From: Burkholderiales bacterium RIFCSPHIGHO2_12_FULL_69_20
GTDB lineage: Bacteria > Pseudomonadota > Gammaproteobacteria > Burkholderiales > Burkholderiaceae_C
Length of the DNA: 64,000 nucleotides
NCBI GenBank assembly: GCA_001770815.1
Contig: MESD01000043.1
Coordinates: 1-64,000, forward strand
Reading direction: 5' to 3'
The notes under the pieces are model-generated. The model did no database searches and had not been told where the DNA came from. It was given only the letters and a program-made list of their open reading frames with translations. Made by a program: the position numbers and the translations under genes. Positions 1-64,000 of the stretch are shown in pieces (positions within the stretch are counted from its first letter, which is position 1; each line of letters begins with the position of its first letter).

Positions 1-274
<274 letters not shown>

Positions 275-300
275 GGCTGTCTGCTCCGTCGTGTGAGTGC

Positions 301-2043
301 TTAGACCCGGTTCCAATCGAAGGCGACCTTGTCGCCCTTGCCGTAGACCTTCAGCGCGCCCTTCTCGCCCACCGCGTTGGGGCGCTGGAAGATCCAGTTC
401 TGCCAGGCGGTGAGGCGGCCGAAGACGCGGGTGAACATGTTCTCGGGGCCGTTGAAGCGCAGGTTGGCTTCCATGCCGGTCAGCGCGTCGGGGCTCATCG
501 CCACGCGCTCCTCGATGGCCAGGCGCACTTCGTCGGCCCAGTCGATGTCGTCGGGGTTGCTGGTGACCAGGCCCAGCTTGAAGGCGGCATCGGCGTCGAG
601 CGCCTGACCCAGCTGCTCGCGCACGGCGGCCAGCGGGGCGGTTTCGCCGTAGAAGCGGCGGCCCAGGCGGCTCTGGCCGGTGACCATCGGGTAAAGAGGG
701 CCCCCAGACGACGCCGTTCCGGCATCGTCGGCCCCCGAGGGGCGTGCGCCGCCTTGGGAGCGGCCCGGCGTCGGCGCGCGGCCGAAGTTGGCCTCGCTGA
801 AGGCGATCTTCGGCGACTTGGCGGCGTCGTCGGGCAGCATCAGCTGGTAGCTGCGGTCGCAGGCCAGCGCCAGCTCGGCCAGCGTGCCGGCAAAACACGA
901 GCCCGGCTCGATCAGCGCGAACAGGCTGCGGCTGGACACGTCCAGCCGGCTGAAGGTGCGGCGCAGCAGGCCGATGGTCTCGCGCACCAGCCAATGGCCC
1001 TGGTGCGCCAGCAGCGTGGCATCGAGGGCCAGTGCCGCGGCCACGTCGCCCTCGGTCTTGATCAGCCAGGTGCCGATGTCCAGCTCGTTGGTGCGCATCT
1101 GCAGGATCGCGTCTTCCAGCTCGCGGCCCATCTGCAGCGGGTACCAGGCGGCACCGGCGGCTTCGATGCCGGCGATGTCGGTGGGCTGGTTTGCGGCCGG
1201 GCCCTTCACCGTGAAAGTGGCGGTGCGCTTGCTGCGGTCGATCTCGACCGTGACGTTCGGGTAGCGCAGCGCGTCGGCTTCATCGGTGCGGGCCAGCCGG
1301 GGCAGTGCCACCCCTTTGCCGTCCGCCGGGCGGTCGCTCAACGCGGCCAGCTGCAGCGCCCGTTCCTGCACCTTGGCGGCAAAGGCGGCCGGCTTGGCGA
1401 TGTCGTCGACCAGGCGCCAGTCCTTGGCCTTCTGCCCGCGCACGCCTTCCACGCTGGTGCAGAACAGGTCGGCCAGGTCATGGCGCACATGTTTCTTGTC
1501 GGTCACGCGGGTCAGGCCGCCGGTGCCGGGCAGCACGCCCAGCAGCGGCACCTCGGGCAGGCTGACGGCGCTGCTGCGGTCGTCGACCAGGATGATCTGA
1601 TCGCAGGCCAGCGCCAGCTCATAGCCGCCGCCGGCGCAGGCGCCGTTCACCGCGGCCAGAAACTTCAGCCCACTGTGCTGCGACGAATCTTCCAGCCCGT
1701 TGCGCGTCTCGTTGGTGAACTTGCAGAAGTTCACCTTCCACGAGTGGCTGCTGACGCCCAACATGAAGATGTTGGCGCCCGAGCAGAACACCTTCTCCTT
1801 GGCGCTGGTGACCACCACGCTGCGCACCTCGGGGTGCTCGAAGCGGATGCGGTTGATGGCGTCATTCAGCTCGATGTCCACGCCCAGGTCGTAGCTGTTG
1901 AGCTTGAGCTTGTAGCCCGGCGCCAAGCCGGCGTTCTCGTCGAAGTCGGCGGCCAGCGTGGCCACCGGGCCCTCGAAGCGCAGCTTCCAGTGGCGGTACT
2001 GGCTGGGGTCGGTCTGGTACTCGACGCGGGTGGGCTGGCTCAT
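301..2043 (-). CDS. boxC: BoxC, benzoyl-CoA-dihydrodiol lyase
   Basis: A 580-residue crotonase-superfamily protein. BoxC opens the ring of 2,3-epoxybenzoyl-CoA hydrolytically, giving 3,4-dehydroadipyl-CoA semialdehyde and formate. The first crotonase-like half carries the GACAGGGYELALACD oxyanion-hole type motif; a second, more divergent half follows. I take the ATG at 2043 (MSQPTRVEYQ) because a longer reading to 2115 would run through the promoter and operator. Residues 422-449 are rich in G, A, S, P and R, interrupt the block that should read NFG-LYPMV, and match a palindromic repeat in the DNA; without them the protein would be about 552 residues. This is the second-last visible gene of the box operon. 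Confidence 0.95.
   Translation of the reverse strand: MSQPTRVEYQTDPSQYRHWKLRFEGPVATLAADFDENAGLAPGYKLKLNSYDLGVDIELNDAINRIRFEHPEVRSVVVTSAKEKVFCSGANIFMLGVSSHSWKVNFCKFTNETRNGLEDSSQHSGLKFLAAVNGACAGGGYELALACDQIILVDDRSSAVSLPEVPLLGVLPGTGGLTRVTDKKHVRHDLADLFCTSVEGVRGQKAKDWRLVDDIAKPAAFAAKVQERALQLAALSDRPADGKGVALPRLARTDEADALRYPNVTVEIDRSKRTATFTVKGPAANQPTDIAGIEAAGAAWYPLQMGRELEDAILQMRTNELDIGTWLIKTEGDVAAALALDATLLAHQGHWLVRETIGLLRRTFSRLDVSSRSLFALIEPGSCFAGTLAELALACDRSYQLMLPDDAAKSPKIAFSEANFGRAPTPGRSQGGARPSGADDAGTASSGGPLYPMVTGQSRLGRRFYGETAPLAAVREQLGQALDADAAFKLGLVTSNPDDIDWADEVRLAIEERVAMSPDALTGMEANLRFNGPENMFTRVFGRLTAWQNWIFQRPNAVGEKGALKVYGKGDKVAFDWNRV
697..780. repeat. Palindromic repeat (family 2) inserted in frame in boxC
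   Basis: This 84-base GC-rich block lies between the codons for G421 and L450 of BoxC. Read on the gene strand it holds CCGCTCCCAAGGC, then GCCCCTCGGGGGC, then a GGGGGC tail. The copy between frcC and frcA (18830-18903) has a similar CCGCCCCAAGGC followed by CCCCCTCGGGGGG. Its length is an exact multiple of three, so the frame is kept. That it is an insertion is inferred from the broken conserved block and the repeat match. Confidence 0.65.
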
Positions 2044-2062
2044 CGTGCGATCTCCGGTGGGG

Positions 2063-2144
2063 TGCACTGCAAGATAGTGCATGTCTGTCGAATCAATGCA
2101 CGCATCATACTGCATACTTGGTTTGCGTCAAGCAATCACATGCA
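2063..2144 (-). promoter_or_regulatory. boxC promoter with TGCA operators (BoxR/BzdR type)
   Basis: On the minus strand a TTGACG -35 box (2126-2131) and a TATGAT -10 box (2104-2109) are 16 bases apart and drive boxC. TGCA occurs at 2063, 2068, 2078, 2097, 2111 and 2141; the 2068 and 2078 copies form TGCA-N6-TGCA, and the 2097 and 2111 copies flank the -10 box. TGCA repeats are the known recognition element of BzdR of Azoarcus, and BoxR is its close relative. The geometry fits repression relieved by benzoyl-CoA, which is inferred. Confidence 0.75.
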
Positions 2145-2175
2145 CTTTTCTGCCTGTCTTCACTTTGAGGTGGAT

Positions 2176-3147
2176 TCAAACCGGCAGCTGCAGGGCCTGC
2201 CGCACCTGCTGACGCAGCGACTGGAAGGTGGCCTCCAGCGGCGCCGCACTGGTGTCCACTGTCAGATCGGCCTGGCTGTAGAACGCGGCGCGGCCAGCCA
2301 GGATCTGCCGCAGGTCGTCCATCGCCTCCTTGCTGGCGGCCATCGGCCGAAGGTCGCCCTGCTCGGCCACGCGCTGCATGTGGTCTTCGGGCGCGGCCTG
2401 CAGCCACACGGTGGTGCAGTGGCTCAGCAGCAGGTTGAAGGTGGCGGCGTCCGACACCAGCCCACCGGGCGTGGCGATCACCGCCTCGGGGTAGATCTGG
2501 ATCGCCTCTTCCACGGCGCGGCGCTCGTAACGGCGGTAGGCGTTCTGGCCGTACAGCGCCTGGATCTCGGCGATGCTGCAGCCGGCAAACTTCTCGATCT
2601 CGCGGCTCAGCTCGACGAAGGGGTAGCCCAGGTCGTCGGCCAGCCGCTGGCCCAGCGTCGACTTGCCGGCACCGCGCAGCCCCACCAGCGCCACCTGCTG
2701 GTTGCGCACGCGGTGGCCGGTGGCCGCCCCCTGGCCACCGCCGGTGCCGAGCAACTCGCTGATCGCCACCCGCGCGCGGCGCAGCGTGGCCTCGTCGCGG
2801 TGCTCCAGCAACTCGCGGATCAGCAGCCATTCGGGCGACGAGGTGGTGACATCGCCGATCAGCTCGGCCAGTGGGCACTGCAACGCACCGGCCACCTGCT
2901 GCAACACCAGGAACGAGGCGTTGCCGATGCCATATTCCAGGTTGGCCAGGTGGCGCTCGCTCACCTCGGCGGCCAGCGCCACCGCCTTGCGCGTCATGCC
3001 GCGCCGCGCCCGCAGCGCACGCACCCGCTGTCCCAGCGCCGCCAGCGACGGGTTCTTGTCATCGGCCGCCGGCTCGGCCACGGCCAGGGCTGTCAGCGGC
3101 ACGACGGTGGCCGGCGGCGGGTTCGGTGTTAACCCGGGTGAATGCAT
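2176..3147 (-). CDS. boxR: BoxR/BzdR-type transcriptional regulator (HTH plus shikimate-kinase-like domain)
   Basis: About 323 residues. An XRE-type helix-turn-helix occupies roughly residues 39-98 (LGQRVRALRARRGMTRK onward). It is followed by a shikimate-kinase-like fold with the P-loop GLRGAGKST at 156-164. This two-domain layout is specific to BoxR/BzdR, which bind benzoyl-CoA with the kinase-like domain and control aromatic catabolism. The gene sits between boxC and the divergently read benzoate-CoA ligase. The start is uncertain. In-frame starts lie at 3198 (GTG), 3162 and 3147, but a perfect TATAAT at 3146-3151 on this strand would place the transcript start near 3139. That would favour a start further in, such as the GTG at 3102. 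Confidence 0.9.
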   Translation of the reverse strand: MHSPGLTPNPPPATVVPLTALAVAEPAADDKNPSLAALGQRVRALRARRGMTRKAVALAAEVSERHLANLEYGIGNASFLVLQQVAGALQCPLAELIGDVTTSSPEWLLIRELLEHRDEATLRRARVAISELLGTGGGQGAATGHRVRNQQVALVGLRGAGKSTLGQRLADDLGYPFVELSREIEKFAGCSIAEIQALYGQNAYRRYERRAVEEAIQIYPEAVIATPGGLVSDAATFNLLLSHCTTVWLQAAPEDHMQRVAEQGDLRPMAASKEAMDDLRQILAGRAAFYSQADLTVDTSAAPLEATFQSLRQQVRQALQLPV

Positions 3148-3242
3148 TATAGTGCTTGACATGGTAAGGGCGCGGTTGTACCGTTGGACTGCTTGCACAA
3201 TACTTCATATCGCCAGGGGCCGCAACCCGGCCGGTCAATGCA
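3143..3242. promoter_or_regulatory. Divergent boxR / benzoate-CoA ligase promoter region
   Basis: TATAAT is present on the minus strand at 3146-3151, facing boxR, without a clear -35. On the plus strand TTGACA at 3156-3161 with TACCGT 17 bases later (3179-3184) is a candidate ligase promoter. TGCA, the BoxR/BzdR recognition core, occurs at 3143, 3194 and 3239, so the region can be bound by the same regulator as the boxC promoter. Promoter calls are by eye. Confidence 0.5.
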
Positions 3243-3290
3243 AGCCGCTGGGCCCAGCCCGCCGACTCATCTCCACCGAGCGCCGCCACC

Positions 3291-4892
3291 ATGATCGCCA
3301 CCGCCTCCCCCTCGTCGGCTCCGGACGTCGCACCGCCGGTTGACCGTTTCAACTTCGCCCAGCACCTGCTGGCGGTCAATGCCGGCCGGCCGGCCAAGGC
3401 CGCCTTCATCGACGACAGCGGCACGCTGAGCTACGGCGCGCTGGACGAGCGCGTGCGCCGCATCGCCGCCGGCCTGCGCGGCCTGGGCCTCAAGCGCGAG
3501 GAGCGTGTGCTGCTGCTGATGCTCGACGGCAATGACTGGCCGGTGAGCTTTCTCGGCGCGATGTACGCCGGGCTGGTGCCGGTGGCCGTCAACACCCTGC
3601 TGACCGCCGCCGATTACGCCTACATGCTGGAGCATTCACGCGCGCAGGCGGTGCTGGTCTCGGGCGCGCTGCTGCCGGCGCTGACCGCGGCGATGACGCA
3701 GTCCGACCACGAGGTGCAGAAGGTCATCGTGTCGCATCCGGTCGCGCCTTTGCACCCGGCCGAGATCGAGTTCGAGACCTTCGTTGCCGGCGCCACGATG
3801 ATGGCCAAGCCCGCCGCCACCCACGGCGACGACCCCGGCTTCTGGCTCTATTCGTCGGGCAGCACCGGCCGGCCCAAGGGCACGGTGCATTCGCATGCCA
3901 ACCCCTACTGGACCTGCGAGCTGTACGGCAAGGCGGTGCTGGGCCTGACCGAGGCCGATGTGTGCTTCTCGGCAGCCAAGCTGTTCTTCGCCTACGGGCT
4001 GGGCAACGGACTCACCTTCCCGATGAGCGTGGGCGCCACCACGATCCTGATGGGTGAGCGGCCCACGCCCGACGCCACCTTCAAGCGCTGGCTTGGGGGT
4101 TCAGACGGCCTCAAACCCACGGTGTTCTACGGCGCGCCCACCGGCTTTGCCGGCATGCTGGCCCACCCCGCGCTGCCAGCGGCCAACGACGTGGCGCTGC
4201 GCCTGGTCTCGTCGGCCGGCGAGGCGCTGCCGGCCGAGATCGGCGAGCGCTTCAAGCGCCACTTTGGCGTCGACATCGTCGACGGCATCGGCTCGACCGA
4301 GATGCTGCACATCTTCCTGTCGAACCGGCCCGAGCGCGTGCGCTACGGCAGCACCGGCTGGCCGGTGGCGGGCTATCAGATCGAGCTGCGTGGTGAAGGC
4401 GGCGAATCGGTGCCCGATGGCGAACTGGGCGACCTCTACATCCACGGCCCGTCGGCGGCGATGATGTACTGGGGCAACCGCCAGAAGACGCGCGAGACCT
4501 TCCAGGGCGGCTGGACCAAGAGCGGCGACAAGTACGTGCGCAACACCGACGGCAGCTACACCTACAGCGGCCGCAGCGACGACATGCTCAAGGTCAGTGG
4601 CATCTACGTCAGCCCCTTCGAGGTGGAGGCCACGCTGGTGCAGCATCCCGCGGTGCTGGAGGCCGCGGTGATCGGCGTGCCTGACGCCGAGGGCCTGACC
4701 AAGACCAAGGCCTTCGTCGTGCGCAAGGCCGGCGCCACGGTGACCGAGGACGAGCTGAAACTCTTCGTCAAGGAGCGGCTGGCGCCCTACAAGTACCCGC
4801 GCCAGATCGCCTTCGTCGACGACCTGCCCAAGACCGCCACCGGCAAGATCCAGCGCTTCAAGCTGCGGGAGCAAGAAGCCGGATCGGCATGA
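3291..4892 (+). CDS. bclA: Benzoate-CoA ligase
   Basis: A 533-residue AMP-forming acyl-CoA synthetase that activates benzoate to benzoyl-CoA with ATP, the first step of the box route. The phosphate-binding motif YSSGSTGRPKG is at residues 187-197, and the C-terminal catalytic lysine of the TATGKIQRFKL motif is K519. The AKLFFAYGLGNG block is typical of the benzoate-CoA ligase subgroup. It is read divergently from boxR and overlaps the next gene by 4 bases (ATGA), so the ligase heads the hydrolase-transporter operon. Ligases for hydroxy- or aminobenzoate are close relatives; benzoate is inferred from the box context. Confidence 0.92.
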   Translation: MIATASPSSAPDVAPPVDRFNFAQHLLAVNAGRPAKAAFIDDSGTLSYGALDERVRRIAAGLRGLGLKREERVLLLMLDGNDWPVSFLGAMYAGLVPVAVNTLLTAADYAYMLEHSRAQAVLVSGALLPALTAAMTQSDHEVQKVIVSHPVAPLHPAEIEFETFVAGATMMAKPAATHGDDPGFWLYSSGSTGRPKGTVHSHANPYWTCELYGKAVLGLTEADVCFSAAKLFFAYGLGNGLTFPMSVGATTILMGERPTPDATFKRWLGGSDGLKPTVFYGAPTGFAGMLAHPALPAANDVALRLVSSAGEALPAEIGERFKRHFGVDIVDGIGSTEMLHIFLSNRPERVRYGSTGWPVAGYQIELRGEGGESVPDGELGDLYIHGPSAAMMYWGNRQKTRETFQGGWTKSGDKYVRNTDGSYTYSGRSDDMLKVSGIYVSPFEVEATLVQHPAVLEAAVIGVPDAEGLTKTKAFVVRKAGATVTEDELKLFVKERLAPYKYPRQIAFVDDLPKTATGKIQRFKLREQEAGSA

Positions 4893-5695
4893 GCCCTGGG
4901 TTCGTCGACATCGCCTGGGCCGGCCGCCCGGTCATCATCGAACATGCCTTCGTCGGCGTGGATGACCCCGCACGCCCGCTGATCGTGTTCCTGCACGAAG
5001 GCCTGGGCTCGCTGGCGATGTGGCGCGATTTTCCGCAGCGGCTGTGCGAAGCGACGGGTTGCCGCGGGCTGGTCTACAGCCGCCCCGGCTACGGCAAGTC
5101 GACCCCTCGCGCCGCCGACGAGGCCTGGGGCCTGGACTTCTTGCACCGCCAAGCCGAAGAGGTGCTGCCGGCGCTGCTGGCCGCGCTGGACGTGACCGGC
5201 CGCTACGCGCTGTTCGGCCACAGCGACGGTGGCTCGATCGCGCTGATCCATGCCGCCCACCATCCGGAGCGCGTGGCTGCCGCGGTGGTGCTGGCACCGC
5301 ACATCCGGGTCGAGGAATTCGGCCTGGCCAGCATCCGCCAGGCGCGCGAGCAGTACCTGCACGGTGACCTGCGCGGCCGGCTGGCCCGCTACCACGACGA
5401 TGTGGATTCGGCCTTCTGGGGCTGGAATGACGTCTGGCTGTCGCCGGACTTTCCCCAATGGCAAATTAGTTCAGACCTCAACAATATCCGATGCCCGATG
5501 CTGGCGATCCAGGGGATCGACGATCCCTACGGCACCCTGGCCCAGATCGAAGGCATCGCGCAGGCGGTGCCCGATACCCAGCTGTTGACGCTGACCGGCT
5601 GTGGCCATGTGCCCCACCGCGACCAGCCCGACGCGGTGCTGGCCGCCTGCCAGCGCTTTCTTGCACGCCCCCACCCCCAGGAGACCCCCCGATGA
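4889..5695 (+). CDS. Alpha/beta hydrolase of the benzoate cluster
   Basis: A 268-residue alpha/beta-fold hydrolase with no signal peptide. The nucleophile elbow GHSDGG places the serine at residue 112, an early LHEGLG supplies the oxyanion region, GIDDPYGT the acid region and GCGHVPHRDQP the catalytic histidine. It is translationally coupled to the ligase before it and to the binding protein after it, both by ATGA overlaps. Similar hydrolases recur in box clusters, where removal of misformed CoA esters or hydrolysis of aromatic esters has been suggested. The substrate cannot be told from sequence. Confidence 0.85.
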   Translation: MSPGFVDIAWAGRPVIIEHAFVGVDDPARPLIVFLHEGLGSLAMWRDFPQRLCEATGCRGLVYSRPGYGKSTPRAADEAWGLDFLHRQAEEVLPALLAALDVTGRYALFGHSDGGSIALIHAAHHPERVAAAVVLAPHIRVEEFGLASIRQAREQYLHGDLRGRLARYHDDVDSAFWGWNDVWLSPDFPQWQISSDLNNIRCPMLAIQGIDDPYGTLAQIEGIAQAVPDTQLLTLTGCGHVPHRDQPDAVLAACQRFLARPHPQETPR

Positions 5696-6864
5696 CTGCT
5701 CCCTCCCCGCTGCGCACCGCCCTGAGCCTGGCGACCGCCTTGCTCGTCGCCAACCCGGTCCTGGCCCAGGGCCAGCCGCCGCTCAAGGTGGGCCTGATGC
5801 TGCCGGCCACCGGCACCTTTGCGGCCCTGGGCACCGCCATCGAGAACGGCTTCAAGCAGCATGTGGCCGAGCAGGGCGGCAAGCTCGGCGGCCGCGAGAT
5901 CCAGTACTTCAAGGTCGACGACGAGAGCGACCCGTCCAAGGCCACCGACAACGTCAACAAGCTGATCAAGCGCGACAACGTCGACGTCATCGTCGGCACG
6001 GTGCACTCCGGCGTGGCGCTGGCGATGGCCCGCGCCGTCAAGGACAGCAAGACCATGCTGATCGTGCCCAATGCCGGCGCCGACGCGATCACCGGCCCGC
6101 TGTGCGCACCCAACATCCTGCGCTCGAGCTTCAGCAACTGGCAGCCGGGTTATGCCACCGGGGTGATGGCCGCTCAGAAGGGCTACAAGAAGGCGATGTC
6201 CATCACCTGGAACTACGCCGCGGGCACCGAAACGGTGAAAGGCTTCGCCGAGGCCTTCGAGAAGGGCGGCGGCAAGGTCGTCAAGAACCTGAATCTGCCC
6301 TTCCCCAACGTCGAGTTCCAGGCCCTGCTGACCGAGATCGCGTCGCAGAAGCCGGATGTGGTGTTTGCCTTCTTTGCCGGCGGCGGTGCGGTCAAGTTCG
6401 TCAAGGACTACGACGCCGCGGGCCTGAAGAAAAGCGTGCCGCTGATGGGCTCGGGCTTCCTGACCGACGGCACGCTGGACGCACAGGGCGCGTCGGCCCA
6501 GGGCCTGCTGACCTCGCTGCACTACGCCGACGGCATCAACACACCGCGCAACAACGACTTCCGCAACAAGTATGCGGTGGCCTACAAGATGCAGCCCGAC
6601 GTCTATGCCGTGCAGGGCTACGACGCGGCGCAGCTGCTGCGCATCGGCCTGGACGCGGTGAAGGGCGACTTCAGCAAGCGCGACGCGATGGTGGCGGCGA
6701 TGCGCAAGTCCACGGTGGACAGCCCGCGTGGCAAGTACACGCTGTCGGCGGCGCACAACCCGGTGCAGGACTTCTACGTGCGCGAGGTCAAGGGGCGCGA
6801 GAACGTGATGACGGGCATCGCCGTCAAGGTCCTCCCCGACCCCGCCCGCGGCTGCAAGATGTGA
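5692..6864 (+). CDS. Periplasmic ABC binding protein, LivK/aromatic-acid type
   Basis: A 390-residue periplasmic binding protein of the branched-chain amino acid (Peripla_BP_6) family. The first 25 residues form a signal peptide ending in NPVLAQ, and the mature part opens with the family motif LKVGLMLPATGTFAALG. It overlaps the hydrolase by 4 bases and is followed by a palindromic repeat and the two permeases. Binding proteins of this family in aromatic-acid clusters usually bind benzoate-like acids rather than leucine, so benzoate is the likely ligand; this is inferred from location. Confidence 0.9.
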   Translation: MTAPSPLRTALSLATALLVANPVLAQGQPPLKVGLMLPATGTFAALGTAIENGFKQHVAEQGGKLGGREIQYFKVDDESDPSKATDNVNKLIKRDNVDVIVGTVHSGVALAMARAVKDSKTMLIVPNAGADAITGPLCAPNILRSSFSNWQPGYATGVMAAQKGYKKAMSITWNYAAGTETVKGFAEAFEKGGGKVVKNLNLPFPNVEFQALLTEIASQKPDVVFAFFAGGGAVKFVKDYDAAGLKKSVPLMGSGFLTDGTLDAQGASAQGLLTSLHYADGINTPRNNDFRNKYAVAYKMQPDVYAVQGYDAAQLLRIGLDAVKGDFSKRDAMVAAMRKSTVDSPRGKYTLSAAHNPVQDFYVREVKGRENVMTGIAVKVLPDPARGCKM

Positions 6865-6869
6865 ACTGA

Positions 6870-6950
6870 GCCCACCCCCTACGCGCTGCGCGCGCCCCCT
6901 CAAGGGGGCACCGCCAGTGGACCGGCAGAGCCGGCTCCACGGCGGTTGCT
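6870..6950. repeat. Palindromic repeat, family 1 (between binding protein and LivH)
   Basis: An intercistronic block with GCCCCCTCAAGGGGGC at 6894-6909. It is followed by a nested hairpin with CCGCC/GGCGG, GTGGA/TCCAC and CCGGC/GCCGG arms, and it ends in GCTTG. The copies at 14336-14416 and 19921-20013 share this layout. The stems could form strong RNA hairpins at the 3' end of the binding-protein message. Confidence 0.7.
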
Positions 6951-6976
6951 TGACGCCTGCACCTGACGCCTGCACC
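6951..6976. repeat. Tandem 13-base repeat
   Basis: The unit TGACGCCTGCACC occurs twice in direct succession, just after the palindromic repeat and ten bases before livH. It looks like a slippage duplication. It replaces any clear ribosome binding site for the next gene. Confidence 0.7.
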
Positions 6977-6985
6977 TGAGCCTTC

Positions 6986-7867
6986 ATGGACCTCGCCACC
7001 TTCCTCATCCAGTGCCTGAACTCGCTGCAGTACGGGCTGCTGCTGTTCCTGGTGGCGTCGGGGCTGACGCTGATCTTCGGCATCATGGGCGTCATCAACC
7101 TGGCGCACGGCAGCTTCTACATGATCGGCGCGTACATGGCCTATGCGCTGGCGCCGGTGGTGGGCAGCACCTTCGGCGGTGGCTTCTTCGCCACCTTGTT
7201 CGTCGGGCTGGTGCTGGCGGTGATCTTCGGCTACCTGCTGGAGTGGGTGTTCTTCAGCTTTCTCTACGAGCGTGAGCACCTGCAGCAGGTGCTGATGACC
7301 TACGGCCTGATCCTGGTGTTCGAGGAGTTGCGCAGCCTGCTGGTGGGCGACGACGTGCACGGCGTGCAGCCGCCCGACTTTCTGGCCGGCACCATCCCGC
7401 TGGGCGAGATGATGACCTACCCGGTGTACCGGCTGTTCATCTCCGGCGTCTGCCTGGCGCTGGCGCTGGGCATGTGGTTCGTCTTCGCGCGCACCCGGCT
7501 GGGCATGATGATCCGCGCCGGCAGCACCAACCGCGAGATGGTGCAGTCGCTGGGCATCGACATCAAGTTCCTGTACCGCGTGGTGTTCGCCGCCGGTGTG
7601 GCGGTGGCAGTGCTGGCGGGCATGGTGGCCGCGCCGGTGTCTTCGGTCTACCCGGGCATGGGCAACCAGGTGCTGATCATCTGCTTCGTGGTGGTGGTGA
7701 TCGGCGGCATCGGCTCGATCCGCGGCGCGTTGCTGGCCGCGCTGCTGATCGGCGTGGTCGACACCTTCGGCAAGGTGATCTTTCCGCAGGCCGCCGGCGT
7801 GCTGGTGTATGTGCTGATGGCGCTGATCCTGCTGTGGAAACCCAGCGGTCTCTTCAAGGCAGGATGA
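6986..7867 (+). CDS. ABC transporter inner-membrane permease, LivH type
   Basis: A 293-residue hydrophobic protein of the LivH family with about eight membrane segments. Family signatures include the N-terminal GLTLIFGIMGVINLAHG and, near the end, VVVIGGIGSIRGALLAALLIG. With the LivM-type partner it forms the membrane channel of the importer fed by the upstream binding protein. Its stop overlaps the start of the next permease, showing coupled translation. The substrate is inferred to be benzoate or a related acid. Confidence 0.9.
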   Translation: MDLATFLIQCLNSLQYGLLLFLVASGLTLIFGIMGVINLAHGSFYMIGAYMAYALAPVVGSTFGGGFFATLFVGLVLAVIFGYLLEWVFFSFLYEREHLQQVLMTYGLILVFEELRSLLVGDDVHGVQPPDFLAGTIPLGEMMTYPVYRLFISGVCLALALGMWFVFARTRLGMMIRAGSTNREMVQSLGIDIKFLYRVVFAAGVAVAVLAGMVAAPVSSVYPGMGNQVLIICFVVVVIGGIGSIRGALLAALLIGVVDTFGKVIFPQAAGVLVYVLMALILLWKPSGLFKAG

Positions 7868-8892
7868 TGGCCGACACCCATTCGCGATCACGCTTCGCCT
7901 TCGTCGCGCTGTGCCTGGCCGCGCTGGCGGTCTACCCGCTGGCCGCGGGCAGCTACGGCCTCGACCTGGTCACCAAGATCATGGTCTACGCCATCTTCGC
8001 GCTGAGCCTCGAGCTGCTGGTGGGCGCCACCGGCCTGGTGTGCTTCGGCCATGCGGCCTTCTTCGGCATCGGCGCCTATGCGGCGGTGCTGCTGGCGCCG
8101 GGCTACGAGCCGGTCTCGCTGGGCTGGCTGCTGCCGGCCAGCGTGGGCGCAGCGGCGCTGTACGCGCTGTTCATGGGGGCGCTGTCGCTGCGCACCCAGG
8201 GGGTGTACTTCATCATGGTGACACTGGCCTTCGCGCAGATGGCCTATTACGTGGTGCACGACACGCCGCTGGGCGGCGGCACCGACGGCATCTACCTCGA
8301 TGCCAAGCCGGTGCTGGCCGCGGGCGGCAACACGCTGATCGACCTCGATCAACCGCTGGCGATCTACTTCTTCACGCTGGCCTGCCTGGCAGCGGTGTTC
8401 ATCTTCCTGGCGGTGCTGCTGCGCAGCCGCTTCGGCCGCGCGCTGGCGGGCATCAAGGCCAACGAGCAGCGCATGCGCGCCACCGGCTTCTCCACCTATC
8501 CGTACAAGCTGGCGGCCTTCGTGATCTCGGGCGCCATCGCCGGGCTGGCGGGCTTCCTGTTCGGCGTGAAGGACGGTTACGTCAACCCCGAGTTGCTGAG
8601 CTGGCACCTGTCGGGCGCGGTGCTCATCATGATCATCCTGGGCGGCCTGGGCCATCTGCGTGGCGCGCTGATCGGCGCCTTCGCCTTCGCGCTGCTGCAG
8701 GAGTTCTTCAAGTCCGAGGCGATCTTCGGCGACTTCGCCAAGCACTGGCACCTGGGGCTGGGGCTGGCCATCATCGCCAGCGTGGCGCTGCTGCCCAACG
8801 GACTGGTGGGCCTGCCGGCGCTGTGGCGCCAGCGGCTGCTGGGCAAGCCGGTCACCGGGCGCGGCGCGCCCTCCGCTGGTGACACACCATGA
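7864..8892 (+). CDS. ABC transporter inner-membrane permease, LivM type
   Basis: A 342-residue LivM-family permease. The ATG at 7864 overlaps the previous stop as ATGA; a second ATG directly follows and is equally possible. Signatures are GLVCFGHAAFFGIGAYAA near the N-terminus and a C-terminal GGLGHLRGALIGAFAFALLQEF block. It pairs with the LivH-type protein and overlaps the ATPase gene by 4 bases. Confidence 0.9.
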   Translation: MMADTHSRSRFAFVALCLAALAVYPLAAGSYGLDLVTKIMVYAIFALSLELLVGATGLVCFGHAAFFGIGAYAAVLLAPGYEPVSLGWLLPASVGAAALYALFMGALSLRTQGVYFIMVTLAFAQMAYYVVHDTPLGGGTDGIYLDAKPVLAAGGNTLIDLDQPLAIYFFTLACLAAVFIFLAVLLRSRFGRALAGIKANEQRMRATGFSTYPYKLAAFVISGAIAGLAGFLFGVKDGYVNPELLSWHLSGAVLIMIILGGLGHLRGALIGAFAFALLQEFFKSEAIFGDFAKHWHLGLGLAIIASVALLPNGLVGLPALWRQRLLGKPVTGRGAPSAGDTP

Positions 8893-9644
8893 CCGCCGCA
8901 GCCGAGGTCCTGCTGAGAGGCACCGACATCAGCCGTCGCTGGGGCGGCCTGGTGGCCGTCAACAAGGTGTCGCTGGCACTGGCGCGCGGCACGGTGCATG
9001 CCGTGATCGGCACCAACGGCGCGGGCAAGTCCACGCTGATCAACATCCTGTCAGGCGAGATCCCGCCCTCCGGCGGCACGGTGCAGTTGCTGGGCCAGGA
9101 CGTCACCGCCTGGTCGCAGCCCAAGCGCGCCCGCGCCGGCCTGGGCCGCAGCTACCAGCGCAACACCATCTACCCGGGCTTCAGCGTGTTCGAGAACTGC
9201 CGGCTGGCCGCGCAGGCGCGCACGCAGAAGCCGTGGTGGTGGTGGCAGAACGCCCAGCATTGCCCGGCCAGCACCGCCGCCGCACACGCCGCGGCCACCC
9301 GCGCCGGGCTGGACGACCAGCTCGACCGCCCGGCCGGCCTGCTGAGCCACGGCCAGAAGCGCCAGTTGGAGATCGCCATGTGCCTGGCCACCGCGCCCGA
9401 GGTGCTGTTGCTCGACGAGCCGCTGGCCGGCATGGGTGCCGAAGAGACCGAGCGCATGCTTGCGCTGCTGGCCGAGCTGAAATCGGCCCACGCCATCCTG
9501 CTGGTCGAACACGACATGGACGCGGTGTTCCGCATCGCCGACACCATCACCGTGATGGTCAACGGCGCGGTGATCGCCAGCGGCAGCCCCGACTTCGTGC
9601 GCAACAGCCATGAAGTACAGGCCGCTTACCTCGGGGGTCATTGA
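8889..9644 (+). CDS. ABC transporter ATPase, LivG type
   Basis: A 251-residue ATPase. Walker A GTNGAGKST is at 41-49, the signature LSHGQ at 152-156 and Walker B LLLDEP at 173-178. One of the two nucleotide-binding subunits of the importer. Residues 116-119 are four consecutive tryptophans in the helical insert (KPWWWWQN), an unusual local feature. It overlaps LivM by 4 bases and ends one base before the LivF start. Confidence 0.9.
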   Translation: MTAAAEVLLRGTDISRRWGGLVAVNKVSLALARGTVHAVIGTNGAGKSTLINILSGEIPPSGGTVQLLGQDVTAWSQPKRARAGLGRSYQRNTIYPGFSVFENCRLAAQARTQKPWWWWQNAQHCPASTAAAHAAATRAGLDDQLDRPAGLLSHGQKRQLEIAMCLATAPEVLLLDEPLAGMGAEETERMLALLAELKSAHAILLVEHDMDAVFRIADTITVMVNGAVIASGSPDFVRNSHEVQAAYLGGH

Positions 9645-9645
9645 G

Positions 9646-10362
9646 ATGACGGGCACCGAACTGATCCTGGAGGCGCGCGACATCCACGCCTGGTACGGCT
9701 CCAGCCATGTGCTGCACGGCATCGCGCTGCAGATCGCCCGCGGCGAGACGGTGGGCCTGCTGGGCCGCAACGGCATGGGCAAGAGCACGCTGATCCGCAC
9801 GCTGCTGGGCCATGTGCCGCAGCGTGACGGCCACATCGCCTTCTTCGGGCAAGACCTGTCGCGCGGCAAGCCGCACGAGGTGGCGCGCCTGGGCGTGGCC
9901 TACGTGCCCGAGGGCCGCGGCATATTCCCCAACCTGAGCGTGCGCGAGAACCTGGTGATGGCCGCCCGCCCGGGCCGCGACGGCCGCAGCAACTGGCCTT
10001 ACGAACAGGTGCTCGACACCTTTCCGCGCCTGAAGGAGCGGCTGACCAACCTGGGCGCGCAGCTGTCGGGTGGCGAGCAGCAGATGCTGTCGATAGGCCG
10101 CGCGCTGATGACGCACCCCGCGCTGATCATCCTGGACGAGGCCACCGAAGGCCTGGCCCCGTTGATCGTGGCCGAGATCTGGCGCGTCATTGGAGAGATT
10201 CGCGGCGCGGGGATCGCCACGCTGATCGTCGACCGCGACTACCGCAAGGTGCTGGCCCGCGCCGACCGCGCGCTGGTGCTGCAGAAGGGCCAGGTGGTGC
10301 TGGCCGGCGAGGCCGACGCCGTGGCCGCCAGCCCGGCGCTGGCGGGCTTCCTGGGCGTCTGA
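9646..10362 (+). CDS. ABC transporter ATPase, LivF type
   Basis: A 238-residue ATPase with Walker A GRNGMGKST (40-48), signature LSGGEQ (140-145) and Walker B LIILDEA (160-166). The ATG at 9646 is chosen over an in-frame ATG at 9610 because it has a GGGGG purine run upstream and starts directly before the typical LivF opening. The switch region reads LIVDRDYRK where most LivF proteins have an LVEQN-like sequence, a small departure. Last gene of the importer operon; it converges on terC. Confidence 0.88.
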   Translation: MTGTELILEARDIHAWYGSSHVLHGIALQIARGETVGLLGRNGMGKSTLIRTLLGHVPQRDGHIAFFGQDLSRGKPHEVARLGVAYVPEGRGIFPNLSVRENLVMAARPGRDGRSNWPYEQVLDTFPRLKERLTNLGAQLSGGEQQMLSIGRALMTHPALIILDEATEGLAPLIVAEIWRVIGEIRGAGIATLIVDRDYRKVLARADRALVLQKGQVVLAGEADAVAASPALAGFLGV

Positions 10363-10399
10363 GGCCCGTTGAAGTCTGCCGAGGCCCGCCGGCGCGGTC

Positions 10400-11149
10400 T
10401 CAATCGCCGGGAATGTGCGGCGGGTGCAGCTGCACCGGCTTGGCCGATTTCTTGCGCAGGCGGATGTTGATCATCTCGACCACCAGCGAGAACGCCATCG
10501 CGAAGTAGACGTAACCCTTGGGCACGTGGCTGTCGAAGCCTTCGGCCACCAGCACCACGCCGACCACCACCAGGAACGACAACGCCAGCATCTTGATGGT
10601 CGGGTGGTCGGACACGAAATGACCGATCGGCCGGGCGAACAGCATCATCAGCGCCACCGAGGCCACCACCGCGGCGATCATGATGCGCACGTCGTCGACC
10701 ATGCCCACCGCAGTGATGATGGAGTCGAGCGAGAACACCAGGTCGACCAGCATGATCTGCAGGATCACGCCGGTGAAGGTGGCGCCGACGACGCCGGGGC
10801 CATGTCCCTCCTCGCCTTCGAGCGACTGGTGAATCTCGCTGGTGCTCTTCCAGATCAGGAACAGCCCGCCCAGGATCAGGATCAGGTCGCGGCCCGAGAT
10901 CTCCTGGCCCAGCACCGTGAACAGCGGCGCCACCAGGCCGACGATCCAGGCCAGCACCAGCAGCAGGCCGATGCGCATGAACATCGCCATGAACAGGCCC
11001 AGGCGCCGCGCCAGCTCGCGCCGCGCCGGCGGCAGCTTGTCCACCAGGATCGAGATGAAGATGATGTTGTCGATGCCCAGCACCAGCTCCAGCGCCGTCA
11101 GGGTGGCAAAGGCAATCCAGGTCTGGGGGTTGGTCAGCAGTTCGAGCAT
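10400..11149 (-). CDS. TerC family integral membrane protein
   Basis: A 249-residue membrane protein with about seven segments. The N-terminal ALELVLGIDNIIFISIL and the internal DLVFSLDSIITAVGM are the paired acidic motifs of the TerC family. Members are linked to manganese or calcium export and to metal loading of exported enzymes; no substrate can be assigned. It is convergent to the importer operon and monocistronic as far as can be seen. Confidence 0.9.
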   Translation of the reverse strand: MLELLTNPQTWIAFATLTALELVLGIDNIIFISILVDKLPPARRELARRLGLFMAMFMRIGLLLVLAWIVGLVAPLFTVLGQEISGRDLILILGGLFLIWKSTSEIHQSLEGEEGHGPGVVGATFTGVILQIMLVDLVFSLDSIITAVGMVDDVRIMIAAVVASVALMMLFARPIGHFVSDHPTIKMLALSFLVVVGVVLVAEGFDSHVPKGYVYFAMAFSLVVEMINIRLRKKSAKPVQLHPPHIPGD

Positions 11150-11253
11150 GGCGGCGGGGCCCCTGGCCGAGAAGGAAAGGGCAAAACCGCGTATTTTCGC
11201 CGCAGTCGATTCACCGCACGCGCGACAGGTGTACCGCGGCCCGGACCGCGTGA

Positions 11254-12399
11254 TCAGGACAAGCCGCTGCGACGCCGGTAGATGGTGTTGCGGCTGATGC
11301 CCAGCTGGCGCGCGGCGGCCGAGACATTGCCGTCCAGCGCGGCCAGCGTGCGCGCGATGGCCTGGCGCTCCAGGTCACGCATGTTGACGGGCGCAGTGGG
11401 CAGCGGGCAGCTGCGCTCGTCTGGCGCGCCAGCGCTGTCGTCGGTGCCGCCCGCCCAATCGGCGCCCGTGGCGACCTGCGCCGGTTCACCCTCGAAGCGC
11501 GCCATCACCTGCAGGCCGGACAACGACAGCATCTCCACCAGATCACCGCGCTGGCGCGCCGGGCGTGAAAACAGCGATTGCAGCCGGCGGTCGAACAACT
11601 CGCCGAAAGCCCGGCCCACCAGCGCCGCGCGTGGCAGGCACAGCAACCGCGCCGCCACCCGGTTGACGCCGGTGATGCGGCCCTCGGCATCCACCTGCAG
11701 CAGCCCCTCCATCGGCGTGCCCACCAGCTCGATGCGCGGATGGAAGTGCACCAGCAGCCGGTCGCGCGCGGGCGTGAACAGGCTGTTCTCGATCGCCGCG
11801 GCCGCATCCACCACCAGCGAGAAGATGTCGAAGGCCGGCACGTTGTCATAGGCGGTGATGTCGAGCGCGCCCAGCCGCTGGCCGCTGGGGCTGTCGATGG
11901 GCGCGGCCACGCAGAAGAACGCGCGCACGTTGTCGAAGAAATGCGCATCACGCCCCACCAGGTAGGGCAGGCCCTCGGCGATGGAGATGGCCGGCGCAGT
12001 GGTGCCCACACAACGCTCGGACACGTTCACGCCCTTGCGCGAGGCATGCAGCAGCATGGCCGGCGTGGCCGCCTCGTGGCACAGGCGGTCGATGATCACG
12101 CCGCTGGTGTTGAACAGCAGCACCGTGCAGCCGGTGCCACGCAGCGCATGGGCCAGGCGCTCGGTCTCGGGGCGGGCGCTGCGCACCAGTTCGCCGTGGC
12201 GATCGTCCAGCTCGGCCAGCATCGACCGCGAGACCAGCTCGAAGTTGATGCGCTCACCCTCGCGCATGCCGGCATCGCTGCAGCGTTGCCACGAGCGCAG
12301 CAACGGTGCTTCGTCGTCGCGCGGCTGTATCCAGGGCGACACGCGGTAGTGGCCACGCACGGTGCGCAGGCGTGCATGGAGATCGGAGATGCTGTTCAT
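11254..12399 (-). CDS. AcoR-like regulator (GAF, PAS, Fis-type HTH) without AAA+ domain
   Basis: A 381-residue regulator. The N-terminal third has the AcoR-type block LLRSWQRCSDAGM followed by a GAF-like sensor (SERCVGTTAPAISIAEGLPY). A short PAS-like segment follows (VDAEGRITGVNRVAARLL), and the C-terminus is a Fis-type helix-turn-helix (GNVSAAARQLGISRNTIYRR). The AAA+ domain needed to activate sigma-54 is missing between PAS and HTH, so it probably acts on a sigma-70 promoter. It is divergent from the PQQ dehydrogenase operon, which it most likely controls, with a perfect inverted repeat between them. Confidence 0.88.
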   Translation of the reverse strand: MNSISDLHARLRTVRGHYRVSPWIQPRDDEAPLLRSWQRCSDAGMREGERINFELVSRSMLAELDDRHGELVRSARPETERLAHALRGTGCTVLLFNTSGVIIDRLCHEAATPAMLLHASRKGVNVSERCVGTTAPAISIAEGLPYLVGRDAHFFDNVRAFFCVAAPIDSPSGQRLGALDITAYDNVPAFDIFSLVVDAAAAIENSLFTPARDRLLVHFHPRIELVGTPMEGLLQVDAEGRITGVNRVAARLLCLPRAALVGRAFGELFDRRLQSLFSRPARQRGDLVEMLSLSGLQVMARFEGEPAQVATGADWAGGTDDSAGAPDERSCPLPTAPVNMRDLERQAIARTLAALDGNVSAAARQLGISRNTIYRRRSGLS

Positions 12400-12653
12400 G
12401 CCTGTCCCGTCTGTCTCGGAGGTGGCTCAACTTTGGCCCGGGGCGGTGTTGCACGCTGCAACACCGGGTGGCCGGCCACGGCCCGACAAGGGCCCGCTGC
12501 GCACTGTAGGCAGCGCACGGGCCCCCGGCGAACTAGGGAAAGCCCGAGCCGTATGGACAAGCCGTGTGCCAACACCCAACATACGCAGACCGGCATGTCA
12601 CGCCCTGCCGGCCGCAACGGCTGCAAGCCGCCCCCACGACGAGGAGACACAAG
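12400..12653. other. Divergent intergenic region (regulator / PQQ dehydrogenase)
   Basis: 254 bases without a gene. Besides the operator at 12445-12465 it has an imperfect GC-rich inverted repeat around 12490-12525 with GGGCCCG and CGGGCCC arms, and a GAGGAGA ribosome site at 12641-12647 for the dehydrogenase. I could not place -35/-10 boxes with confidence. Confidence 0.6.
12445..12465. promoter_or_regulatory. Perfect 9-3-9 inverted repeat, probable operator
   Basis: GGTGTTGCA and its exact complement TGCAACACC are separated by CGC. The site lies 45 bases upstream of the AcoR-like regulator and 190 bases upstream of the PQQ dehydrogenase. A Fis-type HTH dimer could bind here. No sigma-54 -24/-12 spacing was found nearby. 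Confidence 0.6.
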
Positions 12654-14333
12654 ATGAAGATCACCCGATGGCTGGCCGCCACCGCCACACTGGCCGCCCT
12701 GGCCCAGCTGGGCACATCGCCCGCACTGGCGCAATCGGCTGAAGCGCTGAAGGCCGACGCCGGCACGCCCGGCGACATCCTGACCTACGGCATGGGCTAC
12801 AACAACCAGCGCTACAGCCCGCTCAAGCAGATCAACACCAAGAACGCGTCCAAGCTGCAGCCCACGTGGGCCTACAGCCTGAACAACCCGCAAAGCCAGG
12901 AGAGCCAGCCCATCGTGCATGAGGGTGTGATGTACGTCACCACCTTCAACAGCACCGTGGCGCTCGATCCGCTGACCGGCAAGCAGCTGTGGAAGCAGGA
13001 GATCGAGCTGCCGCAGGACGTGTTCAAGTACGCCTGCTGCGGCATCCTGAACCGCGGCGCGGCCATCTATGACGGCAAGCTCTACCGCGTGACGCTGGAC
13101 GCCCACGTCATGGCGATGGACGCCAAGACCGGCAAGCAGCTGTGGAAGATGAAGGCCGCCGACTACCAGGACGGCCATGCCATGACCAGCGCGCCGCTGA
13201 TCGCCGGCGGGGTGGTGATCACCGGCATCGCCGGTGGCGAGTACGGCACGCGCGGCTTCATCGACGGCTGGGACCCGGCCACCGGCAAGCACCTGTGGAA
13301 GTTCTACACCACCGCCGCGCCCGATCAGAAGGGCGGCAACACCTGGCCCGGCGACACCCACAGCAAGGGCGGCGCCCCCACCTGGCTGACCGGCGCCTAC
13401 GACCCGGATCTGGATCTGGTGTACTGGGGCACCGGCAACGGCGGCCCGTGGAACCCGCAGGTGCGCCTGGGCGACAACCTCTACATCTGCTCGGTGGTGG
13501 CCATCCGTCCGAAGACCGGCGAGCTGGTCTGGCACTACCAGTTCAGCCCCAACGACCCGTACGACTACGACGCCACCGAGGTGGGCATGCTGGTCGACAT
13601 CAAGATCGACGGCCAGCCGCGCAAGGTGCTGGCGCAGGCCAACCGCAACGGCTTCTTCTACGTGCTCGACCGCGCCAACGGCAAGCTGCTGGCCGCCAAC
13701 CCGTACGTGAAGGTGAACTGGGCCGAGAAGATCGACATGGCCACCGGCCGCCCGGTCGAGAGCGACGTGACCCGCCGCGCCCGTGCCGGCGAGGACGTGG
13801 AAGTCTGGCCCTCGGTGCTGGGCGGCAAGAACTGGACGCCGATGTCCTGGAACCCGACCACCGGCCTGGCTTATGCCAACACGCTGAACATGTCGTGGCC
13901 GTACCAGATCGCCAAGCAGGATTACAAGCGCGGCGAGTGGTACGTGGGCGTCAACCTGCGCGGCGTCAACTTCACCAAGGGCCAGACGCACGGCTACCTC
14001 AGCGCCATCGACCCGATGACCGGCAAGAGCAAGTGGCAGATGGCCTGGCCGGGCCAGCCCAGCATGGCGGGCACCCTGTCCACCGGCGGCGGGCTGGTGT
14101 TCACCGGCGCGGCCACCGGCGAGTTCATCGCGGTGGATGCCAACAACGGCAAGAAGCTCTACGAGTTCAACGTCGGCACCGGCATCATCGGCCTGCCCGT
14201 CACCTGGGAGCACAAGGGCAAGCAGTACGTGACCATCGTGGCCGGCGCCGGCGGCGTATGGGCGGTGCTGGGCGACGAGCGCATGGCGGCCACCCCTGCG
14301 GGTGGGTCCGTTTGGACCTTCGCCTTGAAATGA
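12654..14333 (+). CDS. PQQ-dependent alcohol dehydrogenase, lanthanide-type signature
   Basis: A 559-residue periplasmic quinoprotein of the methanol/ethanol dehydrogenase family, with a signal peptide ending around PALAQ (residue 25). The adjacent cysteine pair C128-C129, typical of the disulfide over PQQ, is in YACCGILNRG. The catalytic aspartate is D304 in PYDYDATE, and D306 two residues later is the extra aspartate that marks lanthanide-dependent enzymes (XoxF, ExaF/PedH); calcium enzymes have Ala, Ser or Thr there. No haem motif is present, so electrons should pass to a separate cytochrome, encoded next. The start at 12654 has a GAGGAGA ribosome site. The alcohol oxidised cannot be told from sequence. 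Confidence 0.93.
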   Translation: MKITRWLAATATLAALAQLGTSPALAQSAEALKADAGTPGDILTYGMGYNNQRYSPLKQINTKNASKLQPTWAYSLNNPQSQESQPIVHEGVMYVTTFNSTVALDPLTGKQLWKQEIELPQDVFKYACCGILNRGAAIYDGKLYRVTLDAHVMAMDAKTGKQLWKMKAADYQDGHAMTSAPLIAGGVVITGIAGGEYGTRGFIDGWDPATGKHLWKFYTTAAPDQKGGNTWPGDTHSKGGAPTWLTGAYDPDLDLVYWGTGNGGPWNPQVRLGDNLYICSVVAIRPKTGELVWHYQFSPNDPYDYDATEVGMLVDIKIDGQPRKVLAQANRNGFFYVLDRANGKLLAANPYVKVNWAEKIDMATGRPVESDVTRRARAGEDVEVWPSVLGGKNWTPMSWNPTTGLAYANTLNMSWPYQIAKQDYKRGEWYVGVNLRGVNFTKGQTHGYLSAIDPMTGKSKWQMAWPGQPSMAGTLSTGGGLVFTGAATGEFIAVDANNGKKLYEFNVGTGIIGLPVTWEHKGKQYVTIVAGAGGVWAVLGDERMAATPAGGSVWTFALK

Positions 14334-14335
14334 CC

Positions 14336-14416
14336 CCCCCCCGAAGCGCCTTTGGCGCTCCCCCCCAGGGGGGCGCCGCTGGCGGACCGGCGAAGCCGGC
14401 TCCGCGGCGGCCGCTT
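14336..14416. repeat. Palindromic repeat, family 1 (between PQQ dehydrogenase and cytochrome c)
   Basis: It begins three bases after the dehydrogenase stop. It contains GAAGCGCC/GGCGCT arms, a CCCCCC/GGGGGG core, and a nested CCGCTGGCGGACCGGC hairpin closing with GCCGG, and it ends in GCTTGG. The layout and orientation relative to transcription match the copies at 6870-6950 and 19921-20013. Confidence 0.7.
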
Positions 14417-14437
14417 GGTTTCTCAGCGTGCGTGCGG

Positions 14438-14752
14438 ATGGCGGGGCTGCTGCTGGCCCTGCCGGTGGCCGGGCTGGCGCAGGCCACAGCGGGCAAGTTC
14501 GAGCCGGCGCAGATCGAGGCCGGGCGCGCGCAGTTCCACCGCACCTGCGCCCAGTGCCACGGGCGCAACATGATCAACGCCGGCACCACGGTGTACGACC
14601 TGCGCAAGTTCCCGGTCGATCAGCCCGAGCGCTTTCAGCACAGCGTGACCAACGGCAAGGGCAACATGCCCTCGTTCAAGGAAGCGCTCACGCCCGAGCA
14701 GATCGCCGTGCTGTGGGCCTACATCGGCAGCCGTGGTGGCAAAGAGAACTAG
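14438..14752 (+). CDS. Small c-type cytochrome of the PQQ dehydrogenase operon
   Basis: A 104-residue secreted monohaem cytochrome with a signal peptide (MAGLLLALPVAGLAQA) and one haem-binding motif CAQCH followed by GRNMINAG. The distal methionine is probably in NMPSF. It is the likely electron acceptor of the dehydrogenase. The start is uncertain: ATG 14438, GTG 14432, and even the ATG at 14330 overlapping the dehydrogenase stop are all in frame. The longest choice would translate the palindromic repeat, so 14438 is preferred. It overlaps the next gene by 20 bases. Confidence 0.85.
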   Translation: MAGLLLALPVAGLAQATAGKFEPAQIEAGRAQFHRTCAQCHGRNMINAGTTVYDLRKFPVDQPERFQHSVTNGKGNMPSFKEALTPEQIAVLWAYIGSRGGKEN

Positions 14753-15689
14753 CGCGCGCCGCCTGGCGCCGCTGGTGTGGGCCGTCGGCCTGCTGTGCGG
14801 CGCCGCGTGGGCCCAACCCGTGCCGCTCACCGTGTGCGTATCGGCCGACAACCCGCCGCTGTCGCACCTGGTGGGCCGGCAGCCGCGCGGCCTGGACCTG
14901 CGCATCGCGCAGGCCGCGGCCGACGCGCTGGGCCGCCCGCTGAAGGTGCTGCCCTTCGAGACCTCGTTCGAGAAGGAAAGCTCGCTGGCCCGCGAGGTGT
15001 CGGCCTTGCTGTCGGCCGGCCTGTGCGACGCGGCCAGCGGCTTCCCGCTGCTGGCCGGTGATTTTGCGGCGGCCGCGGGAGACAAGTCGCGCACGCCCGA
15101 CTATCCCGGCGCCAAGCGCAAGCGCGAACGACCTTTCATCGCCTTGCAGTCGCTGGCGCCCAGCCGCGCCTACTTCAGCGCGGCGCTGGGCGTGGTGCAG
15201 CCGGCCGGCGCGCCACCGCTGAACCACCTGGGCGACCTGGGTGAGCGGCGCATCGGCGTGGTCTCGGGCACGCTGGGCGGCGCCGTGGCGATGGGCTGGA
15301 AGCAGGGCGCGCTGCGCAGCCGGCTGGTGTCGCTGGGCCAGAAGGAGCAACCGCTGGACGAACTGGCCGCCGCGCCGGCGGCCGGCGCCACGACGCGCCG
15401 CTTCGATGGCGTGCTGATGCCGCTGGCGCTGTTCGACGGCTGGATGGTGCAGCACCCGCGCGCGCCGCTGGTGGCGGCCGGCTGGCAGCGCTCGATCGGG
15501 GTGAACCTGGGCTTCGTCACGCTGGCCAGCGACACCACCGTGCGGCCGGCACTCGATGCGGTGATCAGCCGCGCGCTGGCCGATGGCAGCCTGCCACGCT
15601 GGGCCGCCGAAGAGGGCGTGACCTGGTCGGCCCCCGGGCAGCCCGAGGTGACACGCGGCCCCAACCTGGCCGATCTGACCAGCGACTGA
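14733..15689 (+). CDS. XoxJ/MoxJ-like quinoprotein-associated periplasmic binding protein
   Basis: A 318-residue secreted protein of the SBP_bac_3-like group that accompanies PQQ alcohol dehydrogenases. The signal peptide ends near GAAWAQ and the mature part opens LTVCVSADNPPLSH. XoxJ/MoxJ proteins are thought to help activate or mature the dehydrogenase rather than import a nutrient, and no transporter genes are next to this one. The start is a GTG (14733 or 14736) inside the cytochrome gene, so translation is coupled. Its presence strengthens the lanthanide-type reading of the operon. Confidence 0.85.
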   Translation: MVAKRTSARRLAPLVWAVGLLCGAAWAQPVPLTVCVSADNPPLSHLVGRQPRGLDLRIAQAAADALGRPLKVLPFETSFEKESSLAREVSALLSAGLCDAASGFPLLAGDFAAAAGDKSRTPDYPGAKRKRERPFIALQSLAPSRAYFSAALGVVQPAGAPPLNHLGDLGERRIGVVSGTLGGAVAMGWKQGALRSRLVSLGQKEQPLDELAAAPAAGATTRRFDGVLMPLALFDGWMVQHPRAPLVAAGWQRSIGVNLGFVTLASDTTVRPALDAVISRALADGSLPRWAAEEGVTWSAPGQPEVTRGPNLADLTSD

Positions 15690-15759
15690 TCCGCAGCGCC
15701 GCCGCGCTGCCGTCGCTGCCATCACATCCACGCACCGGCAACCGCCGGTCAGGCCCCGC

Positions 15760-16161
15760 TCAATGGCCGGCAGCCACCCCGTAGAAGCCGGCGCTGGCGC
15801 CATCGCGCTCGCGCAGCAGCCGGCAGGTGTCGCCGCCCCGCGCCAGGCCATCGGCGGCCAGCGGCTGGGCCACCACGTGATAACCGGCCGGCAGATCGAC
15901 CAGCAGCAGGCCTTGCACCTGCCGGCAATCGTCGACGGCCTCGCACTTGCCGGGCACCGGCCGCTGCTGCGTGACCAGGCAGCCGGCCTGGTTGAGCACC
16001 ATCGCCGAGCCGGCCGCCGCCGCCAAACTGGCCAGCGTCGCCTGCTCGGCCTGGGCCTGGAACTCGACCAGCGCCGGCAGCGCGGCCACCGAGGCGGTGC
16101 CGGCGATGGTGATGGCGGCGAGCTGCTCGACCAACGTGAAGCCGCGTGGACGACGCTGCAT
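15760..16161 (-). CDS. Type IV prepilin-like / pseudopilin protein
   Basis: A 133-residue protein with a short basic leader (MQRRPRG) and the prepilin peptidase site G-FTLVEQ, where E5 of the mature protein is conserved, followed by a hydrophobic helix. The C-terminal part has cysteines at PGKCEAVDDC and GDTCRLL that could form the pilin disulfides. ATG 16161 gives a standard leader; an ATG at 16185 would add eight residues. No other pilus gene is nearby, so it is an orphan minor pilin or pseudopilin. Confidence 0.82.
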   Translation of the reverse strand: MQRRPRGFTLVEQLAAITIAGTASVAALPALVEFQAQAEQATLASLAAAAGSAMVLNQAGCLVTQQRPVPGKCEAVDDCRQVQGLLLVDLPAGYHVVAQPLAADGLARGGDTCRLLRERDGASAGFYGVAAGH

Positions 16162-16271
16162 GGTGACCCCGATGGTGTTGAACATCCGACCCCGAGTGTG
16201 CTGCGGGCGGCCGCCGCGGCCCATCCCGGGCCTGCACGGAGCGTCCCCCCGGATCGTGGGGGGCGCCACCG

Positions 16272-17549
16272 CTAGTCGGCGACGATCTTCAGGAACAGGT
16301 CGCGGTCGGGCGAGAAGTTGGCGTGCAGCGGCAGCAGCGCGCCGCCCAGCGCGCGCGCGTCGGAGCCGATGGTGCCGGGCAGCAGCGCGGGGCGGGTGAC
16401 GCCTTCCCAGCTGTAGCGGTTCAGCGCCGCGTCGAGCGCGGCCACCAGCGCGGCCTGCAGTTCGCGGCTGAACGAGCCGTCGACGATCACGCTTTCCAGG
16501 TCGAGCAGACAGGCCGCGCTGTTGATCGCCAGCGCCACCGCGGCCGCGGCCTGCTGCAGCCAGGCCTCGGTGTGTGCGCGCCACGGGGCCTGCAGCGCAC
16601 GCGCATCGGCCACCGCGCCGATGGCCAGCCCGGCCGCGTGATACAGCAGCTCGAGGTTGAGCAGCGAGGCCACGCTCAGCAACTGCGGCGGTGCCGGCAG
16701 GCCGGCCGACGACGCCCCCTTGCCGCCGCCGGCTTCGATGCGCGCCGCCGCGGCCAGCGCCAGCGGCAGCGAGCCGATCGCGCCGGCGTTGCCGTGCAGC
16801 CCGGCGCGCAGATGGCTGTCGAGCACCAGGCCGCCGCCGATGAAGGTGTCGACGAAGACGTAGAGAAAGCTGGAGATGCTGCGCCCGCGCCCGGCCACCA
16901 GCTCGGCCACGCAGGCGGCCGCGGTGTCCTTGAGCAGCGACACCGGCCAGTCGGTGAGGGTCGCCACCTCGGCGTGCAGGTCGATGCCGGGCCAGCGCGC
17001 GGCCACCTCGGGCGGCATGTCCAGCAGCGTCTGCCAGCCGCCCAGGCTGAAGGGCGCGGCGATGCCCACGCCCTGCACCCGGTCGAGCTCGACCGTCGAC
17101 AGCCCGGCGCGGATCTCGGCCAGCCGCGCACCGATCTCGGCCAGCAACGCCGTGGGATCGGGGTAGCGGTACTCCGATGTCCAGCGCCGTCGCACCGCGC
17201 CGGCAAAGTCGACCAGCAGCACGTCCACGCTGCGCCGGCCCACCTTGATGCCCACGGCAAACGCGCCGTCCGGGTTCAGCGACAGCGGCACGGAAGGCTG
17301 GCCCACCTTGCCACGCTGTGGCTCACCGCGCAGCAGCAGGCCGTCGGCTTCCAGCCGCTTGCTGATCATCGACACCGTCTGCGCGGTCAGGTGCGTCAAC
17401 CGGGCGATCTCGGCGCCGGGCAGCGCGCCATTCAGGCGGATGGCCTGCAGCACCACCCGCTCGTTGTACTGGCGCAACCCGCCCTGGCTGGAGCCGCGGG
17501 GTTTCAGCCGTTGCGATCCCGCCTCGGCGCGGCCGGCGGCATCAGGCAC
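16272..17549 (-). CDS. ROK family transcriptional regulator of the sugar operon
   Basis: A 425-residue ROK repressor. A winged helix-turn-helix lies at about residues 27-90 (NERVVLQAIRLNGALPGAEIARLTHLT). The sugar-kinase-like ROK domain follows (FAVGIKVGRRSVDVLLVDFAG), with a GNAGAIGSLPL sugar-site block. The usual ROK zinc cysteines are absent. It overlaps the mutarotase gene by 8 bases and ends the ABC sugar operon. It probably binds the AT-rich palindrome at 21096-21110 and is released by fructose or a related sugar, as FrcR/XylR-type regulators are. Confidence 0.9.
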   Translation of the reverse strand: MPDAAGRAEAGSQRLKPRGSSQGGLRQYNERVVLQAIRLNGALPGAEIARLTHLTAQTVSMISKRLEADGLLLRGEPQRGKVGQPSVPLSLNPDGAFAVGIKVGRRSVDVLLVDFAGAVRRRWTSEYRYPDPTALLAEIGARLAEIRAGLSTVELDRVQGVGIAAPFSLGGWQTLLDMPPEVAARWPGIDLHAEVATLTDWPVSLLKDTAAACVAELVAGRGRSISSFLYVFVDTFIGGGLVLDSHLRAGLHGNAGAIGSLPLALAAAARIEAGGGKGASSAGLPAPPQLLSVASLLNLELLYHAAGLAIGAVADARALQAPWRAHTEAWLQQAAAAVALAINSAACLLDLESVIVDGSFSRELQAALVAALDAALNRYSWEGVTRPALLPGTIGSDARALGGALLPLHANFSPDRDLFLKIVAD

Positions 17550-17997
17550 GTAGCGCCTCGCCGATCACACCCTTCTTGAGGATGACGTTGGCATAGGGCT
17601 GCAACTCGCCGGTGTGCACGATGGCAAACGCGGTCTTCACGCGGTCGTAGAAGGCGAAACGGTCCATGGCTTCGCATTGTCCGGGCTGCACATGGCCGCC
17701 GGCTTCCAGTGCACCGATCACCTCGCGCTGCAGGCCGCTGCAATAGCCCTCGGGCGTGTGGCACACCTTCATGTAGGCCACCGGCCGCGCGACCGCCGCG
17801 TCCAGCGGCAGCAGCGACAGCACCGCCTCACAGGCGCGCTGAACGCCCGCGCCGGGCAGGCTGATCACCGGCTTGCCCCGTCCTAAGCTGGCGGCGGTGA
17901 AGTTGGCGTCGGCCATCACGATCTCGTCGCCGTGACCCATCTCGGCCAGCACCTTCAGCAGCTCGGGGCTCAGCAACGGGTCGATGCCTTTCAACAT
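17542..17997 (-). CDS. RbsD/FucU family sugar mutarotase
   Basis: A 151-residue cytoplasmic protein of the RbsD/FucU family, which interconverts sugar anomers. The N-terminal LLSPELLKVLAEMGHGDEIVMADANF contains the catalytic-histidine region, and the C-terminal PYANVILKKGV is the FucU signature. It sits between the sugar ATPase and the ROK regulator. In this context it would supply the anomer needed by the kinase; FucU-like length and ending make L-fucose or fructose types both possible. Confidence 0.9.
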   Translation of the reverse strand: MLKGIDPLLSPELLKVLAEMGHGDEIVMADANFTAASLGRGKPVISLPGAGVQRACEAVLSLLPLDAAVARPVAYMKVCHTPEGYCSGLQREVIGALEAGGHVQPGQCEAMDRFAFYDRVKTAFAIVHTGELQPYANVILKKGVIGEALRA

Positions 17998-18013
17998 GAT
18001 CGTGGCACCTTGG

Positions 18014-18802
<789 letters not shown>

Positions 18803-18829
18803 GTCCTGCCTTTTGAAGAGGAGCCGGTC

Positions 18830-18903
18830 GGCGCCGGGCCGCCCCAAGGCGACCGGCACCCCCTCGGGGGGTGGCTTCGGTACCCCGAAGCCGGGGGTTG
18901 CAT
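18830..18903. repeat. Palindromic repeat, family 2 (between frcC and frcA)
   Basis: It contains CCGCCCCAAGGC, then CACCCCCTCGGGGGGTG at 18857-18873, then a perfect 8-base stem GGCTTCGG-TACC-CCGAAGCC at 18873-18892. The first two blocks match the element inside boxC. Confidence 0.65.
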
Positions 18904-18905
18904 GT

Positions 18906-19850
18906 CTAGCGGGCGCTCTTGCGCGACAACTGATCCACCGCCACCGCGGCGATCACCAGGATGCCGGTGATCAGCACCTGGTAGACCGAGGCCACGCCCA
19001 TCAGCGTGAGGCCGTTGCGCAGCACGCCCACCACCACCGCACCCACCAGCGTGCCCAGGATCACGCCGCGCCCGCCGAACAGGCTGGTGCCGCCCAGCAC
19101 CACCGCGGTGATGGCGTCCAGGTTCTCGGTCTGGCCGGCGTTGGGGTCGCCCACGCCAGTGCGCGCCACGCTCAGCAGCGAGGCGATGCCGTAGAACACG
19201 CCGGCCAGCACGTACACGCCCAGCAGCACCCGCTCGGTGGGGATGCCGGTCAGCCGCGTCGCTTCGGGGTTATTGCCCACCGCGTAGACATGTCGGCCGG
19301 CCGCCGTCTCGCGCAGCCAGAACCACACGCCCAGGTACAGCGCGATCATCAGCACCACGCCGAAACCCACCTCGGTGCCGGCCAGGTTGAAGGTATTGCC
19401 CAGCCAGGTCATGGCCGCCGGCACCTCGGTCACCGTCTGCGCGTTGGAGTACAGCTGGGTGATCGCGAAGGCGATGTTCAGTGTGCCCAGCGTGACGATG
19501 AACGGCGGCAGCTTGATGCGCGTGACCAGCAGGCCGTTGAGCAGCCCGAAGCCCGCCGTCACGCCGATGCCGCACAGGATGGCCAGCGGCGCGGGCACGC
19601 CGAAGTCGGCCGCAACCTTGGTCATCACGATGCTGCCCAGCGCCATCACCATGCCGCAGGACAGGTCGATGCCCGCGGTCAGCACGATCAGCGTCTGGCC
19701 GATCGCGATCACGCCCACCACCATCACCTGCTGCAGGATCAGGCTGAGGTTGCTGCCAGTGAGAAAGCGGTCGCTCTGCGTCGCAAAGAAGGCGCAGGCA
19801 ATCAGCAGCGCGATGAAGGGGCCGAGCTGGCCGATCGGAGGGAGCTTCAT
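18906..19850 (-). CDS. frcC: Sugar ABC transporter permease, FrcC/RbsC-like
   Basis: A 314-residue permease with about nine membrane segments and the RbsC-family signature QTLIVLTAGIDLSCGMVMALG. The internal EATRLTGIPTERVLLGVYV is the EAA-like loop that contacts the ATPase. It lies between frcB and frcA, each separated by a palindromic repeat. A fructose or ribose-type sugar is expected. Confidence 0.9.
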   Translation of the reverse strand: MKLPPIGQLGPFIALLIACAFFATQSDRFLTGSNLSLILQQVMVVGVIAIGQTLIVLTAGIDLSCGMVMALGSIVMTKVAADFGVPAPLAILCGIGVTAGFGLLNGLLVTRIKLPPFIVTLGTLNIAFAITQLYSNAQTVTEVPAAMTWLGNTFNLAGTEVGFGVVLMIALYLGVWFWLRETAAGRHVYAVGNNPEATRLTGIPTERVLLGVYVLAGVFYGIASLLSVARTGVGDPNAGQTENLDAITAVVLGGTSLFGGRGVILGTLVGAVVVGVLRNGLTLMGVASVYQVLITGILVIAAVAVDQLSRKSAR

Positions 19851-19920
19851 GTCAACAGCCTCGGTGGGTGGAAAAACGCAACAGACGCCAAATCACGCCG
19901 ATCGGGCAAGGCGCGCGAAG

Positions 19921-20013
19921 CAGCGCCCCTCAAGCAGACGCCGCGGGACCGGCTCTGCCGGCCCGCTGGGGCCGCCCCCTTGAGGGGGATCGCCGAAGGC
20001 GCTTCGGGGGAGG
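19921..20013. repeat. Palindromic repeat, family 1 (between frcB and frcC)
   Basis: Reverse-strand copy: CCCCCTTGAGGGGG at 19975-19988, a CCGAAGGCGCTTCGG stem at 19993-20007 and a CCGGC/GCCGG hairpin. Relative to frcB transcription it has the same orientation and order as the repeats after the benzoate binding protein and the PQQ dehydrogenase. Confidence 0.7.
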
Positions 20014-20014
20014 G

Positions 20015-21007
20015 CTATTTCTTTCCCCAGCAGAGGTCGGTGCCGGTCTTGACGTCCTTGCTGTCCACCCCGGCCATGGCCGTGGCGGCGATCAGCGTGA
20101 CGCCGGTGTCGGTGTAGCCGGCCACCTTCTTGCCGGACGTGGCGTACTCGATGCCGGCCTCCACGCCCATCGCGGCCATCTTCAGCGGGTACTGCTGGCT
20201 GGTGGCGGCGATCACGCCCTTGCCCACGTCCTTGATGCCGTCGCAGCCGCCATCCACCGAGACGATGACCACGCCCTTGTCCTTGCCGGCCTTCTTCAAG
20301 GCGTTGAAGGCACCGGCCGCAGCGGGCTCGTTGATGGTGTAGACCAGGTTCACGTCGCCGCTCTTCTGCAGGCAGTTCTCCATCGCGGTCTGGCCCTTGG
20401 CGCGGTCACCGAAGCTGTCGGCCATGCAGACCACGCTGGCGTCCTTGCCCAGCTCGTTGCTCTTGGCGTCGGGCGCGGCCAGGCCGAAGCCCTTCAGGAA
20501 GCCGTTGTGGCGCTGCGCGCCCACCGGGTGGCCGGGAAACAGATCGAGCATGACGATCCTGGCGGGCTTGCCGCCCAATGCCGCCTTGGCGTACTGGCCG
20601 ATCAGCACGCCGGCCTGGTAGTTGTTGGTGGCGAACAGCGCGTCGGTGGCTTCGACCGGATCGGTCGGGCTGTCGAGCGCAATCACCATCACGCCCTTGG
20701 CGCGCGCCTTCTTGATCGCCGGCACGATGGCCTTGCTGTCGCTGGGCGTGATCAGGATGGTCTTGGCGCCGGCGGCGATCATGTTCTCGATGTGCGCGAT
20801 CTGGCCGGCGTTGTCGCCGTCGGTCTTGCCGGCGCCGGTCAGCAGCTTGGCGCCTTTGGCCTTGGCGGCTTCGGCGGCGCCTTCCTTCATCTTCACGAAG
20901 AACGGGTTGGTCTCGGTCTTGGTGATCAGGCCGATCACCGGCTGGGCCTGGGCGAACACCGCGCCGGCGGCCAAACACAACACGGAAGCGATCAGAGGGG
21001 TGCGCAT
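20015..21007 (-). CDS. frcB: Periplasmic sugar-binding protein, FrcB-like
   Basis: A 330-residue periplasmic binding protein of the ribose/fructose (Peripla_BP_4) family. The signal peptide ends near AAGAVFAQ, and the mature start VIGLITKTETNPFFVKMKEGA is characteristic. The C-terminal domain has SVDGGCDGIKDVGKG. It is the first gene of a minus-strand operon frcB-frcC-frcA-mutarotase-ROK. FrcB-type proteins bind fructose, with mannose and ribose as alternatives; the paired PfkB kinase supports fructose. Confidence 0.9.
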   Translation of the reverse strand: MRTPLIASVLCLAAGAVFAQAQPVIGLITKTETNPFFVKMKEGAAEAAKAKGAKLLTGAGKTDGDNAGQIAHIENMIAAGAKTILITPSDSKAIVPAIKKARAKGVMVIALDSPTDPVEATDALFATNNYQAGVLIGQYAKAALGGKPARIVMLDLFPGHPVGAQRHNGFLKGFGLAAPDAKSNELGKDASVVCMADSFGDRAKGQTAMENCLQKSGDVNLVYTINEPAAAGAFNALKKAGKDKGVVIVSVDGGCDGIKDVGKGVIAATSQQYPLKMAAMGVEAGIEYATSGKKVAGYTDTGVTLIAATAMAGVDSKDVKTGTDLCWGKK

Positions 21008-21095
21008 GGAACAGTCTCCTGGAGAGGGGTGGGGCCGCTCGCATCGGTGGCCGCTGCCGTTGGGGATTCAACGGATGGCGTCATTCTGCCCACCG

Positions 21096-21110
21096 TGATT
21101 TAATAAATCA
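21096..21110. promoter_or_regulatory. Perfect palindromic operator for the ROK regulator
   Basis: TGATTTAATAAATCA is a perfect 7-1-7 inverted repeat in an AT-rich patch between the divergent frcB and kinase genes; a weaker TTGATTGATTAA follows at 21113-21124. AT-rich palindromes of this type are bound by ROK repressors, and the operon encodes one. Confidence 0.75.
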
Positions 21111-21147
21111 AGTTGATTGATTAATGGATAACCCCAAGGAGTCCCCC

Positions 21148-22083
21148 ATGTTCATCGTCTGCGGCGAGGCCTTGTTCGACGTGTTCTCCACCGGCGCCAC
21201 GCCCACCGGCCTGGGCTTCGACGGCCGCATCGGCGGCTCGCCGTTCAACGTGGCACTGGGCCTGGCGCGGCTGGGCCAGACTGTGGGCTTCTGCGGCGGC
21301 ATCGGCACCGGCTTTGCCGGTGACCGGCTGATGCAGGCGCTGGCCGACGAGGGCATCGCCGCCGACGCGGTGGCGCGGCTGGACGCGCCCACCACGCTGA
21401 GCCTGATCGGGCTGGATGCGCGCGGTGTGCCGTCGTACGCCTTCTACGGCCACGGCGCGGCCGACCGGCTGCTGCGGCCCGAGCACCTGGCCGCCATCCC
21501 GGCCGCCGCCAAGGCGTTCCACTTCGGCAGTTATGCGATGGTGGTGCAGCCGGTGGGTGCCACCCAGCGTGCGCTGGTCGAGCGTGAACACAAGCGTTGC
21601 CTGATCAGCTACGACCCCAACATCCGCACCAACGTCGAACCCGATCTGGCGGTGTGGCGCGACACGCTGCAGTGGATGCTGCCGCGCACCCACCTGCTGA
21701 AGGTCAGCGACGAGGACCTGGCACTGCTCTACCCCGGCCGGCCGCTGGCGCAGTTCGCCGCCGAGGCACTGGCCGCTGGTACACCGCTGGTGGTGATCAC
21801 CCGTGGCGGCGAAGGTGCCATCGGCTACACCCGCCACGGCAGCGTGCAGATGCCGCCGGTGCGGGTGGACGTGATCGACACGGTGGGCGCGGGCGACACC
21901 TTCCAGGCCGCGCTGCTGACCTGGGCCGCCGAGACTGGCCGGCTCACGCCTGATGCCTTTCGGCAGATCGACCTGGCAGCGCTGCGCGAGGCACTGGCCT
22001 TTGCCGCGCAGGCCGCGGCGCTGACCTGCAGCCGCCGCGGCGCCGACCTGCCCCGGCGCGCCGCGCTGCCGGCGCTGGGCTGA
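21148..22083 (+). CDS. PfkB family carbohydrate kinase (fructokinase-like)
   Basis: A 311-residue ribokinase-family kinase. The N-terminal signature GGSPFNVALGLARLGQ (about 28-43) and the C-terminal DTVGAGDTFQAALL, with the catalytic aspartate in GAGD, are both intact. AAGGAG at 21136-21141 fixes the ATG at 21148 rather than the in-frame ATG at 21124. It is divergent from the sugar importer and probably phosphorylates the sugar it brings in, most likely fructose to fructose 6-phosphate. Confidence 0.9.
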   Translation: MFIVCGEALFDVFSTGATPTGLGFDGRIGGSPFNVALGLARLGQTVGFCGGIGTGFAGDRLMQALADEGIAADAVARLDAPTTLSLIGLDARGVPSYAFYGHGAADRLLRPEHLAAIPAAAKAFHFGSYAMVVQPVGATQRALVEREHKRCLISYDPNIRTNVEPDLAVWRDTLQWMLPRTHLLKVSDEDLALLYPGRPLAQFAAEALAAGTPLVVITRGGEGAIGYTRHGSVQMPPVRVDVIDTVGAGDTFQAALLTWAAETGRLTPDAFRQIDLAALREALAFAAQAAALTCSRRGADLPRRAALPALG

Positions 22084-22092
22084 ACGGCCGCG

Positions 22093-22914
22093 TCACAGGC
22101 GCCGGTGTGCCAGCGCCGGCAGTTGTTGCCGCACGCTGGCGATGCGCTCACGGCTCATCGCTCCGGCCACCACCGCCTCGCCCTCGTCCTGGCAGGCCAG
22201 CAACTCGCCCCAGGGGTCGCACAACAGGCTGTGGCCCCAGGTGCGGCGGCCGTTTTCATGCAGGCCGCCCTGTGCCGGCGCCAGCACGTAACACTGGTTC
22301 TCGACCGCGCGGGCGCGCAGCAGCAGCTCCCAATGCGCCGCACCGGTGGTGTGGGTGAAGGCCGAGGGCACCACGATCAGGTCGCAGGGCCCCTTGGGAT
22401 CTCGCATCAGCGCGCGGTACAGCTCGGGGAAGCGCAGGTCGTAGCAGACCGACAGGCCCACGCGCCAGCCGTCCACGGCTATCGTCACCGCCGTGCTGCC
22501 GGCCTGCAGCGCGCGGCCCTCGTCGTAGCGCTCACGGCCGTTGTCGAAGGCGAACAGGTGGATCTTGTCGTAGCGCGCCACCCGCTCGCCATCGGGTCCC
22601 CACACCAGGCAGGTGTTGCGCACCCGCTCGGGGTCGTCGGTCTTGAGCGGCAGCGTGCCACCGATCACCCACAGGCCCAGCCGCTGCGCGGCCGCGGCCA
22701 GGTGGGCCTGGATGGGGCCATCGCCATCCGCTTCGGCAATGGCCAGCTTGTCGCGGTCGTTGCGGCCCAGCAGGCAGAAGTATTCGGGCAGCGCCACCAG
22801 CCGCGCGCCGCCATCGGCGGCCTGCTGCATCAGCCGGCCGGCCGCCGCCAGGTTGCTGGCCACATCGGGCGTGGACACCATCTGCAGGGCGGCCACGTTC
22901 AGGGTGTCGGTCAT
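22093..22914 (-). CDS. Nitrilase-superfamily amidase (Nit1/Nit2-like)
   Basis: A 273-residue carbon-nitrogen hydrolase. The catalytic triad is visible as E in ALPEYF, K in [10 protein letters not shown] and C in [13 protein letters not shown]. Proteins of this type hydrolyse deaminated glutathione or omega-amides such as alpha-ketoglutaramate, a metabolite-repair job. The ATG at 22914 has AAGG upstream and gives the standard N-terminus. It lies 13 bases downstream of the YhdP-family gene on the same strand, a common pairing in Burkholderiales. Confidence 0.9.
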
Positions 22915-22927
22915 GGCCCAAGGCCTT

Positions 22928-25900
22928 TCACGGAGGGTTGCGGGGCGCGGCGGCCGCTGCGGCTGGCGCCGCCGTCGCCGGGGCATCGGGCGCGGCCGAG
23001 GCGGGCAGCGGATCGAGCAGCTTGCGCTCGATGCGCTGAACTTGTGGATCGTCCCACTGCCCGGTGATGTGGAACTCGCGCGCGCTGGCCTGGCGCAGCG
23101 GCTCGCGCAGCAGCCACTGGCCGAGGAAGGCGCCCAGCCCCACCGCCGGGTTGATGGCGGCATAGGCCAGCGAGGCGCTGGCGGTGTTCAGCTCGGGCAG
23201 CACCACCACCTGCAGGTTCTGCGTCTCGCGGGCAATGTCGGCGCTGCCGGCCATCAGCACCAGCGCCTGCAGGCCGCGCAGGCGCAGGTTCTCGGTGTGC
23301 GCCACGCCGTTGGCGATGAGCACGTCGCCGGTCAGGTTGTCGAAGGCGAAGCCCGCCTGGAACACGTCGCGAAAGTCCAGCAGCAGGCGCCGCGGCAGCG
23401 CCTGCAGGCTCAACACGCCCAGCAGCCGCGCCGCACCCGCATCGGCCTTCAGGAACTGGCCCGATTCCAGCGCCAGCGCCAGCCGCCCGCCCAGCGTGGG
23501 CAGGTCGAAATCCAGCGGCGAGCCGTCCCAGCCCAGCGTGCCCTTCATCTGGCCCTTGGCCCCGCGCACCACACGGCCAAAGCCCAACCGCTGCAGCAGC
23601 GCGCCGCCGTCGTCGATGTCGAGCTTGAACTCCATCAGCATGCGCCGGCGCGGGCTGTCCGCTGCACCGGTCGCCACCGGCACCGCCTGCCAGCGGCCGG
23701 TGGCGGCCAACCGCGCGTCGGGGTTGGTCAGCTGCAGCCGGTTCAGCTGCCATTCAGGCACCTGGGCGCGTGCGCCCGGCGCGTCGCCCCCAGCGCGGTT
23801 GACGGCCTCCACCGCCAGCCGGCCCAGCTTCTTGCCACGCAGCTCAAAATCCTCGATCTCGATGTCCAGCGCCGGCACGCCGGCCGGTGCGCGCTCGAGC
23901 AGGCCGGCCATCGAGTCGGCCACCGTCTGCGCCTCGGCCGGCGGCAGCGACAACCGCGACAAGCGCGCCTTGATGCGGCCCTGCGCCCCGGCCGACGCCG
24001 GCTCGCGGTACTCCAGCGTGCCGGCGGTCTGGTCGGCCTGCACCAGCACGCGCCAGACCTCGTCGCCCGGTGCCACCAGGTGCTGCAGGTCGAGGGTGAC
24101 GCCGCTCAGCCGCCGCCCGCCCGCCAGCAGCTCGGGCGTGTTGAGCTGCACCCGCTGCGGCAGCCACGGGCTGTCGGCGGCCGCGGCGACCGTGGGCGTG
24201 GCGCGGCCGCTGGCGTCGGCCAGCGCGCTGCGCCAGGCATCCAGGTCCAGCCGCGGCAGCGCCAGCACCGCACGGCCGCCTGGCACCGGCTCGGGCAGCG
24301 GCGCATCCCATGACCAGGCGCTGCGTTGCAGACGCGGTCCGGCGGACGTGGTCTCGACCAGCGCGCTGCCCTTCAGCGCGCCCAGCGCCAGCCGCCACAG
24401 GTCGCGCACCGGGCCGCCGTTGGCAGCGCGGGCATCGGGCGCGCTGCCCGCACGGGATTCGGGCACGCTGCCGGCGCGCAGCACCATCACCGCGTCGGCC
24501 GGCTTTTTCAGGGGCTCGGGCAGGTCGATGGCCAGGCCTTGCAGGTTGCTCGCCAGCTGCCAATCGGCGCGGCCGCCCGCCACACCCAGCTGCAGCTGGT
24601 ACGCCGCCTGGCCTTGCAGCCGCTGGGCGAGGCGTTGCGCCGCGCCGGGCTCGGCCGCGCGGCGCAGTGCGTCGGCGCTGGCGCTGCCGTTGATGGCAAA
24701 GCGCAGGCGGCCATCGGCCTGGCTGCCGCCGTCGATCACTGCCTCGCCGCCCAGCAGCTGCGCACGCACACCGGCCACCTGCACCCCCTTGTGGGTGATG
24801 TCGACCCGCCCTCGGGCGCCGGCCAGCAGCAAGCCGTCGGGCCGCAGCCGCAGGTCGTTGCCGGCCAGCTGCAGGCTGGCCTTGAGCGCACTGTCGGCGG
24901 TGCGCGCCAGCGGGATGTTCAAGCCCAGCCGCAGCTCGGCCGTGCCGGTGGCGCTGGCGGCATCCAGCGCATGGTCGGTCCAGTCGGCCAGCGGCGTGCT
25001 GCGCAGGTAGCGCAGCAGGTCGGCCGCCGGGCCGCGGGCCTGGCCTTCCACCTCCAGCAGCGCGTGGTCGGACAGCGCGCGGATGCGGCCCTGCACCTCG
25101 GCCAGCTCGGTGCCCCACAGCCGGCCGCTGGCCTGCTGGAAACGCATTGAATCGCGCTCGAACACCAGCTCGCCGCTGACGTCGGTGAAGGCCGGCCAGG
25201 GGGACTCCCAGGCCGGCTCGGTGGCGCCCGCCTGTCCCGCGGGCACCGAGGGCACCGGCGCCAGCGTCACGCCCTGCACCTGGCCGGCGATGCGGAACTC
25301 GCCGTCGCGCCGGTTGACGAACGGAAAGTCCCACAGGTCACCCTTGACGCCGAAGGCCACGTTGCGGATCTCGCCACCCTGCACCGCGCGCTGCACCCAG
25401 CTGCGGGTGTGCGCGCCAATGCCCAGCGGCAGGTAGCGCGCCACCGCCAGCGCGCGGCCCTCGGCCAGCGTGCCCTGCAGCGCCAGCACCCCGGGATAGC
25501 GGCCGGCCTTGCCGAAGCCGGTGTCGGCGCCGGTCTGCCAGGTGGCGTTGAAGGCGCCGCGCGCGTCGGCGTTCTCGAAGCGCGCGTTGAGCACCTTCAC
25601 CTCGATGCGCGGCGGCGCCTCGCTAGCCGGGGCCGGGGCTGAGCTGGGCGCACCGGGCCGGGCGGGCGCGGGCGCTGCGGCGTCGATGCGCCACTGCAGT
25701 TGCGCACTGAATTGCGCCAGCGGCACCGCCGCCTGCTCGAACACGCCAGGCAGGTCGACCTCGCCATCGGCCAGTGTCAAGTCGGCCTGGCCGCCGGTCT
25801 CGCTGGCGCTGATCTCCAGATCGGCGCCGCGCCAGCCCGGACGGCCGATGCCACCGGGCTCGGGCGACGGCGCCGCGGCGATCGCCAGGCCCTTGACGCT

Positions 25901-27283
25901 GGCGCGCGCCGAATAACTGCGCGGTGCGTCCAGCGGCCCGGCCCAGCGCGCCTTCAGCGCACCCACCGTGCCCTCGGGGTTGAGCTGCTGCAGCAGCTGG
26001 CGCAGTCCGGCGCCGATGGGCAGGCGCTCGCCCAGTTCGGCCAGCAGCGCCAGGTCGAGCCGGTCGGCGCTGAACTCGCCGCCGTCCACCGGGCGAGGCG
26101 CCGCAGAGGCTGCAGCAGCCGAAGGCGCCGCAGAAGCGGCCGCAGAGACCGCCCCGGCCACGCCCACCGGCGCCGCCGACTGCTGCCACTGCAGCGCCAT
26201 CTGGCTGGGCGCCCAGACGTCGCCATCGGCGGTGGTGAAGCCCAGGCCCTGGATCGCCAGCCGGGTGCCGCCGGCCTGGCGCTCGGCCACGAAGCGGCCG
26301 GTCAACGTGGTCAGCGCCACCGGCTCCAGAGCCGGGTCCAACCGCACCGACACGTTGCGCAGCGCCGCGTCCAGCGTCAGCGCCTGCGGCAGGCCGCGGT
26401 CCCAATCCACCCAGGCGCGCAGCGCGGCCTCGCCCTGCTGCAGGTCGATCGGCAGGTCGACATGGCGGCGCAGCTGCGACACGTCGGCGCGTGGCAGCTG
26501 CGCAAACAGCGTGCCCTTCCAGCGCTGCCAGTCACCGGCGCGCGACAGCAGCGCGCCACGCGCCTGGCCCACGATCGAGAAACGATCACCCCAGTCGGCG
26601 GGCGGCGTGGCGTCGAGCCGCAGCTCGTGGCGGCGGCCGCGGTTGCGCAGCAGCAGCTGCACCTCGCTCAGCTGCAACGGCGGCGCGGCGCGCTGCTCGT
26701 CCACCCAGCGCAGCGTGCCGCCGCGGATCAGCACCTCGTGCTGCTCGAAGAGCCAGTCGGCCGCCTCGCTGCCATCCACCGACGCCCCGGCCGATGCCAT
26801 GTCGAGCCCACCCACCGACCAGCGGCCCCGCGCATCGCGCCGCACCTCCAGCCGCGCGTCCTCGATCAGCAGCTGGTCGAAGCGCAGCCGCAGCGCCAGC
26901 ATGGACGGCACCGACAGCGCCGCCGACACCCGGGGCAGGCGCAGCGCGTCGCGGCCGAGCGCATCGCGCAGCACCACGTCGTGCAGGGTGAAGGCCGGCA
27001 CCCAGCCCGAGCTGTGCACGGCGATGCGGCCGATCTGCACCGGATGCCCCAATGCCCGCGCGGCCTGTGCCTCCACCTGCGGGCGCCATTCGTCCAGACG
27101 GGGCAGAATCAGCCAGTGAAGTGTCAGCCAGGCCAGCAGGGCCAGGCTCCACGTCAACAACAACAGCCCCAGCGTGATGCGCCAGGCCCCGTGCCAGAGC
27201 ACGCGCCAGGGAGCGTGCCAGAAAGGGCGCGCGCGGCCATCGGCCGAGGCGCGCACCGCAGCAAACATCGTCGAGAGGGGCAT
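22928..27283 (-). CDS. yhdP: YhdP family AsmA-like envelope protein
   Basis: A very large, 1451-residue protein with one N-terminal membrane anchor (about residues 33-57, LGLLLLTWSLALLAWLTLHWLIL). The rest is an extended periplasmic part of the YhdP/AsmA type, ending in the TIGR02099-like block GRLALALESGQFLKADAGAARLLGVLSLQALPRR (start and end of that block only). YhdP and its relatives bridge inner and outer membranes and carry phospholipids outward. The alanine- and proline-rich insert around residues 385-400 is a low-complexity linker. It is divergent from glnE. Confidence 0.9.
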   Translation of the reverse strand: MPLSTMFAAVRASADGRARPFWHAPWRVLWHGAWRITLGLLLLTWSLALLAWLTLHWLILPRLDEWRPQVEAQAARALGHPVQIGRIAVHSSGWVPAFTLHDVVLRDALGRDALRLPRVSAALSVPSMLALRLRFDQLLIEDARLEVRRDARGRWSVGGLDMASAGASVDGSEAADWLFEQHEVLIRGGTLRWVDEQRAAPPLQLSEVQLLLRNRGRRHELRLDATPPADWGDRFSIVGQARGALLSRAGDWQRWKGTLFAQLPRADVSQLRRHVDLPIDLQQGEAALRAWVDWDRGLPQALTLDAALRNVSVRLDPALEPVALTTLTGRFVAERQAGGTRLAIQGLGFTTADGDVWAPSQMALQWQQSAAPVGVAGAVSAAASAAPSAAAASAAPRPVDGGEFSADRLDLALLAELGERLPIGAGLRQLLQQLNPEGTVGALKARWAGPLDAPRSYSARASVKGLAIAAAPSPEPGGIGRPGWRGADLEISASETGGQADLTLADGEVDLPGVFEQAAVPLAQFSAQLQWRIDAAAPAPARPGAPSSAPAPASEAPPRIEVKVLNARFENADARGAFNATWQTGADTGFGKAGRYPGVLALQGTLAEGRALAVARYLPLGIGAHTRSWVQRAVQGGEIRNVAFGVKGDLWDFPFVNRRDGEFRIAGQVQGVTLAPVPSVPAGQAGATEPAWESPWPAFTDVSGELVFERDSMRFQQASGRLWGTELAEVQGRIRALSDHALLEVEGQARGPAADLLRYLRSTPLADWTDHALDAASATGTAELRLGLNIPLARTADSALKASLQLAGNDLRLRPDGLLLAGARGRVDITHKGVQVAGVRAQLLGGEAVIDGGSQADGRLRFAINGSASADALRRAAEPGAAQRLAQRLQGQAAYQLQLGVAGGRADWQLASNLQGLAIDLPEPLKKPADAVMVLRAGSVPESRAGSAPDARAANGGPVRDLWRLALGALKGSALVETTSAGPRLQRSAWSWDAPLPEPVPGGRAVLALPRLDLDAWRSALADASGRATPTVAAAADSPWLPQRVQLNTPELLAGGRRLSGVTLDLQHLVAPGDEVWRVLVQADQTAGTLEYREPASAGAQGRIKARLSRLSLPPAEAQTVADSMAGLLERAPAGVPALDIEIEDFELRGKKLGRLAVEAVNRAGGDAPGARAQVPEWQLNRLQLTNPDARLAATGRWQAVPVATGAADSPRRRMLMEFKLDIDDGGALLQRLGFGRVVRGAKGQMKGTLGWDGSPLDFDLPTLGGRLALALESGQFLKADAGAARLLGVLSLQALPRRLLLDFRDVFQAGFAFDNLTGDVLIANGVAHTENLRLRGLQALVLMAGSADIARETQNLQVVVLPELNTASASLAYAAINPAVGLGAFLGQWLLREPLRQASAREFHITGQWDDPQVQRIERKLLDPLPASAAPDAPATAAPAAAAAAPRNPP

Positions 27284-27407
27284 GGATGAGGAGCGAGAAC
27301 CGGCGCGCAGCGATGGACCACCGCCTGCGCAGGCCTAGCGGTGCGATGCGCTGCGGCAGCAGTGGCCCGGGCTGCGGCTCAATCTAGCACAGAGCCCCGG
27401 CGCGACC

Positions 27408-30167
27408 ATGGGTTCCGAACTTCACCCAAGCGACACACCGGGCGTCCCGATCCGGGCCGCGGCCGACCACAGCCGATTCGTGCAGCGCATCCGCCGGCGT
27501 TATGCCGCGGAGCTGCCGCTGCTGCCACCGGGCCTGCCCGATGCGCCCGTCATCAGCGCGCTGGTGCAGCGGCTGCAGGCCGACGGCCGGCCGCTGCCCT
27601 CGGCGCTGCGCGTGGCGCGCCAGTTGGTGCTCGAGCGCCTGGCGGTGCTGGACGTGGAACAGGCCGCGCCGATGGAACACGTCACCCGCGCGATGACGGC
27701 GCTGGCCGCGGCCACGCTGGAGATCGCGCTGGCCGCCGCCCGCGCCGAAGAAGACGCCCGCTGCGGCGCACCGCTGGATGCCCAGGGCCAGGTGATCGAC
27801 TTCTGGATCGTCGGCATGGGCAAGCTCGGCGCCCACGAGCTGAACGTCTCGTCCGACATCGACCTGATCTACGTCTACGAGGACGACGGGCACACCAGCG
27901 GCCCCGTCAAGATCAGCGCGCACGAGTACTTTGCCAACGTCGCCAAGCGGCTGTACGCGCTGATCGGCGACACCACTGACGACGGCTTCGTCTTCCGCGT
28001 CGACCTGGCGCTGCGGCCCAACGGCAACTCGGGCCCGCCGGTGGTCAGCATGGGCATGCTGGAAGAATACTTTCTGGTGCAGGGCCGCGAGTGGGAACGC
28101 TTTGCCTGGCTCAAGAGCCGGGTGGTGGCGCCGGCCGCGTCGGTGGCCTCGGGCCGGGCGCTGCCGCTGCGCAGCCTGGTCAGCGCCTTCGTCTACCGCC
28201 GCTACCTCGACTACGGCATCTTCGAGGGCCTGCGCCAGCTGCACCGCAAGATCCGCGAAGAAGCCCAGCGCCGAGCCGCCGGCCGGCCCGAGCGCGCGAA
28301 CGACGTCAAGCTGTCGCGCGGCGGCATCCGCGAGATCGAGTTCATCGTGCAGTTGCTGCTGGTGGTGCGCGGTGGGCAGTACCCCGAGATCCGCACCCGC
28401 AGCACGCTCAAGAGCCTGCACAAGCTGGCCGCGCGCGGGCTGATGAAGCCCGACACCGCGGTCAAGCTGGGCGAGGCCTATGTCTTCCTGCGCCAGGTGG
28501 AGCACCGCATCCAGTACCTGGACGACCAGCAGACCCATCTGCTGCCCACGCACGATGGCGACCTGGCCTGGATCGCCGCGTCGATGGGGCTGTCGGTCTG
28601 CAAACCCGAAGCCTGCGAACTGCTGGACCGGCTGTGCGAGATCCGCGAGTTGGTGGCCAACGAGTTCGACGCGCTGCTGCACGACGGGCAAGATCCGGCG
28701 GCCAACGGCAACCGCAACGGCTGCAAGAACTGCGGCCCCGGCCCGCTACCCATCGACAGCGATCTGCTGCTCGACAAGCTGCCCTCGGGCCTGGGCGCGC
28801 GCGTGGCGAAATGGCGCGAGCACCCGCGCGTGCTGGCGCTGCGCGAAGAGGCCCGGCTGCGGCTGGGCAAGCTGGTGCAGCGCGCCGCCGCCTGCATCGC
28901 CGACGACACCTGCACCGAGGCCAGCACGCTGCGCTTCATCGACTGGCTGGAGCCGCTGCTGCGCCGCGACAGTTACCTGGCGCTGCTGGCCGAGCGGCCC
29001 GAGGTGCTGCGCCGGCTGCTGCGCCTGCTGGGCCTGGCGCGCTGGCCGATGCAGTACCTGATGCGCCACCCGGGCGTGATCGACGAGCTGGCCGATCCGC
29101 GCCTGCTCAACGAGCGCTTCAACCCGGCCGAGTACATCGCCGACCTGGAAGGCCGCCACAGCGCCTGGCAACGCGCTGGCGAGGACAACGAGGACGCACT
29201 GCTCGACACGTTGCGCCATGCCCACCATGCCGAGGTGTTCCGCACGCTGGTGCGCGACGTCGAGGGCCTGATCACCGTCGAGCAGGTGGCCGACGACCTG
29301 TCGGCGCTGGCCGATGCCACGCTGGATTGCACGCTGCGCTGGGCCTGGCCGCGGCTGCGCCAGCACCACCGCGCGAGCCCCAACTTCGCCGTCATCGCCT
29401 ACGGCAAGCTCGGCGGCAAGGAGCTGGGCTACGGCAGCGACCTCGACGTGGTGTTCCTCTACGACGATGCCGACGAAGCCGACGCCGACCGGGCGCAGGA
29501 GGTCTACGGCCACTTCGTGCGCAAGCTGATCACCTGGCTGACGCTGCGCACCGCCGCCGGCGAGCTGTTCGACATCGACACCGCGCTGCGGCCCAACGGC
29601 AACTCCGGGCTGCTGGTCACCTCGATCAACAGCTTCGAGCGTTACCAGGTGGGCCGCGGCGGCAACACCGCCTGGACCTGGGAGCACCAGGCGCTGACCC
29701 GCGCGCGCTTCTGCGCCGGATCGCCCGCGCTGGCGCAGCGCTTCGACGCGGTGCGGCGCCAGGTGCTGGCCGCCCCGCGCGACCCCGCGGCGCTGCGGCG
29801 CGAGGTGCTGGAGATGCGCGAGAAGGTGCGCAGCGCGCGGCCGGTGCGCGCCGGCCGCTTCGACGTCAAGCACAGCCCCGGCGGCATGATGGACGCCGAG
29901 TTCGCGATGCAGTACCTGGTGCTGGCCGAGGGGCAGCGCCACCCCACGCTGCTGGACAACGCCGGCAACATCGCGCTGCTGCAACGCGCCGAGCAGGTGG
30001 GCCTGCTGCCCGCGGGCGTGGGCGACGCGGCGGCCAACGCCTACCGCGAGCTGCGCCGCGCCCAGCACCGGGCGCGGCTCGACGAGCAGCCCACCCAGTT
30101 CGAGCCCGAGGTGCTGGCCACCGAGCGCGACGCGGTGCTGGCGCTGTGGCATGCCGTCTTCATCTGA
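27408..30167 (+). CDS. glnE: Glutamine synthetase adenylyltransferase/deadenylyltransferase
   Basis: A 919-residue bifunctional enzyme that attaches AMP to, and removes it from, glutamine synthetase in response to PII and glutamine. Both nucleotidyltransferase domains are complete: GMGKLGAHELNVSSDIDLIY near residue 135 (deadenylylation) and YGKLGGKELGYGSDLDVVF near residue 665 (adenylylation). Length is normal. It is divergent from yhdP and overlaps the next gene by 17 bases. Confidence 0.95.
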   Translation: MGSELHPSDTPGVPIRAAADHSRFVQRIRRRYAAELPLLPPGLPDAPVISALVQRLQADGRPLPSALRVARQLVLERLAVLDVEQAAPMEHVTRAMTALAAATLEIALAAARAEEDARCGAPLDAQGQVIDFWIVGMGKLGAHELNVSSDIDLIYVYEDDGHTSGPVKISAHEYFANVAKRLYALIGDTTDDGFVFRVDLALRPNGNSGPPVVSMGMLEEYFLVQGREWERFAWLKSRVVAPAASVASGRALPLRSLVSAFVYRRYLDYGIFEGLRQLHRKIREEAQRRAAGRPERANDVKLSRGGIREIEFIVQLLLVVRGGQYPEIRTRSTLKSLHKLAARGLMKPDTAVKLGEAYVFLRQVEHRIQYLDDQQTHLLPTHDGDLAWIAASMGLSVCKPEACELLDRLCEIRELVANEFDALLHDGQDPAANGNRNGCKNCGPGPLPIDSDLLLDKLPSGLGARVAKWREHPRVLALREEARLRLGKLVQRAAACIADDTCTEASTLRFIDWLEPLLRRDSYLALLAERPEVLRRLLRLLGLARWPMQYLMRHPGVIDELADPRLLNERFNPAEYIADLEGRHSAWQRAGEDNEDALLDTLRHAHHAEVFRTLVRDVEGLITVEQVADDLSALADATLDCTLRWAWPRLRQHHRASPNFAVIAYGKLGGKELGYGSDLDVVFLYDDADEADADRAQEVYGHFVRKLITWLTLRTAAGELFDIDTALRPNGNSGLLVTSINSFERYQVGRGGNTAWTWEHQALTRARFCAGSPALAQRFDAVRRQVLAAPRDPAALRREVLEMREKVRSARPVRAGRFDVKHSPGGMMDAEFAMQYLVLAEGQRHPTLLDNAGNIALLQRAEQVGLLPAGVGDAAANAYRELRRAQHRARLDEQPTQFEPEVLATERDAVLALWHAVFI

Positions 30168-30756
30168 GCACACACGCGCCTGGTGGTTGATCTCTGCGCT
30201 GGCCGCCGGTGGTGCCTTGGCCGCACAGGCCATCGATCCCGCCGCGCTGCGCTGGCAGCCGGAGCTGGCGTTCAGCCAGCCCTGGCGCACCGTCACCGCC
30301 GCCTGGGTGCACTTGAGCCCGCTGCACCTGGGTGCCAACCTGCTGGGCACGGCGCTGGTCGCAGCGCTGGGCGTGGTGGCCGGGTGCGGGCGGCGCGCCG
30401 CGCTGGCCTGGACGCTGGCCTGGCCGCTCACCCATCTGGCGCTGCTGGCGCAGCCTGAGCTCACCCGCTACGGCGGCCTGTCGGGCGTGTTGCATGCCGG
30501 CGTGGCGGTGGCAGTCTGGCAGCTGTTGCGCGCCGGGCGGGGTATGCGCCGGGCCATCGGCGCGGCACTGGCCGCCGGGCTGCTGCTCAAGCTGGGGCTG
30601 GAAGCGCCCTGGCAAGGACCACTGCGCCAGGTGCCGGGCTGGGACATCGCCATCGCACCGCTGGCGCATGCCACCGGCGCGGCGGCCGGCCTGCTGTGCG
30701 CGCTGGCCTGCGGGGTGGGCGGCGATGCAGACCGCCACCCGGGCGCAGGCCCGTAG
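30151..30756 (+). CDS. Rhombosortase-like rhomboid intramembrane protease
   Basis: A 201-residue membrane protein with about six segments. The motif RYGGLSGVLHAG contains the GxSG nucleophile serine with a histidine three residues on, as in rhombosortases. AHATGAAAGL near the end supplies the catalytic histidine of the rhomboid HxxGxxxG helix. An early WVHLSPLHLGANLLG matches the L1/TM2 region. Rhombosortases cleave proteins with a GlyGly-CTERM tail; no such substrate is encoded in this window. The start lies inside glnE, so it is translationally linked to it. Confidence 0.8.
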   Translation: MPSSSEHTRAWWLISALAAGGALAAQAIDPAALRWQPELAFSQPWRTVTAAWVHLSPLHLGANLLGTALVAALGVVAGCGRRAALAWTLAWPLTHLALLAQPELTRYGGLSGVLHAGVAVAVWQLLRAGRGMRRAIGAALAAGLLLKLGLEAPWQGPLRQVPGWDIAIAPLAHATGAAAGLLCALACGVGGDADRHPGAGP

Positions 30757-30765
30757 GATCGATCG

Positions 30766-31743
30766 ATGACCGATCGCAAGACCCATCTCGACGGCGTGGC
30801 CGTGATCACGCTGGTGATCTGCTGCGCGCTGTGGGGCTTGAACCACAGCATCACCAAGCTCACGCTGGAGCACCTGCCACCCTTGCTGCAGGCGGGCCTG
30901 CGCTCATTGGGCGCGGCGCTGCTGGTGGCGCTGTGGGCGCGCTGGCGCGGCCACTCGCTGTCGATGCGCAACGGCACGCTGACCGGCGGCCTGCTGGCGG
31001 GCACCAGCTTCGCGCTCGAGTTCGCCTGCATCTTCGTCGGCCTGCAGTTCACCGAGGCCTCGCGCATGATCGTGTTCATCTACCTCGCGCCCTTCGTGGT
31101 GGCGCTGGGCATGCCGCTGGTGGCGCGCAGCGAGCGGCCCACGCCGCTGCAACTGCTGGGGCTGGGCGTGGCCTTCAGTGGCGTGGCCTGGGCCTTTGCC
31201 GAAGGCCTGACCGACAGCGCCGGCCCGGGCCAGGCGCAGCGCTGGATCGGCGACGCACTGGGCCTGCTGGCCGCGCTGCTGTGGGGCGCCAATACGCTCA
31301 CCATCCGCGCCAGCCGGCTGGCCACCGCCTCGCCGGTGCAGACGCTGTACTACCAGCTGGCCGTCTCGGGCCCGCTGCTGGTGGCGGCCTCGCTGCTGGC
31401 CGGCGAGGTCTGGCCCGCGCCGGGCGGGCTGGGCCTGCGGCCCTGGCTGCTGATGGGCTTCCAGACGGTGGTGGTCACCTTCGCCAGCTACCTGCTGTGG
31501 TTCTGGCTGCTGCGCCGCTACCCGGCCACGCGGGTCACCGCCTTCACGATGCTGACGCCGCTGTTCGGCCTGCTGGCCGGTGTGCTGATGCTGGGCGAGC
31601 CGCTCACACTGCGCCTGGGCGTGGCCTGCGCAGCGGTGGTGGTGGGCATCGCGCTGGTGAACCGGCCGCCGCCCAAGGCCGCGGCCACGGCGGCGCCCGG
31701 CCTGTCACCTGCGCGAAGCACGCCGGGGACGGGCCGCACCTAG
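30766..31743 (+). CDS. EamA/DMT family transporter
   Basis: A 325-residue permease with ten predicted membrane segments arranged as two EamA repeats (starting CCALWGLNHSITKLTLEHL and LGLLAALLWGANTLTIRAS). Such proteins export metabolites or amino acids; the substrate is unknown. It begins ten bases after the rhombosortase-like gene. The C-terminal 20 residues are a polar, alanine- and proline-rich tail. Confidence 0.88.
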   Translation: MTDRKTHLDGVAVITLVICCALWGLNHSITKLTLEHLPPLLQAGLRSLGAALLVALWARWRGHSLSMRNGTLTGGLLAGTSFALEFACIFVGLQFTEASRMIVFIYLAPFVVALGMPLVARSERPTPLQLLGLGVAFSGVAWAFAEGLTDSAGPGQAQRWIGDALGLLAALLWGANTLTIRASRLATASPVQTLYYQLAVSGPLLVAASLLAGEVWPAPGGLGLRPWLLMGFQTVVVTFASYLLWFWLLRRYPATRVTAFTMLTPLFGLLAGVLMLGEPLTLRLGVACAAVVVGIALVNRPPPKAAATAAPGLSPARSTPGTGRT

Positions 31744-31779
31744 ACTCGGCGCGCCCACCCCTACACGGAGACTCATCCC

Positions 31780-32451
31780 ATGCTCACCCTCTGCGGTTTC
31801 TCGGTTTCGAACTACTACAACAAGGTCAAGCTGGCCTTGCTGGAAAAAGGCATCCCGTTCAACGAAGAACTGGTGATGACCGGCTCAAAGGAGGAGGCCG
31901 TGTTGTGTGCCACGCCGCTGGGCAAGGTGCCCTTCCTGCGCACCGACGAAGGCGCGCTGTGCGAGAGCCAGGTGATCGTCGACTACCTGGAAGCCGCCTA
32001 CCCCGCGGTGCCGCTGTTGCCGGCCAACCCCTTCGCCGCGGCCAAGGTGCGCGAGCTGACGGTGTTCATCGACCTGCACCTCGAACTGGTGGCGCGCGAG
32101 TTGTACGCCCAGGCCTTCTTCGGCGGCAGCGTGGCGCAGGACGTGCAAGACCGCGTGCGCAAGCAGCTGACCAAGAACATCGCCGCGTTCAAGCGCATCG
32201 CCAAGTTCGGCCCCTACGTGGGGGGCGACAGCTTCACCATCGCCGACTGCGCCGCCTACGTCAGCCTGCCGCTGGTGGCGCTGGCCACCAAGAAGGTGCT
32301 GGGTGAAGACCTGCTGGCGGCGGCCGGCATCGACTGGAAGGGCTATTCAGCGCTGATCGGTGCCCGCCCGCATGCGCAGAAGGTGGACGCCGACAAGAAG
32401 GCCGACGCCGCCCGCATGGCCGCTGCCGCGGCGGCCGCCAAGCAAGGCTGA
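31780..32451 (+). CDS. Glutathione S-transferase family protein
   Basis: A 223-residue cytosolic GST. The thioredoxin-like N-terminal half (MLTLCGFSVSNYYNKVKLALLEKG) has S9 and N11 in the usual catalytic region, and LCESQVIVDYLE is the glutathione-binding Glu-Ser. The all-helical C-terminal domain ends in an alanine- and lysine-rich tail. GGAG lies upstream of the ATG. It is followed by a strong terminator. Its substrate is unknown. Confidence 0.9.
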   Translation: MLTLCGFSVSNYYNKVKLALLEKGIPFNEELVMTGSKEEAVLCATPLGKVPFLRTDEGALCESQVIVDYLEAAYPAVPLLPANPFAAAKVRELTVFIDLHLELVARELYAQAFFGGSVAQDVQDRVRKQLTKNIAAFKRIAKFGPYVGGDSFTIADCAAYVSLPLVALATKKVLGEDLLAAAGIDWKGYSALIGARPHAQKVDADKKADAARMAAAAAAAKQG

Positions 32452-32485
32452 CGCGCCCCGCACGGCGCGCACCCGTCGCGCCCAG

Positions 32486-32516
32486 CAAAAAGCCGGCCCG
32501 GGGCCGGCTTTTTTGT
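32486..32516. terminator. Bidirectional intrinsic terminator
   Basis: A perfect GC-rich palindrome AGCCGGCCCGGGGCCGGCT (32491-32509) is flanked by AAAAA on the left and TTTTTT on the right. It can therefore stop both the GST transcript and the convergent diiron protein transcript. Confidence 0.9.
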
Positions 32517-32534
32517 TGAAGCAAGCGCAGCCGT

Positions 32535-33410
32535 TCAGGCCGGCACCGCGCCTGGGCCCTTTGCCGCCAGGGCGGCCTGCGCCACGCGCGCCGCCACTTC
32601 CTTGCGGTAGCGGTTGAGCTCTTGCACGCTGGCGAAGCTGCGCTCCATCAGCAGGCTCATGTTGTGCAGGATGCGGTCGACGACCTTGTTCTCCCACACG
32701 CTGTCGAACTGGATCTGCGTGTCCAGCCAATGCTCCAGCCAGGCCGGATCGGGCAGCCGGCTCTGGATCGTGTCGCGCGGAAACAGCGATTCGTTGACAT
32801 GCAGGTTGGTCGGGTGCAGCGCCTGCGCGGTGCGGCGTGCGCTGGCCATCAGCACGCCCACCTTGGTGAAGGCGGCACGCGCCTCGTCGCCGAACTTGGT
32901 CAGCGCCCGCTTCATGTAGCGCAGGTAGGCGCCGCCGTGGCGGGCCTCGTCGCGGGCCAGCGTCTCGTAGATCTGCTGGATCACCGGCTCGGTGTGCCAT
33001 TCGGCGGCGCGTCGGTACCAGTGGTTCAGCCGCACCTCGCCGCAGAAGTGCAGCATCAGCGTCTCGAGGGCCGGTGCCGGGTCGAACTCGAAGCGCACCG
33101 CATGCAGTTCGGCCTCGGTGGGCACCAGGTCGGGCCGGAAGCGCCGCAGGTATTCCATCAGCACCAGCGAGTGCTTCTGCTCCTCGAAGAACCACACGCT
33201 CATGAAGGCCGAGAAATCGCTGTCATCGCGGTTGTCACGCAAGAACATCTCGGTGGCCGGCAGCGCCGCCCACTCGGTGATGGCGTTCATCTTGATGGTC
33301 TGCGCCTGGGCTTCGGTCAGCTTGCTGGCATCGAACTGGGCCCAGGGGATGTCGCTGTCCATGTTCCAGCGCACGGCTTCGAGCTGCTTGAAAAGTTCAG
33401 GGTAGAGCAT
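32535..33410 (-). CDS. Ferritin-like diiron protein (acyl-ACP desaturase/AurF-like fold)
   Basis: A 291-residue soluble protein rich in helices. Two ExxH motifs, E77-H80 in FFEEQKH and E155-H158 in RDEARHGG, plus E46 and E125, make a complete set of ligands for a carboxylate-bridged diiron centre as in ferritin-like oxygenases. Its length fits the small desaturase-like oxygenases rather than ferritin or bacterioferritin. The reaction is unknown. The neighbours (glutathione peroxidase, lipid-modification operon) suggest a lipid or oxidative-stress link, which is inferred. Confidence 0.78.
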   Translation of the reverse strand: MLYPELFKQLEAVRWNMDSDIPWAQFDASKLTEAQAQTIKMNAITEWAALPATEMFLRDNRDDSDFSAFMSVWFFEEQKHSLVLMEYLRRFRPDLVPTEAELHAVRFEFDPAPALETLMLHFCGEVRLNHWYRRAAEWHTEPVIQQIYETLARDEARHGGAYLRYMKRALTKFGDEARAAFTKVGVLMASARRTAQALHPTNLHVNESLFPRDTIQSRLPDPAWLEHWLDTQIQFDSVWENKVVDRILHNMSLLMERSFASVQELNRYRKEVAARVAQAALAAKGPGAVPA

Positions 33411-33550
33411 GAGGGTCTTTCCGTAGCCAATGCATGATTCTAGGGTGGCACCCCTCCCAGCCCCAAACCGAAATCAAGCAACCCCGGGGCCCGGGGGGGC
33501 GGCTGGCCCGGCCCGCTGACACCTGGCCCCCTGCACCGTAGAAGGACCCC

Positions 33551-34114
33551 ATGCGCCGTTTCCTGATCTTCGCCGGCCTGGCCGCCAGCCTGCTGCCCGC
33601 CGCCCGCGCTGCCCCCAACGCCTGCCCGGCGTTGCTGCAGCACACCCAGCCCCGCCTGCAGGACGAGAAGCCGGTGAACCTGTGCGAGCACGCCGGCAAG
33701 GTGGTGCTGGTGGTCAACACCGCCAGCTACTGCGGCTTCACCGGCCAGTACAAATCGCTGGAGGCTTTGGGCGCCACCTACCGCCGCCGCGGCCTGGTGG
33801 TGCTGGGCTTTCCCAGCAACGATTTCGGACAACAAGAGCCCGGCAGCGGCGCCGAAATCGCTGCCTTCTGCGAAAACACCTTCGGCGTGAAATTCCCGAT
33901 GTTCGCCAAATCGCATGTGGCGCCGGGCACCGGACGCCAGGTCAACCCACTGTTCGCCGGCCTGGCGCAGCGCAGCGGCCAGATGCCGAAGTGGAACTTC
34001 CACAAGTACCTGATCAGCCGGCAGGGCGACATGGTGATCAGCCACGCCTCGGCGATCGATCCGCAAGACCCCAGATTCCTGAAGGACTTGGAGAAACTAC
34101 TAAGGGCAAAGTGA
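33551..34114 (+). CDS. Secreted glutathione peroxidase
   Basis: A 187-residue glutathione peroxidase with an N-terminal signal peptide (MRRFLIFAGLAASLLPAARA). The active-site motif NTASYCGFTGQYKSLE has cysteine in place of selenocysteine. The second-site glutamine (FGQQEPGS) and tryptophan (MPKWNFHKYL) are present. It should reduce lipid or hydrogen peroxides in the periplasm, probably with thioredoxin-like donors. GAAGGA precedes the ATG. Confidence 0.92.
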   Translation: MRRFLIFAGLAASLLPAARAAPNACPALLQHTQPRLQDEKPVNLCEHAGKVVLVVNTASYCGFTGQYKSLEALGATYRRRGLVVLGFPSNDFGQQEPGSGAEIAAFCENTFGVKFPMFAKSHVAPGTGRQVNPLFAGLAQRSGQMPKWNFHKYLISRQGDMVISHASAIDPQDPRFLKDLEKLLRAK

Positions 34115-34459
34115 GACCATGAAGTCAGAATTGAACTCATCAGTTCAAATGAAGACCCAAAAGACCATGGCCTTCGACACGACAACCCCACGCCCCACCG
34201 CCCGCCCGAACACGGAACCTTTCCACACACTGACGCTCCATAGTGGTGTTGGCCGGCCGATAAAGCTGGCAGCGGCGGGGCCGGGCCAGAAGCCCGATCA
34301 AGCCGATGTGTCGATCAACCCCGTTTTTGCGCCGTGCAGCCTTTCGGATCTCCGAAGTGAAATCCTGAGGCACTTCTCCTCCTCCTCCCTCCCTCCCTCG
34401 TTGGCTTCAGGGCGCTGCACGGCCCTTTCATTCCCCCACCGCCCCGCCCGGAGCGTGTC
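34115..34459. other. Gene-free region before the lipid-modification operon
   Basis: 345 bases without a convincing gene. It holds a perfect hairpin TTGAACTCATCAGTTCAA (34131-34148) just after the peroxidase stop. CGATCAA occurs twice with starts 17 bases apart (34295 and 34312), and there is a pure pyrimidine run near 34376-34400. Local GC is lower than the genes around it. It probably carries the operon promoter, but I could not identify -35/-10 or extracytoplasmic-sigma boxes. Confidence 0.6.
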
Positions 34460-35794
34460 TTGACCGGCGTCGGGGCTCACGGCCCGCGCCGTGTCGCCGT
34501 GGTGGGCTCGGGCATCTCGGGCCTGTCGGCCGCCTGGTCGCTGGCAGATGCCGCCCAGGTCACGCTGTTCGAGGCCGACAGCCACTTCGGTGGCCATGCG
34601 CACACGGTCGACGTCACGCTCGATGGTTTGACGCATGGCGTGGACACCGGCTTCCTGGTGTTCAACCACGCCACCTACCCGAGGCTGGTGCAGTTGTTCG
34701 ATGAACTGCAGGTGCCGACTGCCGAATCCGAGATGTCGTTCTCGGTGCAGGTGCCCGACATCGGGCTGGAGTGGAGCGGCTGCAACCTCGACACCGTGTT
34801 CGCCCAGCGCCGCAACCTGCTGAGCCCGCGCTTTCTGGGCATGCTGCGCGACCTGATGCGCTTCAACCGCATCACCACCACGATCGCCGAGCGCAACGAA
34901 GAGGTCTCGCTGCAGCAGCCGATCGGCGATTTCCTGGTCGAGCGCGGCTTCTCGAACGCCTTCCGCGACTGGTACCTGCTGCCGATGCTGGGCTGCATCT
35001 GGAGCTGCCCCACCGATCAGATGCTGCGCTTTCCGGTGGCCACGATGATCCGCTTCTGTCACAACCACGGGCTGATCCGCGTCACCGACCGGCCGCAGTG
35101 GCACACGGTGCGCGGCGGCTCGCGCGAGTACGTGCGGCGCATGCTGGCCCGCATCCCCGATGCGCGGCTGAACACGCCGGTGCGCGCGCTGCGCCGCGTG
35201 CCGCCAGCCACCGCCGGCGCGGGCGTGTGGATCGACACCGACACCGGCAGCGAGCGCTTCGACGAGGTGATCCTGGCCGGCCACAGCGACCAGAGCCTGG
35301 CGCTGCTGGGCGCGCAGGCCAGCACCGACGAGCGCGCCGTGCTGGGCGCCATCGGCTACCACCGCAACCGCGCGGTGCTGCACACCGATGCCGGCCTGCT
35401 GCCGCAACGCCGCAAGGCCTGGGCCGCGTGGAACTACGTGCGCGCCCCGGCACAGGCGCAGGAGCAGTCCGCCGTCTGCCTGCACTACCTGATCAACCGC
35501 CTGCAGCCGCTGCCGTGGACGCAGCCGGTGGTGGTCTCGCTCAATCCCACCCGCGAGCCGGCCGCCGGCACGGTGCTGGGTGAGTTCGACTACGCGCATC
35601 CGGTGTTTGACGCCGCGGCCATCGCCGCGCAGGCGCGGGTGCCGCAGATCCAGGGGCAGTCGCATGTCTGGTTTGCCGGCGCCTGGACACGCTACGGCTT
35701 CCATGAGGATGGCCTGATGTCGGGGCTGGAGGTGGCCGAGGCCTTGCGCGCGCGCTGGGCGGACGCGTCGGCCGTGCTGCGAGTGGCGGCCTGA
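34460..35794 (+). CDS. FAD-dependent amine oxidase-like oxidoreductase
   Basis: A 444-residue flavoprotein. The dinucleotide motif VAVVGSGISGLSAAWSL is at residues 12-28, and the amine oxidase follow-on FEADSHFGGHAHTVDV binds the FAD. The C-terminal VWFAGAWTRYGFHEDGLMSG closes the FAD site. Related proteins occur with DUF1365 and cyclopropane-synthase-like genes; by analogy it may oxidise or desaturate a membrane fatty acyl chain. The start is a TTG with GGAG eight bases upstream. It heads an eight-gene operon and overlaps the next gene by one base. Confidence 0.88.
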   Translation: MTGVGAHGPRRVAVVGSGISGLSAAWSLADAAQVTLFEADSHFGGHAHTVDVTLDGLTHGVDTGFLVFNHATYPRLVQLFDELQVPTAESEMSFSVQVPDIGLEWSGCNLDTVFAQRRNLLSPRFLGMLRDLMRFNRITTTIAERNEEVSLQQPIGDFLVERGFSNAFRDWYLLPMLGCIWSCPTDQMLRFPVATMIRFCHNHGLIRVTDRPQWHTVRGGSREYVRRMLARIPDARLNTPVRALRRVPPATAGAGVWIDTDTGSERFDEVILAGHSDQSLALLGAQASTDERAVLGAIGYHRNRAVLHTDAGLLPQRRKAWAAWNYVRAPAQAQEQSAVCLHYLINRLQPLPWTQPVVVSLNPTREPAAGTVLGEFDYAHPVFDAAAIAAQARVPQIQGQSHVWFAGAWTRYGFHEDGLMSGLEVAEALRARWADASAVLRVAA

Positions 35795-36603
35795 TGAACC
35801 CGTCGGCCGCCACGCCCACCGGCTCGGTGCCGGCCCGGCCGCAGTTGGGCATCGGCCGGGTGCGCCACGAGCGGCTGCGGCCCACGCACCACGCCTTCGA
35901 CTACCCGACCTGGTTCCTGCTGCTGCCGCTGCGCGCGTTGCGTTCGCAGCCCGAACCCACGCTGCGGCGCAACCGCCGCGGCTGGGTCAGCTTCCACGAT
36001 GCCGACCACGGCGACGGCCGCGCCGACTGCCTGGCCTGGGTCGACGAGCTGCTGCGCAGCGAAGGCATCACCGACGCGCAGGGCGAGGTGTGGCTGCACA
36101 CCTACCCGCGCATGCTGGGCGTGGCCTTCAAGCCGGTCAGCTTCTGGTATTGCCACCGCAGCGACGGCGCGCTGGCGGCCATCGTCGCCGAGGTCAACAA
36201 CACCTTCGGCGGCCGCCACTGTTATCTGCTGGCCGGCCCCGATCTGGCCTGGGGCCGCGAGTTGGTGGCCCGCAAGCAGTTCCATGTCTCGCCGTTTTGC
36301 CTGGTGGAGGGCGGCTACCGCTTCCGCTTCCTGCGCACCGGCGATGCCGGCAGCGATGGCAGCGGCCGCACCGTCGCCCGCATCGATCACGACGACGCCG
36401 AGGGCCCGCTGCTGCTGACCAGCGTCAGCGGCGATCTGGCCCCGCTCACCGCCGCCCGCTTGCGCCACGCGTTGTGGCGCATGCCGCTGATGACGCTGGG
36501 CGTGATCGCGCGCATCCACTGGCAGGCGCTGCGCCTGCTGATCAAGCGCGTGCCGTTCTTCGGCAAAGGCCCGGCGGCCACGCCGTCGGCCCACGCACCT
36601 TGA
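35794..36603 (+). CDS. DUF1365 family protein
   Basis: A 269-residue protein that keeps the DUF1365 landmarks: an N-terminal RVRHERLRPTHHAFDYPTWF, the middle YPRMLGVAFKPVSFWYCHR, and EVNNTFGGRHCYLL with KQFHVSPF. The function is not established; the family nearly always sits between an amine oxidase-like gene and a cyclopropane-synthase-like gene, exactly as here. Conserved histidines and the HVSPF motif suggest a lipid-linked or metal-assisted role, which is inferred. Confidence 0.88.
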   Translation: MNPSAATPTGSVPARPQLGIGRVRHERLRPTHHAFDYPTWFLLLPLRALRSQPEPTLRRNRRGWVSFHDADHGDGRADCLAWVDELLRSEGITDAQGEVWLHTYPRMLGVAFKPVSFWYCHRSDGALAAIVAEVNNTFGGRHCYLLAGPDLAWGRELVARKQFHVSPFCLVEGGYRFRFLRTGDAGSDGSGRTVARIDHDDAEGPLLLTSVSGDLAPLTAARLRHALWRMPLMTLGVIARIHWQALRLLIKRVPFFGKGPAATPSAHAP

Positions 36604-36674
36604 CGTTTCCCGCATCCCGCTTCACGCATCTCCCCATCACGTTCCCACCTTCACCGGCCCCAGGCACCCCCCCG

Positions 36675-37910
36675 ATGCGCTCAGCCACCACCGCCACCCG
36701 CTCCCTGTCGCTGCCGCCGTCAGCGCCGCCAGCCGCACGCGCCCTGTTCGCCCTGCTGCGCAGCCTGCAGGTGGGCACGCTCGACGTGCAACTGCCCGAT
36801 GGCAGCCAGGCCCGTTTTGGCAACGGCGCGGCCGGCGAGCCGCATGCCGCCGTGCGACTGCACAACTGGCAGTTGTGCAATGCGGTGCTGCGCTCGGGGG
36901 ACATCGGCTTTGCCGAATCCTTCATCGCCGGCGACTGGGCCGCCAACGACCTGGTGGCGCTGCTGCAGCTGATCATTGCCAACCGCGCATCGATGGAGCG
37001 CGTGGTCTACGGCACCTGGTGGGGCAACCTGCTGCACCGCATGCGCCACCTGTTCAATCGCAACTCGCGCGCCGGCAGCAAGCGCAACATCCACGCGCAC
37101 TACGACCTGGGCAATCCGTTCTACCGGCTGTGGCTGGACGAGACCATGACCTATTCCAGCGCCTGGTTCAACGGCGACACCCGTCAAGACACCGCCAGCG
37201 CGCAGCAGGCCAAGATGCGGCGCGCGTTGACCGAGTGTCAGGTGGGCGCCGGCAGCCAGGTGCTGGAGATCGGCTGCGGCTGGGGCGGCCTGGCCGAATG
37301 CGCGGCGCGCGACTTCGGCGCCCACGTCACCGGCGTGACGCTGTCGGCTGAGCAGCTGGTTTTCGGGCAGCAGCGGCTGGCCAACGCCGGCCTGGCCGAT
37401 CGCGCCACGCTGCGCTTCCAGGATTACCGCGACATCGCCGACGGCCCGTTCGACGCCATCGTGTCGATCGAGATGTTCGAGGCGGTGGGCCGCGAGTACT
37501 GGGCCAGCTACTTCAAGACGGTGCACGACCAGCTCAAGCCGGGCGGGCGCGCCTGCATCCAGTCGATCACCATCGCGGACGCGCTGTTCGAGCGTTATGT
37601 GGCCGGCACCGATTTCATCCAGCAGTACATCTTTCCCGGTGGCCTGCTGCCCTGCCCCAGCGCCTTCCGCGCCGAGGCCGCCAAGGCCGGCCTGCAGGTG
37701 GAACGTGAGCTGGCCTTCGGCCCCGACTACGCCGAGACCCTGCGCCGCTGGCGGCAGGACTTTCTGCACCAGGACACGCAGGTGCGCGGGCTGGGCTTCG
37801 ACACCCGCTTCATGCGCACCTGGGAGTTCTATCTGGCGTACTGCGAGGCGGCCTTTGCCAGCGGCGCCACTGACGTGATGCAGTTCACCCTGCGCCGGCC
37901 GGCGGCTTGA
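36675..37910 (+). CDS. Cyclopropane-fatty-acyl-phospholipid synthase family methylase
   Basis: A 411-residue SAM-dependent enzyme. The N-terminal domain is of the CFA synthase type (IGFAESFIAGDW). The SAM site VLEIGCGWGGLAECAA is near residue 196, preceded by NIHAHYDLGNPFYRLWLDETMTYSSA (quoted in part as the substrate-entry region), and QYIFPGGLLP is the family signature. It either makes cyclopropane rings or methylates the double bond of a phospholipid acyl chain, as UfaM does in furan fatty acid synthesis. It begins 71 bases after DUF1365. Confidence 0.9.
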   Translation: MRSATTATRSLSLPPSAPPAARALFALLRSLQVGTLDVQLPDGSQARFGNGAAGEPHAAVRLHNWQLCNAVLRSGDIGFAESFIAGDWAANDLVALLQLIIANRASMERVVYGTWWGNLLHRMRHLFNRNSRAGSKRNIHAHYDLGNPFYRLWLDETMTYSSAWFNGDTRQDTASAQQAKMRRALTECQVGAGSQVLEIGCGWGGLAECAARDFGAHVTGVTLSAEQLVFGQQRLANAGLADRATLRFQDYRDIADGPFDAIVSIEMFEAVGREYWASYFKTVHDQLKPGGRACIQSITIADALFERYVAGTDFIQQYIFPGGLLPCPSAFRAEAAKAGLQVERELAFGPDYAETLRRWRQDFLHQDTQVRGLGFDTRFMRTWEFYLAYCEAAFASGATDVMQFTLRRPAA

Positions 37911-37921
37911 CGCGTACTCCG

Positions 37922-38491
37922 ATGAAGCCCTCCCGCCGTCACTGCCTGAGCACGCTGGCCGGCGCGCTGCTGATCGGCGGCGTGACGTCGGCGCGCGCCC
38001 AGGGCAGCGCCCAGGCCGCCGCCTTGCCGCCCGAACTGGCCAGCGAGCTGCCCGGCGCGCGCTGGCGCGGCACCGGCGTGATGCGCTTCTTCGGCCTGCA
38101 CATCTACGACGCGCGGCTGTGGAGCGCGGCCCCGGTGGCCGGTGATGGCGCCGACCAGCCACTGGCGCTGGAGCTGATCTACGCCCGCGCGCTGGTGGGC
38201 GAGCAGATCGCCAGCCGTTCGCTCCAGGAGATGGCGCGCATCGGTGCGATCAGCGATGAGCAGTCGGCGCGCTGGCTGCAGGCGATGACCCGGCTGTTTC
38301 CCGATGTGCGCGGCGGCGACCGGCTCACCGGCGTGCAGCGCCCGGGCCGGGCGGCGCGCTTCTTCCTCAACGGCGTGCTGCGCGGCGAGGTGCCCGACGC
38401 CGATTTCACGCGGCTGTTCTTCGGCATCTGGCTCTCGCCACGCACGTCCGAACCGCGGCTGCGCGCGCAGCTGCTGGGCGGCGCACCGTGA
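37922..38491 (+). CDS. Chalcone isomerase-like periplasmic protein
   Basis: A 189-residue protein with a twin-arginine-like signal (SRRHCLSTLAGALL) ending near ARAQ. The rest matches the chalcone isomerase-like fold (WRGTGVMRFFGLHIYDARLW, then FFGIWLSPRTSEPRLRAQLL). Bacterial members do not act on flavonoids; related folds bind fatty acids, which fits the lipid operon. A TTG at 37907 overlapping the previous stop is an alternative start. It overlaps the MFS gene by 4 bases. Confidence 0.85.
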   Translation: MKPSRRHCLSTLAGALLIGGVTSARAQGSAQAAALPPELASELPGARWRGTGVMRFFGLHIYDARLWSAAPVAGDGADQPLALELIYARALVGEQIASRSLQEMARIGAISDEQSARWLQAMTRLFPDVRGGDRLTGVQRPGRAARFFLNGVLRGEVPDADFTRLFFGIWLSPRTSEPRLRAQLLGGAP

Positions 38492-39798
38492 GCGGCGGCA
38501 CGCTGGCGCCGCGCGCCAGCGCCTCGTCCGGCCCGGCGGCCTTCAGCCTGCTCGACGGCCTGCGCTACGGCGCACTGGGCGCACCGCTGGCCTTTGCCGC
38601 GCTGCCGCTGTACGTGTTGCTGCCGAACCATTACGCCGCGCAGCTGGGCGTGCCGCTGGCCAGCCTGGGCGCGGTGCTGCTGGGCGCGCGTGCGCTCGAC
38701 GCCGTGGTCGATCCGTGGCTGGGCCGGGTGATCGACCGCGGCCTGGCGCGCCCGCGCGCACAGGTGATGGCCGCGGCCGGCGCCGCGGCGCTGCTGATGG
38801 CGCTGGGCTTTGCCGCGCTGTTCTTTCCGCCGGTGCGCGGCAGCAACGCCTTGCTCGCCTGGTGCGCCGCGGCGCTGCTGGTCACCTCGCTGGGCTACAG
38901 CGCGCTGGGCGTGCTGCACCAGGCCTGGGGCGCCCGGCTGGGCGGGGGCGATGCGGCGCAGGCGCGCATCGCCGGCTGGCGCGAGGGCCTGTCGCTGGCC
39001 GGTGTGCTGGCCGCCAGCGTGCTGCCGGCGCTGGCGGGCATCCCGGTGATGGTGGCGGTGTGCATCGGCGGCCTGGCGCTGGCCATGGTGGCGCTGGGCG
39101 GCGCGCCGTTCCGGGCCGCGCCGCCGCACCTGCTGCGGCCGGGGCAGCCTGCCGAGCCGCGCGCCTGGGCGCTGCCGTGGCGGGTGCCGGCCTTCCGCCG
39201 GCTGATGGCAGTGTTCGTGCTCAACGGCGTGGCCAGTGCGGTGCCGGCCACCCTGGTGATCTTCTTCATCCGCGACCGGCTGCAGGCGCCGGCCTGGGAG
39301 CCGCTGTTCCTCGGCAGCTACTTTGCCGCCGCCGCGCTGTCGATGCCGCTGTGGGTGCGGGCGGTGGCGCGTTTCGGGCTGGTGCCCTGCTGGCTGACGG
39401 GCATGGGCCTGGCGATCGCCGCCTTCGTCTGGGCCACCCGGCTGGGCGCTGGTGACGGCGCCGCCTTCGTCGCCATCTGCGTGGGCTCGGGCATCGCGCT
39501 GGGCGCCGATCTGGCCATCCCCAGCGCACTGCTCACCGGGGTGATCCAGCGCGCCGGCCACGCCTTGGGCCACGAGGGCCACTACTTCGGCTGGTGGACC
39601 TGCGCCAACAAGCTCAATCTGGCCTTGGCCGCCGGCCTGGCACTGCCGGCGCTGCAGGCGCTGGGCTATGCGCCCGGCTCGCGCGACGCGGCGGCGCTGA
39701 CCTCGCTGGCACTCGTCTACGCCGCCATCCCCTGTTTGCTGAAAGCCGGCGCCGCCGCGCTGCTCTGGCACCACCGACATCACCTGGATCGCCCATGA
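38488..39798 (+). CDS. MFS (GPH-type) transporter
   Basis: A 436-residue transporter with about twelve membrane segments. DAVVDPWLGRVIDRG between segments 2 and 3 is the glycoside-pentoside-hexuronide symporter type of MFS motif. The start is a GTG overlapping the previous stop, and the end overlaps the DUF3833 gene (ATGA). Inside a lipid-modification operon it may move a lipid precursor or fragment; no substrate can be assigned. Confidence 0.88.
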   Translation: MSGGTLAPRASASSGPAAFSLLDGLRYGALGAPLAFAALPLYVLLPNHYAAQLGVPLASLGAVLLGARALDAVVDPWLGRVIDRGLARPRAQVMAAAGAAALLMALGFAALFFPPVRGSNALLAWCAAALLVTSLGYSALGVLHQAWGARLGGGDAAQARIAGWREGLSLAGVLAASVLPALAGIPVMVAVCIGGLALAMVALGGAPFRAAPPHLLRPGQPAEPRAWALPWRVPAFRRLMAVFVLNGVASAVPATLVIFFIRDRLQAPAWEPLFLGSYFAAAALSMPLWVRAVARFGLVPCWLTGMGLAIAAFVWATRLGAGDGAAFVAICVGSGIALGADLAIPSALLTGVIQRAGHALGHEGHYFGWWTCANKLNLALAAGLALPALQALGYAPGSRDAAALTSLALVYAAIPCLLKAGAAALLWHHRHHLDRP

Positions 39799-40367
39799 CC
39801 CACTGCACCTCGTCGCCCCTTCGCCGCTGGACCGCCGGTGCCCTGCTGGTGCTCGCCGGCCTCTCGCCCTGGGCCCTGACCGGCTGCGCCAGCACCACGC
39901 CCGCCGACTACGCCAGCCAGTCGCCCAAGCTCGACCTCAAGCAGTACCTCAACGGCAAGCTGCTGGCGCACGGCATCGTCACCGACCGCGGCGGCAAGGT
40001 GCTGCAGCGCTTCACCGTGAAGATGACCGGCACCTGGGTGGGCGACACCGGCACGCTGGACGAGCGTTTCACCTACTCCGACGGCCGCCAGGAGACCCGC
40101 GTCTGGACGCTGCAGCGCGGCGCCGACGGCCACTACACCGGCCGCGCCGCCGACGTGTTGGGCGAGGCCGTGGGCCAGGCCGGCGGCAACGCGTTCAACT
40201 GGCGCTACACCCTGCTGCTGCCGGTCGACGGTCGTACCTGGGAGGTGCAGTTCGACGACTGGATGTTCCTGGTCGACGAGCAGGTGATGCTGAACCGGGC
40301 GGTGATGAGCAAGTTCGGCATCCGGCTCGGCGAGGTGCTGCTGTCCTTCCAGCGCCTGCCTGGCTGA
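39795..40367 (+). CDS. DUF3833 lipoprotein
   Basis: A 190-residue protein of the DUF3833 family with a lipoprotein signal whose lipobox LTGC places the lipidated cysteine near residue 31. The body is beta-rich (LDLKQYLNGKLLAHGIVTDRG, then DDWMFLVDEQVMLNRAVMSKFG). The family has no known biochemical role and recurs beside SDR and cyclopropane-synthase-like genes. It is coupled to the MFS gene by a 4-base overlap. Confidence 0.87.
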   Translation: MTHCTSSPLRRWTAGALLVLAGLSPWALTGCASTTPADYASQSPKLDLKQYLNGKLLAHGIVTDRGGKVLQRFTVKMTGTWVGDTGTLDERFTYSDGRQETRVWTLQRGADGHYTGRAADVLGEAVGQAGGNAFNWRYTLLLPVDGRTWEVQFDDWMFLVDEQVMLNRAVMSKFGIRLGEVLLSFQRLPG

Positions 40368-40386
40368 ACTGCCCCGAAAGCCCACG

Positions 40387-41172
40387 ATGGCCCTGAACCC
40401 CCGCATCACCGACTGGCGCGGCCAGCATGTCTGGCTGGTCGGTGCATCCACCGGCATCGGCCGCGCCACCGCGGCGCGGCTGCACCAGCTGGGCGCGTTG
40501 GTCACGGTGTCGGCGCGCGGTGCCGAGGCGTTGCACGCCTTCGTTGCCGAGCACCCCGGCGCCCAGGCGCTGCCGCTGGACGCCACCGACGTGCAAAGCC
40601 TGCACGAGGCCACCCGCCAGCTGCTGGCGTTGCACGGCCGCATCGACCTGGTGCTGTACTGCGCCGGCCATTACCGCGCCATGCAGGCCACCAGCTTCGA
40701 CCTGGCCGACGCGCTGCGCCACCAGCAGATCAACTACGTGGGCGCGCTCAACCTGCTGGATGCGGTGCTGCCCACGCTGCTGCGCCAGGCGGCTGCCGGA
40801 ACGCCGGCGCACCTGAGCCTGGTGTCCAGCGTGGCCGGCTACCGCGGCCTGCCCAATGCGCTGGCCTACGGCCCCACCAAGGCCGCGCTGATCAACCTGG
40901 CCGAGGTGCTGTACCTCGACCTGCATGCCCGCGGCGTGGGCGTGTCGCTGATCAACCCGGGCTTCGTCGAGACGCCGCTGACGGCGCAGAACCGCTTTCA
41001 CATGCCGGCCCTGATGAGCCCCGAGGCGGCGGCGCTGGCGATCGTGGGCGGCTGGGGGAAGGGCGAGTTCGAGATCCACTTCCCCAAGCGCTTCACGCGC
41101 ATGCTGAAGGCGCTGCGGCCCTTGCCCGACAGCTTGTACTTCGGCGCCGTGCGCCGCGCCGTCCGTGTCTGA
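40387..41172 (+). CDS. Short-chain dehydrogenase/reductase
   Basis: A 261-residue SDR. The cofactor motif VGASTGIGRATAARL is near residue 18, the catalytic serine lies in SLVSSVAGYRG and the catalytic pair in YGPTKAAL (Y and K). The cofactor is probably NADP(H), judged weakly from the residues after the glycine motif. A C-terminal RFTRMLKALRPLPDSLYF may be a membrane-contact region. It overlaps the NTF2-like gene by 8 bases. Confidence 0.9.
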   Translation: MALNPRITDWRGQHVWLVGASTGIGRATAARLHQLGALVTVSARGAEALHAFVAEHPGAQALPLDATDVQSLHEATRQLLALHGRIDLVLYCAGHYRAMQATSFDLADALRHQQINYVGALNLLDAVLPTLLRQAAAGTPAHLSLVSSVAGYRGLPNALAYGPTKAALINLAEVLYLDLHARGVGVSLINPGFVETPLTAQNRFHMPALMSPEAAALAIVGGWGKGEFEIHFPKRFTRMLKALRPLPDSLYFGAVRRAVRV

Positions 41173-41617
41173 GGCCACCGCCTCGCGCCACCCCGACCCG
41201 CGCGTGCAGCGCGTGGTGGCGCTGTACGAGACCCTGGTGCCCGCCGACCTGCCGGCGCTGCGCGGCGTTTATGCCGACAGCGCACGCTTCAAGGACCCGT
41301 TCAACCAGGTGCAGGGCGTGGCCGCCATCGCCCGCATCTTCGGCCACATGTTCAAGCAGCTCGACGCGCCACGCTTCGAGGTGCTGGCCATCGTGGCCAG
41401 CGGCGACGACTGCTTCCTGACCTGGGACTTCCGTTTCCGCGCCCGCGGCGCCGGCGCGGCGGTTATGGGCATCCACGGCGCCAGCCACCTGCGTTTCGAC
41501 AGCGACGGCCGGGTGGCGATGCACCGCGATTATTGGGACGCCGCCGAGGAGCTGTACGAAAAGCTGCCCGTGCTGGGCGTGCTGATGCGCTGGTTGAAGC
41601 GGCGGGCCGGCAGCTGA
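41165..41617 (+). CDS. NTF2/SnoaL-like protein
   Basis: A 150-residue protein with the cone-shaped NTF2/SnoaL fold pattern (VVALYETLVPADLPALRGVYADSARFKDPFN at the start, of which the FKDPFN block is diagnostic; MHRDYWDAAEELYEKLPVLG near the end). The start is GTG inside the SDR gene. Proteins of this type bind or isomerise small hydrophobic molecules. It closes the eight-gene operon and converges on the TonB-C-like gene. Confidence 0.85.
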   Translation: MSEATASRHPDPRVQRVVALYETLVPADLPALRGVYADSARFKDPFNQVQGVAAIARIFGHMFKQLDAPRFEVLAIVASGDDCFLTWDFRFRARGAGAAVMGIHGASHLRFDSDGRVAMHRDYWDAAEELYEKLPVLGVLMRWLKRRAGS

Positions 41618-41654
41618 TCGCGCCTGCTGGCGTCGCGCTGCGTGCGGCCAGGCG

Positions 41655-42122
41655 TCAGTTCTGGCCTTCGGTCAGCGTGTCGAGCTGGAACTTGCCGCTC
41701 TTGTGCACCAGCCAGATGTCGGTGTAGACGGCCTTGCCCATCTTGGCGGGCGCCGGAAACGGCGCGGCCTTGCGGATCATGGCCACCACCCACGGCCCCA
41801 CCTCGGGCGCGGCGGGAGGACGCCGCACGCGCACATCGATGATCTTGCCTTCGACGTCGATCTCGGTGTCGACGATCATCACGCCGTACAGCAGCGGCGG
41901 CATGCGGCCCTTGTAGATGCGCATCGGGTAGGCCGCGTACACATGCTTGGCCGCATCTTGGCGGTACTCCGCATCGGTGGCGGCCTCGCTGGCTTGCGAC
42001 GCAGCCGGCAGCGGTGACGGCACCATCGCGAACTGCGCAGCGGCCGGCACGGCAACCACAGCAGCCGCAGCCGCCAGCATGAGGGGAACAAACAGGCGGG
42101 ACAAGCGCGGTGCAAAGGGCAT
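41655..42122 (-). CDS. Periplasmic protein with TonB-C-like domain
   Basis: A 155-residue secreted protein with a signal peptide ending AVPAAAQ. The C-terminal half (YGVMIVDTEIDVEGKIIDVRV, then VGPWVVAMIRKAAPFPAPAKM) resembles a TonB C-terminal fold but without a membrane anchor or proline-rich arm. It is therefore not a working TonB. Function unknown; similar small proteins are common in Burkholderiales. Confidence 0.78.
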   Translation of the reverse strand: MPFAPRLSRLFVPLMLAAAAAVVAVPAAAQFAMVPSPLPAASQASEAATDAEYRQDAAKHVYAAYPMRIYKGRMPPLLYGVMIVDTEIDVEGKIIDVRVRRPPAAPEVGPWVVAMIRKAAPFPAPAKMGKAVYTDIWLVHKSGKFQLDTLTEGQN

Positions 42123-42218
42123 GGCAGCTCAGTGTAGGCGGGCCCACGGCGGCGGCGCCGTGACGGCTGGCACGCTAGCACAGCCGTGCGCCTTGTTACA
42201 TCGTCAGATCGTGCCCGC

Positions 42219-43181
42219 CTACCGCAACCAGCCCTTGCGGCGGAAGTAGATGAACGGCGCCGCCACCGACGAGATCATCAAGCCCAGCGCCATCGGATAA
42301 CCCCAGGTCTGGTTGAGCTCGGGCATGTACTTGAAGTTCATGCCGTAGATGCTGGCAATCAGCGTGGGCGGCAGCAGCGCCACGCTGGCCACCGAGAAGA
42401 TCTTGATGATCTTGTTCTGGTTGATGTTGATGAAGCCCACCGTGGCGTCCATCAGGAAGTTGATCTTGTCGAACAGGAAGGCGGTGTGGCTGTCGAGGGA
42501 ATCGATGTCGCGCATGATCTGCCGCGCCTCCTCGAACTGCTCGGCATTGAGCAGCCGGCTGCGCATCATGAAGCTCACCGCACGCCGCGTGTCCATCACG
42601 TTGCGGCGGATGCGGCCGTTCAGGTCTTCTTCCTTGGCGATGGCCGACAGCGCCTCGCCGGCGGCGCGGTCGTCCACGTCCTGCTTGAGCACGCGCGCAC
42701 TGACCTTCTCCAGGCTGTCGTAGATGCCTTCCAGCGCATCGGCCGAGTATTCGGCGTCGGCGTCGTAGAGCTTGAGCAGCACGTCCTTGGCATCGCCGAT
42801 CAGCGCCGGGATGCGGCGTGCGCGCAGGCGCAGCAGACGGAACACCGGCAGGTCTTCGCCATGCACCGAGAACAGCACGCCGTCCTTCAGGATGAAGGCC
42901 ACCCGCACGTTGCGCGGCGTGACGTCGTCGTCGATCAGGAAGTCGGAGCGGATGTGCAGCTCGCCGTTGTCCTCTTCGTAGAAGCGGGCGGACTCCTCAA
43001 GGTCGTCATCGACGATGTTGTCGGGAATCGTCAGGCCGAAGCGGGCGGTGATCCAGCCCTTTTCCATCGCCGAGGGCGACTCGAGGTCGACCCACACCGG
43101 CAAGGCCTGCGCCAGGAGGTCGGGGCTCTCGATTTCCTGCTGCACCAGCCTGCCTTGGGCCAGCGTGAACACATTGAGCAT
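42219..43181 (-). CDS. corA: CorA magnesium/cobalt channel
   Basis: A 320-residue CorA-family divalent cation channel. A large cytoplasmic N-terminal funnel is followed by two C-terminal membrane helices, and the selectivity motif GMN occurs in SIYGMNFKYMPEL between them. The cytoplasmic end is basic (FRRKGWLR). It stands alone, with a 190-base gap upstream that has no other gene. Confidence 0.93.
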   Translation of the reverse strand: MLNVFTLAQGRLVQQEIESPDLLAQALPVWVDLESPSAMEKGWITARFGLTIPDNIVDDDLEESARFYEEDNGELHIRSDFLIDDDVTPRNVRVAFILKDGVLFSVHGEDLPVFRLLRLRARRIPALIGDAKDVLLKLYDADAEYSADALEGIYDSLEKVSARVLKQDVDDRAAGEALSAIAKEEDLNGRIRRNVMDTRRAVSFMMRSRLLNAEQFEEARQIMRDIDSLDSHTAFLFDKINFLMDATVGFININQNKIIKIFSVASVALLPPTLIASIYGMNFKYMPELNQTWGYPMALGLMISSVAAPFIYFRRKGWLR

Positions 43182-43371
43182 GCAGCTCTCCGGCGCGGAG
43201 CGACGGCCCGGGGCGGCCGTCGATGGAGGTCTTGGGAGGGAAGATTGCCGTGGACCGCCTCACCCCAAGCCTGGCCTGGCGTGGACGGTCACCGAGGGTG
43301 ACGCTGATCCAACTGGATGCTCCGAAGTGAACAGCCCATAATTATGGCACCCGCACCGCGGGTGTCGGGCG

Positions 43372-43743
43372 TCAGGCCGGTGGCAACAACCGATCGATCG
43401 TCTCGATCAACTGCAGTGGGCTGAACGGCTTGATCAGGGTCGCGTCGGGCCCGGCCTGCCGGCCGGCGTCGCGGTCCTGCGGCTGACTGAGGGCCGTCAG
43501 CAGCAGCACCCGCGTCGATGCCAACGCAGGTTGAGCGCGGACCCGGGCGCAAACCTGCAGGCCATCCAGTTCGCCCGGCATCATCACGTCCAGCAGGATC
43601 AGGTCGGGCGCCAGTTCGATCGCCAGGCGCAAACCTTCCGCGCCATTGGCGGCCTCGTGGACCTCATAAGGCTCGAACTCGAGCGTCATGCGGATCAGCT
43701 TGCGGATATCGGCCTGATCCTCAACGATCAGCACGGTTTTCAT
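43372..43743 (-). CDS. Single-domain response regulator
   Basis: A 123-residue receiver domain with no output domain. The acidic pair ED at 8-9, the phosphoacceptor D52 in LLDVMMPG, T86-like LLLTAL and the lysine in LIKPF are all present. ATG 43743 gives the standard start; an upstream reading adds only seven residues. It lies 91 bases downstream of another receiver gene on the same strand, and the two may form a phosphorelay with a kinase outside the window. Confidence 0.88.
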   Translation of the reverse strand: MKTVLIVEDQADIRKLIRMTLEFEPYEVHEAANGAEGLRLAIELAPDLILLDVMMPGELDGLQVCARVRAQPALASTRVLLLTALSQPQDRDAGRQAGPDATLIKPFSPLQLIETIDRLLPPA

Positions 43744-43834
43744 CGTGGGGCCTCCGGGCAACACGCGGCCCGGTCAACCGGCCGATGCTTCGCACTCTGT
43801 CCACCGGCCCGGCGCGCGCCAAGCGCCACGGCGC

Positions 43835-44461
43835 TCAGGCGGCGGCCGTCAGCGCCGCGACGCGCTCTCGGACCAGCGCTTCCAGTTCGTCGAACGGCAC
43901 CGGCTTGTGAAACACGCAAACATGGGCGGGCAAGCCGCCGCGCCGCTCGATGTCGGCTTCGGACAGCGCCGTGACCACGACGATCTCCATGTCGTCGTAG
44001 GCGGGCCCGACCCCCCGCAGCGAGGCGATCATCTTGAAACCATCCATGCCGGGCATGTTCAGGTCGGTGACCAGCAGGTCGGGGCAGCGCTGACCCATGC
44101 GCAGCAAGGCCTCGAAGCCATTGACCGCCGGCGTGATGTCGATGGGGAGGTCCCAGCCCGCGATGACCATGGTGAACAGCCGCAGCAGTTCGGGCTCGTC
44201 TTCCACCACCATCACCTGCAGCCGAGCCACCACCGCGCCGGCCGGCACCGCACTGGCCGGGTCGCCAGACAACGCGGCCCGGCGCTCGCCGATCAACCGC
44301 TCGACGGCCACGCGGGAAATGCGGCGATGCCCGCCCGCGGTCTTCCAGGCCGGCAACACACCGCTTTCAACCCACAACTGCACCGTACGCAAGGCAACGC
44401 CGAGTTGCTCGGCGGCTTCGCGGGTGGACAGCACATCATCGTTCGTGGCGCTTTTTCGCAT
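43835..44461 (-). CDS. Response regulator with N-terminal excisionase/MerR-type HTH
   Basis: A 208-residue protein with reversed order. An HTH_17/excisionase-type DNA-binding domain is at residues 10-58 (LSTREAAEQLGVALRTVQLW, then GGHRRISR), and a receiver domain is at about 82-200 with phosphoacceptor D133 in VTDLNMPGMDGF and KPVPF near the end. Most response regulators carry the DNA-binding part at the C-terminus. The ATG at 44461 is chosen; 44521 would add a poor 20-residue lead. Target genes are unknown. Confidence 0.87.
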   Translation of the reverse strand: MRKSATNDDVLSTREAAEQLGVALRTVQLWVESGVLPAWKTAGGHRRISRVAVERLIGERRAALSGDPASAVPAGAVVARLQVMVVEDEPELLRLFTMVIAGWDLPIDITPAVNGFEALLRMGQRCPDLLVTDLNMPGMDGFKMIASLRGVGPAYDDMEIVVVTALSEADIERRGGLPAHVCVFHKPVPFDELEALVRERVAALTAAA

Positions 44462-44864
44462 CGCGCTGCCGGGGGGCCGGACTATTGGGGCGCCATGACG
44501 CACGACAACCCGCATCGGCATGGCATCAAGATGGACCGCGACCTAACTAGGTGCCTGGCACCAGCGCCTCCAGGAAGGGTTCGCGACTTTTTTTCACTTT
44601 ACCGCGATTGACCGGCCTCCCAAGGGTGCACCCCTAGGAAAACACTGATGTCAGGCCTGACAGTAGCGCTCGCCTCGGCCAAGGTTGTCGGCCCCGGGAA
44701 CACCTCCAACCCGGCAAATCAGCACGTCGCCGGCCCTGACATGCACTTGTCATCGGGCGCGGAACAGGAGCACACTGGCCTTGGGCGGGACGGCTGCGTG
44801 CTGCGTCGGCAAGGCCTCGAAACCCCGCCCAGACCTCGAGAAACCCTTTTGAAAGGACGCTTCG
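44462..44864. other. Upstream region of hpf with two inverted repeats
   Basis: About 400 bases without a supported gene. TGTCAGGCCTGACA at 44649-44662 is a perfect 14-base palindrome. TGACA-N6-TGTCA at 44737-44752 is a second site with the same half-site. They could bind one dimeric regulator of hpf. GGTGCCTGGCACC (near 44550) is a third palindrome. A GAAAGGA ribosome site precedes hpf. Confidence 0.5.
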
Positions 44865-45206
44865 ATGAACCTGACGATCAGCGGACACCATCTGGATGTA
44901 ACGCCGGCGCTTCGTGAGTACGTGCTCACCAAGCTGGATCGGGTCACAAGGCATTTCGACCAGGTGGTCGACATCAGTGTTCTGCTGACAGTCGAAAAGC
45001 TCAAGGAGAAGGAACGACGGCAGAAAGCTGAAGTGACGCTCCATGTGAAAGGAAAGGACATCTTTGTCGAGCAGTCTCATGAAGACTTGTACGCGGCGAT
45101 CGATCAACTGATGGACAAGCTCGACCGCCAGGTCTGCCGCCACAAGGACCGGCTGCAGGACCACCACCATCCCGCCGCCAAGCGGCTGGACGCCGGCCTG
45201 TCCTGA
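44865..45206 (+). CDS. hpf: Ribosome hibernation promoting factor
   Basis: A 113-residue short-form HPF/YfiA protein ([20 protein letters not shown], then [23 protein letters not shown]). It binds the 30S subunit at the tRNA path and promotes 100S dimers in stationary phase. The C-terminal dimerisation extension of long HPF is absent. It comes before ptsN and hprK, as in other betaproteobacteria, but rpoN and lptB, which usually precede it, are missing here. A strong terminator follows. Confidence 0.95.
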
Positions 45207-45227
45207 GCCCGGGCGCTTTTTGCACCG

Positions 45228-45251
45228 ACGGCCCCTGCGGGGGCCGTTTTT
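45228..45251 (+). terminator. Intrinsic terminator after hpf
   Basis: The stem ACGGCCCC-TGC-(G)GGGGCCGT is followed by TTTTT. It separates hpf from ptsN, which has its own promoter. Confidence 0.88.
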
Positions 45252-45313
45252 GTCATACAGGCACGCATGTAGGCGTCGTGACAACATCCCGCACTTGAGC
45301 GGTTACGTCTACA

Positions 45314-45341
45314 TTGCAGTGCAGCAATGCGTTCCTATAAT
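45314..45341 (+). promoter_or_regulatory. Sigma-70 promoter of ptsN-hprK
   Basis: TTGCAG (45314-45319) and a perfect TATAAT (45336-45341) are 16 bases apart, 66 bases upstream of the ptsN start. This is the clearest housekeeping promoter in the window. Confidence 0.8.
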
Positions 45342-45406
45342 CATTTTTCTGTCACAGGACCCGTGGTCGCGCCGGCCGGAAGCCGCCGTGAAGCGGGGAG
45401 AACGCC

Positions 45407-45877
45407 ATGAATCGTCTCGCCGCCATCCTGCCCGCCGCCAACGTGATGGTGGACGTGGACGCCACCAGCAAAAAGCGCGCTTTTGAGCACGCCGGCCTGC
45501 TGTTCGAGAACCAGCACGCGATTGCCCGGGCCACGGTCACCGACAACCTGTTCGCCCGAGAACGCCTGGGCTCCACCGGGCTGGGCCATGGGGTGGCGAT
45601 TCCGCACGGTCGCATCAAGGGTTTGAAGAATCCGCTGGCGGCGGTGGTGCGCGTCATGCAGCCGATCCCCTTCGACGCCCCCGACGACGAGCCGGTGGGT
45701 CTGCTGATCTTCCTGCTGGTGCCTGAAGCCGCCACCCAACGGCACCTCGAGATCCTGTCGGAGATCGCCGAACTGCTGTCCGACCGCGAATTGCGCGAGC
45801 GCATGAAGTCCGCCGAGGATGCCGCAGCGCTGCACAAGCTGATTTCCGACTGGGCGCCGCTCAAATCGGTCGCCTGA
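45407..45877 (+). CDS. ptsN: PTS IIA-like nitrogen regulatory protein PtsN (EIIA-Ntr)
   Basis: A 156-residue PTS EIIA domain of the nitrogen-type phosphotransfer system. The phosphorylated histidine is H67 in GVAIPHGRI. It relays carbon/nitrogen/potassium status and is followed by hprK, so Ntr phosphotransfer and HPr kinase are co-expressed. It has its own promoter after the hpf terminator. The next gene begins 32 bases downstream. Confidence 0.94.
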
Positions 45878-45908
45878 TGCCAGCCGAGACAATGCCCGGG
45901 GCCAGCGC

Positions 45909-46862
45909 TTGAAACCCACCTCGATCAGCGCCGAGGCGCTGTTCGAAGCCCACCGCGAGCTGCTGCGCTGGGAGTGGATCGCCGGCCACGCGCATCCTGA
46001 ACGCCGTTTCGACGATGCCGCCGTGCGCGACGCCCAGTCGGCCGCCGACCTGGTGGGCTATCTCAACTACATCCACCCCTACCGGGTGCAGATCGTCGGC
46101 CGCCGTGAGGTGCGCTATCTCTCGGAGTCTGCTGCCGAGGACCAGGAGCGTCGCATCTCGCGCATCGTCACGCTCGAGCCACCGGTGCTGATCGCCGCCG
46201 ACGGCGTGACGCCGCCCAACCGGCTGGTGGCGATGTGCGACCGCGCCGAAATCCCGCTGTTCGTCACCAGCGAATCGGCCGGCCAGGTGATCGACATCGT
46301 GCGCGCCTACCTGGCGCAGTTGTTCGCCGACCGCATCACCCGCCACGGCGTGTTCATGGACATCCTGGGCCTGGGCGTGCTGCTCACCGGCGAGTCGGGC
46401 CTGGGCAAGAGCGAGCTGGGGCTGGAATTGATCTCGCGCGGCCACGGCCTGGTGGCCGACGACGCGGTCGACCTGTACAAGATCTCGCAGAGCGCCCTTG
46501 AAGGCCGCTGCCCCGATCTGCTGATGAACCTGCTGGAGGTGCGCGGCATCGGCCTGCTCGACATCAAGGCGATCTTTGGCGAGACCGCAGTGCGCCGCAA
46601 GATGCGGCTGAAGCTCATCGTGCACCTGGTGCGCAAAGAGACGATGGAGCGCGAGTTCGAGCGCCTGCCCTACGAGCCGCTGTACGAGGACATCCTGGGC
46701 ATCCCCGTGCGCAAGGTGGTGATCACCGTGGACGCCGGCCGCAACCTGGCGGTGCTGGTCGAGGCGGCGGTGCGCAACACCATCCTGCAGTTGCGTGGCA
46801 TCGACACCTACCAGGAATTCATCGAGCGCCACCAGCGCGCGATGCAGCGACCCGACGATTGA
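45909..46862 (+). CDS. hprK: HPr kinase/phosphorylase
   Basis: A 317-residue bifunctional enzyme that phosphorylates and dephosphorylates the regulatory serine of HPr. Walker A GESGLGKS is at 161-168, followed by the signature [16 protein letters not shown]. The start is a TTG; the nearby ATG at about 45891 is out of frame and hits a stop. It converges on fur, and an inverted repeat (CCGCGGC at 46863, GCCGCGG at 46887) spans the junction and may act as a terminator. Confidence 0.94.
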
Positions 46863-46880
46863 CCGCGGCGGGTTGGCGGG

Positions 46881-47315
46881 CTATTTGCCGCGGTGCGGGC
46901 AGGCGGGCTTGGTGCACACCGCGTACAGCGACAGCGCGTGGTCCTGCAGCTCGAAGCCATGTGCCTGGGCCACCGCACGCTGGCGCTGCTCGATCTCGGG
47001 GTCGTAGAACTCCTCGACGCGGCCGCAGGTCAGGCACACCAGGTGGTCGTGGTGCTGGCCCTCGTTCAGCTCGAACACCGACTTGCCCGACTCGAAGTGG
47101 CTGCGCGACAGCAGCCCGGCCTGCTCGAACTGCATCAGCACCCGGTACACCGTGGCCAGGCCGATGTCGGCGCCGTCCATCAGCAAGGCCTTGAAGACAT
47201 CTTCGGCCGTCATGTGGCGCTGCGCCGTGCGCTGGAAGACCTCGAGGATCTTGATGCGCGGCAGGGTGGCCTTCAAGCCGCTGCTCTTGAGCTCGTCGGC
47301 GTGGGTCATGGGCAT
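46881..47315 (-). CDS. fur: Ferric uptake regulator Fur
   Basis: A Fur repressor of about 144 residues. It has an N-terminal winged helix (DELKSSGLKATLPRIKILEVF), the regulatory metal-site cluster EGQHHDHLVCLTCG and a C-terminal CTKPACPHRGK. It represses iron-uptake genes when bound to Fe2+. Several ATGs are possible (47333, 47315, 47309); the last two give the usual short lead before DELKSSG. It is divergent from bamE, the standard arrangement in these bacteria. Confidence 0.94.
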   Translation of the reverse strand: MPMTHADELKSSGLKATLPRIKILEVFQRTAQRHMTAEDVFKALLMDGADIGLATVYRVLMQFEQAGLLSRSHFESGKSVFELNEGQHHDHLVCLTCGRVEEFYDPEIEQRQRAVAQAHGFELQDHALSLYAVCTKPACPHRGK

Positions 47316-47419
47316 GGCAGCGCGGTGGGGCATGGTGGATGGCTAGAATCGATGGATCATATCCAGCCCTGCGTGGCGCGCCCAGCGCCATGCCCGGCAC
47401 CACCTTGCAGGCAGGTCTT

Positions 47420-47980
47420 TTGAGCAATCCATTCCATGTCCGCCGCGTGGCCGCCCTTGGCGCGCTGGTTCCCCTGCTGCTGGCTGGCGGGGGTTGTTCG
47501 ATGCTGCCGTCGTTGCCGTCACTGCAATCCGGTGAGAGCTTTCTCGGCGTGATCACGCCCTACCGCATGGACATCGTGCAGGGCAACGTGGTCACGCAGG
47601 AGCAAGCGGCAAAGATCAAGCCCGGCATGAGCCGCGCGCAGGTGCGCGACATCCTCGGCTCGCCGATGCTCACCGACGTGTTCCACGCCGACCGCTGGGA
47701 CTACGTGTTCACCATCAAGCGCCAGGGCACCGAACCACAGCGCCGCGATGTGGTGGCCTTCTTCAAGGGCGACCAACTCGACCGGCTGGAGGCCAAAGAC
47801 CTGCCCACCGAGCGCGAATTCGTCGCCGCGATCAGCCGGCCGATCACGTTCAACCTCAAGGCGCCGATCGAGTTGACCGAGGAACAGATCAAGGCCCTGC
47901 CCAAACCGCCCAAGGTTGAGCCTGAACCCACGGTGCCGATGGGCGCCGTGCGCAGCTACCCGCCGCTGGAACCTTCATGA
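47420..47980 (+). CDS. bamE: Outer membrane assembly factor BamE
   Basis: A SmpA/OmlA-type lipoprotein of the BAM complex, which inserts outer-membrane beta-barrels. The core [37 protein letters not shown] (given in outline) is diagnostic, and [11 protein letters not shown] follows. The TTG at 47420 gives a compact lipoprotein signal. ATG 47390 and ATG 47339 are in frame. The lipobox AGGGC is weak because no Leu/Val/Ile stands at -3. It overlaps dapB by 4 bases. Confidence 0.9.
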
Positions 47981-48789
47981 ACGAGCCGGCGCTGCGCATC
48001 GCCGTTGCCGGTGCGTCGGGCCGCATGGGCCGCATGTTGATCGAGGCGGTGCTGGCCGCGCCCGATTGCACGCTGGCCGGTGCGCTCGACGTGGCCGGCA
48101 GCCCGTCCATCGGCCAGGACGCCGGCGGATTTGCTGGCCAGCGCACCGGCGTGGCCATCACCAGCGATCTGCGCACCGGCCTGGCACAAGCCCAGGTGCT
48201 GATCGACTTCACTCGGCCCGAGGGCACGCTGGCCCATCTGGCCGTGTGCCGCGCGCTGGGCGTCAAGGCCGTGATCGGCACCACCGGCTTCAGCGAGGCA
48301 CAGAAGGCACAGATCGCCGCGTTGGCCGACCACATCGCGCTGATGATGGCGCCCAACATGAGCGTGGGCGTCAATGTGGTGCTCAAGCTGCTGGACCAGG
48401 CCGCGCGCGCGCTGAACCAGGGTTACGACATCGAGGTGATCGAGGCCCACCATCGCCACAAGGTGGATGCGCCCAGCGGCACCGCGTTGCAGATGGGCGA
48501 GGTGCTGGCCAGCGCGCTGGGCCGCGAGCTGAAGGATTGCGCGGTGTACGCCCGCGAAGGTGTCACCGGCCCGCGTGATCCGTCGAGCATCGGCTTTGCC
48601 ACCATCCGCGGCGGCGACATCGTGGGCGACCACACCGTGCTGTTCGCCGGCACCGGCGAACGCATCGAGATCAGCCACAAGAGCAGCAGCCGCGCCGGCT
48701 ATGCCCAAGGCAGCCTGCGCGCGGCGCGGTTCCTGGCCGGGCGCACGAGCGGGCTGTTCAACATGAACGACGTGCTCGGGCTGAACTGA
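47977..48789 (+). CDS. dapB: 4-hydroxy-tetrahydrodipicolinate reductase
   Basis: A 270-residue NAD(P)H-dependent reductase of lysine and diaminopimelate synthesis. The nucleotide motif [11 protein letters not shown] is at residues 10-20, and the catalytic block [16 protein letters not shown] holds the proton-donating His and the Lys. The length is normal. It is coupled to bamE upstream and lies one base before exbB. Confidence 0.95.
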
Positions 48790-48790
48790 C

Positions 48791-49453
48791 ATGCAGGGCC
48801 TGACGCAGTTCTGGGCCGAGAGCGATGCCATCGGCCGCACGGTGGTGGCGCTGCTGCTGGCGATGTCGGTCAGCGCCTGGGTGCTGATCGTCTGGAAGAC
48901 CTGGGTGCTGGTGCGCGCACGCGGCGATATCGCACGCGCCGTGCCGGCTTTCTGGGCTGCCGACAACCTGGACGCCGGTCGCACCCGCCTGGCGGCGCTG
49001 GACCGTGAACAGGTGCTGCTGCCGCTGCTGCAGGCCGGCACGCTGGTCGAGCCCGCCGGCACGCTGGCCACGCGGGCGGCACTGGGCTCGCAGCTCACCC
49101 GGCGCCTGCGCGAAGCCTTGCACCGCAGCCTGGCGCACCTGCAGTTCGGCCAGGTGCTGCTGGCGTCGATCGGCAGCACCTCGCCCTTCATCGGCCTGTT
49201 CGGCACCGTGTGGGGCATTTATCACGCGCTGATCAGCATTGCCGCGGCCGGCTCGCTGACCATCGACAAGGTGGCCGGCCCGGTGGGCGAGGCATTGGTG
49301 ATGACCGCCGCCGGCCTGGCGGTGGCCATCCCCGCGGTGCTGGCCTACAACCTGTTCGGCAAATGGGTGGCCGGCTGCGAGGCCGGGCTGGAAGGCTTTG
49401 CGCACGATCTGCGCGAGATGGCGCTCGACGGCGCACCGGGCGCCGAGGTCTAG
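48791..49453 (+). CDS. exbB: ExbB/TolQ family proton-channel protein
   Basis: A 220-residue membrane protein with three segments. The family block ASIGSTSPFIGLFGTVWGIYHAL leads into the second segment and GEALVMTAAGLAVAIPAVLAYN forms the third. With the ExbD-like partner it forms a proton-driven motor for TonB- or Tol-type work. No tonB gene is adjacent, so ExbB and TolQ roles are both open; the dapB-exbBD-leuS context is usual for ExbB. Confidence 0.9.
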   Translation: MQGLTQFWAESDAIGRTVVALLLAMSVSAWVLIVWKTWVLVRARGDIARAVPAFWAADNLDAGRTRLAALDREQVLLPLLQAGTLVEPAGTLATRAALGSQLTRRLREALHRSLAHLQFGQVLLASIGSTSPFIGLFGTVWGIYHALISIAAAGSLTIDKVAGPVGEALVMTAAGLAVAIPAVLAYNLFGKWVAGCEAGLEGFAHDLREMALDGAPGAEV

Positions 49454-49456
49454 ACC

Positions 49457-49876
49457 ATGGCCTTCGGCCGGCTCGAGCGCGGCGGCAGCTCGCAACCGAT
49501 GAGCGACATCAACATGACGCCGCTCATCGACGTGATGCTGGTGCTGCTGGTGATCTTCATCATCACCGCGCCGTTGATGAGCAGCAGCCTTCGGCTGGAT
49601 CTGCCCAAGACCGCCGGTGCCAAGCCCACCGACGCGCCCGCCTTCGTCACCGTGGCGGTCAACCCGCAGGGCCAGCTGTTCTGGGGCGACGAGGCGGTGA
49701 GCGGCGAGCAGCTGAAGGCGCGCATCCGCGAATCGGCCCAGCGCAACCCGGCCACCGAGGTGCAACTGCGCGCCGACCAGCAGGTGCCCTATGGCCGCAT
49801 CGCCGAGCTGATCGGGCTGGTGCAGGACGGCGGGCTGGTGCGCATCGGCTTCGTCACCGAATCGGCCGCACGTTGA
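49457..49876 (+). CDS. exbD: ExbD/TolR family protein
   Basis: A 139-residue protein with a single N-terminal membrane helix. The proton-carrying aspartate is in the family motif MSDINMTPLIDVMLVLLVIF, and the periplasmic domain (VPYGRIAELIGLVQDGGLVRIGFVTE) follows. It is the stator partner of the preceding exbB, three bases away. Confidence 0.92.
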   Translation: MAFGRLERGGSSQPMSDINMTPLIDVMLVLLVIFIITAPLMSSSLRLDLPKTAGAKPTDAPAFVTVAVNPQGQLFWGDEAVSGEQLKARIRESAQRNPATEVQLRADQQVPYGRIAELIGLVQDGGLVRIGFVTESAAR

Positions 49877-49891
49877 CCTGCGACCGGCAAC

Positions 49892-51355
49892 ATGCTCTTC
49901 ACCACGCCCACATTTGTACTGCTGTTCTTGCCGCTGACCCTGCTGGGGTTCTACCTGATCGGTCGGCGATCGGCCACAGGCGCAGCGCTGTGGCTGCTGC
50001 TGGCATCGCTGCTGTTCTACAGCCACTGGCAGCCGGTGGACACCTGGCTGCTGCTGGGGTCGATCGCCGTCAACTTCGCGATCGGCCGCCGCATCTCGGT
50101 GGGCGGCACCAACACCAAGGCCTGGCTGGCCACGGGCGTGTCAATCAACTTGGGGCTGCTTGCCTGCTTCAAGTACGCCGACTTCCTGGTGCGCAACCTC
50201 AACGGGCTGTCGGGGCAGCAGTTGCCGCTGCCGGGTCTGGAGCTGCCGATCGGCATCTCGTTCTACAGCTTCACTCAGATCGCCTTCCTGGTCGACGCCT
50301 ACCGCCACAAGGTGAACGAGCCGAAGGCGGTGCATTACGGCCTGTTCGTCACCTACTTTCCGCACCTGGTAGCCGGTCCGGTACTGCACCACGCGCAGAT
50401 GATGCCGCAGTTTGCCAACCCGGCCATATACCGCGTACAGGCTGGCAACCTGGTAGCGGGACTGGGCATCTTCGCGATCGGGCTGTTCAAGAAGGTGGTA
50501 TTGGCCGACGGTATCAGCCCCTATGCCGACGCGGTGTTCAACCCGGCTGATGCGGGCCATTTGCCCTCGGCCGGCGAGGCCTGGCTGGGCGCTTCGGCCT
50601 ATGGCTTGCAGCTGTATTTCGATTTCTCGGGTTACTCCGACATGGCGATCGGCCTGTCGTGGATGTTCAACGTCCGGCTGCCTTTCAACTTCGACTCGCC
50701 CTACCAGGCAGGCAACATCAGCGATTTCTGGCGGCGCTGGCACATCTCACTATCCACTTTTCTGCGCGACTACCTCTACATCGCGCTGGGCGGCAACCGG
50801 CACGGTGCCGTGCGCCGCTACCTCAACCTGGCCACCACCATGGTGCTGGGCGGCCTGTGGCATGGCGCAAGCTGGACGTTCGTGGCCTGGGGCGCGCTGC
50901 ATGGCCTGTACCTGATGCTGCATCACGGTTTTCGGGCCGTCACCGACGAGTCCTGGCATGCCCGGCTGGGCCGCTGGCGCGCGTGGCGCTTGCTGTCCTG
51001 GTCGATCACGATGCTGGCGGTGCTGGTGGCGTGGGTGCTGTTCCGCGCCACCACCTTCGACGGCGCGCTCAACATCCTGGCAGGCATGGCCGGCCAGGCT
51101 GCGTCAGCACCACCGCTGTTGTGGAACGCGGGGCTGTCGGCCGCCACCGGTGCGCTGTGGTGCGGAGTGTTGGGCGCTATGGCGGCGCTGGCGCCCAACA
51201 GCAACCGCATAGGCGAGGGGCTGCTGGTCTGGTGCCGCACGCACACGGCCGCCCGCGCCACCCTGGCTGGCGCCTTGCTGGCCGCGGTGGCGCTGCTGGT
51301 GCTGGTCAACGCCACCCGCAGCAGTGTCAGCGCCTTCATCTACTTCAACTTCTGA
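49892..51355 (+). CDS. MBOAT family O-acyltransferase (AlgI-like)
   Basis: A 487-residue membrane protein of the MBOAT family with about ten segments. Signatures are GISFYSFTQIAFLVDAYR, TYFPHLVAGPV, YSDMAIGLSWMF and the catalytic histidine in LGGLWHGASWTFVAWGALHG. AlgI-like proteins move acetyl groups across the inner membrane to an SGNH-type partner that modifies an exported polysaccharide. With the next gene it forms a two-gene cassette placed between exbD and leuS. Its codon use is slightly less GC-biased than its neighbours. Confidence 0.92.
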   Translation: MLFTTPTFVLLFLPLTLLGFYLIGRRSATGAALWLLLASLLFYSHWQPVDTWLLLGSIAVNFAIGRRISVGGTNTKAWLATGVSINLGLLACFKYADFLVRNLNGLSGQQLPLPGLELPIGISFYSFTQIAFLVDAYRHKVNEPKAVHYGLFVTYFPHLVAGPVLHHAQMMPQFANPAIYRVQAGNLVAGLGIFAIGLFKKVVLADGISPYADAVFNPADAGHLPSAGEAWLGASAYGLQLYFDFSGYSDMAIGLSWMFNVRLPFNFDSPYQAGNISDFWRRWHISLSTFLRDYLYIALGGNRHGAVRRYLNLATTMVLGGLWHGASWTFVAWGALHGLYLMLHHGFRAVTDESWHARLGRWRAWRLLSWSITMLAVLVAWVLFRATTFDGALNILAGMAGQAASAPPLLWNAGLSAATGALWCGVLGAMAALAPNSNRIGEGLLVWCRTHTAARATLAGALLAAVALLVLVNATRSSVSAFIYFNF

Positions 51356-51367
51356 CAGTCCGACGCC

Positions 51368-52447
51368 ATGCCCACGCTGATGCTGAGACTGGTCGCCGGC
51401 GCTTGCTTGCTGGCGCTGCTGCTGGAGGGCCTGTTCCGGCTGCTGCCGGTCTCCACCGCCACCGCCAGCGGCTACCACAGCGACCCGATGATCCTGACCT
51501 ACCCAGCCGGGCACAGCTTCACGATCTCGACCGGTTGGGACTTGCGCAACGCCCAGCGCCTGCACGTCAACAACGCAGGCTTCGCCGCCGAACTGGACTT
51601 CGCGCCCGATCCGAAGGCCATCGCGCTGATCGGCGACAGCCATATCGAAGCCTCGGCACTGCCCGCCGAGCAGCGCCCGGCGGCGCAACTGGCTCGGCTG
51701 TTGCCGCCAGACCGCCGCGTCTTCGCAATGGGCAGCCCCGGCACGTCGCTGCTGGATTACGCCGAGCGCGTACGCTTGGTCACGCAGCGCTACGACGTGC
51801 ACGACATGGTCATCCTGGTGGATGTGGGCGACATCCGCCAATCCCTCTGCGGCTCAGGCCAGATTGCGGGGCCCTGCCTTGACCCGACTACCGGTCAGCC
51901 CGACGTCGACCGGCGGCCCGAGCCGTCGACGCTCAAACAATGGGTGCGGCACTCGGCATTGGCGCAGTACCTGTTCAGCCAGCTCAAGATCTTGCCCGAC
52001 CGGCTGTGGCCCACACTTTGCGGGCTGCCGGCCACGCTGCTGCCCGGGCAGCGCACGGCGGCCCACGCCACTCCGCCGCGGGCGGCGCCCGCCGGGCCAG
52101 ACGGCGCGATACTGGACAGGATCGGCGGCACCTTCTTCGAGCGCATCCGACCCTATGTGCGCGGACGCTTGGTCATCGTCATCGACAAGCCGGTGCCCGG
52201 GCGCGACACCGGCGGCCTACCAATCGCCGACAGCGACCGCTTCGCGGCCATGGCCAGGGCAAAGGGAGCTGTCGTGGTCGACATGGCGCCCGCCTACGCG
52301 GCGCAGGCCCTGCAATCACCCCGTTCGATGGCCATCGGCCCCTACGATGGGCACCACAACGCCTTCGGCGTGGCAGTGGTGGCGAGTGCGGTTGCCCAGG
52401 CGCTGCAATCGGCGCAGCCCTGGCCGGCAAGTCAGCCGGGTCGCTGA
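51368..52447 (+). CDS. SGNH/AlgX-like hydrolase, acyl-transfer partner
   Basis: A 359-residue protein with an N-terminal membrane anchor or uncleaved signal (residues 7-27). The SGNH serine is S91 in [11 protein letters not shown], and the C-terminal D327-G-H329 in [10 protein letters not shown] completes the triad. The layout matches AlgJ/AlgX-type periplasmic acetyltransferases that take acetyl from an AlgI-like MBOAT. It starts 12 bases after the MBOAT gene. The glycan target is unknown. Confidence 0.82.
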
Positions 52448-52530
52448 AGACGCTTCGCGCGCCGGCTTCGGCCCGGAGCGGAGCCGGGCGCAGGGTCGGC
52501 CTCGCAGCCTCGATCCGTAGAATCGGCCGC

Positions 52531-55242
52531 ATGAACGAGAAATACGCCCCCGCCGACGTCGAAGCCGCTGCCCACGCCCACTGGGCGCAGCCGCTTTGGA
52601 ACGGCCATGACGCCTACCGCGTGACCGAAGACCAGAGCCGCCCGAAGTTCTACGCCTGCTCGATGCTGCCCTATCCCAGCGGCAAGCTGCACATGGGCCA
52701 TGTGCGCAACTACACCATCAACGACATGCTCGCGCGCCAGCTGCGCATGAAGGGCATGAACGTGCTGATGCCGATGGGCTGGGACGCCTTCGGCCTGCCG
52801 GCCGAAAACGCAGCGATGAAGAACAAGGTGCCGCCGGCCAAGTGGACCTACGACAACATCGCCCACATGAAGGGCCAGATGCAGGCCATGGGCCTGGCCA
52901 TCGACTGGTCGCGCGAGGTGGCCACCTGCACGCCGCAGTACTACAAGTGGAACCAGTGGCTGTTCCTGAAGATGCTGGCCGCCGGCATCGCCGAGCGGCG
53001 CACCCAGGTGGTGAACTGGGACCCGGTCGACCAGACCGTGCTGGCCAACGAGCAGGTGATCGACGGCCGCGGCTGGCGCAGTGGCGCGCTGATCGAGAAG
53101 CGCGAGATCCCCGGCTATTACCTCAAGATCACCCAGTACGCCGATGAGCTGCTGTCGGCGGTGAACAACCCCGACGACCCGAACTACCTGGCCGGCTGGC
53201 CCGAGCGGGTGCGGCTGATGCAGGAGAACTGGATCGGCAAGAGCGAGGGTGTGCGCTTTGCGTTCCCGCACGACATACGAGATGCCACGGGCAGCTTGAT
53301 CGGCGACGGCCGCATGTGGGTCTTCACCACCCGCGCCGACACCATCATGGGCGTGACCTTCTGCGCCGTGGCGCCCGAACATCCGTTGGCCACGCATGCG
53401 GCTGCGTCCAATCCGGCCGTGGCCACCTTCATCGCCGATTGCGCGCAGGGCGGCAGCACCGAGGCCGAGCTGGCCACGCAGGAGAAGAAGGGCATTCGCA
53501 CCAGCTTGACCGTCACGCACCCGCTGACCGGCGCGGCCGTCGAGGTGTGGGTCGGCAACTACGTGCTGATGAGCTACGGCGACGGCGCGGTGATGGGTGT
53601 GCCGGCGCATGACGAGCGTGATTTCGCCTTTGCCAAGAAGTACGGCCTGGCGATCCGGCAGGTGGTGGCGGTCGACGGCGAGGCCTTCTCGACGGACGCG
53701 TGGGCTGAGCGTTATGCCGACAAGCAGCGCGGTCGCTGCGTCAACAGTGGCGAGCTCACCGGCCTGGCCTTCAAGCCGGCGGTCGCGAAGGTGGCCGAGT
53801 TGCTGGCCGAAAAGAACCTCGGCGAAAAGAAGACCACCTGGCGATTGCGCGATTGGGGCGTCAGCCGCCAGCGCTACTGGGGCACGCCGATCCCCATCAT
53901 CCACTGCGAAGCGCATGGCGCGGTGCCGGTGCCAGAGAAGGATCTGCCGGTGGTGCTGCCCGAGGACTGCATCCCCGACGGCAGCGGCAACCCGCTGAAC
54001 AAGCGCGCCGATTTCCTCAACGTGCCCTGTCCGGTGTGTGGCAAGCCGTCGCGGCGCGAGACCGACACGATGGACACCTTCGTCGACTCGTCGTGGTACT
54101 TCATGCGCTACTGCGATCCGACGAATTCCGATGCGATGGTGGCCGAGGGCACGAAGTACTGGATGCCCGCCACCGGCTCCCAGGCCGGTGGGCCTGGGGT
54201 CGACCAGTACATCGGCGGCATCGAGCACGCCATCCTGCACCTGCTGTACGCCCGCTTCTGGACCAAGGTGATGCGCGACCTGAACCTGGTCACCGTCAGC
54301 GAGCCCTTCACCAAGCTGCTGACCCAGGGCATGGTGCTCAACCACATCTACAGCCGGCGCGGCGACAAGGGCGGCATCGAGTACTTCTGGCCGCACGAGG
54401 TGGAAGACGTGCGCGACGAGAGCGGCAAGGTCAGCCAGGCGCGCGTGAAGGCCGACGGCACACTGGTCGACTACGAGGGCGTGGGCACCATGTCCAAGTC
54501 GAAGAACAACGGCGTCGACCCGCAGGAGTTGATCGACCGCTACGGCGCCGACACGGCCCGGCTGTTCGTGATGTTCGCCAGCCCGCCCGAGCAGACGCTG
54601 GAGTGGAACGACGCTGGCGTCGAAGGCGCGCAGCGCTTCCTCAAGCGGGTGTGGGGCTTCGGCGTGAAGCATGCCGAGACGCTGAAGCGCGTGAACGCCA
54701 CAACAACGGCCAGCAAGCTCAGCGCCACGCCGCTGCGCGCCGAGGCCGCGGCGCTGCGCCGCGAGGTGCACCTGGCACTGCGCCAGGTGAGCCACGACTA
54801 CGACCGCATGCAGTACAACACCGTGGTGTCGGGCTGCATGAAGCTGCTGAATGCGCTGGAAGCCTTCAAGCCCGATGGCAGCGATGGCGATCTGGCGGTG
54901 CTGTGCGAAGGCAGCTCGGTGCTGCTGCGTGCGCTGTACCCGGCCTGCCCGCACATCAGCCACGCGCTGTGGGCGTCGCTCGGCTTCGCCGGCGCCGTGG
55001 GCGATCTGCTCGACGCGCCCTGGCCCGCGGTCGACGAGGCGGCGCTGCTGCAGGACCAGATCGAGCTGGTGCTGCAGATCAGCGGCAAGACGCGCGGCGC
55101 CATCACCGTGGCCGCTGCCGCCGACAAGGCCACGATCGAAGCCACCGCGCTGGCCTCGCCCGAGTTCGCCAGGTTTGCCGAGGGCAAGCCGGCGAAGAAG
55201 GTGATCGTCGTGCCGGGCCGCCTGGTCAACGTGGTGGTCTGA
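52531..55242 (+). CDS. leuS: Leucyl-tRNA synthetase
   Basis: A 903-residue class I synthetase. The HIGH-like motif is HMGH in [16 protein letters not shown]. The editing domain is present ([12 protein letters not shown]), and the zinc-like [24 protein letters not shown] (cited in part) is normal. The second class I motif reads TMSKS rather than KMSKS, in [15 protein letters not shown]. The start at 52531 gives [11 protein letters not shown], the usual opening. It is followed by lptE and holA, as in other Burkholderiales. Confidence 0.96.
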
Positions 55243-55252
55243 CCGGCAACCG

Positions 55253-55819
55253 ATGCCACGCACCCTGAACGCGCGCCGACGATTCGGCCTCGCCTTGCTG
55301 GCCGGCCTCGCCGGTGGCGGGCTGGCGGGCTGCGGCTTCGAGCTGCGCCAGACGCCACCGCTGCCCTTCAACCGCATCGCGCTGATCGGCTTTGCGGCCC
55401 GCTCGCCGCTGGCCGACGAGCTGCGCGAGCGGCTGGTCGGCACGGTGCAGGTGGTGGCCACGCCCGGCCAGGCCGACGTGGTGCTGCAGGCGCTGGCCGA
55501 CCGGCGCGAGCGCAGCGTGGTGGCGTCCACCGCGGCCGGCCAGGTGCGAGAGCTGCAGCTGCGGGTGAAGTTCGAGTTCCGGCTGAACTCACCCGGCGGG
55601 CGCGAGCTGGTCGGCCCCACCGAGCTGATGCTGTCGCGCGACATGAGCTACAGCGAGAGCTTTGCGCTGGCCAAGGGCCAGGAGGAAGCCGAGCTCTACG
55701 CGGCCATGCAGGCCGACATCGTGCAGCAGGTGCTGCGCCGACTGGCGCGCGCCGATCTTGCCGCACCGCGCGCGGCGGGCGCGACCGCCGCGTCCACCCC
55801 CATGCCAGCCCGCCGCTGA
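55253..55819 (+). CDS. lptE: LPS-assembly lipoprotein LptE
   Basis: A 188-residue outer-membrane lipoprotein. The lipobox LAGC places the lipidated cysteine at C27, followed by GFELRQTPPLPF, the family start. It plugs the LptD barrel in the final step of LPS export. A C-terminal alanine-rich tail is poorly conserved. It lies ten bases after leuS and is followed by holA. Confidence 0.92.
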   Translation: MPRTLNARRRFGLALLAGLAGGGLAGCGFELRQTPPLPFNRIALIGFAARSPLADELRERLVGTVQVVATPGQADVVLQALADRRERSVVASTAAGQVRELQLRVKFEFRLNSPGGRELVGPTELMLSRDMSYSESFALAKGQEEAELYAAMQADIVQQVLRRLARADLAAPRAAGATAASTPMPARR

Positions 55820-55835
55820 CCCGAGGCCCACCGCC

Positions 55836-56942
55836 ATGCAATTGCGCGCCGACCAGCTGACGCAGCACCTCGCCCGCGGCCTGCAGCCGCTCTACACCGT
55901 GCATGGCGACGAGCCGCTGCTGGCGCAAGAGGCGGGCGATGCGATCCGCGCGGCCGCGCGCGCGGCGGGTTATGTCGAGCGCAAGGTATTCAGCGTCAGC
56001 GGCGCGCATTTCGACTGGTCGGGCCTGCTGGGCGCGGCGCAGGCGATGAGCCTGTTCGCCGAGCGCCAGCTGATCGAGATCCGCATCCCCAACGGCAAGC
56101 CGGGCAAGGACGGCAGCGAGGCGCTGCAGCGCTATTGCGCCCACCTGTCGGACGACGTACTCACCATCGTGCACCTGCCCCGCCTCGACCGCCAGCAGCA
56201 GCAGGGCGCGTGGTTCGGCGCGCTCGACCAGGCGGGTGTCAGCATCGCCGTGCAGCCGGTCGAGCGCCGCGAGTTGCCGGCCTGGATCGCCCGGCGCCTG
56301 GCCGCGCAAGGCCAGCGTGTGGCCGAAGGCGAATCGGGCCAGCAGACGCTGGCCTTTTTCGCCGACCGGGTGGAAGGCAACCTGCTGGCCGCGCATCAAG
56401 AGCTGCAGAAGCTGGCGCTGCTGTACCCGGCCGGCGAGCTGGCCTTCGAGCAGGTGGAGTCGGCCGTGCTGAACGTGGCGCGCTACGACGTGTTCAAGCT
56501 CGGCGAGGCGGTGCTGGCCGGCCAGACGGCGCGTGTGCTGCGCATGCTCGACGGCCTGCGCGCCGAGGGCGAGGCCGCGGTGCTGGTGCACTGGGGCCTG
56601 GCCGAGGACATCCGCGCGCTCAAGCGGGTGAAGGAGTCACTGGCCCAGGGCAAGCCGCTGCCGATGGCCTTCAACGAGAGCCGGGTCTGGGGCGTCAAGC
56701 AGCGCCTGTACGAGCGGGTGCTGCCGCTGCTGGCCGAGCACCAGCTGGCGCACCTGGTCGAAGCCGCCAGCATCTGCGACGGCGTGATCAAGGGCCTGAA
56801 ACACCCGCTGTGGCCGCTGGACCCCTGGGACGCGCTGCGCCGGCTGGCGTTGCTGCTGGTGCAGGCGGTGGCCATCCCGCCGGCGCCGCGCGGCAAGGCG
56901 CCGCTGCTGCGTGTGGGCCCGCGGCTGGCGCTGGAAGCCTAG
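55836..56942 (+). CDS. holA: DNA polymerase III delta subunit
   Basis: A 368-residue clamp-loader delta subunit. The N-terminal LYTVHGDEPLLAQEAGDAIR is characteristic, as are EIRIPNGKPGKDGSEAL and the central FFADRVEGNLLAAHQELQKL. It opens the beta sliding clamp in the replication holoenzyme. The ATG at 55836 follows lptE by 16 bases. It ends the bamE-to-holA run. Confidence 0.94.
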   Translation: MQLRADQLTQHLARGLQPLYTVHGDEPLLAQEAGDAIRAAARAAGYVERKVFSVSGAHFDWSGLLGAAQAMSLFAERQLIEIRIPNGKPGKDGSEALQRYCAHLSDDVLTIVHLPRLDRQQQQGAWFGALDQAGVSIAVQPVERRELPAWIARRLAAQGQRVAEGESGQQTLAFFADRVEGNLLAAHQELQKLALLYPAGELAFEQVESAVLNVARYDVFKLGEAVLAGQTARVLRMLDGLRAEGEAAVLVHWGLAEDIRALKRVKESLAQGKPLPMAFNESRVWGVKQRLYERVLPLLAEHQLAHLVEAASICDGVIKGLKHPLWPLDPWDALRRLALLLVQAVAIPPAPRGKAPLLRVGPRLALEA

Positions 56943-56957
56943 CGAAGCACGCTGCCC

Positions 56958-56979
56958 GACCGGCGCGCCGCCGCCGGTC
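56958..56979. terminator. Possible shared terminator hairpin between holA and ghrA
   Basis: GACCGGCG and CGCCGGTC form a perfect 8-base stem with a six-base loop between the convergent genes, touching the ghrA stop codon. There is no T-run, so it may be a weak or Rho-assisted end. Confidence 0.4.
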
Positions 56980-57940
56980 AATAACCCGCGTCGCGGGCGA
57001 CCAGGTTGGCCAGCGGCAGGCCGCGGGCCAGCGCTTCGACGTTGCGCGCCACCACCGCCGACGCGCTGCGCGCATCGGTCAGCGCCGCCACATGCGGCAG
57101 CAGCACCACGCGCGGGTGCTGCCAGTACGGGTGATCGGCGGCCAGCGGCTCGTGGGCGAACACATCCAGCACCGCCTGGCCGATCTGCCCACTGGCCAGC
57201 GCGGCCAGCAGGTCGGCATCGATCAGATGCGCGCCGCGCGCCAGGTTCACCAAGCCGGCGCCACGCGGCAGCTGGGCCAGCAGCGTCGCGTCGATCAGCC
57301 CGCGGGTGTCGGGCGTCAGCGGCAGCAGGTTGATCAGCACCTGCGCCTGCGCCAGGGCGCCCGGCAGTGCCGCCGCGCCACGGTGCACCGTGACGCCGGC
57401 CGGCGCCTCGGCGCCAAGGTCTGCGCCGCCATCACCCACCGCGCGCCGCCAGGCCGACACCGGGTAGCCCTGCTGCACCAGCCGGCGCGCCACCGCCCGG
57501 CCCATCTGGCCCAGGCCCAGCACCAGCACCGGCACCTCGTCGGCGCGGCGCTGCGGCTGCTGCCGCCATTCGCCGGCGTGCTGCTGGCGGGCATAACCGA
57601 AGAAGCCGCGGTGCAGCGCCAGCGTGGCCCACAGCGCGGTCTCGGCCATCGCCTCGTTCATCGCCGGATCGACCATGCGCGCGATCGGCACGCCCGGCGG
57701 CAGCGTGGCGTCGGCCAGCAACCGGTCGACGCCGGCCCACAGGCTCTGGATCAGCCGCAGCCCCGGCAGCTCGTCCAGGCTGCCCGGCGGCGGATTGGCG
57801 ACGATGGCGGCGTGGATCTCGGCGTCGTCCACCTCGCCACGGGCCAGGCACAGGCGGTGGCCGGGCATGGCGGCACGCAGGGCGGTGGCCCATTCATCAC
57901 GCTCGGCCTCATCGAAGGCACCGATCAGCAGCAGGTTCAT
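56978..57940 (-). CDS. ghrA: 2-hydroxyacid dehydrogenase, GhrA-like glyoxylate/hydroxypyruvate reductase
   Basis: A 320-residue D-2-hydroxyacid dehydrogenase. The NAD(P) motif VLGLGQMGRAVARRL is near residue 145. The catalytic arginine lies in NLARGAHLIDADLL, the acid in the FAHEPL region and the histidine in LLPHVAALTD. It reduces glyoxylate or hydroxypyruvate. The start at 57940 overlaps the pncC stop by 4 bases, so it is coupled to it. Confidence 0.88.
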   Translation of the reverse strand: MNLLLIGAFDEAERDEWATALRAAMPGHRLCLARGEVDDAEIHAAIVANPPPGSLDELPGLRLIQSLWAGVDRLLADATLPPGVPIARMVDPAMNEAMAETALWATLALHRGFFGYARQQHAGEWRQQPQRRADEVPVLVLGLGQMGRAVARRLVQQGYPVSAWRRAVGDGGADLGAEAPAGVTVHRGAAALPGALAQAQVLINLLPLTPDTRGLIDATLLAQLPRGAGLVNLARGAHLIDADLLAALASGQIGQAVLDVFAHEPLAADHPYWQHPRVVLLPHVAALTDARSASAVVARNVEALARGLPLANLVARDAGY

Positions 57941-58461
57941 CGTGAGACTCCCGGCAACAAAGGCAGTCGGTCGATCAGGCCTTGCAGCGCGTCCACCAGG
58001 GTGGCCTGGCGCACCGCCGAGCGGTCGCCGGCGAAGCGCTGCAGCCGCGCGTCGGTGGCCACGCTGCCGGCCGCGTCGCGCCAGGCCCAGGCCAGCCACA
58101 CCGTGCCCACCGGCTTGGCCACGCTGCCACCGCCCGGCCCGGCCACGCCGGTGACGGCCACGCTCAGCTGCGTGGGTGAGCGGGCCAGCACCCCGGCCGC
58201 CATCGCGCGCGCCACCGGCTCGCTGACGGCGCCGTGCGCCTCGATCAGCGCGGCCGGCACGCCCAGCAGCTCGGTCTTGGCGGCGTTGCTGTAGCTGACG
58301 ATGCCACGCTCGAACCAGTCGCTGGAGCCCGCCAGCTCGGTGCAGGCGCCGGCGATCAGGCCACCGGTGCAGCTCTCGGCGCTGGCGATCATCGCGCCGC
58401 GCGCGCGCAGGCCATCGGCCAGCAAAGCCACAAGGGTCTCGATGCGGGCAGCGCTCACCAT
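57937..58461 (-). CDS. pncC: Nicotinamide-nucleotide amidase PncC (CinA C-terminal domain)
   Basis: A 174-residue stand-alone CinA C-terminal domain. The family motifs SAESCTGGLIAGACT and VTGVAGPGGGS with KPVGTVWLAW are intact. It converts nicotinamide mononucleotide to nicotinate mononucleotide in pyridine-nucleotide recycling. It overlaps pgpA by 7 bases. The N-terminal molybdopterin-like domain of full CinA is absent, as in many proteobacteria. Confidence 0.93.
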   Translation of the reverse strand: MVSAARIETLVALLADGLRARGAMIASAESCTGGLIAGACTELAGSSDWFERGIVSYSNAAKTELLGVPAALIEAHGAVSEPVARAMAAGVLARSPTQLSVAVTGVAGPGGGSVAKPVGTVWLAWAWRDAAGSVATDARLQRFAGDRSAVRQATLVDALQGLIDRLPLLPGVSR

Positions 58462-59039
58462 GGCAGCCGGTGCCACAGGGCGATCACCAGCAGCGTGCAC
58501 AACGCCGCCACCAGGTCGTCGAACAGGATGCCGAAGCCCTGGCGCCAGCCGATGGCCTGGCCCGGCCGCAGCTTGCACAGCCGGTCGGCCCAGCCCACCG
58601 GCCCGGGCTTGGCGGCGTCGAAGTAGCGGAACAGCCCGAAGGCCACCGCCTGCGCCAGCAGCCCGGCCGGCATCACCAGCCACAGCACGATCCAGAAGGC
58701 CACCACCTCGTCCCAGACGATGACGCCGGGGTCGGCGGTGCGCAGGTGCTGCGCGGTGCGGGTGCAGGCCCACCAGCCCAGCGGCAGCGACAGCGCGATG
58801 ACCGCCGCCCACTGCCCGTCGCTGAGGAATCGATCGAAGATGACGAAGGCCGCCCAGGCCCACAGCGTGCCCACCGTGCCCGGCGCCACCGGCGACAAGC
58901 CGCTGCCGAAGCCCAGCGCCAGCCAGCGCGCCGGGTGGCCCAGCATGAAGGCGGCAGTGGCGCGGCGCGGCGCGGTGTTTGGCGCCGGCGGCGCGGCGGC
59001 CGGCACCACCGGTGCGACGGGCAGGGTCGTGTCGGTCAT
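58455..59039 (-). CDS. pgpA: Phosphatidylglycerophosphatase A
   Basis: A 194-residue membrane phosphatase that makes phosphatidylglycerol from its phosphate. Family blocks are GFGSGLSPVAPGTVGTLWAW, VWDEVVAFWIVLW and the final WRQGFGILFDDLVAAL. A proline- and alanine-rich N-terminal lead of about 30 residues precedes the core. It overlaps thiL by 4 bases and pncC by 7. Confidence 0.93.
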   Translation of the reverse strand: MTDTTLPVAPVVPAAAPPAPNTAPRRATAAFMLGHPARWLALGFGSGLSPVAPGTVGTLWAWAAFVIFDRFLSDGQWAAVIALSLPLGWWACTRTAQHLRTADPGVIVWDEVVAFWIVLWLVMPAGLLAQAVAFGLFRYFDAAKPGPVGWADRLCKLRPGQAIGWRQGFGILFDDLVAALCTLLVIALWHRLPW

Positions 59040-60019
59040 GCGTCGGGCCCGTCCTTGAAATGGTCGAAGGCCTGCAGCACCAGCGGCAGCGCCACGCCCT
59101 GCGCGTCGACCAGCCGCAGCCCGGGTGATGCCTCGATGCGGCCGATGCAGGCCACGGCCACACCCGCTTGGGCGGCGGCCGCACGCACGCGAGCCTCGGC
59201 CTCGGGCGGCGCGCTGAACAGCAGCTCGTAGTCATCACCACCGGCCAGCGCGCATTGCAGCTGCCGGGCGCGCGGCTGGCGCGCCAGCACCGGGCTGATC
59301 GGCAAGGCATCGACCTGCAGCACCGCGCCCACGCCCGAGCGCTGCAGCACATGGCCCAGGTCGCCCACCAGGCCGTCGCTCAGGTCGATGGCCGCGCTGG
59401 CCACGCCACGCAGGCCCAGGCCCAGCGCCACGCGCGGCTGCGGCTGCTCCATCGCGCGGCGCACCGCCTCGAAGTCGTCACCGGCCAAGCTGACATGGCC
59501 ACGAAACACCTCCAGCGCCAGCCGGGCGTCGCCCACGCCGCCGCCCACCTCGTGGCTGACCCACAGCGTTTCGCCCGCGCGTGCACCGTCACGCCGCAGC
59601 GCCTGGCCCGGCGGCACCTCGCCGAACACGGTGATGCACAGGTTCAGCGGCCCGGCGGTGGTGTCGCCGCCCACCAGCTCGATGCCATGCACGTCGGCCA
59701 GGTCGAACAGGCCCTGCGCCAAGCCGGCCAGAAAGGCCTCGTCGACCCGCGGCATGGCCAGTGCCAGCGTGAAGGCCACCGGCCGCGCGCCGCAGGCGGC
59801 CAGGTCGCTCAGGTTCACCGCCAGGGCCTTGTGGCCCAGCCGCTCGGGCCGCACCGTGGACAGGAAGTGCCGGCCTTCGACCAGCATGTCGCTGGACACG
59901 GCCCACTGCAGGCCCACGGCCGGCTGCAGCAGCGCGCAGTCGTCGCCCACGCCCAGCACCGCGCGCGGCGTGGGGCGGGTGAAGTACTTGGCTATCAGGT
60001 CGAATTCGCCCAGGGACAT
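59036..60019 (-). CDS. thiL: Thiamine-monophosphate kinase
   Basis: A 327-residue kinase that makes thiamine diphosphate from the monophosphate. The N-terminus MSLGEFDLIAKYFTRP and the ATP/metal block GVGDDCALLQP are characteristic. NLSDLAACGARPVAFTLALA and the C-terminal ALAGGDDYELLFSAP complete the family pattern. ATG 60019 is chosen because it gives the standard opening. It heads a thiL-pgpA-pncC-ghrA set joined by 4- to 7-base overlaps. Confidence 0.95.
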   Translation of the reverse strand: MSLGEFDLIAKYFTRPTPRAVLGVGDDCALLQPAVGLQWAVSSDMLVEGRHFLSTVRPERLGHKALAVNLSDLAACGARPVAFTLALAMPRVDEAFLAGLAQGLFDLADVHGIELVGGDTTAGPLNLCITVFGEVPPGQALRRDGARAGETLWVSHEVGGGVGDARLALEVFRGHVSLAGDDFEAVRRAMEQPQPRVALGLGLRGVASAAIDLSDGLVGDLGHVLQRSGVGAVLQVDALPISPVLARQPRARQLQCALAGGDDYELLFSAPPEAEARVRAAAAQAGVAVACIGRIEASPGLRLVDAQGVALPLVLQAFDHFKDGPDA

Positions 60020-60081
60020 GGGCGGGATTGTGTCGCAGGCCTGCGCTATCGGCCCGGCGGCGCGGGCGCGCTCACGCCGGG

Positions 60082-60744
60082 TCAGGCCGGATCGTCGCGC
60101 AGCAGGTTGGCCAGCTCGACGGCCGAGCGCACGTTCATCTTGTCGAACAGCCGGGCGCGGTGCACTTCCACCGTGCGCACGCTGATGTCCAACTCGTCGG
60201 CGATCAGCTTGTTGGCCAGGCCGGCAACCACGCACGCCATCACCTCTCGTTCACGCTCGGTCAGCTCGGCCAGCAGCTTGTGCAGTGTCTTGCGGCCGCG
60301 CCGGCGCTGGATCGCTTCGCCGCTGGCCGCCAGTGCCTGCACCACCCGGTCGACCAGCGCGTTGTCGGAAAACGGCTTTTCGACGAAATCGAAGGCCCCG
60401 CGCTTGACCGCCGCCACCGCGGTGGGCACGTCGCCATGGCCGGTGAGAAAGATCACCGGCAGCGCCTCGATCAGCCCGCGCTCGATCAGCCGCTCGAACA
60501 GCACCAGCCCGCTGGTGCCGGGCATGCGCACGTCCAGCAGCAGGCACGAGGGCGCGTCGGGCCAGCCGCCGGCCAGATCGCGCGTGGCGAGAAAGGCCTC
60601 GAAGGCCTCGGCATGGGCATGGCCCTCGGACAGCAGCCGGCGTGAGCGCAGCAGCCAGGCCAGCGCCTCGCGCACCACGGTCTCGTCATCGACCAGGTAG
60701 ACCATCGGCAGGCCCAGCGGGGGCGATACGACAGGGGCCATCAT
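60082..60744 (-). CDS. DctR/FixJ-type response regulator
   Basis: A 220-residue NarL/FixJ regulator. The receiver's phosphoacceptor is D71 in LLLDVRMPGTSG, with K in VEKPFSD. A LuxR-type HTH covers about 156-215 (LTEREREVMACVVAGLANKLIADEL). It pairs with the upstream PAS histidine kinase 101 bases away. The pair resembles DctS/DctR (C4-dicarboxylate) and TodS/T-like systems; no transporter is adjacent, so the signal is open. Confidence 0.9.
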   Translation of the reverse strand: MMAPVVSPPLGLPMVYLVDDETVVREALAWLLRSRRLLSEGHAHAEAFEAFLATRDLAGGWPDAPSCLLLDVRMPGTSGLVLFERLIERGLIEALPVIFLTGHGDVPTAVAAVKRGAFDFVEKPFSDNALVDRVVQALAASGEAIQRRRGRKTLHKLLAELTEREREVMACVVAGLANKLIADELDISVRTVEVHRARLFDKMNVRSAVELANLLRDDPA

Positions 60745-60845
60745 GGGCGGAGTATCCGGCAAGCGCGGGCAGATCAGCGCACCGGCACACCCGGTGCAGC
60801 CGGCTCGACGGCGGGCGGCGTCGGTGGTGGCAAAGCCGGCGGCGC

Positions 60846-62948
60846 CTATGGTGGTGTTGAAGGCGACACCAGCAGCGGCAGCGTGAAGTGGAACGCGGTG
60901 CCACCGGCGCTGTCGGCGCTGTCGGCGGACACACCCGGCCGCGGCGGCAGGTTCTCGAAGTCCATCGCGCCGCCGTGCTGCTCGACCACCGTGCGGCACA
61001 GCGACAGGCCCAACCCCATGCCCTCGGGCTTGGTGGTGAAGAAGGGCGTGAACAGGCGCTGTGCCACCTCGGCGGGGATGCCCGGCCCGGCGTCGATCAC
61101 CGAGAACACCGCCCAGCGGCCCTGCGCCTCGGGCACCCGCCGCACCCGCAGCGTCAGCACCCGATCGGCCAGCGGCGTGGCGCCGTCCATCGCCTGGATG
61201 CCGTTGCGCGCCAGGTTCAGCAGCACCTGCTCGACCATGGTGCGGTCCACCTTCAGCCGCGGCACCGGCTGCGCCACGTCCACCGCCACCCGCACACCCA
61301 CCTTGCGCGCCTGCAGCCGCACCAGCGGCAGCACCGATTCGATCAACACGTCGGCGGCGATGACCTCGTGCGCCTGGTGCCGGCGGCGCACGAAGTCGTG
61401 CACGCTCTTGATCACCCGGCCGGCGCGCTCGGCCTGCTCGGAGATGCGCTCGAGTGCATGGCGCAGCGAGGGCAGCAGCTCGGGATCGGTCGCCCCCCCC
61501 GGCAGCGGCGCGTCCATCAGGTTGAGCGAGCCGGTGGCGTAGCTGGCGATGGCCGACAGCGGCTGGTTCAGCTCGTGGCTCAGCAGCGAGGCCATCTCGC
61601 CCACGCTGGCCAGCCGGGCGGTGGCCTGCAGCCGCTCCTGCTGCTGGCGCGAGAGCTCTTCGACCCGGCGCTGCGCCGACAGGTCGAGCACCGCGCTCAT
61701 CCAGCCGGTCTGCTTGCCGGTGCCGGTGACCAGCGGTGCCTCGTAGATCATCACCGGAAAGCGCTCGCCGTTCTTGCGCATGAAAACCGTCTCGTAGCCT
61801 TCGTGCGGCGTGTCGGTCTCGGTGGCCGCGGCCAGTCGCTCGGCCTGGCGGCGCTGGTATTCAGCCACCTGCTCGGGCGGCCAGTAGGGGGGCAACGTGG
61901 CCTGCTGCAGCTCGTCGGCGCTGTAGCCCACCATCGTGCAGAAGGCCGGGTTGACGTAGACAATGCGGCCCTGCCGGTCACGCGCACGCAGCCCGGTGAG
62001 CAGCGAATCCTCCATCGCGCGGCGAAACGCCAGCGATTCGGCCAGCGCCTCTTCGGCGGCATGCCGCCGCCGGCCATCGCGCACCAGCAGCACCACCACC
62101 ACGCTCAGGGCCAGCGACAGGCCCAGCACCAGCGCGGTGGCCAGGTTGGGGATCAGGCTGGGCGCGCGCTCCATCGCATCCACCCGCAGCTGCAGCGGCA
62201 CGCCGGGCAGGTCGACCAGCCGCTCGGCAACGAACACACCGGCGCCGCGCACCGCCCCGCTGCGCGCCAGCCGGGTGCCGTCCCCCTCGACGAACGACAG
62301 CTCGTGGCTGCGGCCGATCTCGGCGCCCAGCACTTCGTCGAGCAACTGCGGCAACAGCAGCGTGGCCACGGTGAAACCCACCAGCTCACCCGACGCCTGC
62401 AGCGGCACGCAGACATCGACCGCCTCCAGCCCCAGGCCGCCGGGCAGGGGCACGAACTGGCTGCGCGAGAACACCGGCGACATCAAGCGCTGTGCGGTGT
62501 TGCAGGCCACCTCGGCCTCCACCTCCATCTCGGCGCGCGGCAGTTGCGAGAACAGCGGCTCGAGAAACGGCGTCTCGGCCGCCTCGACGATGCGCAGGCG
62601 CTGGTCGCGGCGCTCCAGCCGGCCGATCTCGCGCTGGCTGCGCAGCAGCACGTCGGCATGGCGCTGCCAGGCCTGGGCATCGCCGGCGGGCACCTGCAAG
62701 CCCTGCATGCCTTGCAGCACCAGCTGGGTGCGGCGGCGGATCTCGCCCTGGACCGCGGCGGCCACGTCCTCGGTGCGCTCCAGCGCGCGCGCCTGTTCGT
62801 AGCGCAGCGTCAGCACCACCAGCAGCGATTGCGCCACGCCCAGCAGCACCACCAGCACCCCCCACAGCAGCAGGCGGGGAGAGCGGCGGCCGGCCGGGGG
62901 TGGCGCGGGTGGCGGTGGTGCAAAGTGGGGCGCGGCGGACACGGTCAT
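60846..62948 (-). CDS. Membrane PAS sensor histidine kinase (DctS-like)
   Basis: A 700-residue sensor. Membrane helices lie at about 25-48 and 262-288, enclosing a periplasmic sensing region of about 210 residues. A PAS domain follows (RDRQGRIVYVNPAFCTMVGYS). The HisKA domain has the phosphorylated H458 in LLSHELNQPLSAIASYATG, and an HATPase ends the protein (DAGPGIPAEVAQRLFTPFFTTKPEGMG, quoted in outline). The HELNQPL form is typical of the DctS/FixL group. The N-terminal 22 residues are proline-rich. Confidence 0.92.
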   Translation of the reverse strand: MTVSAAPHFAPPPPAPPPAGRRSPRLLLWGVLVVLLGVAQSLLVVLTLRYEQARALERTEDVAAAVQGEIRRRTQLVLQGMQGLQVPAGDAQAWQRHADVLLRSQREIGRLERRDQRLRIVEAAETPFLEPLFSQLPRAEMEVEAEVACNTAQRLMSPVFSRSQFVPLPGGLGLEAVDVCVPLQASGELVGFTVATLLLPQLLDEVLGAEIGRSHELSFVEGDGTRLARSGAVRGAGVFVAERLVDLPGVPLQLRVDAMERAPSLIPNLATALVLGLSLALSVVVVLLVRDGRRRHAAEEALAESLAFRRAMEDSLLTGLRARDRQGRIVYVNPAFCTMVGYSADELQQATLPPYWPPEQVAEYQRRQAERLAAATETDTPHEGYETVFMRKNGERFPVMIYEAPLVTGTGKQTGWMSAVLDLSAQRRVEELSRQQQERLQATARLASVGEMASLLSHELNQPLSAIASYATGSLNLMDAPLPGGATDPELLPSLRHALERISEQAERAGRVIKSVHDFVRRRHQAHEVIAADVLIESVLPLVRLQARKVGVRVAVDVAQPVPRLKVDRTMVEQVLLNLARNGIQAMDGATPLADRVLTLRVRRVPEAQGRWAVFSVIDAGPGIPAEVAQRLFTPFFTTKPEGMGLGLSLCRTVVEQHGGAMDFENLPPRPGVSADSADSAGGTAFHFTLPLLVSPSTPP

Positions 62949-63026
62949 GCTGACCGGCAGTATTCCCCGCCGCGCCCGGCCCGGGCCTACGCAGTTGTGC
63001 GCATGGCCCAGGCCGGTGCGGCAGGC

Positions 63027-63368
63027 TCAGCGGCTGGCTTGCGACACACGCAGGCTGGCGGGTGCGGTGTAGCCATCCACCTCGGCGTTGATGGCCTTGA
63101 GCTCACCGCTCTGGATGGCCTGCGCGGTTTGCGCCTTGATGGCGGCGCGCGTGGCATGGCTGCGCACCGGCTCCATGTAACCGGCCGACCAGGCCTTGGT
63201 CAGGCCGGTCTGGCGGGCGGTGGCCAGCTCGGCGCTGACGGCGGCGCGGGTCTTGCCGCTTTGCACGGCCTGCAGCCAGGTGTCGGGCGTGGCTTCCTGG
63301 GCCAAGGCGCTGCCGGCAGCGGCGGCGGTCAGGGCGATGGCGGCGATCAGGGATTGGGTGGCGTTCAT
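63027..63368 (-). CDS. DUF4148 family secreted protein
   Basis: A 113-residue protein of the DUF4148 family, which is abundant and species-specific in Burkholderiales. The signal peptide ends near AGSALAQ, and the body has the repeated-looking segments GKTRAAVSAELATAR and ATRAAIKAQTAQAI. The function is unknown; these genes are often next to metal-responsive regulators. The ATG at 63368 is preceded by AAGGAC-like sequence. It is divergent from the response regulator. Confidence 0.87.
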   Translation of the reverse strand: MNATQSLIAAIALTAAAAGSALAQEATPDTWLQAVQSGKTRAAVSAELATARQTGLTKAWSAGYMEPVRSHATRAAIKAQTAQAIQSGELKAINAEVDGYTAPASLRVSQASR

Positions 63369-63432
63369 GGTGCTGTCCTTCAGGTGGGTTGCAATGGGAT
63401 TCGTGTCGGTCCGGTGTGGCGGGTGGGGTGTT

Positions 63433-63464
63433 GTCACAGCGCCGACCACGGAATGAACTGTGAC
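63433..63464. promoter_or_regulatory. Wide-spaced inverted repeat in the DUF4148/regulator promoter
   Basis: GTCACAG (63433-63439) and CTGTGAC (63458-63464) are perfect complements 18 bases apart. They may be two half-sites on the DUF4148 side of the divergent promoter. Confidence 0.4.
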
Positions 63465-63494
63465 CAGCGCAGCCAACGTCTTGCGGACAGCCAC

Positions 63495-63510
63495 ATGACA
63501 AAAATGTCAT
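63495..63510. promoter_or_regulatory. CusR/CopR-like operator box
   Basis: ATGACAAAAATGTCAT is a perfect 6-4-6 inverted repeat located 36 bases before the response regulator. It closely resembles the TGACAA-N2-TTGTCA box of the copper regulator CusR. Autoregulation, and control of the divergent DUF4148 gene, is inferred. Confidence 0.6.
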
Positions 63511-63546
63511 CCAGCAGGCCTGTGCCCAGTGGCACCATGCGCTCCC

Positions 63547-64000
63547 ATGCGACTCCTGGTGATCGAGGACGAGGTCAAGCTCGCGCAGTACCTGTACAAG
63601 GGCCTGAGCGAAAACGGCCATGTGGTGGACCTGGCCCATGACGGCATCGAAGGCCGGCGCCTGGCCATCGGCGGTGAATACGACCTCGTGCTGCTGGATG
63701 TGATGCTGCCCGGCATCGACGGTTTCGGTGTGCTGCAGGCCATCCGCGCCGAGAAGCGCCACCTGCCGGTGCTGATGCTCACCGCCCGCGACCGGGTGGA
63801 AGACCGGGTGCGCGGTTTGGAGCAAGGCGCCGACGACTACCTCGTCAAGCCCTTCGCCTTCAGCGAGCTGCTGGCGCGGGTGGGCGCGCTGTTGCGCCGT
63901 GGCCAGCAGGTTGGCGCCCAGCCCGCCACCGAGCTGCACCTGGCCGACCTCAGCCTGGATCTGCTGAGCCGGCGTGCCGAGCGCCGCAGCGAGCGCCTGG
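63547..64000 (+). CDS. OmpR-family response regulator, heavy-metal (CusR-like) type, partial
   Basis: The first 151 codons of an OmpR/CusR-type regulator; the winged-helix domain is cut off by the window end. The receiver has the acidic pair ED (7-8), phosphoacceptor D51 in LLDVMLPGIDGF, LTARDRVEDRVRG and KPFAF. This opening (MRLLVIEDEVKLAQYLYKGL) is typical of the copper/silver regulators CusR, CopR and IrlR. A cognate kinase should lie just beyond the window. Confidence 0.88.
   Translation, partial: MRLLVIEDEVKLAQYLYKGLSENGHVVDLAHDGIEGRRLAIGGEYDLVLLDVMLPGIDGFGVLQAIRAEKRHLPVLMLTARDRVEDRVRGLEQGADDYLVKPFAFSELLARVGALLRRGQQVGAQPATELHLADLSLDLLSRRAERRSERL

Follow-up and report, generated by a model that had tools for sequence, protein, structure and literature searches.

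A probable furan fatty acid operon with a conserved structured RNA and a candidate sigma-E promoter upstream of ufaD

Introduction

The reactions of UfaM, UfaD and UfaO, the enzymes that make furan fatty acids (FuFA), have been described in R. sphaeroides and R. palustris; UfaO, a DUF1365 protein, uses O2 and forms the furan (PMC7380195). In R. palustris the genes ufaD, ufaO and ufaM have the consecutive locus numbers RPA2571-2569, and in R. sphaeroides ufaD and ufaO head the series RSP1091-1087, followed by RSP1089, RSP1088 and RSP1087, with ufaM being RSP2144 (PMC7380195). A Halomonas UfaM expressed in E. coli yields a FuFA intermediate (PMC12089945). In Pseudomonas, clusters uniting ufaM with genes for an FAD oxidoreductase and an SDR are light-induced, controlled by LitR and adjoined by a photolyase gene (PMC9758184).

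The locus described here, from what is probably a phototrophic burkholderialean relative of Rubrivivax and Roseateles, holds the three biosynthetic genes of R. palustris and adds genes for CHI, MFS, DUF3833, SDR and NTF2 proteins; no FufM was assigned in the window (the whole 64,000-nucleotide stretch analysed). As in R. sphaeroides, ufaD and ufaO come first and accessory genes follow. In R. sphaeroides, however, ufaM lies elsewhere and control is by the ECF11 sigma-E/ChrR pair, neither of which arrangements is seen in the window. The methylase, FAD oxidoreductase and SDR genes are together as in the Pseudomonas clusters, but no regulator like theirs was found. Our evidence consists of homology, gene order, an active-site signature, RNA covariation and a promoter motif; from it we infer that the enzymes are active in this organism, that the genes are transcribed together under sigma-E control, and what the RNA and the accessory genes do. 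We are fairly confident of the explanation as a whole, namely a complete operon for monomethyl FuFA with a UfaM that would close no ring, accessory envelope genes, and transcription from a sigma-E promoter through a conserved RNA into ufaD.

Results and Discussion

Organization and conservation of the operon

Eight open reading frames run head to tail from 34460 to 41617 on the forward strand. The initial annotation had proposed an eight-gene operon with these limits, and the Pfam matches and the conservation of the set in relatives bear it out.

34460..35794, + strand: ufaD-like FAD-dependent fatty acyl desaturase; 444 aa, TTG start; Pfam Amino_oxidase (4.2e-20)/NAD_binding_8
35794..36603, + strand: ufaO-like DUF1365 protein, predicted furan-forming oxygenase; 269 aa; PF07103 (7e-76)
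36675..37910, + strand: ufaM-type SAM-dependent acyl methylase; 411 aa from ATG; CMAS PF02353 (3.1e-83)
37907..38491, + strand: chalcone-isomerase-like (CHI) protein; 194 aa from TTG; Chalcone_3 PF16036 (2.4e-10)
38488..39798, + strand: GPH-type MFS transporter; 436 aa; MFS_2 PF13347 (4.6e-36)
39795..40367, + strand: DUF3833 protein; 190 aa; PF12915 (3e-69)
40387..41172, + strand: SDR oxidoreductase; 261 aa; adh_short PF00106 (1.7e-33)
41165..41617, + strand: NTF2/SnoaL-like protein; 150 aa; SnoaL_2 PF12680 (3.9e-18)

Most junctions had been said to overlap, and with the starts used five of seven do (by 1, 4, 4, 4 and 8 nt), or four of seven if CHI starts at ATG 37922 instead of TTG 37907. Gaps of 71 nt and 19 nt follow ufaO and the DUF3833 gene, the former counted to the ufaM ATG at 36675; position 36663 reads GGC, and the methylase searches took 36663-37907 as the query extent. 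L045, the relative that the methylase tree places closest, has ATG where ufaD here has its TTG start. Read by eye, the N-terminus of the CHI-like protein is signal-peptide-like and the DUF3833 protein carries a lipobox-like LTGC. The latter is predicted to be a lipocalin-like barrel: its model (pLDDT 87.5) gave 12 Foldseek matches at E <= 0.001, which are beta-barrels.

UfaD occurs with UfaO in all 30 relatives' loci and in all 40 further loci (70/70), and UfaM is present in 29 of the former and 33 of the latter. Orthology was called from homologues and gene order, in a comparison that left out the sequences verified in R. sphaeroides and R. palustris. All eight families stand together in 19 of the 30 relatives' loci, some of which are cut by contig ends. 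By annotation, they do so too on Azoarcus sp. KH32C pAZKH (AZKH_RS26020-25985), where the order is identical and a divergent MerR regulator gene adjoins ufaD. The grouping is therefore not due to chance. DUF3833 accompanies CHI in nine of ten CHI-holding loci of a phylum sample. Five loci of family f60, taken as Rhodobacteraceae from their gene order, read ufaD-ufaO-MFS-SDR; DUF3833 was called in three of them and CHI or NTF2 in none of the five. The parallel drawn initially with RSP1087-1091 is off: that region contains ufaD and ufaO, and the methylase lies outside it as RSP2144 (PMC7380195).

The methylase and the choice between two products

In a tree of 86 sequences, built without the verified RSP2144 and RPA2569 sequences, the methylase falls in a UfaM clade (support 0.998) of 63 operon-linked methylases and 11 further matches, apart from E. 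coli Cfa and from its own genome's Cfa-type paralogue, L001. The suggestion that the SAM enzyme is UfaM-like is thus upheld; grouping with classical Cfa, named beforehand as its refutation, was tested for and not found. Classical Cfa has three bicarbonate ligands, Glu, His and Tyr (PMC11387697). This set is incomplete here, the methylase keeping the conserved Glu239 and Tyr317 and having Gln for His266. The position of E. coli His266 is Gln in 63/63 operon-linked and 11/11 other members of the UfaM clade, and His in E. coli Cfa and nine further members of the Cfa clade. With Gln where Cfa has the His that binds bicarbonate, UfaM would close no cyclopropane, and the proton would instead be lost from the chain.

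One could argue that the enzyme is nevertheless an ordinary cyclopropane synthase and that the operon's products are not furans but cyclopropane acids or simple methyl-branched ones. The CMAS domain with its retained Glu and Tyr and the 31% identity to E. coli Cfa would suit such a role, which is made highly improbable by the separate clade, the Gln in each of the 74 clade sequences examined, the existence of a distinct, His-bearing Cfa-type enzyme (L001) in the same genome and the tie of the methylase gene to those of UfaD and UfaO. If UfaM does methylate without ring closure, as its sequence suggests, Gln in place of the ligand His would be a sharp marker of that reaction. A simple look at the sequence would then tell, among CMAS enzymes, a UfaM that makes a methyl-alkene from a cyclopropane synthase, and mutating this residue would be a clear way to ask how a single fold picks between two products. 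A literature search, with most subscription journals outside its scope, found no description of this Gln in UfaM.

The proposed pathway

Homologues of UfaD, UfaO (DUF1365) and UfaM, the gene set of the Ufa pathway, co-occur in the operon, in agreement with the link to a FuFA locus made at the outset. The flavoprotein, suspected then of being a desaturase, is UfaD-like; the DUF1365 gene, left as a bare domain name, can now be given a role, that of UfaO, the O2-using furan former (PMC7380195). Judged by these likenesses, the eight genes very probably build FuFA, a rare antioxidant membrane lipid. UfaM would methylate cis-vaccenoyl chains of phospholipids without cyclopropane closure to give 11Me-12t-18:1, UfaD would desaturate this product to the 10t,12t diene, and UfaO would use O2 to close the furan ring, with 9M5-FuFA as the expected end product. 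A literature search on 11-methyl acids in the genera concerned found no paper with that term. The AlphaFold model of UfaO (pLDDT 86.1) had no PDB match at E <= 0.001, for which reason no cofactor is proposed from structure; a sequence search of the PDB gave no clear relative (best E 0.2). His25, Glu133, His142 and His164 are candidates only for a metal site.

The CHI-like, MFS, lipocalin-like DUF3833, SDR and NTF2-like proteins probably have no part in synthesis and instead serve in the envelope, transporting or processing furan lipids or what arises from their oxidation. Single deletions of RSP1087-1089 are described as leaving the R. sphaeroides fatty acid profile unchanged (PMC7380195). Conserved as a group, the envelope proteins encoded here may handle furan lipids.

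A structured RNA and a candidate promoter upstream of ufaD

Two features precede the operon:

34214..34241, + strand: candidate sigma-E (ECF02-like) promoter GGAACCT-N16-TCCAT, from a spacing peak in homologous upstreams with shuffle control
34331..34423, + strand: structured RNA; P1 34331-34340/34414-34423; P2 34342-34357; P3 34363-34371/34404-34412; pyrimidine (CUCC-repeat) loop 34372-34403

The RNA (93 nt) ends 36 nt before ufaD and folds into two long helices and P2 with a three-way junction. The window copy scores 118 bits to model R1, being itself among that model's 14 sequences. Covariation support is strong: across 79 homologues, 15 of 19 pairs show two-sided changes and 94.7% of cells are paired, against 0/500 shuffles and 39.5-46.0% paired in slid structures, a comparison in which related sequences may exceed shuffles without any structure and which the slid controls answer only in part. 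There is one copy per genome, confined among the genomes searched to the host's family, and CCTCC is present in all 30 model-found copies (CCUCC within the single-stranded loop). The RNA is not in Rfam 15, and our literature search, which left out most subscription journals, found no description of it. The window had no Rfam match at gathering score; relaxed scans gave two weak matches in the window stretch, none in L174 (Rubrivivax gelatinosus IM 151, whose locus has the RNA together with ufaD) and 14 sub-threshold ones in L140, the best of which (isrD, 30.1 of 37 bits, 6032-6074) is the downstream hairpin. The RNA was not found in the Azoarcus pAZKH stretch, where the best score, 12.5 bits (E 0.26), fell at a different place in that sequence.

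The consensus of ECF02 (RpoE) promoters is GGAACTT-N16-TCnnA. Upstream of the RNA the pattern is GGAACYT-N16-TCnAT: GGAAC and TC are 18 nt apart in 38 and 19 nt apart in 35 of 109 homologous upstreams, with at most four of 109 at each of 16 other spacings, and a shuffle control was run. A strict match is missing in 11/30 and 26/79 RNA copies. The genome also holds an RpoE match above NCBI's cut-off, which together with the motif fits envelope-stress control of the ECF02 type. Transcription of the operon would most likely start at this candidate promoter and run through the RNA into ufaD.

Promoters of the ECF11 sigma-E/ChrR regulon are of the TGATC type. TGATC is absent from the intergenic sequence searched (34115-34459), and the genome gave no Cupin_7/ChrR match (219 contigs, 96.7% complete, such that a gene may have been missed) and only a 20.6-bit LitR match over 64 residues. 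Light or singlet oxygen might still control the operon through ECF11-ChrR or LitR/CarH encoded elsewhere in the genome: of 70 ufa loci, 23 have ChrR nearby, 19 an ECF sigma and 19 LitR, and this genome has two adjacent Photo_RC (reaction-centre) genes. Given the missing motif and the absent or weak regulator matches, we think such control quite unlikely. The singlet-oxygen regulator pair is unseen here; singlet oxygen itself stays plausible as a stress because the organism encodes reaction-centre genes. Under sigma-E control, the FuFA pathway would form one compact operon seemingly wired to a stress signal other than the original singlet-oxygen circuit.

A role for the RNA

In 51 of the 79 named loci ufaD comes immediately after the RNA, and here the operon starts 36 nt past P1, as would befit a purely cis-acting leader (an attenuator or ribosome-binding-site control) with no function of its own. 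This is unlikely, however, as the RNA is retained in two relatives without a DUF1365 match (G015 and G016), and, of 14 additional loci retrieved around an RNA copy, 11 have no ufaD within the stretch. A terminator hairpin, moreover, was called after 17 of 28 non-adjacent copies and, in 10 of the 51 loci with adjacent ufaD, between the RNA and that gene, a contrast that is soft in that five non-adjacent loci (L181, L186, L188, L199 and L201) end within 200 nt downstream. Because copies persist without the ufa operon, the RNA is probably an sRNA gene of its own, here serving also as operon leader.

Sigma-E-dependent sRNAs and anti-Shine-Dalgarno (CCUCCUCCC) sRNAs are known, for example the CcsR/cuckoo RNAs. 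The window RNA shares with these a candidate stress sigma promoter and a CUCC-rich single-stranded loop that resembles an anti-Shine-Dalgarno sequence; its fold differs and sets it apart by description. In the minimum-energy fold of 34248-34520, pairing of the loop with ufaD's own Shine-Dalgarno sequence is absent. It is tempting, if speculative, to see here a new family of sigma-E-dependent anti-Shine-Dalgarno sRNAs, single-copy in the Rubrivivax/Roseateles/Hydrogenophaga/Polaromonas group and doubling as the 5' leader of the FuFA operon. Under envelope stress one promoter would then yield both a regulator of translation and a lipid with a protective role.

The idea that ufa-linked copies have lost their terminator was rejected, the U-runs of 69 copies next to ufaD being like those of the 38 others (p = 0.81); L173 and L167, whose contigs equal those of L043 and L142 in length, were left out of this comparison. 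Since the U-runs past P1 show no weakening where ufaD follows, and a hairpin does intervene in some adjacent loci, read-through from the RNA into ufaD is something we infer.

A diiron protein gene further upstream (32535-33410) was considered as an obligate partner and rejected. It occurs in 27 of 40 relatives, own genome counted, is kept without DUF1365 in two (G016 and G030) and is missing from six that have DUF1365 (G017, G020, G023, G027, G028 and G039); we treat it as a syntenic neighbour.

Organization of the ufa locus

The locus comprises the following features:

32535-33410, - strand: ferritin-like diiron protein that weakly resembles acyl-ACP desaturases (PF03405, 1.3e-7; DesA2, E 0.014)
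33551-34114, + strand: glutathione peroxidase gene, immediately preceding the promoter and RNA
34214-34241, + strand: promoter candidate, a GGAAC/TC motif upstream of the RNA
34331-34423, + strand: 93-nt structured RNA upstream of ufaD
34460-41617, + strand: eight head-to-tail ORFs (ufaD, ufaO (DUF1365), ufaM, CHI-like, GPH-type MFS, DUF3833, SDR, NTF2-like)

Pfam matched the domain content that the initial annotation had assigned to the eight genes; among the matches listed, NCBIfam gave no family above cut-off for any of these ORFs. Neighboring genes overlap at five of the seven junctions with the starts used here, or at four if the CHI gene begins at its ATG. The operon lies on contig 43 of a 5.53-Mb genome (219 contigs, 96.7% complete).

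Lemke et al. (2020, PMC7380195) assign the methylation of cis-vaccenate on phospholipids to UfaM, formation of the 10t,12t diene to UfaD (RSP1091) and the O2-using furan formation to UfaO (RSP1090, DUF1365); the R. palustris UfaD, UfaO and UfaM are RPA2571, 2570 and 2569. Single deletions of RSP1087, 1088 and 1089 left the fatty acid profile unchanged in that study. Its R. sphaeroides ufaM mutant is the RSP2144 mutant, and by that paper the initial annotation wrongly placed the methylase in the RSP1087-1091 region. Judged by sequence, the window operon is the whole furan fatty acid (FuFA) biosynthetic set together with five accessory genes. It is a new member of a known pathway, with a predicted product; what varies is, apparently, its regulation and the RNA.

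The methylase is of the UfaM type

Phylogeny had been proposed as the check on whether the methylase is UfaM-like or a classical Cfa, and it came out for UfaM. In a FastTree phylogeny of 86 sequences (406 columns), the 63 operon-linked methylases, the window's included, form one clade with 11 further hits (support 0.998), leaving outside E. coli Cfa and the second CMAS gene of the same genome. Five of the further members adjoin ufaO in their own genomes (three of these are loci already in the fetched set), and six are unlinked copies from genomes of one family, f60. The window methylase is 41-44% identical to these six copies, 32% to its CMAS paralogue and 31% to E. coli Cfa.

The bicarbonate ligands of E. 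coli Cfa are Glu239, His266 and Tyr317 (PMC11387697). By alignment, the methylases of the UfaM clade retain the Glu239 and Tyr317 equivalents; the His266 position is Gln in all 63 linked and all 11 other members, and His in E. coli and nine other sequences of the Cfa clade. Two distant proteins on the Cfa side deviate: L291 has His but Ser at 139, and L292 has Gln, so that this residue by itself also occurs outside the UfaM clade. At the column whose numbering we take to be Cys139, the linked methylases carry Ser (53), Ala (6), Cys (3) or Gly (1). Without the bicarbonate-ligand His, the new methyl group would not be deprotonated, and the chain would give up a proton instead.

Conservation of the operon and its accessory proteins

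DUF1365 matched 31 of the 40 relatives and 78 of the 199 genomes sampled across the phylum, the window's own genome being counted in both. Besides the window's own, we fetched loci from every matching relative (30) and from 40 of the remaining 77 matching genomes of the phylum sample, and scored gene presence by profile search with cut-offs of our own (CHI matches below 140 bits, many of which overlapped other genes, were discarded).

Gene presence in the fetched loci (30 relatives; 40 phylum)
UfaD: 30; 40
UfaM: 29; 33
CHI: 22; 10
MFS: 21; 13
DUF3833: 20; 16
SDR: 20; 26
NTF2: 20; 16
All eight genes together: 19; 2

The eight genes of Azoarcus sp. KH32C are identical in kind and order to those of the window, with a divergent MerR gene there. 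Five f60 loci (L092, L093, L095, L096, L102), taken to be Rhodobacteraceae from their gene order, read ufaD-ufaO-MFS-SDR, and three of them also have a DUF3833 call. ChrR adjoins all five and an ECF sigma factor four; ufaM was not found nearby. A second, distant CMAS-like methylase lies near ufaD-ufaO in L035, L036, L037, L064, L069-L072, L081 and L105, often with a membrane protein that we read from its sequence as DUF1295-like; it is possibly FufM-like or serves another lipid step.

No PDB entry is clearly related to UfaO by sequence. The UfaO structure model (41 sequences, pLDDT 86.1, pTM 0.84) consists mainly of strands plus C-terminal helices, with pLDDT below 50 at residues 165-169, within a conserved motif; Foldseek returned no match at E <= 0.001, the best being YwiB (2.2e-3). 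Conservation across 71 alignment rows makes His25 (70, one gap), Glu133 (68), His142 (66) and His164 (60) candidate metal ligands. The DUF3833 model (15 sequences, pLDDT 87.5) resembles lipocalin-like barrels, with 12 Foldseek matches at E <= 0.001, including BFA1, CpeS and designed barrels. Since the CHI-like protein looks exported and an MFS protein is present, this fold suggests that the three handle a hydrophobic ligand across the envelope.

A conserved structured RNA

The element upstream of ufaD is conserved and comprises a long closing helix (P1), a small hairpin (P2), and a second long helix (P3) with a CUCC-repeat loop. For the window stretch the folding energy is -37.5 kcal/mol (z -3.3; one of 200 shuffles equally good). 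Fourteen sequences, from which the covariance model was built, have two-sided changes at 10 of 19 pairs; 79 listed copies (78 distinct) have them at 15 of 19 (290 cells, 94.7% paired), a value reached by none of 500 shuffles, while slid structures gave at most 58 two-sided cells. P2, excluded from the 19-pair count, forms when folded alone in 100 of the 106 usable copies (of 109), at a mean of -6.5 versus -3.4 kcal/mol for shuffled sequences, and equals or beats all 30 shuffles in only 32 of the usable copies. No Rfam family reached its gathering score in the window or in two relatives.

With filters strict enough to lose weak matches, the model matched 28 of 60 relatives (28 of 36 genomes of the window's family versus 0 of 24 others) and, among 250 genomes drawn more widely, 7, all in the family (7 of its 8 listed genomes); each had one copy. 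A pattern scan of named genomes, selecting for the loop and not the helices, yielded at least 80 loci, in Rubrivivax, Roseateles, Mitsuaria, Pelomonas, Paucibacter, Azohydromonas, Hydrogenophaga, Polaromonas and records whose names are less precise. The model matches 79 of the 80 listed, the exception (L184) being from a MAG labelled Myxococcales. One matching locus (L189), from a MAG labelled Methylotenera, represents either another family or a mislabelled contig.

Although ufaD directly follows the RNA in 51 of the 79 listed loci, the RNA is probably not just a leader of the ufa operon, because copies also lie without ufaD downstream and two genomes (G015, G016) keep the RNA with DUF1365 unmatched. 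In 13 of the 28 listed loci lacking an adjacent ufaD, the RNA is flanked by the diiron gene and CorA. Fourteen further loci were fetched around copies of the RNA, and 11 of these have no ufaD within the stretch. The Azoarcus operon stretch contains no such RNA (best 12.5 bits). A terminator search of the 36 nt separating P1 from ufaD in the window found no hairpin. Five or more T directly follow P1 in L140, L145, L146 and L149 (ufaD downstream in L145 only), and for this reason P1 itself may serve as the terminator of some copies.

The diiron gene is a common divergent neighbor of the RNA/ufa locus, and its product shows 72-97% identity in the 26 further genomes that gave a match. The glutathione peroxidase gene lies near ufa in 16 of the 30 relatives' loci.

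Promoter and regulators

The motif GGAAC-N17-20-TCnn(A/T), presumably of the ECF02/RpoE type by its consensus, is found in the 220 nt preceding 19 of 30 copies and 53 of the 79 listed copies, against a background of 0.012 per 220 nt across whole loci. The 26 listed copies that lack a strict match come mostly from Roseateles, Mitsuaria, Pelomonas and Paucibacter. Among 109 upstreams (79 from listed copies; two of the 109 probably counted twice), the GGAAC-to-TC spacing is 18 nt in 38 and 19 nt in 35, each of the other 16 spacings from 10 to 27 nt occurring in at most 4. A shuffle control limited to spacings 17-18 gave a mean of 1.2 and a maximum of 5 in 40 shuffles versus 42 observed. An RpoE of the window's own genome scores above the NCBI cut-off (259.8 vs 236.15 bits).

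FuFA genes belong to the ECF11 sigma core regulon, as stated in a review (PMC6852236). Within 9 kb of ufaO, the 70 loci contain ChrR (23), ECF sigma factors (19), LitR/CarH-like MerR-B12 proteins (19) and photolyase (13), one representative of each kind being verified with Pfam. The contigs searched of the window's own genome (219 contigs, 96.7% complete) gave no Cupin_7 match, and for LitR only a 20.6-bit match of 64 residues. LitR control and the RNA may replace each other. Two adjacent Photo_RC genes, pufL/pufM-like, lie on contig 199 (37454-39236) and make anoxygenic phototrophy probable for this organism.

Four family genomes have ufa and no RNA match: LitR is found in G007 (locus L059) and G022 (L040), and is not in reach in G005 (L047) and G014 (L060). 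Both LitR and the RNA lie upstream of ufa in loci L106 and L107.
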